From assembly GCA_900095095.1 (NCBI GenBank), contig FMBT01000142.1, forward strand, positions 1 through 29,088: a stretch of 29,088 nt of DNA, written 5' to 3'. The stretch comes from Fragilariopsis cylindrus CCMP1102. Lineage: Eukaryota > Bacillariophyta > Bacillariophyceae > Bacillariales > Bacillariaceae. The position numbers and the translations under genes are program-made. Shown piece after piece: positions 1 to 29,088 of this stretch. Under the pieces are notes generated by a model, which saw nothing but the letters and a program-made list of their open reading frames with translations, was not told where the DNA came from and did no database searches. The stretch's first letter is position 1, and each line of letters begins with the position of its first letter.

Positions 1-1
1 T

Positions 2-1243
2 CAATTGATGGGTTGTATGCCTCCAAGTCAAGCTCATCATTTACCTGCACCGTACAGAGGGTTGATGACAGATCCTGACTCTCCAATCATCGATTTTTAT
101 CCACAGTCCTTCGTTGTTGATATGAACGGAAAGCGGTGGCCATGGGAAGCGGTAACATTATTGCCTTTCATAGATTCGCAACGACTAGTCGAGACTACCT
201 CTAGGATTGACCAAAGTCAGTTGACACAGGAAGAGCTCGAAAGAAACGCTACGGGGACTGCTGTCGTCATAACGCACGATCCTATGCATAGTGAAACTGT
301 TCCGGGCGTCGGCAAGAGCGAAATATTTCAAGATATTGAATCTTGCACCGCAGTTACAGTCCCCTTCGAGCAGACCGCTTTAAACTACGCGCATGACATA
401 ACACCAGTTTTTAAGCCAGAAATTAAGACCGGAACCAAATTCCCACAGCCAGGCTTTTCTACTCTGCGAGATGCTCCAGTCGAAACTCTTTTTCGCAGAA
501 AGCTAGGCATCAATGTACATGGCGGTAAAAGTAGATACAAAACAGCTTGTCTAGAAATTTCTAGTCTTATGCCGCCTTTACCACCAGTTGAGATGTTAGC
601 TCCCAAGCTAATCGGAACTAGTGTTTTTGTTAACTATCCCTACTTTGTAGAAGCTCTTGTAACTGCTGTATCAGATGAACGATTTACTGTTCGGGGTGAG
701 AACGAACCTAGAAAACGGACTGAATCAGAGACGAATCAATGGAAACTCCAACGAGACGGTATGATTCGACGAGCGGAAGTTGGAGAAGGATATACTGGTA
801 CAGGTGGATTAATAGTACCCGAAGATCAACCCATTACTTTATCTGTACGGCCATTTCAAGACTTTGTTACAACGAAGAGCGGCCAAGTTGTCAAGTCCTT
901 TGCATTGTTTGAACTTGAAATCCCGTTGATTTCAACCTTCTGGACTCCTTCACAACCCGACCCGAGACTTAGAGGTATACCTTCCCGGTTGGAAAAGGAT
1001 GCATATGAAATCGCTATGTCGAAAAAGGGAAATGATACTCTATTAAGTAAAAGGTCAAAATCAGGAAAAGGAAGCACCAAGCGGCGTAAACTATTCCCTG
1101 AGAAATCAAAATCTCAAAAAATCTCTTCATTAAATGGGGAAAAACTTGGTATCAATGGGGGGTCGACATTGTCGACAGCCAGCTATTCCAGTCTTCATTC
1201 CGGACCTAGGAAAGGCGAAAAGAATCGAAGGTTCTTCTCAACT
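2..1243 (+). CDS. XRN1: XRN1-type 5'-3' exoribonuclease, 3' part only (5' end outside window)
   Basis: XRN1 enzymes degrade decapped, 5'-monophosphorylated RNA in the cytoplasm. The frame is open from base 2, so the catalytic N-terminus lies upstream of the window. The visible start holds the conserved block that closes the XRN catalytic core: LMTDPDSPIIDFYP (about 77-118) followed by LLPFID (about 161-178) and LTQEELERN. At about 601-670 comes KLIGTSVFVNYPYFVEALV, which resembles the D1 domain of XRN1 and argues for XRN1 over XRN2/Rat1. Recognisable similarity fades near base 1010; after that the protein is a Lys/Ser-rich linker. The later XRN1 domains (KOW, winged helix, SH3-like) are not seen, so the tail is short for the family. 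No stop codon separates it from the proteasome subunit downstream. The 1243 end is an arbitrary boundary just before a possible internal ATG. Family assignment is firm; the true 3' end is not known. Confidence 0.82.
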
Positions 1244-2427
1244 ATGCCTTCTAGTTTAACTCACCAATTGATGACTGATATTGTTCCAGGTCATGTTTCG
1301 CATTTACTGCCACTGCATTCATCGTTACCGCACGATTGGCTCCTCTTGGGCAATTTAGCCTCTATCGCTCCCTCTTCTAAACGATCCATATCCCCGCTAC
1401 AGATGATCGAAAGACCAATGAAAATTGATACGAAGAAGCCAACGTATTCAAGAAGTGCATACTCGAAGCTTTGTCCAAAAAGCATTGGATCTCGAGGGCG
1501 TTTGTTTGCTACAGGCTTAGCCTTGGCTACGTTCTTTTGGAATCCAATCAATGCCGCCCAAGAAGTGAATCCGAAATGTATGCCATTCGTCAGGAATCAC
1601 CGTGTCGCATCTTGTCTCCACAAAGACACAAACTTTCCAGACGACTCAAAACCATGGACTATTCTTCGTGGGGGTGACTATGAAAACACTGCTGATTCTT
1701 TTATGCCATCGCAAAGATCTCCACCGCCGTTGGAGTTTGCTCATGGAACTACCACTCTTTCGTTTGCATTTCAGGGCGGTATTATTGCCGCTGTTGATTC
1801 TCGGGCTAGTTTGGGATCATTTGTCGGGTCCAAGACAACACAAAAAGTCCTACCTGTTAGTTCTCATATTTTAGGTACGATGGCTGGTGGTGCAGCTGAT
1901 TGTCAGCATTGGATTCGTGCACTCAAGAAGAGGCCCTTCTGCACGAATTGACCGAAGATGGACGTAGGATGAGCGTAGCGCGTGCCTCTCGTATACTGGC
2001 TAATCACCTATATGCGCTTCGTGGATACGATCTGTCTGTTGGAACCATGATAATGGGATACGATGACCATGGCATCAACAGTAAAGACGATCACGATACC
2101 AGATCATCAACGCCATACATATACTATGCTGATAATACAGGATTGCGTATTCAGGGCGACATATTTGCCGTTGGTTCCGGTAGTACCTTTGCTTTGGGGA
2201 TTCTTGATACAGAAGAGAATAGATATAATTTGAGTGTTGACGAAGCCGTTGCCCTCGGTATCAAGGCAATTCGGCATGCTACTTTTCGGGATGCATATTC
2301 GGGGGGTTACATTAATGTCTTTCTAATTACACCCAAGGATGGCTGGAGGAAGGTCTATACTGAAGATATAGCTCGAAATCCAGAGATTTGGAAGGCGCTG
2401 CAAACAGAAATAAACGAAAATTCCTAA
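1244..2427 (+). CDS. PSMB5: 20S proteasome subunit beta type-5 (frameshifted; N-terminus continuous with XRN1 frame)
   Basis: Beta-5 is the chymotrypsin-like catalytic subunit of the 20S proteasome, made as a precursor that cuts itself between Gly(-1) and Thr1. The cleavage site HGTTTL is at 1742-1759, with Thr1 at 1748. Counting from Thr1, the active-site residues Asp17, Arg19 and Lys33 are present, and Met45, Ala49 and Cys52 (GTMAGGAADC) are the beta-5 signature of the S1 pocket. The frame changes by -1 between about 1922 and 1931; the second half, from ALLHELTEDGRRMSVA onward, is in another frame and keeps GSGS (Ser129 region) and FRDAYSGG (Asp166, Ser169). The stop is at 2425-2427. Start codon is uncertain: in-frame ATGs at 1244, 1403 and later would give propeptides of 168, 115 or fewer residues, or the protein is made as a fusion to XRN1. 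The propeptide is not conserved. Confidence 0.93.
1922..1933 (+). other. Frameshift site in the proteasome beta-5 gene
   Basis: Upstream conserved sequence (GTMAGGAADCQHWIRAL) is read with codons starting at 1898, 1901 and so on. Downstream conserved sequence (ALLHELTEDGRRMSVA) is read one base back. A single base missing in the AAGAAGAGG stretch would explain it. No slippery heptamer of the X-XXY-YYZ type is visible. Confidence 0.85.
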
Positions 2428-2684
2428 GTAAGCGTACCATTTCAGTCCGAAATCGATTACAATTTACATTTTTTTACAATGGACAAGATTAAACATTAGT
2501 ACAATTATTAAGTAGTGGTATATTTTCCTCCCTCTCTTGCTCCTTCCTTCTCGAAACTCATGACAGGTAGAGAAATTTTCCTGGAACTCCTTCAAAATGT
2601 TTATACTTCATCTTCGCCGAGTCGAAGCAGCTCCTTGTTTGTTGAGACTGAATAATAATGCTTGATGGCATTCTAACGGCTCTC

Positions 2685-3764
2685 TTACATAGAAATAAGT
2701 AGCATAACTTCTCGATGCCTAATCTCATTTGTTTTGGTTAGATTTAGAAAAGCTGGAAGCGTGCTCATCAAAAAGAGGATAGATTTTGCTTCGCGAGAAA
2801 TACCATCATAAGCTACAGTACTAAAGTCAACATCATAGCAAAGTGTTCCTCCACAAAAATGACAGCGATCCGCCTCGTAATCGCAATCGCAATCGAAAAG
2901 AAACGTTTCAGTAGACTTTTGATTGACTTCTAAAGATCCCATACATTCGTCGATGAACTCATGGATGAATGAAATTAGAGTTCGGCGATCAGAGTCTCCA
3001 TCTTCACCAACAAACAGAAATGAGAGATTAATATTTTTTAGGTGACAAAGGGCGTGGAATGAGTTCATTTCTTTGAGGCTGGAAGCGAAGACTGGAGAAC
3101 TTCTGTGGTAACGAAGAAGAGCTTCTTTCACTTGACTGCTTATGAATTTTGTTGACCTCTTGACAATTTCTTTTAGTCTTGAACGGAGCACCAGAAAGCG
3201 AACGCAAGGAAATCTTGTTCCAGGTGTTTCAGCGGAAGTGAAGATATCATCGAATATATCCTTTAAAGCTTCCTTCTGATACTGACATACTAGTAGATTG
3301 ACGTCGCACAGTAGTATATACAACAAGGTCTCATTCAATCGAAGGTGCTCTTCGTGGCGTCGTCGTCGTAGTCTTTTTTTCTTATCCATCAATATTTTGG
3401 ATCGTTGCCTCCTTCTCTTTTTCTGCTGGCGACTTCTTAATCGCTCTTGACGAGTATCGTGACCACGCCAATGCTTTTCCTCCTCCTTCTTCCAATCTAT
3501 TTGGTCGAAATGTACATGTTTCTGAGCAGTGATATCTTTCTGTTTTCCATCATCGTAGTCGTCGTCGTCGTCGTCGTCATCAAATTTGGTGGGACTTCTT
3601 CTCGTCTTATCTATATTCGATTCCTTATTTGACTTTTGGTTCGTGCATATATCGAGCATATTCGGTTTTACACCATATTTGGAATCTTTGCAACTCAATC
3701 CTCCTTTCATAACCACGTTAACCATTATACTGGCGGCATCATTTGTCTCGGTAGTGATGTTCAT
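2685..3764 (-). CDS. Hypothetical protein, acidic/basic low complexity with Cys-rich tail
   Basis: I do not recognise this gene. About 359 residues from the first ATG (3762-3764). The N-terminal third contains an Asp run (positions about 3555-3580), then KHVHFDQIDW, which fits the RVxF-type docking pattern [RK]-x-V-x-F, then a strongly basic segment rich in Arg and Lys (about 3350-3450) that could be a nuclear localisation signal or RNA-binding region. The C-terminal half is helical-looking. Near the end is a Cys cluster, FDCDCDYEADRCHFCGGTLC, which has the spacing of a small metal-binding knuckle, though no named zinc finger fits. It converges on the proteasome gene with 257 bp between stop codons. 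No signal peptide or membrane segment is seen. The uninterrupted frame over 1.1 kb and the orderly C-terminal half support a real gene. Confidence 0.7.
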   Translation of the reverse strand: MNITTETNDAASIMVNVVMKGGLSCKDSKYGVKPNMLDICTNQKSNKESNIDKTRRSPTKFDDDDDDDDYDDGKQKDITAQKHVHFDQIDWKKEEEKHWRGHDTRQERLRSRQQKKRRRQRSKILMDKKKRLRRRRHEEHLRLNETLLYILLCDVNLLVCQYQKEALKDIFDDIFTSAETPGTRFPCVRFLVLRSRLKEIVKRSTKFISSQVKEALLRYHRSSPVFASSLKEMNSFHALCHLKNINLSFLFVGEDGDSDRRTLISFIHEFIDECMGSLEVNQKSTETFLFDCDCDYEADRCHFCGGTLCYDVDFSTVAYDGISREAKSILFLMSTLPAFLNLTKTNEIRHREVMLLISM

Positions 3765-4387
3765 TATTATCGCTCGTTGCAATGCTTACGACGATAATTT
3801 TTCTTCTTCTTACAGATATTTTAAACGGGATGACACTTTCCGGCATTTATCTCCTTTGACGACTTGACCACCCAAATGTGTGTCGAAAACGAAAATAAAA
3901 CGGGTAGCTACGCCTCTATTCGTCTCATCTTGACGATCGTGATGGTTTGGAAACCAAGAAATAAAACGAAATTATTTTCAGGTTTTTGGTATCTTCGTCA
4001 TACGTGGATAAAAAAAGAAGTCGCATCCCCTGGGCATTCGGTTACTCCATTTAGAGCCGGCCCTGATGAAAATCCAGTGAAAATCCAGTCCAATACGGTT
4101 TGGATACCACTGATAGTAATGTCTGGGAGTACCTTTCCCAGTAATGATATCATTTAGAGTGCCGTCTCAGATGGTTTTGATGAGACACCATTTGGATCTG
4201 AATCCACAGCTAATGAGCGAGCTTATGTGTCACATTATTTACCCATGATGGCGGAAAAAAAGAATTAAAAAAAATTGCGTCCCCCAACCACACGATTTTG
4301 TTTATTTTCTTAGGTGAATTTTGTCTTGTTAGACTTGTTAGACTTTTTAGTAGTAATGCCTGGTCCAGTGTTAAACAGATGGGTATC

Positions 4388-4483
4388 ATATCCATGGAGG
4401 TTCAACTTGTTACATTCCCATCGTAGGTATCGATGGAAATAATTTCCATTCAATTCTTAATAATTCTCCTTCTGCAAGGTATC
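4388..4483 (+). repeat. Diverged direct repeat, copy A
   Basis: Begins ATATCCATGGAGG and contains TTTCCATTCAATTCTTA and ends GGTATC. It matches, with substitutions and small gaps, the stretch at 5670-5777 in the same orientation, 1.3 kb away. The pair could be the ends of an old mobile element or two copies of a small dispersed repeat. Confidence 0.55.
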
Positions 4484-5669
4484 CTATTGCACGGAGTAAC
4501 TAATTGCCCCTAGTGTGACTTCAAACTAGCCAGTGGTGACAAAAGAGACTATTAAGAATAACATGATTGGATGCGCGATTCAGAACAATATGTTAGGTCA
4601 ATTCAGAACAATATGTTGTGCCATTCTGTAGGCACTGCACAGAATTTTAAAAAGGCTTTGTCTATTGTTGAAAAAACGAGTATTAAGCTAAATTTTTGAT
4701 ATTACTTCTGAGTATGGTCATACCACAGTTGAAAAGAACAAACACAGTAGAATCAATACTACTATAAAGTATTATAGTAGATAGCTCAACAATAATGATA
4801 TTTATATTGTTGAAACTACAGAACATCATTTACCAATATTATATGAAAAACTGCTACATTTTATGAACACCAGCATGAAGAAAATGGAACACTATTTGGT
4901 ACTGTATATTTTGAACTATTCCAATAGTGGTACAATGACAACAACAGATTAACTATCACAACAACTTGTATGTTGTCTACTGGGTGGATAAATAAGGCTG
5001 GCTATGTGATAATTGTAGTACAAGATGTATCAAATAAAAAAGCCCTTTTTTCTGTAGGCACATATCTTTGAATAATTGAAGAAAATGAATGCTTTCAGTG
5101 TGTATGTGTTGTTGCAAATAGTCTGATACTTATCAAATGAACAGTCATTGGATTTTCTTTGATACAGTTGCAACAGGTTTAATCCTGCGTTGCGTGTTTT
5201 TGTTGGCTATTAACTACGGTGTTTTTGTTGAGTAAAATAAACAAAATAACTGTTGGATAACTCACACTGCACACACATATTTTCATTGGACTCAAGTTTA
5301 AACTCTGACTGCTCGAATCACGCTTTTTAGTCATACTAGTTGTTGTTCTACAATTATTACAACATAGCCAGCCATAAATATTCAGTCAAATAATGTTTGC
5401 ACCTACAAACACCATTCACAATCAAATAAATTAACACCTACTTAAATGTGTATATATCAACAACGTCAGTAATGTTGATAATTTGTTGGTTGTTGACTGT
5501 GTCCTCTCTTATGCACCTCTTGTGACGTTTCCAAATTTGCCTGCCACCCATATACTACGACCTCATATAATTTTCCCCAAATGACCAAATTTAACCGAAA
5601 CTTTTTGTCCTTATTAACTGTACAAATATCTATATTTCGTCTTATAACTTTACAGAATTAAACAAATTG

Positions 5670-5777
5670 ATATCCATGGAGGTTTGATTCAATACATTTC
5701 CATTGTCATGATCATTGGATAATTTTCCATTCAATTCTTAGTAATCTCCAAAGGAATTTTCCATGTTGCGAGGTATC
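5670..5777 (+). repeat. Diverged direct repeat, copy B
   Basis: Second copy of the repeat at 4388-4483: shares the opening ATATCCATGGAGG, the central TTTTCCATTCAATTCTTA and the closing GAGGTATC, with a slightly longer middle. Same orientation as copy A. Confidence 0.55.
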
Positions 5778-6001
5778 GCGCATTATTTTTGAATCAAAAA
5801 ATTGAGTCCCGTTGTCCCATGAAGAACCGCGTTGAGCCGGAACACGCCACACCTACATTCTGTTAACAGCATTAATTCTCTGCAAACGTCTCATTTCTGA
5901 TGATGATGGAGGCTAGGCGTAAGGCAGGTGTAGCTAAGGAATGGCTGACCAAGGACAGACCATACGAGTATATATAGCCAATCATAGAGAGCAATTAATC
6001 T

Positions 6002-6265
6002 CACACTTATAATAACACACTATTTACATACGTTAATAATAGCATTTAAGTCTTCAGTCTAGTGAACTTAGGTAGCTAGATAGATTTACAGCGCACACTT
6101 TTTAATAAACACTATATATGTTAATAGCGTATAAGTCTTCAGTCTAGTGAACTTAGGTAGCTAGACATATTTACAGCTCACACTTCTAATACACACTATT
6201 TACATACATTAACAGGATAGAAGTCTTCAGTCTAGTGAACTTAGGTAGCTAGACACATTTACAGA
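6002..6265 (+). repeat. Tandem repeat, three units of 85-88 bp
   Basis: Each unit contains the near-invariant core AAGTCTTCAGTCTAGTGAAC followed by TTAGGTAGCTAGA, starting at 6048, 6133 and 6221, preceded by a more variable AT-rich half starting CACACTT at 6002, 6094 and 6179. The core is more conserved than the flanks of each unit. No coding potential is seen. Confidence 0.85.
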
Positions 6266-6894
6266 TGACACTGAAAATCCATACTTCATTCCAATTGGTA
6301 ATGAATCGCAATTAATATCACTGATTCCATCATATTAGCCCGTCAAGGAACAACAATTGGATTTCTCGTCTCCTAGAATCTGGGCTTTCATCTCAAGTTT
6401 GGCCTCTCATCAAATCACATACTATTACACTCCTCCTGCAAAGGAAGCTTATGTTGTTGATGTGGAACATATAGCCAAAATCATTATTTGAATATCCTAG
6501 CTATAACAATGCAGTGACATCCACAAAAAAATGAATAGTGAATTTCCTAATGCCCGTAGATTGTAGATTCCTAGGATGTTGGCTTACGTTTCGAATTTTA
6601 CATGCGCGCCGGTGTTACTGTACAGGTAACAAGCAACAGGTTATGAATTTGTGAATCAATCGATGAATCAACAAAAAGTATCAACCACACGATGTGCACG
6701 CATTTTTTATCTCTCTATCTTTTATTGTGTGGATGCAAGGAAAAATTCCACTCATTATTTACTTACTACTAGTACAGCGTACTGTCCGTACAGCGTATTA
6801 AATAGCATCTTCCTCTCCCCATTACATACTAGTACATAACATCAGCACGGTAGCAAGGTAAGCAGCAATAGCAGCAAACAATAAAACCAAGATT

Positions 6895-9800
6895 ATGAGT
6901 CGATTCTGGGCAGGAGATTCTTCGTCCGACGATGACGAGTCTGACGATTCCTCATTTTACTCGTCCGACGACGACGATAACCGTGCCGGAGCCGGTGCTG
7001 GGAACAAATGGGTAGACTTTTCCGACAGTGATTCTGATGACGATGAAGCTAGGGTTGTTAAGTCTGGCAAGGACCGTGCACTTGAAACCTTCCAAAAACA
7101 GATCGTTGCAATCCGAAGTGCAATGAGAAAACGTGATTATTACATCATCCAAACCGAGTTCGATGAGCTCGCAAAAGCTATGGTGAAAAATAAGAAGGTT
7201 TTACAGGCTGGTGTGCCTCGTCCCTTAGTCAAAATCCTCGTGGATTTGGAAGATACATACATCCCAGAACGTTTAACCGACAAGGCAGCCTTTAAAAAGC
7301 TGTCGGCCCGTCAGGGTAGATCCTTGAATCGGATGAAACTCACGTTGAAAAAACACAACAAAGCCTACGCGGTTGTGATGGATCATTACCGTAAAAACCC
7401 TGACGACGACAATGATGATGATGATGATGTGGATTTAGCCGGTGACGGAGGCGGCAATGATTCGGATAGCAGCAGCGGAAGTTCGAGCTCAAGTAGTAGT
7501 TCCAGCAGCTCCTCTTCGAGTTCTTCCGACGATGATAAGGTAAGACAATTCAAAGACAAGTGGGACATTTTCGATTGAGTTGAGTTGCGTGTGTTTTTCT
7601 TCTTTCTTCAAGGTTTTGTGTGACTTTGCTTGGTTAATTGTTAATTTATTCAAATTGAATAAATGTATACTGATTGATTGTAAAAGTTAACGCAAAACGT
7701 ATTATCATAATGATCGCCCTTTCAACCCAGTTACATTTTGTACGCTGGGTTCGAATTCCTCGTTTCCGATGTCTTCGCTCGGGTTCTATGCTCCACTGTA
7801 TTGTCGCTGTCAAAGCGGCAAGGAGACGAGCTTGTTGCGATGGATGAGACTAACTATATACCAAATTTTTGAGTGACGATACGATTAGAAAAAAATACCA
7901 TGTGGTATGGCTTCTATTCATTCATAAATCAATCTTATTAACTAACCCACTTTTTCTATAATTTTCTTTCTAATTACCTCTGTGTTCTTTTCTCATACGA
8001 CGTATAGAACTCGGATAGCGATTCCGACAATGATTCTGGCGGTTCGGATAGCGACGTCAACTGGGACGTTGAGGATGCTGACTCGGATTCTTCCGACGAT
8101 GAAGGTGATGGTTTGGGTGAACTTAAGGGTAGAGCAAAATGGCTCAAGAAGGCAGTTGTTATCAAGAAAAAGAAGAAAAAGGATATTACCGAAGACGAGG
8201 AGGGTGCCGCTGAAAGCAAAAAGAAAGAGATTAGCAGCAAGAAGGAGTCAATGGTTTCTTCCAAAGATCACGAGGCAATCCGTGCTCCGAAATCGGTGAT
8301 ACCGGTAGAAGGTTTAACGGCAGCTTTGTTAAACAGGAAGGTTCAGGAGATTGCATCTTCACGTGGACGTCGCGGAACCGATGCTCGACAACTTCTTCGT
8401 CAATTTGAGGGATTATCCCGCCTATCGATGCGATTCGGTCCCCGTGTGGAAGTTCCTATTTTGATGTATGTTATTAGTGCTCAATTTTCTTTGCAACGAA
8501 CGATGGATGATTACATGGATACCGCCACGTGGAGATCATGCTCGACGTACCTAGAACGTATCTCTAACGTCATTGTCGACGGTGGGTTCAAGTTGGGTGT
8601 AGAAACCATTGATGAGGCTGATATGATCTTGGGTGCAGGAGGTGGCAACGCCAAACGTATGAAAGGTATGAAAGCAGCGGCTATGGGCGTCGGTGGAGCC
8701 ATGGCGGCAGTCGCAGCCGACGAAAAATTCATCAATCCACACACTAGTGAGGCAGAAACCGAAGATGAACGAGACGAACGGTTGCGTGTTGAAAAGGAAG
8801 ATGCGATGACCGACGATGAGAGAAAGACTATCCCCGTAGTTGGATCTCTATCCATGCATATGTCGCGCTCGAAGAGGAGTACACCAAGAGTCTACAAAAA
8901 ATTTCGCACCACACGCAAGAGTATGTAACGCGACTACGGGATGAATCAAAACTAGTATCTCTTCTTGGCAAGACCCAATCTTACTTTGAACGCGAAGGTA
9001 TGATCAATGAAGCCGCCCAAATGGCACAACTTCACATCGAGCACATCTATTATCGTCATGATTCAATTGGACGACAGGTGGACAAAGCTGCTGAGTTTTA
9101 TGATAAGTTCGGCGAGGTGGCTATTCTCCATCCTGTTTGTGTTACTAAGCATGCTGCGACTGGTACTGCTATCGACACTGCCACAACGCATCCAGCTGCT
9201 AGCTTGGGCAAACCTGTCTTGGATGATGCAGCCTCGGTTGCTGAGAATACGGATTACAGTGCACTGGTGGGAAGACTGTGCACTTACATATACAAACACG
9301 GAACCGACGTAGCCAAAAAACGGTCCACTATTTGCCATGTTTATCACCATGCTCTTCATGATCGATTCATCGAAGGACGTGACTTGTTGCTTATGTCCCA
9401 CATTCAGGAAGTTATCTACGATGTGGAAGATATCACAACTATGATCATGTTTAATAGAATGATGGTCCAATTGGGTATGTGCGCATTCCGTGAGGGTCGT
9501 ATTTGGGAGGCCCATCAGTGTCTGACTGAAATCTGCAGCAGTAGAGTTCGTGAATTGTTGGCACAAGGAATGAGTATGGGTCGTTACAGCGACAAGACAC
9601 CTGAACAAGAAAAGGCCGAAAAGCGTCGCCAGGTACCGTATTATCAGCATATCAATTTGGATCTGCTAGAAGGTTGTCATTTGATCAGTGCTATGTTATT
9701 GGAAATTCCCAACATCGCTGCAGCGTCGGTGAGCGGTGGTGTTGATTCCCGTCGACTTCGTCCCATTTCTCGTTCGTTCCGCAAGTACCAAGACATTTAC

Positions 9801-10547
9801 AGCCATCAAGTGTTTACAGGCCCGCCTGAACAGACTCGTGATCATGTAATGCGTGCTTCCACTGCTCTATCGAAGGGTGACTGGAAGACATGTGTCGATT
9901 TGTGTACTTGTTTGGAAGTTTGGGACCTAGTTCCCGGAGAGGGATCAGCCGAAGGTATCAAAACCATGCTTGCATCGAAAATCAAATTGGAGGGACTACG
10001 TACCTACCTGTTTGCCTTTTCACCTCAATACGAATCACTCTCTCTAAGTCAGCTTTGTGCGATGTTTGAGATGAGCAAGAACGAAGTTCATAGCGTCGTT
10101 TCCAAGATGATCATTAACAGAGAATTGTTAGCGTCTTGGGACCAACCGACTGAAACCATTGTCTTGCGCAAAGCGGATCCTAGTCCAGTCCAATTGATGG
10201 CACTTCAATATTCCGAAAAGGCTGTTCATTTGGTAGAAGCCAACGAACGGTTGTTGGATGCCTTTACCGGTCGTAGAGACGAATGGAGAGGCGGACGAGG
10301 AGGCGGCCGTGGTGGTCGCGGTGATGGTGGTGGAGGCCGTGGTCGAGGCCGTGGTGGAGGACGAGGCAGTTATAACAATCAAGGTGGATACAATAACAAT
10401 AATGGTCGTGGTGGAGGTGGCGGTCGCGGAGGAAGAGGTGGACGTGGTCGAGGTGGTGGACGCGGCGGTCGTGGAGGAAGAGGTCGGGGTGATTACAATA
10501 ACCGATCCAATAACCAAGGGTATGGACAGCAGAGATACAGTAATTAG
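6895..10547 (+). CDS. EIF3C: Eukaryotic translation initiation factor 3 subunit C (two exons, one frameshift)
   Basis: eIF3c (yeast NIP1) is a core scaffold of eIF3, which recruits mRNA and the ternary complex to the 40S ribosome in the cytoplasm. Exon 1 (6895-7539) starts MSRFWAGDSSSDDD, the usual family opening, and has the N-terminal helical domain. Exon 2 (8008-10547) contains the eIF3c N-domain blocks EYTKSLQKISHHTQEYVTRL and KRSTICHVYHHALHDRF, then the PCI/winged-helix end YESLSLSQLCAMFEMSKNEV and VLRKADPSPVQLMALQY. The tail from about 10273 is about 90 residues of Arg-Gly-Gly repeats with Asn-rich spacers, an RNA-binding type of extension. A long acidic/Ser insert (about residues 165-260) spans the intron. 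The frame slips by -1 at about 8857-8865: VVGSLSMH is in one frame and VALEEEYTKSL in the next. Total about 1060 residues, somewhat above animal and yeast homologues. Identity is firm. Confidence 0.96.
7540..8007 (+). other. Intron of the eIF3c gene (468 bp)
   Basis: Donor GTAAGA directly after the codon AAG (7537-7539), acceptor TATAG at 8003-8007; phase 0. Both flanks code for the same acidic Ser/Asp-rich linker, so splicing rejoins like with like. Reading through the donor instead adds 12 residues (VRQFKDKWDIFD) and stops at 7578. A T-loop-like GGTTCGAATTCC (7748-7759) does not form a tRNA arm. Confidence 0.88.
8853..8866 (+). other. Frameshift site in the eIF3c gene
   Basis: The conserved eIF3c sequence moves from the frame of codon 8857-8859 (CAT) to the frame of codon 8862-8864 (GTC), a -1 change. 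One missing base around ATATG would restore continuity. Both sides match the family, so this is a break within one gene. Confidence 0.85.
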
Positions 10548-11011
10548 TAGAATGAAGAGAAATGGATGACCTTTCACCCTATAGTAATACTAAGAGCAAT
10601 AACAAAGATTTAGCAGTGAATATTAATGACCTAAGTATTTTTTTTCTATAGACGAGTCGAGTAGCATAGTGCTAGTATATATTATATTGTCTGAGTGTGT
10701 GTGGACCATAATATGTACTTTTTATTAAAGTATCATCATTCATGAACTTCAACAGTATACTAGCTAGCTATAGTAGAAGTTGAGACTATTTAAAAAAAAG
10801 ACAAAGTTGATCGTAAAACTACTCAAGCGATGCCTCTAATAAGAAAGAAGTGGAACGATAATATTGTATATCGGATAATTTATTTGTAATCGCTATCTCA
10901 TCTCTAACATTATTATACTATAGGTATACTCTATATTGAATCATACGAAGAAAATTTATAAAATCACTGTCTAGAAAAGTGTAGGTATTCATAATATATG
11001 TTATATCCTTT
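10548..11011. other. Convergent intergenic region, eIF3c / cyclophilin-like
   Basis: 464 bp between two stop codons on opposite strands. AT-rich, with short T and A runs; it must hold both 3' untranslated regions. I see no RNA gene or repeat in it. Confidence 0.6.
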
Positions 11012-13064
11012 CTATAAAATAACGGCACGTTTTAATCCGATCCGTTTTCGATACCAGATACCATTCCTAGTCGGAGCTGCCTTCAATCGTTCGACCGTTT
11101 CAAATCCGGAGATAATCTTTGCAAAACAAGGTTCACCAATATGTTGTTCGGTATTGTCCTTTGTATTAATGTAAAAGGAGGGGCTACCATCAGCAGCGAA
11201 TCCGACCGTATATTGTTTGTGTGGATATTCTGATGAATATTCCCGAAATGAAACAGTATCTAACCCTAATTTAGTGAATGCCTTCACCTTTTGTGATGCC
11301 GAACTACCATCGTACGGTAACGGTGCCGCCTTAATAACATGCATTGCATTCAGTATAAATGAACATCCATCAAATAAGTTCGAATTGATCATCTCTAAGA
11401 ACGTAAACACAGAATGGGGCATCAATTCAAGGGATGCCATTTCTAATATCAAAATATTATTGTTGTTGTTGTTGTTACTTTTTGCTGATACTTCAGATTG
11501 TTCCCCTCCTCCAACTAGTGTCGTCTCATCCCCTGACGATGACGTGGTCGTTGTTGTACCCTTATTACTTTTATTTCGATTCTCCCGATCTTCGGGGAAA
11601 TCGAGCTCTAACTGGACACGGATAACTCCCGTACCGTATTTCCTTGTAGCGTCTCGTAAACTCGTCATCTGTACGTACTTTTGTAATGAACTCATTTCAG
11701 AGTTTGATACTCTTAATTTTTCTTGCATTGCCACCATTTCATTGAACATACCACTTTCATCGTCTTCGTCGTCAAAAGACGATGACGGCACTTTGTCATC
11801 TATATTTGTCTTGGTAAAAGTAGAACTAGCACCACTGTCAGTGTTACTGTTACTGTCACTGTTACTGATGAATACTGCTCCCGGATCGATTTCTAACAAT
11901 TGCCCTTGTAGTATATGTATATCTCTTTCGATTGAATCGAAATGGACTGAAACTTTTTTATTTCTTGCTTCTGTAATGACCGTTACTTGATCTATGGCAA
12001 TAGATAACGTTGCGTATGATTGTGTGTATAGACCGACCCCTAATAATGACACACCTGTAACGAGTAAAAGAAATAACGGATTCTTTACTTTTAAAAGCGA
12101 TCGCCACAACAATTGTTGTTGCTGTGGCGTTGTTGTCTTGTCTGTAATAGTACACGTACTACTACTTATCTCGTTGCTATTGCTATTGCCATTGCTTCTT
12201 TTATCATCGTAACTGTCATCATTTTCGAGATCAAAAAAAAGTGTACTACTACTTATATCGTTGCTATTGCTATTGCCATAGCTTCTTTTATCATCGTAAT
12301 GTCATCATTTTGATCTCGTAATGAGAGGGTAAGGAAGTTGTAGACGGAGTAGGGGGGAGGACCGAAATAAAGTCACCCGATTGGCTCCGTCGATGACCAT
12401 CTCGTATTATTTGTATGTTGTTGTGTTGCTGTTGCTGTCGATGCTGCTGCTGATATTCAATGTCACTTTTAAGTATTCCTGATATTGATTCCGATGATTC
12501 TGATTCGTGTAAAGCTTTTCTATGAATATTAGGAGAATATAAATATGTATCGCTGTTACTTCTTCCATTGCCTATTATTTTCGATTCTGGGATTGTTGGA
12601 GGAGGAGGAGGAGGAGGGGGTGGAAGAGGAAGAAAAGAGTCATTTTCGTCTATGGATTGAGAGGAAGAGGAATATGAATTTATTTCTTCAATGTCGTTAT
12701 CGTTGTCGTTGTTGCATTCAGCAAAACTGCTCTGACTACTCTCATCTTCCCCATCGTCCGTTGATCGAAAATGGACTTTCAATGATTGGTAGTGCGTATC
12801 ATTATGTCGTCTTATTCTTGAGTTGTAATTCGTGTGGTAATTATTGTTATTATTACTGCTGCCGTTGTTATTGTTATTGTTATTGATGTTGTTGATATTA
12901 GTATCGGTATCGGTATTGGTATTGGTATTCGTATTTGAAATCGCATCACTATTATTATTATTATTATTATTATTATTGATCATACCACCATCCTTATCGA
13001 CAGAACTACATCTTCTTCTTGACATTCTTGTAGTTGTTGCTCCCATAATTGTTGTCGATACCAT
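11012..13064 (-). CDS. Membrane-anchored cyclophilin-like protein with long disordered N-terminus (frame-disrupted)
   Basis: Two frames are read as one gene. The upstream part (13064 to about 12294, ATG at 13062-13064) is a cytosolic-type low-complexity region with Asn, Asp, Pro (PPPPPPPPP) and Gln runs. The downstream part has a hydrophobic segment NPLFLLLVTGVSLLGVGLY (about 12082-12026), then a short heptad-like region (QEKLRVSNSEMSSLQKYV) and a C-terminal domain with cyclophilin features: HSVFTFLEMINSNLFDGCSF, YTVGFAADGSPSFYIN and HIGEPCFAKIISGFETVERL. This predicts a type II membrane protein with the cyclophilin fold on the luminal side. Where active cyclophilins have FHR (catalytic Arg55) this has FILN, and the CQGGD-type segment is also missing, so isomerase activity is doubtful. 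The two frames join near 12291-12302, at an 87-bp tandem duplication. Assignment to cyclophilin-like is fairly sure; joining the two parts is supported by matching composition across the repeat. Confidence 0.75.
12156..12317 (-). repeat. Tandem duplication, 2 units at 87-bp spacing, inside the cyclophilin-like gene
   Basis: Copy 1 at 12156-12232 and copy 2 at 12243-12317 share GTACTACTACTTAT, a run of GCTATT, and CTTCTTTTATCATCGTAA. Copy 2 lacks one base found in copy 1 (GTAATGTCATC against GTAACTGTCATC), which contributes to the frame change. On the coding strand copy 1 reads ENDDSYDDKRSNGNSNSN; copy 2 has the related DDKRSYGNSNSN in that frame. Confidence 0.8.
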
Positions 13065-13499
13065 ATGGACACGACGATAGTGTAGGGAAATAAATTGATA
13101 GATGTGATACCTTTTGTTAAGTTAGTCTAATGATTTACAATCCAATTTCATTGTCATAGGTTACCACTACATGTACTGGGAAACAAATAAGACAAACGAC
13201 CAAAGCAGTATTGATTATATATACTGTATATTGATGTGCTATTATTAATTGAAGCGAACGATGGTTCCTATTTGTTTCTTTTTTCGCCGCGTTGGTGACC
13301 GCTTTTGATTTATTTATGCTTTTTGTCTAACAAGCAAAAGTTACAATCATTGATCGTGAAAATTAAAAGTTTTTAGTCATTTAGAGACGGCGCCAGTCAA
13401 AATCTGTCCGCCCCACCCACCTGCGAACCGTTGAGTTTTTTAGGCGCGCGCAAAACACAATTGCGAAGGTAATCGCGACTCAAGGTCTTCAACGTAACA
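13065..13499. other. Upstream region of the cyclophilin-like gene
   Basis: 435 bp that must contain the promoter and 5' leader of the leftward cyclophilin-like gene. I see no gene, repeat or clear core promoter motif. A GC-richer patch (about 13385-13460) stands out against the AT-rich surroundings. Confidence 0.45.
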
Positions 13500-14790
13500 T
13501 TGGAAATAAGACTGGAAGCAACCAATCAGCAACTTAAGAAATGGATACTACGGTGGAGACCAGTCATAGATCATAGCATGAAGAAGGTCAAAGAGATGGC
13601 ACAGACAAGAAGCATACCAATTTGGAGATATTTACTGGCTGATCAACCGGCAAAGACAAAAGTAACTAGGCATGTACCCACAAGGAAACATGTTCTGCCA
13701 AGGAGAATGTCGTCCAATACAAAGGAATTTCTGCGCAATTTTCGCTTAATGAGAAAGCACACGGCCGCTGAACGGAGATGTACTGTGTCTCAATAGGGGG
13801 TATAAGTCCATTTTTTGAGGAGAAACACCCTTAGAAAAAAGCACCCCAAAAAATGGCTCTCCGCTGCGAGCCATAGCTTAAATGCTGTTAAACCTGAAGT
13901 TGAAAGAAGCAGAAGAATGCATAGTCCAACAACTTGTCCTGCCAATCAATGAAGAAGCAAGTTATGCTGACACGTCTCGCAGGGAACTTACAGTTGTAGT
14001 GAATAGCTTCCCTTACATTTCTGTACCGACCGGAGCAACATTTGATTTGGAAAGATTACTCCTTATTGAAATACAACAATACTTTTCTACCAATGAGATC
14101 AATTTCCGCAGAGGTTTACTATGTCACCTTGCTCAAATTTTCACAGGGTACCTTCTCCACCATGAATCTAATGACAACCCCGTTGTAGACCTTAATGCAG
14201 GAATGCCTCCTACACATAACCATTAATTTTTTGAATTGACAGTTGTTGCATGCAGTTCTTTGATCGATGAATTTGTTCAATGTGGACTTCTTCAATTGGA
14301 AACCGTTGCTAGTGGTGACACGATTTGTGTGCACCCTGAGTTTGCTGGTAGTGATGGATATATGAAATTACCTATGGACCCTTGTACTATACCAACTGGC
14401 CTGGCTTCACAAACTACTACAATTTCTTCAGCCTGAAAAACAAGTATGATTCCACCATCCCAGAGCCAAACTAGGTACAAAGCTCAGGGGGATGCAAAGC
14501 AAACTGCCACATTGAACAAACGTCAAAAACATCAAACAGACAATCCTTAGAAGATGAAGAAAGTTATCCGGATGAGGATGCGGACAAAGAAAGCATCAAA
14601 AGCATTTATGTCAATAAAATTCCAGAAACGATTAGTTGGATGATGATAGTCTCCTTTCGAACCCAACCTAGTTCTTCCTATCAATAATCCAGAGGGGGAG
14701 CAATGGAACAAGGAGAATCACAGCAATGATGAATTTTGGGACAAACTATCATACAATCTGGAAGAACATGAATTCCGCGGGAAGTGATAG
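13500..14790 (+). pseudogene. Decayed gene or transposon relic, unidentified
   Basis: A series of coding-like fragments on the plus strand broken by stops and frame changes. A basic fragment at 13500-13796 (RSIPIWRYLLADQPAKTKV). A second at 13882-14223 with ATG start (QLVLPINEEASYAD, INFRRGLLCHLAQIF), whose frame continues past one TAA (14224-14226) as FFELTVVACSSLIDEFVQCG up to a TGA at 14434. A third, in another frame, at about 14546-14685 (SLEDEESYPDEDADKESIKS). A fourth near 14665-14786 (NLVLPINNPEGEQWNKEN, NDEFWDKLSYNLEEHEF). The order and amino-acid texture suggest one ancestral protein. I find no transposase, integrase or reverse-transcriptase motif. Splicing could rescue some breaks but I found no intron pair that keeps frame. 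Confidence 0.5.
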
Positions 14791-15096
14791 CCAATTCTTA
14801 GTTGACCCTCAGTCCCGAATTCTCAGTCCCGATTCTCTCAACGCGCCCGCCTTCAATTACAGTACTTTTATTCAACATTGAACATTGCTTCACATGACAT
14901 TCAACACGTGCTATCTAAAGTTACATACACCAATAGCAAATAGCAACTACGAGGATTTTATTGTAGACATGAACTTGGACACAGTTGTGAATCCGAACGA
15001 AGAAGAATTTGGTCGCTAGCTACATGAGGGGAGAATTGTTTATAAGGAGTCGGGAAAGAATCAAATCCGAGCACTGAATGCTGATATAAATTGCCG
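14791..15096. other. Upstream region of the PH-like membrane protein gene
   Basis: 306 bp. A short open fragment (about 14967-15017, NLDTVVNPNEEEFGR) may be the last piece of the relic to the left. A small perfect direct repeat TCAGTCCCGA occurs at about 14809 and 14823. The rest looks non-coding. Confidence 0.4.
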
Positions 15097-16242
15097 ATGA
15101 GAAATGACAACCCAAACCGTTGGTTGTTGGTAGATCAATCCATGATTAGCGTTAGAACATCATTACGGGGTCGGGATACTTTGCCACTTCCACAACAACA
15201 ACTATCGTTAAAAGGACTGAATCCATTTCCAGAATCTGTGTTCTCGTACACGTTATTCTTAGCGTCATGTCTCAGCATTTGGCTTCTATATCTACTTTTG
15301 CCGCGTGGGTTTCGAAAACAATACTGTAGGGCCAATCGGAAACGATATTCTCGCAGACTCGACAGTCAAATGCCTGCTGCTGGATACTGGGCTCCGGTTC
15401 GTTCGATACAAGCCCAATCGACGACCCCAAGTTTTGAAGGGGAAAATGACCACAATCGACATCAGTCGTCGGGATCAGCATATGCGAAGAATAAAAGAAA
15501 TTTTGATATCCCTACAACAATCAACACTCCCAGTAAAGTTAACAACGCCGAAACGTCCCCGCCCCGTTCACCGCCTCGCAATCAATTTAGTCGTCAATAT
15601 CCCGGTATTAAGAATCCTCCTTCACCCGAACATCCCGCTCTCAAAAAGATCCCTTCTAACAAAATTATCGCTAGTACGATGGAACGTTTACAAAATCGTG
15701 GCATCCGTCTTGTGGCACACGGTGTTCATTGCGATCCGAAACGCGTTTGGATTAGTCTGAAGGACGATGTGCAAGAGGGTGGCGGAGGAGGAGGGGGAAG
15801 AGGAGAGCCATGTGTGACATGGCAGACTGAATTCCCACGACGCGTCCCCGACCAAAGCGGGCAAGTATCGATTGTCTTGATGAGGGGGAGTCTCCATACG
15901 ATTTCCCTGAAGAACATACTATACATTGACGTTGGAAAGAAGACACACGCACTTCAATTAGCGAATGATCTTCCAGATTCGATGTGCTTGTCACTCCTGA
16001 CTCAGAACGGTAGTTTGGATTTGCAAGCCAATAGCAAGCTGGAGCGAGATTCATTGGTTTCTTGTTTTAGTATGATTCTAGACGATATCCACGAGGAGGA
16101 TTGGAGGGCCTTATACGAGGCAAGTCCAGAACCCTCCCTAGTTAACAGCGCTGAAAGCAACCACTATAATAATAACAATAATAACAATAACAATAACAAT
16201 CGTGCAGCGGGGGGGAAAGATATGATGCTACAGTTGTTATAG
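15097..16242 (+). CDS. Diatom-type one-pass membrane protein with PH-like C-terminal domain
   Basis: About 381 residues from ATG 15097 (MRNDNPNRW). Residues about 48-68 form one membrane segment (SVFSYTLFLASCLSIWLLYL), followed by a basic stretch and a Pro/Ser-rich linker. From about 15650 a compact domain begins: TMERLQNRGIRLVAHGVHCD, CDPKRVWISL, TWQTEFPRRVPDQSGQVSIV, LMRGSLHTISLKNILYIDVG, then SLLTQNGSLDLQANSKLERD and DWRALYEASPEPS. The alternation of strands and a final helix containing CFSMILDDIHEEDW resembles a pleckstrin-homology fold; that is inference from pattern. I recall close relatives in other diatoms but no named function. A Gly run (about 15781-15805) and an Asn run near the end are low-complexity insertions. 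The topology suggests a lipid- or membrane-associated scaffold; function unknown. Confidence 0.8.
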   Translation: MRNDNPNRWLLVDQSMISVRTSLRGRDTLPLPQQQLSLKGLNPFPESVFSYTLFLASCLSIWLLYLLLPRGFRKQYCRANRKRYSRRLDSQMPAAGYWAPVRSIQAQSTTPSFEGENDHNRHQSSGSAYAKNKRNFDIPTTINTPSKVNNAETSPPRSPPRNQFSRQYPGIKNPPSPEHPALKKIPSNKIIASTMERLQNRGIRLVAHGVHCDPKRVWISLKDDVQEGGGGGGGRGEPCVTWQTEFPRRVPDQSGQVSIVLMRGSLHTISLKNILYIDVGKKTHALQLANDLPDSMCLSLLTQNGSLDLQANSKLERDSLVSCFSMILDDIHEEDWRALYEASPEPSLVNSAESNHYNNNNNNNNNNNRAAGGKDMMLQLL

Positions 16243-16872
16243 AACAAAGGTTAGAAAGTCGCGATTTAACAGGTTTGGCTCAACAGCAAGTAATCTTTTG
16301 TTGAAGTATAGGGGACTACTACTATCGAAGTTTGAATCAAAGTTCAGATTGTTCGGGGATACATGCAGGATTTTTCACGCATAATATTTGTAATAATAAC
16401 TTCATTAAACTCAAATGTTTTACATTTGATAAATGCCCAGATGCATTACACTGTAGCGCGTTGTTCTTTTCGGCTATGTTATGTTATACTGTACCTTTAA
16501 TATTCAACATGGACTGTATCATCAAAAATAAATTACTGAAGAGTTATTATTTTTTCATTATAATTTTTTGTTGTTCTAAAATGAGTGGGTGCTACGATTT
16601 TCTAGCAAATTTTTCTTTTTTAAGATTTCCGAAAGCGCGCAAAATCTGCGTACTTACGTTGACAAAATCGCATCATCAGCTCTGACGATATCTTGTGAAT
16701 AATAATATCCATTACGGTATTCTGTTTGTTGCATGTGTATAATTTATTTGTTGTCGCTACTCGGCAAGACCCATTGCCATATACCGAATCAGACCACTTC
16801 TTATCTTTTTTTACTGAGGACTATTTAATTGGATAATATTCTTAGACCTTCAAAGCATCACCAAGCATTACC
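16243..16872. other. Intergenic region between two rightward genes
   Basis: 630 bp, AT-rich, carrying the 3' end of the PH-like gene and the promoter of the SRPBCC gene. A 117-codon frame (16332-16685) has no ATG start and random-looking composition; not called. A pyrimidine-rich stretch (16801-16815) precedes the SRPBCC gene start by about 60 bp. Confidence 0.5.
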
Positions 16873-18083
16873 ATGGTCAATTATAAATACCGAATACGAA
16901 GTTTAATATGTTTTCTACTTCCGTTGTCTCTCATTCTGTTGTACTATAACCAGTACTATTGCGAGGCATCTACTACTACAGCCACTGTTCATCCTGGATG
17001 GAACAAGCAAAGACAAGAATTTCAGCGAAAGTTGAAATCGATCACACATAATAAACGTAGTGGTAGAATGAATAAGGAAAGTAAGAACATTTTTGATGAT
17101 GAAGTCACTGAAGATAAAATTGGTTTAGCCGGATATAGAAGCGAGTACGCTGATCACGACGGCGCACAACAAGAACAGATAAAAAAAGGCTATGGTCAAA
17201 GTTTTTCTTTTCTGAGATTTCAATCCCCCGTAGCCATCTGCAAAGCTTTCGATTCTGTTCGGTCGTCTTCGTCTTTTAAATGGTTCGAAGGGGTTGATCG
17301 AAAGGGGTACTTCTCAAGCACCAAGTTAGGCGGTGATTGGGTGATTGCTGAAAGCAAACAGGTCGCTGTGGACTGCACAACAGAAGAAGTTCTGCGTGTC
17401 TATCTTTCTGGGGAGTTGCAGGCGAAGTGGAATGAAAAGAATATACTGGAGTGTTGTTTCACTAAATTGCAGAAGAATAACAACGACGGAAGCGGTAACA
17501 GTACACAGAATGTTAATAATAATAATAATAATAATAGTAATAATAATGGTCTATCACATAAGGCCAATTTTTGGACGAGATCGAAAGGGAATAGCTACAA
17601 CAGTATAAGCCAATCACAGGATCGACTCGATTGCGCCGAAGCTATCGGAGACAGTTACTTTTACCGGCAAGATCTACTTCTAAAATCGCAACGGGTTATT
17701 CGTAGCCACACTGGGATTATGAAGTATCAACAAATCATTGAAATTGACAAAGTGGGACGTAACAATTATTCTATATTGGTTCGTCTCTTAAAAAATAAGA
17801 ATGAGAATAATCGAAAAAATGATCAAGTGGAAGGAACGAACAGTAGTGCCATCACAACGACAGCCAAAAAACCATTTGAATCATTACAGGTTATGTTAAT
17901 CTTGAACAAGATGGAAAAGACGTTAACATTTATGCAGCTGGTGTGTTTGAAGTTGATAGACAGGTGGTTCCAAATTTGATAGTATTTGATACGAGTGGAA
18001 TCGCTGGATCAATTGCTGGTAAAGGTACACTGTGGTTGGCTGCTTATTTCGAAAAGTGGAGAGAAAAATCAAGGAATGAATAA
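16873..18083 (+). CDS. Secreted SRPBCC/START-like domain protein (one frameshift)
   Basis: Starts at ATG 16873 in a favourable context (ACCATGG). Residues 1-30 form a signal peptide (LICFLLPLSLILLYY then CEASTTT), so the protein enters the ER. From about 17340 a hydrophobic-ligand-type helix-grip domain appears: VAVDCTTEEVLRVYLSGEL, QAKWNEKNILEC, a Ser/Asn-rich insertion (about 17475-17570), YFYRQDLLLKSQRVIRSHTG, IMKYQQIIEIDKV. After SLQV (17881-17892) the frame changes by -1 and the domain continues YVNLEQDGKDVNIYAAGVFE, VPNLIVFDTSGIAG and KGTLWLAAYFEKWREK to the TAA at 18081. The continuation is clearly part of the same domain. SRPBCC proteins bind lipids or other hydrophobic molecules; the ligand here is unknown. 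Diatoms have many such secreted START-like proteins. Confidence 0.82.
17886..17894 (+). other. Frameshift site in the SRPBCC gene
   Basis: CAG GTT is read in the upstream frame and TAT GTT AAT in the downstream frame, a -1 change that one extra T in GGTTATG would repair. Confidence 0.8.
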
Positions 18084-18845
18084 ATAAAACTAATGAACTA
18101 TTTAAATCTTCCCACGCCTTATTTTTCCTTTCGATTATTTTCTGTAGTCACAGTACATAAAATTCGTAAGGTCCCTTCTCTCCAGAGCTTCTCTTCAGAG
18201 CATATACAAGAAATAATGAGCGAAAATAGAGATAGGAAACAGTTTATACATTTGGTTTTTTAAGTTTTCTTTGTGAACCGTAGAGTGCTACAGTGTGCAG
18301 AAGGAACATAAGACTATACAACATCTAAACGCATTGTGGCCTAAAGCACACGCACACGCACACATCTTCATTGAATTTACCGCAGTGCTTAGATTTTGTT
18401 TGATGTATTAAAAAAATGCAGTCATTATATCACTTAAAACGTTATTATTCATAGGGATGATATTGTTCTGCAGTATTATTGATCGTATGATAAAAAAATT
18501 ATCTTCCTGGGAGTGTAAATTGCTGGCTAGTAAGTAGATGGAAGCTTAAGATCATATTTAAGATTTCCTTTTAGTTGGCGAGTAACGTGATGCATCGTAG
18601 GTTGCGCTTCGTGCTTTGTGTGTTCCTTGTGACCGTTCGTTCTTCGGACACTGCAACCGTAAGGTAATCAAAAGAGAAGGATGAGATTATTATATTCTAG
18701 CTAGAGAAAGATCGCCCCGTGATCCGAAATCTTTACCCTCTTCCCTACTTCCTCCAAGGCAAAAATAGATCCGATGGTATACATCCAGACCATATCAGAA
18801 GAATGTACTGTATTTTTGTTTGATCAAGAAAGGGGATAATTGCAT
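18084..18845. other. Convergent intergenic region
   Basis: 762 bp between a rightward and a leftward gene. Contains a short CACACG run (18348-18363). A small frame at 18590-18667 (25 codons) encodes a hydrophobic, signal-peptide-like start. No other structure seen. Confidence 0.5.
18590..18667 (+). CDS. Possible small ORF with signal-peptide-like sequence
   Basis: 25 codons, ATG to TAA. Residues MHRRLRFVLCVFLVTV have a basic start and hydrophobic core like a secretion signal, and the frame ends at GGTAATC, which could be a splice donor to an exon I cannot find. Could easily be chance; no family. Confidence 0.2.
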   Translation: MHRRLRFVLCVFLVTVRSSDTATVR

Positions 18846-19274
18846 TCAACAATATGCGGTTTCTTCGTCTATCACTTGCAACATAACATCATAACTCATA
18901 GTTGAGATAGAAGATCGCGACCTTTCGTCGCAGCAAGAAACACTACTAGTCGCCGTGGTATCGTGATCTATGTATTCGCACGTATTACGACGACGAGCCG
19001 ATGGGGATGTGTTATCCCGATATGTAACCATGTTAACAGCAAAAGAACCCTTTGTATCAAATTTGCGCCTTCGTTCAAGAGCTCGTTTTAAAACCTTCAA
19101 TCGTTTAACTTTATATTGTTTTGGCTCATTATTCTTGGGGTATGTATTCTTGTTGTTGTTATTATTTTCCCTTTCATCTTCTTGATATTGAAACTCGCAT
19201 ACCTTTTGAATATGATCGTGCCAATCCATATCAACGTCCATATCTATTCCCGTATCGCTACCCCCTTTGCTATT

Positions 19275-19305
<31 letters not shown>

Positions 19306-19466
19306 TTATTACTGCTAGTCGTTTCTTTGTGTACTGATATTGCCTTCAGAATTTCGCAGCTCCTTGATCGGAAGTCTTCGACTTCGTCTACTGGTATGGG
19401 AACATGCTGATCCTGCCGACGAGGGAAAATATTAATTTTCGAGAAAAGTTCAGCTAAATTTTTCAT
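18846..19466 (-). CDS. Hypothetical low-complexity protein
   Basis: 206 residues, ATG at 19464-19466. I do not recognise it. The start MKNLAELFSKINIFPRRQDQ is amphipathic; an Ala run (encoded by a GCT repeat, 19276-19302) and an Asn run follow. The centre is basic with regular Lys/Arg (YKVKRLKVLKRALERRRKF), suggestive of a helix that binds nucleic acid or a partner. The C-terminus is Ser/Asp/Thr rich and ends DVMLQVIDEETAYC. No membrane segment or signal. It is divergent from the gene at 20405, with 938 bp between the two starts. Confidence 0.6.
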
Positions 19467-20404
19467 CGTTAAGTAATATAAATAGAGAGTCGTCGTTTGT
19501 CATTCGACGTTTGTCGTTTTGCCTGTAGTCGTTACGTAATAGCAATACTTGTTGATCCACTCGATTGGTTTGCTCCTGTCTAATGTGATTTTGTTTTTCT
19601 ATTGATCATTATGGTTTTCACTCCTAATACTAGCTAGCTAGCTAGCTAGCTAGCTAGCTAGTACTTGCATGATCAGCCGCAATCTACATTTTTTCACAAT
19701 TATTCAATACTGATGTGAATGTTCTTTTCTCGATTTTTTCTAAATCGATTTAGGAAAAACAAAAATATTAAAGCTTAGTTGGAGCTAATTCGGCTTGTGA
19801 ACGAAAACATTTAACTTTTGCTGGAAAACCGTTTGAATCCACTTGAAACGTACCAACCCAGAACACAACATCACTAAGTAACATAGTAAGCCCATAAGTA
19901 CTGACTTAATATTTTCCCAACTCCTAATTTATTAATTAAACCAATAATTCTCCGCGACTATCACGCCGTTCAAAACAAAACCTGAAATTTGCGATCGACA
20001 AAAATAATAATGACTAACGCTTTCTGTCCCATAGACGACTGAAATCTTGGTCGTAAATAATTTTCGTTGAAATGTCCGAGTCATCATGTGTGATTGCAGT
20101 TCAAAAAATGGTTAAAAATGAACGAAGAATCGGACTTGCCGAAAAAGAAACAAAACTGACAGAACGTCGGTTTCTTTAAGCAAAGTATAGGTGTTCATTT
20201 CGTTGGAGACAGGTCCAGTGTCGTATCTATTGCCAGTAGAAAATTGTTCCTGCTTTCATATCAAGCTATCAGAATAACATCATATCATAACATCGCAATA
20301 GAGTACACCACATACAAGATTCTTCCGTCTCCTCCTATCCTGTCACAAGAAGATCACACATCGCATCTCCACAAGCAACAAGCAACAAACATCGTATCAT
20401 CAAT
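19467..20404. other. Divergent promoter region with TAGC microsatellite
   Basis: 938 bp between two genes that point away from each other. Contains the CTAG/TAGC run at 19630-19661. The rest is AT-rich without recognisable genes or RNA genes. Confidence 0.6.
19630..19661. repeat. Tetranucleotide microsatellite (TAGC)n, palindromic
   Basis: About eight uninterrupted CTAG/TAGC units over 32 bp. The unit is self-complementary in phase, so the run can form a hairpin and is likely length-variable between alleles. Confidence 0.95.
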
Positions 20405-20850
20405 ATGGAGTCTATATTAATTGGAGCTTTTTCATATTGTTCGGCGGTCTTATTCGCTACAAACGACAAATTGAAAGCAATAAAGGCGGCCAGGGCTGAA
20501 GCTGAAACGGACCCAGACACGGCATCGATAACACCAGTATGCGATCCCGACGACAGTAAAAGTTCACATCGGAGCGTCCGCTTTTCAAATATACCGATCG
20601 TCAATATCATACCCTTGTCACCATCTACTATCTCCACTACTACAACTGCTAATGAAGAAGATGACGAAATTACTAACCTTCACGAAGTTACGTGCTCGTT
20701 AATATCATCGCCTTCCTCATCTGTCGAAGAATGTGTTGAGGTGAAAACAAGCCAACCACTGTCGCCACCCTCGCTACCGACACAGTTACGATCCGCACCG
20801 CAACATCAACTGCAGCATCAACCGCAACATCAACAGCAGAAACGTCAGCA

Positions 20851-20881
<31 letters not shown>

Positions 20882-21001
20882 CATAGATTTTTAGGATACA
20901 AAAATCGAAGACGAAGAGTGCGAAATTTGCTGAAAGAAGATATTGCTCGTCGACGAAGAAAAGAGGAAGAATATGATCGGGAGCGACGGGTAAAAGACTA
21001 G
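20405..21001 (+). CDS. Hypothetical protein with RVxF-like motif, poly-Gln and basic C-terminus
   Basis: 198 residues from ATG 20405. Not recognised. The N-terminus (ILIGAFSYCSAVLFATN) is mildly hydrophobic. At about 20562-20610 comes HRSVRFSNIPIVNIIPLSP, in which RSVRF fits the PP1-docking pattern [RK]-x-V-x-F and resembles a short motif I recall from many diatom-specific proteins. The middle is acidic and Ser/Thr rich; a Gln/His tract (about 20798-20878) leads into a strongly basic end (NRRRRVRNLLKEDIARRRRK), which could be a coiled or nucleic-acid-binding helix. An opposite-strand frame (20335-20637) is a shadow. Confidence 0.6.
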
Positions 21002-21791
21002 GGAAACCAATGCACTAATATTATAAAACCAGGTTTGTTCGGTTCCTTTAGTGCTGTTTCTTCGATCCTGTTTCTACGGCATTTAATGTCATTCAATTTA
21101 TAATAAACCATGTTGTACGATGATCAGAGGAACATCCTATTGATTGATCGCTATTATTTTCATTAGAGCGATCGCATCTTTTTGTGTTGTTAGCTAGGCA
21201 TATTTGTTTTGATCAAATAGAAGCTATAATTCATTCAAGGGCGGTACATAATATAAAATAGGTAAAAGTGCTCTATCGCTCAAGTATTTTTTATTTTAAA
21301 GAGACTATATTATATTATAGATTTAGAGTACAAACTCTCTTGAAAATTTATTTCAAATGATTAAAGTTGACTTGACATCAACGTTCAGTTATACTATATC
21401 ATTTGCGTAGATAGACAATAAGCTTCTTTTCTCTTGTATCCAAGTAACTAGAAAAAAATAGATACATGCTATTGTATCGTTTTGTATCTATATCCTCCTT
21501 AGTATTGTTTTCGCATTTGAGGCTCGTAAATCATCCATCGTAAATCGTCTGCATCTTGGAGTTTTTCTTGCCACCGTGCATGTTTGATTGATCCGTTAAA
21601 AACGAAGCACCGAAAAAAGTGTTTGAAGGTTTTTCTTTCTGATCCATCGTTGGTCACAACACAATTTTCAAATAGAACAAGGGCGTAGAAAGAATTCGAA
21701 TTAGAAAGATATAGTAGAAAATCCTTCATAAAATGTGACATGATCGTTTGATTTGTAACGTCTTATTGATACCATTACAATGATCTTATCT
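21002..21791. other. Convergent region, gene at 20405 / ADAT3
   Basis: 790 bp between two stop codons. Mostly AT-rich. A leftward 80-codon frame (21499-21741) lies just beyond the ADAT3 stop and is listed separately. Confidence 0.5.
21499..21741 (-). CDS. Possible small protein (80 aa) downstream of ADAT3
   Basis: ATG (21739-21741) to TAA on the strand of ADAT3, beginning about 50 bp past the ADAT3 stop. The composition looks protein-like (SFYALVLFENCVVTNDGSER, KHARWQEKLQDADDLRWMIY) but I know no family. It may be an exon of a larger transcript, part of the ADAT3 3' region, or chance. Confidence 0.3.
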   Translation of the reverse strand: MSHFMKDFLLYLSNSNSFYALVLFENCVVTNDGSERKTFKHFFRCFVFNGSIKHARWQEKLQDADDLRWMIYEPQMRKQY

Positions 21792-23329
21792 CTAAGCCGA
21801 TAAATTACGGCGATATTCAAAGGCACGGTAGTTATGATTGGTCCCAGGTAAATGGTGAACACCGTGTTTCGATATACCTTGTCCCCATATGGCGTTGTCG
21901 TTCGACTCATCATGACTTGTTGGGACAAAATAAATCAATCGCCGCACTCGAGAATGCAAACATGCCATAGACTCTTATTGGCCATTCGTGTAATGGAATA
22001 ATGCACGTTCCAACCAAAAAAGAAAAAGCAATAGTCAGTCATCGTCAAACAAAAAAACAAGATGGAATGTCGGTAAGTCAATCATCGCGTGAAAAAATAG
22101 TATGAAGGTAAAGTTCATTAATCTTCATTCGTTGCATAGCGATTTTACTAATGATCTGTTTTTTGTTCTCCAATTAATATAAACTTACCGAATATATTTG
22201 GTTCGTAGAAGCAGTATACATCATATCCGGTGCAGAGATATTGTCGCCTCCTTCGATCTGGTTGTTGCCTCTCCTCGTTTGTGACAAATCCAGGAACAAT
22301 ACCACTCACATTCGTGCCATCGATGGACGTCGAAGATGAATCCTCGACGGAAACACTAGCCTCACGCTCACGACGACTAACATCTTGTATTGCAAGAAGA
22401 ATGGGAGTAGCGAGGGGGTTATTGTCCAACAACGAAGATGAAGATTGATTGTGCTGTTGCTGTTTCCGTTCTTTCTGAGATATACTGACGATGTCAGGAT
22501 GGTTATTGCTTTCTTTGCTATCAATTTTATTCTCAGGATCTTTGGGGTTATATTTTGGATTGACAATGATGACGGATTGCGTCGAGATGGAACGGTCCAT
22601 GAATTCTATAATCTGATCTTGATCAGATTCCGACAAAGCTATCTGTTTTCGTTGGTATTCATCGAATTTGAGTGGATAGTAATGGGTAGGCCAGATGGAA
22701 TTATGTTCCTTCCATTCCTGTTCCGATCGAGGTTCGTATTTTGGCACAATCACAGAATACAATGGTCCAAATTCGCGAACAGTTGGATGATTATCAAATG
22801 TTACTTCCTTCGTCGCAGTTAACGACTGCACCGAGTCGTCACCTGAAGACGGGATCAGTCGTGAATTGTGTGTACTAATCAGGAGTTCCAGAACAAAACT
22901 CGATTTGAGCCGTTTGGTTGGTCTGGCAAGATTATTTGCGTCCTTCTCATCACTTTTATTTGACGTGACAGTATTCGACAACGGGAGGATATTTGTTGAC
23001 GCTGTGCATCTCCTCACACGTTTCAAATGAGACAATCCATCTTCGAGGGGTAAACTCAATGACAATTCCTTCACAACTCGACTACAAGCCTTCGGTTTAA
23101 CTTGTATACAAAGTGCATTGACAAATCGTACGTCGTCGTTATCGTTATTATTATCTCTCGGCGAAAGGATTTCGACGATTGAACAATTTTGATCGTTTCG
23201 AAAAACGATGGTATTATTGTTCTCGGTTCTGCTTTCAATACTGGGCGATGTAGCGTTAATATCACTCTTTACCGACACCAAAGACTGGAACTGCTTGTGA
23301 TCATTGAGATCGTGACATTTGTCGTCCAT
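21792..23329 (-). CDS. ADAT3: tRNA-specific adenosine deaminase subunit 3 (ADAT3/Tad3), two exons, zinc ligands missing
   Basis: ADAT3 pairs with catalytic ADAT2 to convert adenosine to inosine at tRNA position 34. Exon 1 runs 23329-22189 (ATG at 23327-23329), exon 2 21973-21792, with a 215-bp intron; the join is in frame. The N-terminal half is divergent and low-complexity, but PLYSVIVPKYEPRSEQEW and NSIWPTHYYP match the region before the deaminase domain. The deaminase fold follows: SVIIVNP, NPLATPILLAIQDVSRRE, YLCTGYDVYCFYEP at the exon end, then SMACLHSRVRRLIYFVP and LPGTNHNYRAFE in exon 2. Typical ADAT3 has His in NPLxHA and PCxxC before SMA; here they are Thr, Asn and Glu, so no zinc ligand remains. 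Gapless alignment around these sites supports real substitutions. The domain ending after NHNYRAFEYRRNLSA is normal. Confidence 0.88.
21974..22188 (-). other. Intron of ADAT3 (215 bp)
   Basis: Donor GTAAGT after TTCG (exon end at 22189) and acceptor AATAAG before AGTCTATGGC (exon 2 from 21973). The donor leaves one base of a codon and the acceptor supplies two (G+AG), restoring the frame that aligns with yeast and human ADAT3 without a gap. A pyrimidine-rich stretch lies about 50 bp before the acceptor. Confidence 0.8.
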
Positions 23330-23664
23330 AATGGTACAATACTGTAATGAACCTCTCAAAGCTCCAAGCTCCTTTTTTCCATTTTGTCTTGGTTATGAAG
23401 CAATTCTTATTTCATATGAATATTGTAGGCCGATAAATATTTTTTCAGTCCTGCTTAATTTTTACTAGCGAGAAAACACGTGGCTACAGCGCTTGAGTCA
23501 TGAGTATTAAACTAAACTTTTAAACTTTCAAACTAATGTACTGCTGTTGAACACAAACGATAACTCTAGCTAAAGCATCGTCTAGTCCAGCTAGAGCTCA
23601 GAGCTCCAACTAATACGAAGAAGCAAATTGTTCATTATATTTGCCGTCTGTTAGAAGTGTTGAA
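23330..23664. promoter_or_regulatory. Shared divergent promoter, ADAT3 / DUF1365 gene
   Basis: 335 bp separate the start codons of the two opposite genes, the shortest divergent gap in the window, so promoter elements are probably shared. A short direct repeat AGAGCTC (about 23592 and 23599) stands out. No TATA box is clear. Confidence 0.5.
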
Positions 23665-24973
23665 ATGATGGATCAGAAGAATTCAACCTTACTGGCCATT
23701 GCCTTCTTCCTATTATCGGTGGTCGTTCTACTTTTTCTTCTGTTTATTGCATTGCCGTTGATATCAGCATTTCTTGCTACATGCCTTGCCTACGCGTATC
23801 ACATATCATTGACAAGGAATAAAAATGAAGGCGGACAATTTGGGCGTTCGATGATTAATTCTGCCTTATATACCGGTCGTGTCTGGCATACACGGCTACA
23901 TCCAAAGAAACATGCTTTTACTTATCCAATTTTTATGTTTGCGTTGGACCTAGAAGAGCTAGCTGAATTCCGAAATACACTTTGGCCTCTTTCGACTTGG
24001 TTGGTCAAATTTCGAGAAACTGATCACCTAAAAAACGGAGAGGGAATAATGGGGAATAATAACCAGGACAGATCAAGATATCACCTCAATCGCACGAAAA
24101 CAAAACCAACTACAGCAGTGACAATGCCATGCTAATAACAATAACAATGACAATAACATAAATGGTACTGTTGCTGTCCTTGAACGGACATCCATCGGTG
24201 ATAGAATAATGCGTCTAGTTGCAGAAAAAACGAACAGCAAATTCCAGCCTACACTTCAAACGCATCGTGTTATGATCTTGACTCATCTTTGCTACTATGG
24301 TTACAACTTTAATCCAGTTTCCTTTTACTATATTATCGATAAGAAGTCTAAAAATAATAATGATATCGCGGCAATTGTTGGGGAAGTTTCGAACACGCCA
24401 TGGTTGCAGCAATATTGCTATGTATTGCATCCTGATAGTATCGACAAAGTAAAGACAAATATTCAACATGATGACGACAATGATGATGATGATGATGATG
24501 AGCAAATGAAAAAAAAAGTTGAATATTCATTTCCTAAAGCATTCCACGTATCCCCTTTCATGGAAATGGACTATTTTTATGATTGGAGCTTCATCGGTAT
24601 TCCTGGTGCTGTTACCACATCGGATTCATCGGATACGAATGCTACTAACATTAAGTCATCGAAATCTGTAACAGTTGTGAATACATTAAGAAGACGCAAC
24701 AACAACCGAATTGAATTCACAGCCAAACTAATTATGGAAAGTAATCCCATCACACCCTTCCGAGTTGCGAAGCAAATGATTATTTTTCCAGTATATTGTA
24801 TGATAATACAAATATGGATCCATTATCAAGCTATCTTACTCTTTTTAAAAGGTGTTGTGTATATTCCTCACCCCTTAGGAAGCGAAACGGCAGCTAGCGC
24901 TATCATTGCAAAAATAATGATCCCATTCTTTGTGATACAAGATTATTTCAAACCAAAGACGAAGTCAGCATAA
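23665..24973 (+). CDS. DUF1365 family membrane protein (one frame break)
   Basis: ATG at 23665 (MMDQKNST). A long hydrophobic stretch (LAIAFFLLSVVVLLFLLFIA, about 23690-23810) anchors the N-terminus. The DUF1365 (PF07103) blocks follow in order: YTGRVWHTRLHPKKHAFTYP, FMFALDLEEL, FRETDHL; then, after the break, RVMILTHLCYYGYNFNPVSF, EVSNTPWLQQYCYVLHP, SFPKAFHVSPFMEMDYFYDW and the C-terminal hydrophobic part IPHPLGSETAASAII. The frame changes by +1 in an AAT/AAC-rich tract (24119-24160). DUF1365 genes in bacteria sit beside cyclopropane-fatty-acid-synthase and flavin oxidoreductase genes, suggesting a role in fatty-acid modification; the reaction is not established. Asn and Asp insertions (about 24470-24500) are typical of this genome. 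Ends TAA at 24971. Confidence 0.88.
24119..24160 (+). other. Frame break in DUF1365 gene, in an AAT/AAC tract
   Basis: Upstream frame ends TAVTMPC-stop at 24133-24135; the downstream frame opens after TGA at 24119-24121 and reads ANNNNNDNNINGTVAVLERT. One extra or two missing bases in the overlap would join them. Microsatellite slippage or a consensus error is likely. Confidence 0.65.
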
Positions 24974-25252
24974 CTTTGAAAACAACGTAGTATGAATGAA
25001 TCAAGGCAATCTTTAGAAGAAAAAAATGAAGTCATCCTCATTTAAAAAAAAGAGTTTATGTTTGTCACTTTTAGAAACATGATTACCGTAGGTCAGTAAA
25101 GACTAAGATGTTTTTAAGTACCCATTGAAATTCTAGTCGATGATGTCTATCTCTAATCGATTTATACAACCACAAAATTCAAAATCTAAAAAACATTAGG
25201 AAGCTTCGCGTACATTTTTTCTTTCTCCTCTAAATCCAATCAATCACTAACT

Positions 25253-26017
25253 TTACATTCCACGAATCGCGTTTCGAAGGTACCTCCAAGCATCTCCCTT
25301 ATCGTAATCTGTATCTAATACCATCTCCGGAGGAACTTCCACAGAAATCCAACCATCTCCATCTTCGTGAGTAATCTCGAGCATTTCTTCCAGCTCCTGC
25401 TCTAAGAATTCCATATAGTTGAAAAAAAATTTAATCTTAGAAGGATCAGATAATTTTTTTACGTCTCCACCTTGGTACAAATTCGAAGTACCGATTTCCT
25501 CAAGCCCCAAATTATCAATAGAATGCAAACAAAATGCATCTTCTCCACCAGTATCTCCACCTCTGTAAATCAAATTATCGTATACACCTCCATATATTTT
25601 ACTTTCCATCATTTCTCCCATCGAGAACGGTGTTGGATTGTCAAGAATCACCCCCCGAACGACGTAGTCGTCATTATCATCGGTTCCCATGGCGTAAATA
25701 AATACTGCCGCTTGTCTCAGATAGTGATGATACTCTTCTGAGGGAGCTAATAAAACACAACCGGGCCGTACGATTGCGTTGGGTCCTCGACCTAGAAACC
25801 TAACATCTTTTTTGGATGACGTGGATGAAGAATATAACCGATATTCTGCTCTGGAATATTTACTTCTTCTACGAGTACTTCTACTACTACTACTACTGCT
25901 ACTACTACTACTAGAATAACACTGCTGCCGCTGTTGCTGCCGTTCGACAAAGGATTGTGCATTCCACATTGCCGAAAAAAGCATCAAATATAATAGAGGT
26001 TCTTGCAAATGCTTCAT
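25253..26017 (-). CDS. YqgE/AlgH family (UPF0301) protein, probably organelle-targeted
   Basis: About 255 residues from ATG 26015-26017. The N-terminus (MKHLQEPLLYLMLFSAMWNA then QSFVERQ) is a signal-peptide-like segment with a Phe shortly after a possible cleavage site, as in diatom plastid pre-sequences, followed by a Ser-rich transit-like stretch (SSSSSSSSSSS). The body matches UPF0301: PGCVLLAPSEEYHHYLRQAA, VVRGVILDNPTPFSMGEMM, YRGGDTGGEDAFCLHSIDNL, NLYQGGDV, KIKFFFNYMEFLEQELEEML and the end YDKGDAWRYLRNAIRGM. Bacterial AlgH/YqgE was first linked to alginate regulation, but the biochemical role is not established; plants and algae have plastid versions. A longer start without ATG is not supported. 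Converges on the DUF1365 gene with 279 bp between stops. Confidence 0.88.
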   Translation of the reverse strand: MKHLQEPLLYLMLFSAMWNAQSFVERQQQRQQCYSSSSSSSSSSSRSTRRRSKYSRAEYRLYSSSTSSKKDVRFLGRGPNAIVRPGCVLLAPSEEYHHYLRQAAVFIYAMGTDDNDDYVVRGVILDNPTPFSMGEMMESKIYGGVYDNLIYRGGDTGGEDAFCLHSIDNLGLEEIGTSNLYQGGDVKKLSDPSKIKFFFNYMEFLEQELEEMLEITHEDGDGWISVEVPPEMVLDTDYDKGDAWRYLRNAIRGM

Positions 26018-26952
26018 CTTTTGTCTTGATACGTATCTTAATAATATATGGCGATTGTTGTCTACACTTCTCAAGTTAGCTGGTCTCTGCGCTTAAATTT
26101 TCAAGTAAAGAATAATGAGTGATGTATTAGCTATGGTACATTCAATGCAACGGGTAATTTGGAATGAAAAATGAAGCAAAAGAATACTAAAATACACGAA
26201 ATAGCAGGGTAATAAATTTATTGAGGTATGCGTCACGAACAAAAATTCTCGCGGCGCATGTTTTGGTCAAAAAGTTTAAAAATTGTCCCCAGCTGAATGT
26301 TTTTAATCACAATTTACTACACATTACTAGTAAAACTATAGTACTTTCAAAGGCATGCAACTTACAACTATTCATTTTAAATAAGATTTAAACATATTTT
26401 CTAGACCCATTTTAAACCAGGAGTAGGAATGTACTATCCATTTCTGTTAATAGAAGCGTAATATAATTATTTTTGATTGAAAATTGCATGAATTATGAAG
26501 TTGTTTTTTACAGTGAATTTACTTTTTGAGTCCCACGAAATTAAGTCATGATTGTTCTTAAAACTCGCTGTAAAACAAGAAACCAGAAGAAAATTTAATA
26601 AATGTACCTACTATGTTACTTGAAGTAGTGGTACCGTACAACCGTACATTACCAAATCTAATTTTGATCACACACAAAAAGAATTCGGTCACGCCAAAAG
26701 AGAAGATAAAAAAAGCAAATCTCAAATCGTTTTAATCTAAAAATAATTAAAAAGAAGGTTTCATTACCAACTTTTGAAGACCATCAGTATTTCCGCCAGT
26801 ATAGATGGGCAACCGACTCTGGTAGATTTTTTTACTAAAGCGCTGTCAGAGTAGTACAGTTAGTATTCGAAATTTGCCGACTACAAGTAGTGTGTTTTTT
26901 GCATTCAATCATAAAATATTTTCTAAAGCGAAATACACTGTACTAATTAATT
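26018..26952. other. Divergent promoter region, YqgE/AlgH gene / acidic repeat gene
   Basis: 935 bp, AT-rich, between two opposite starts. No coding frame, RNA gene or repeat array recognised. The last 100 bp before ATG 26953 would hold the leader of the acidic repeat gene. Confidence 0.55.
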
Positions 26953-29088
26953 ATGACTCTCCGAGGAAGTGTATCACGTATCGCGAGGTACTTGGAGGGT
27001 GAAACTAAGGACGGAGAAGACAATGGTGCTGTAAATACCGAGAAAGAAGTTCAGGAAAACAATACTGCCTCAGCCGCCATGAAGACCAACAAAACCGACA
27101 CTGTAGCAATCAACGCAAATGCAACCAAAACATCGACGGAGGGTGACATTACTCCAGAAGATAAGAAGGTCGATAAGACCAAAGAAATAGAACCAGCTGA
27201 AACGAATATTATCTCAGCCGCCGTGAAGACCAACAAAACCGACACTGCAGCAATCACCGCAGATACAACCAAAACATCGACGGAGGGTGACGTCACTCAA
27301 GAGGAAAAGAATATCGACAAGACCAAAGCTACGGAACCAGCAGATGCGAATGCATCGACAAAAGGTGACGACAACGAGAAAGAAACTGATAGAGGAAAAG
27401 AACCCGTCTCAAAAGTTGATGATGGTGAGGAAGAAAAGAGCGAGAAACAAATAGACAACGACGATGAAGATGAAGTAACGAAAGAAGAAGAAGAAAAAGA
27501 AAAGAACGAACCAATGAATGAAGACGAGGAAGACGAACCAACGAAGGAAGCCGACAATGGCGACAAGGACGAAAAAGAAGACGAGGACAAACCAATAAAA
27601 GAAGTCGAGGACGCCGTCGTAAGCGAAGAAGTTGAAGAAAACAGTGAGAAAAACAAAGACACGGATGATGTAAATGAAGATGAAGAAGAAAGCGACAAAG
27701 TGGAAGAGGAAGACATGGATGTAGTCGAAGAAGACGAAAAAGAAGAAGAAAGCAACAAAGCGAAAGAGGAAGACACGGATGCAGTAAAAGAAGATGAAGA
27801 AAAAAGCGACAAAGTGAAAGAGGAAGACACGAATGTAGTAGAAGAAGATGAAGAAGAAAGCAACAAAGTGGAAGAGGAAAACACGGATGTAGTAAAAGAA
27901 GATGAAGAAAAAAGCGACGAAGTGGAAGAGGAAGACATGGATGCAGTCGAAGTAGATGATGAAAAGAGCGACAAAGTGGAAGAGGAAGACACGGATGCAG
28001 TCGAAGTAGATGATGAAAGAAGCGACAAAGTGGAAGAGGAAGACACGAATGTAGTAGAAGAAGATGAAGAAGAAAGCAACAAAGTGGAAGAGGAAGACAT
28101 GGATGTAGTGGAAGAAGATGATGAAAAGAGCGACGAAGTGGAAGAGGTAGACACGGATGTAGTAAAAGAAGATGAAGAAGAAAGCAACAAAGTGGAAGAG
28201 GAAAACACGGATGTAGTAAAAGAAGATGAAGAAAAGAGCGACAAAAATGGGTCTTCTGAAGAATCAACAGTTGACGACGCTGATGAAGATGAGGAGAAGG
28301 AAACAGCATCAGAAGACGGAGAAGCACCAGATGACGGTACCAAGAATGATGATTCTGACACCAACGAAGATGGTACAGATTTAACAGATTCTAACGTTAA
28401 AGAGGAGATTTCTGAAGAATCAACAGTTGACGACGCTGATGAAGATGAGGAGAAGGAAACAGCATCAGAAGACGGAGAAGCACCAGATGACGGTACCAAG
28501 AATGATGATTCTGACACCAACGAAGATGGTACAGATTTAACAGATTCTAACGTTAAAGAGGAGATTTCTGAAGAATCAACACTTGATGACGCTGATGAAG
28601 ATGAGGAGAAGGAAACATCATCATCGGAAAAAGAAGAAGTACCAGATGACGGTACCAAGAATGATGACTCTGACACCAACGTAAATGGTACAGATTTAAC
28701 AGATCTTAACGTTAAAGAGGAGTCTTCTGAAGAATCAACACTTGATGATACTGACGGCAAGATCGACGACATAGGAACAAATATCTCTGATGATGAAACG
28801 GGAAATGACAGTGATCCTAATGATGAAATAGGTGGTGATTCTGGTGGCGACGAAGGTGATGATCCCGACGGTGGCGACGAAGGTGAAGGTGAAGGAGAGG
28901 AAGAAAACGAATCTAACGATATTGACAGTGGTACTGATGGCAATGAAGGAGATGAGACAGCTTCCAATGAAGCAACGTCGGAAGATCAAGAGGCAACGTC
29001 AAAAGATCAAGACGAGGAATCCGAGGACGAACTCGTAGATATGGGCGAGCCAATTACCGAAGCAGACGAAACGAAAGTAGAAGATGAA
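26953..29088 (+). CDS. Acidic, repeat-rich disordered protein (3' end outside window)
   Basis: Open from ATG 26953 to the last base, 712 codons with no stop, so the gene continues beyond the window. The first 15 residues (MTLRGSVSRIARYLE) form a basic amphipathic helix; there is no hydrophobic signal core. The rest is mostly Glu, Asp, Lys, Ser, Thr and Val: predicted unstructured and very acidic. Three in-frame repeat arrays are present: two 48-residue units (27070-27357, SAAxKTNKTDT), ten units of 18 residues (27691-28236, SDKVEEEDTDVVKEDEEK type) and three 52-53-residue units plus a partial fourth (28255-28755, EESTVDDADEDEEKET). The reverse strand is also open (27297-28967) but its Ser/Leu-rich translation is a by-product of GAA/GAT/GAC codons. 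Function unknown; acidic scaffold, ion-binding or chromatin-type roles are only possibilities. Confidence 0.8.
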   Translation, partial: MTLRGSVSRIARYLEGETKDGEDNGAVNTEKEVQENNTASAAMKTNKTDTVAINANATKTSTEGDITPEDKKVDKTKEIEPAETNIISAAVKTNKTDTAAITADTTKTSTEGDVTQEEKNIDKTKATEPADANASTKGDDNEKETDRGKEPVSKVDDGEEEKSEKQIDNDDEDEVTKEEEEKEKNEPMNEDEEDEPTKEADNGDKDEKEDEDKPIKEVEDAVVSEEVEENSEKNKDTDDVNEDEEESDKVEEEDMDVVEEDEKEEESNKAKEEDTDAVKEDEEKSDKVKEEDTNVVEEDEEESNKVEEENTDVVKEDEEKSDEVEEEDMDAVEVDDEKSDKVEEEDTDAVEVDDERSDKVEEEDTNVVEEDEEESNKVEEEDMDVVEEDDEKSDEVEEVDTDVVKEDEEESNKVEEENTDVVKEDEEKSDKNGSSEESTVDDADEDEEKETASEDGEAPDDGTKNDDSDTNEDGTDLTDSNVKEEISEESTVDDADEDEEKETASEDGEAPDDGTKNDDSDTNEDGTDLTDSNVKEEISEESTLDDADEDEEKETSSSEKEEVPDDGTKNDDSDTNVNGTDLTDLNVKEESSEESTLDDTDGKIDDIGTNISDDETGNDSDPNDEIGGDSGGDEGDDPDGGDEGEGEGEEENESNDIDSGTDGNEGDETASNEATSEDQEATSKDQDEESEDELVDMGEPITEADETKVEDE
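27070..27357 (+). repeat. In-frame tandem repeat, 2 x 144 bp (48 aa)
   Basis: TCAGCCGCC starts each unit at 27070 and 27214. Both contain AAGACCAACAAAACCGACAC and ACATCGACGGAGGGTGAC. Length is a multiple of three, so the reading frame is kept. Confidence 0.85.
27691..28236 (+). repeat. In-frame tandem repeat, 10 units of 54 bp (18 aa)
   Basis: Units start AGCGAC or AGCAAC and encode S-[DN]-[KE]-[VA]-[EK]-E-E-[DEN] followed by -[TM]-[DN]-x-V and an acidic end; the first unit is 60 bp. Units 3-4 and 7-8 resemble each other, suggesting higher-order duplication. Confidence 0.85.
28255..28755 (+). repeat. In-frame tandem repeat, 3 units of 156-159 bp plus a partial fourth
   Basis: Units begin TCTGAAGAATCAACA at 28255, 28411, 28567 and 28726. 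Units 1 and 2 are almost identical at the DNA level, so their duplication is recent; unit 3 has diverged and is one codon longer. Confidence 0.9.

Follow-up and report, generated by a model that had tools for sequence, protein, structure and literature searches.

The window analysed here, a 29,088-nucleotide stretch of the Fragilariopsis cylindrus CCMP1102 assembly (GCA_900095095.1, contig FMBT01000142.1, positions 1 to 29,088), carries on its minus strand a two-exon gene that reads as an orthologue of ADAT3/Tad3, the partner subunit of the tRNA adenosine deaminase ADAT2. On the opposite strand and divergent from it lies a region (23641-24973) with a DUF1365 domain in frame 24209-24973. Elsewhere on the plus strand, the window holds an eIF3c-like gene in pieces (8113-10547), with eIF-3c_N and PCI domains and a Gly/Arg-rich C-terminus, and a region (5-2427) in which the helical and D1 domains of Xrn1 share an open frame (5..1951) with the beginning of a proteasome subunit. 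This subunit continues in another frame (1900-2427), and the region contains either adjacent genes with introns or one fused reading frame. The features of the ADAT3 gene are as follows:

23329..21792, minus strand: ADAT3/Tad3 orthologue, two exons, spliced frame of 440 aa
22189..23329, minus strand: exon 1, residues 1-380 and the first base of codon 381
21974..22188, minus strand: putative intron, GT...AG, 215 bp, placed by frame and homology
21792..21973, minus strand: exon 2, from the second base of codon 381 through residues 382-440 to the stop
22189/21973, minus strand: modelled exon junction, TTCG of exon 1 joined to AGTCTATGG
22408..22406, minus strand: codon ACT of Thr308, at the site of the zinc-binding His (mouse H223, yeast H216)
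22400..22402, minus strand: codon of Ile310, in place of the inert Val (mouse V225, yeast V218) or catalytic Glu
22198..22196, minus strand: codon AAT of Asn378, in place of the first Cys of PCxxC (mouse C289)
22189 and 21973..21972, minus strand: codon GAG of Glu381 (G in exon 1, AG in exon 2), in place of the second Cys of PCxxC (mouse C292), spanning the junction

Exon 1 contains the N-lobe, with HLKR at residues 101-104, followed by the first part of the pseudo-deaminase domain, and exon 2 carries SMACLHSRVRR, TNHNYRAF and a short C-terminus. The spliced reading frame is uninterrupted over its 440 codons. The 215-bp intron proposed in the first-pass annotation fits this open frame as a GT-AG intron (22188..21974), and we infer that the gene is spliced as modelled.

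That annotation had also named the gene an ADAT3/Tad3 homologue, which comparison with the PDB bears out: the protein matches five distinct sequences at E <= 1 (phmmer), with a best E of 2.1e-9, all five being of the ADAT3 type and none ADAT2 or TadA. Four of the five carry such a name, namely yeast Tad3 (7bv5, E 7.7e-8) and three entries called 'inactive tRNA-specific adenosine deaminase-like protein 3' (7nz7, from mouse, 9hmm and 7nz9). The top match is 8aw3_3 ('Deaminase, putative', E 2.1e-9), which we take to be T. brucei ADAT3 because its residues fit the numbers in the relevant passages of PMC9643335 with a constant offset of 4. The score against the PDB chains comes from the C-terminal deaminase half. 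HLKRVRR (residues 101-107) is aligned to the HLKR of the mouse, yeast and T. brucei chains as weak separate domains (i-E 1.1e3, 38 and 0.085, respectively); HLKR is described as a tRNA-binding motif of the N-lobe in parts of PMC7713142.

A Pfam scan of the diatom protein returned zero family matches at E <= 10, a silence that would fit a deaminase domain that has lost the motif residues dominating such profiles. The protein has the same domain order as mouse (7nz7), yeast (7bv5) and T. brucei (8aw3) ADAT3, with the HLKR motif in the N-lobe, the EP...SMA..HSRVRR block, the His that acts in trans at the active site, the NH loop and no catalytic Glu. Those three proteins keep the His and PCxxC; the diatom protein has other residues at each of the three side-chain ligand positions, and a shorter tail. 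The sequence evidence supports an ADAT3 orthologue without the three zinc ligands, and we filed the gene as a variant rather than a canonical ADAT3 because the zinc triad is absent.

The zinc ligands of mouse ADAT3 are H223, C289 and C292, with an inert Val225, in the sections of PMC8216470 that treat the site. To place these positions in the diatom protein, ungapped blocks of mouse, yeast and T. brucei ADAT3, as printed by HMMER, were scored with the ligand columns left out. The His block (13 scored columns) reached 17.0 at NPLATPILLAIQDV, with the next places at 3.0 (an overlapping register) and 2.3, and shuffles of residues 241-367 reached 17.0 in 1 of 1000 cases. The PCxxC block (32 columns, those of the two Cys excluded) scored 98.3 at residues 364-395, with a next best of -6.0. 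Both scores stand well above those of other places, so that the alignment is not due to chance. It puts Thr308 at the His and Asn378 at the first Cys, both within uninterrupted exon 1, and Glu381 at the second Cys, with a codon that spans the junction; all three substitutions, including the dependence of the third on splicing, had been read from the DNA in the first-pass annotation and stand. The catalytic Glu is likewise replaced by an inert residue, Ile310 being at the place of mouse V225. In aligning the protein to yeast Tad3, phmmer instead pairs the His region with IDGTNV, so that Gly stands where the His would be; this register is also without His, and NPLATP beats every other place in the block test.

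The ADAT3 frame is open on three contigs, that of the window (C772), C439 and C350. C439 is identical to the window over the 5301 bases compared and probably represents the same haplotype, C772 having the look of a redundant contig. C350 is probably the other haplotype, differing from the window by three substitutions in the coding sequence (two synonymous and one, Ser331Pro, outside the site) and one in the intron. Both encode the same residues as the window at the three ligand sites, which answers the concern that resequencing might restore the ligands. By hand count, turning ACT into a His codon takes at least 2 base changes, AAT into a Cys codon at least 2 and GAG into a Cys codon at least 3 (at least seven in total), which makes sequencing error not credible as an explanation. 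PCxxC is also absent from the three minus-strand frames of 21000-23600, read straight through. That the losses are an artefact of splicing or assembly could be argued from the second Cys site, which spans a predicted junction, but two of the three losses fall before the splice donor, within uninterrupted exon 1, and the other contigs agree; we regard such an artefact as highly improbable.

A fourth zinc ligand is given by the C-terminus in the proteins in which zinc has been seen, D348 in mouse ADAT3 (passages of PMC8216470) and C322 in yeast Tad3 (passages of PMC7713142). The diatom protein has 8 residues (EYRRNLSA) after Phe432, the last aligned Phe, without Asp or Cys among them; in the mouse chain 15 residues follow this Phe (302 of 317), in T. 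brucei 28 (341 of 369). With this 3' end, which is predicted and may be followed by a further exon, the fourth ligand and the cap would both be missing, and with them the entire metal site. A structure model of exon 1 alone, made without an alignment, gave no usable fold (mean pLDDT 29.5).

Among the tRNA-facing residues, His387 is kept and corresponds to T. brucei H300 and mouse H298, a conserved ADAT3 residue in the ADAT2 pocket that sits 9 residues past the first PCxxC position in mouse and diatom alike; it is this His that ADAT3 reaches into the pocket of its partner, according to parts of PMC9643335. Asn426-His427 is kept as well, corresponding to the tRNA-contacting N331-H332 of T. brucei, with T. 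brucei H333 replaced by Asn428. Over the 32-residue block the diatom protein has 15, 18 and 16 identities with mouse, yeast and T. brucei, and these references have 18, 20 and 20 with each other. Of the 14 columns invariant among the references 9 are kept, the five lost ones being both Cys with the intervening Met, a Leu (replaced by Cys) and a Val (replaced by Leu). Since block identity is near that among the references, change is concentrated at the metal site and does not reflect general decay.

A pseudogene in decay might be expected from the lost motif residues and the zero Pfam matches. Its frame of 440 codons and its splice sites would hardly be intact on three contigs, however, nor would its identity to distant ADAT3s stay near that among them with the losses at the metal site, and we give this explanation very little credence. 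The divergence between the contig copies is too small for a selection test. The retained tRNA-facing residues make it more likely that the fold would stand without metal and that zinc would be dispensable in this lineage, as the first-pass annotation had suggested.

The assembly gives strong matches to silicon transporters (27 matches, best E 1.1e-226), a family associated with diatoms, in agreement with a diatom host. ADAT3 is normally a single-copy gene. Genome searches were run exon by exon and the best candidates scored. The full protein gave 7 matches at E <= 10 in the 67.9-Mb assembly, six of them exon matches on the three contigs and one a chance match (C168, E 0.67). The deaminase profile PF00383 gave 17 matches, all 17 of which were translated and none of which reads as ADAT3. 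Two are the N-terminal half of ADAT2, named by its PDB match; the others, going by their motifs, we take to be tandem dCMP-deaminase-like (4), TadA-like (2), further dCMP/CDADC1-like (3), RibD-like (1), guanine-deaminase-like (2) and PyrR-like (2), with one other short match (C62). With PF14437, 13 of the 14 matches fell at places already found with PF00383, and the last, on C91 (E 1.0), was rejected, its frame reading by eye as an unrelated AMP-binding ligase. The second copy that the first-pass annotation advised looking for was thus not found in the assembly by the full-protein or the PF00383 search, and the gene is probably the only ADAT3 of the diatom. Relatives were also sought in viral contig and genome contig collections, with the protein and the ADAT3 block alignment, and none was confirmed, from other diatoms or elsewhere.

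Two other groups of deaminase-like proteins from this genome deserve mention in their own right. L022 and L023 (C577 and C59), presumably similar to plant PyrR, read by eye as a RibD/PyrR-like protein whose deaminase domain is seemingly without zinc ligands, with YAKDA for PHAE and LEPISGRRGE for the LEPCCHYGK of the RibD-like L008; they form a second family in the genome with a seemingly zinc-less deaminase domain. In L017 (C422) and L018 (C159), dCMP-deaminase-like domains stand in tandem, sharing a frame on C422 and split over two on C159; the upstream one looks inactive (CDAATNA and KHPTSDC, against THAEVNA and LFPCENC downstream).

The putative partner is present in part. The N-terminal half of ADAT2 lies in one copy at C593:59430-59928 (L021), where the contig end cuts it after RHSEIVAID, and its top PDB match is 3dh1, tRNA-specific adenosine deaminase 2 (E 1.8e-8). 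Its C-terminal half, with PCxxC, was found neither via the DNA at the contig end (five other matches, each of at most 57 bases) nor with a 50-aa ADAT2-like consensus (7 matches, all in deaminases already identified), and the assembly therefore probably has gaps. This incompleteness, along with searches that went exon by exon and scored the best candidates, leaves some room for a diverged paralogue on our contigs and a canonical, zinc-binding ADAT3 hidden in a gap. The gene is however on three contigs, no other ADAT3 appeared among the 7 or the 17 matches, the tRNA-facing residues are kept and a single copy is the rule for ADAT3; a second gene missing in a gap is unlikely, and we consider the paralogue explanation decidedly so.

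In a survey of tRNA genes, 63 of 2708 candidates were scored; ARAGORN, run on all 63, named a gene at each but one (L092). Among these 63, genes with A34 were seen for Ile-AAT at no fewer than four places and for Arg-ACG at no fewer than two (alleles pooled), and Ile-GAT on C419 only, a 17.7-kb contig that we take for organellar. A pattern for an Ile-GAT gene with the anticodon arm of Ile-AAT had 0 matches in the assembly. For Ala-AGC and Ala-GGC, exact 14-base patterns derived from the local Ala-TGC loop also had 0 matches each, which is uninformative as isodecoder bodies differ. The presence of A34 tRNA genes supports, and does not prove, a need for ADAT2/3.

Taken at face value, the locus likely encodes a working, metal-free ADAT3, probably the only one of the diatom. 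Its N-lobe, with HLKR, would grip the tRNA, and its pseudo-deaminase domain would pair with ADAT2 and supply the anticodon site with His387 and the TNHN loop, the chemistry being performed by ADAT2 with its own zinc and Glu. The pseudo-site of ADAT3, having lost the three side-chain ligands and, at the C-terminus, very probably also the fourth one and the cap, would be held by packing and hydrogen bonds around Thr308, Asn378 and Glu381 in place of the metal. Pairing with ADAT2, and folding and activity in the metal-free state, are what the sequence would lead one to expect, and nothing in the role of ADAT3 (tRNA binding and completion of the pocket) clearly requires metal.

Experience with other ADAT3s speaks against this proposal. 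As reported in the sections of PMC7713142 on ligand mutants, the C322S/H216A double mutant of yeast Tad3 loses stability and is insoluble, as are V218E with C-terminal truncations and the Cys256 and Cys241 mutants of S. pombe, and the metal is judged critical for the stability or folding of Tad3, a functional zinc-less form being hard to obtain. Yeast Tad3 changed at the C-terminal ligand alone keeps its zinc and is expressed normally (same sections of PMC7713142), and mouse ADAT3 without its last five residues is soluble with ADAT2, though not once V225E is added (passages of PMC8216470). HAX and PCXXC are described as rather conserved in 81 ADAT3 sequences, from a starting set in which 125 of 151 came from Ascomycetes (PMC7713142, in part). 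The insolubility of the yeast and S. pombe ligand mutants and the change of H333 to Asn428 are among the points that we count against a working metal-free ADAT3. T. brucei work, as cited in a passage of PMC6751630, has ADAT3 helping to coordinate a single zinc ion, which is the opposite of what we propose.

The main rival is that zinc has been relocated, with Cys366, Cys373, Cys385, Glu381 and perhaps a His binding the metal. Cys373 and Cys385 stand where the reference ADAT3s have Val/Val/Leu and Leu, respectively; Cys366 has its counterpart in a Cys of both the yeast and the mouse block and, 12 residues before the first PCxxC position, matches S. pombe Cys241, which is proposed as the last ligand in part of PMC7713142. 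With Thr, Asn and Glu in the three ligand positions, the site would nevertheless be a poor one for zinc, and no known zinc motif was recognised by eye; we hold relocation to be unlikely and retain the metal-free ADAT3 as the preferred reading.

Two further known systems come close to such a protein. One is the T. brucei ADAT2/3 with a single zinc, reportedly obtained by Spears in 2011 through an engineered mutation of ADAT2, where ADAT3 was proposed to take part in holding the zinc. It likewise raises the possibility that one zinc per heterodimer suffices, by an engineered change in ADAT2 rather than, as in the diatom, a natural loss in ADAT3. The other is the zinc-less pseudo-deaminase domain of plant PyrR-type riboflavin proteins, which shares with the diatom protein a deaminase-fold domain without zinc ligands but belongs to a different family and is not a tRNA-editing partner subunit. 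No natural zinc-less ADAT3 is reported among the entries listed from the open-licence literature, and single exceptions may be in print; it is in any case a variant of a known family.

We lean, with some reserve, towards the view that diatoms possess an essential, active ADAT2/ADAT3 with a single zinc, whose ADAT3 is naturally zinc-free and uncapped, so that the conserved metal of ADAT3 would be a replaceable folding staple and not part of the mechanism. Such orthologues can be missed by deaminase profile scans, as the zero Pfam families at E <= 10 warn. Why a catalytically dead ADAT3 keeps its zinc site from yeast to mammals becomes a directly testable question, as a natural zinc-less ADAT3 would allow one to ask which substitutions replace the metal and whether a one-zinc heterodimer edits all tRNAs.
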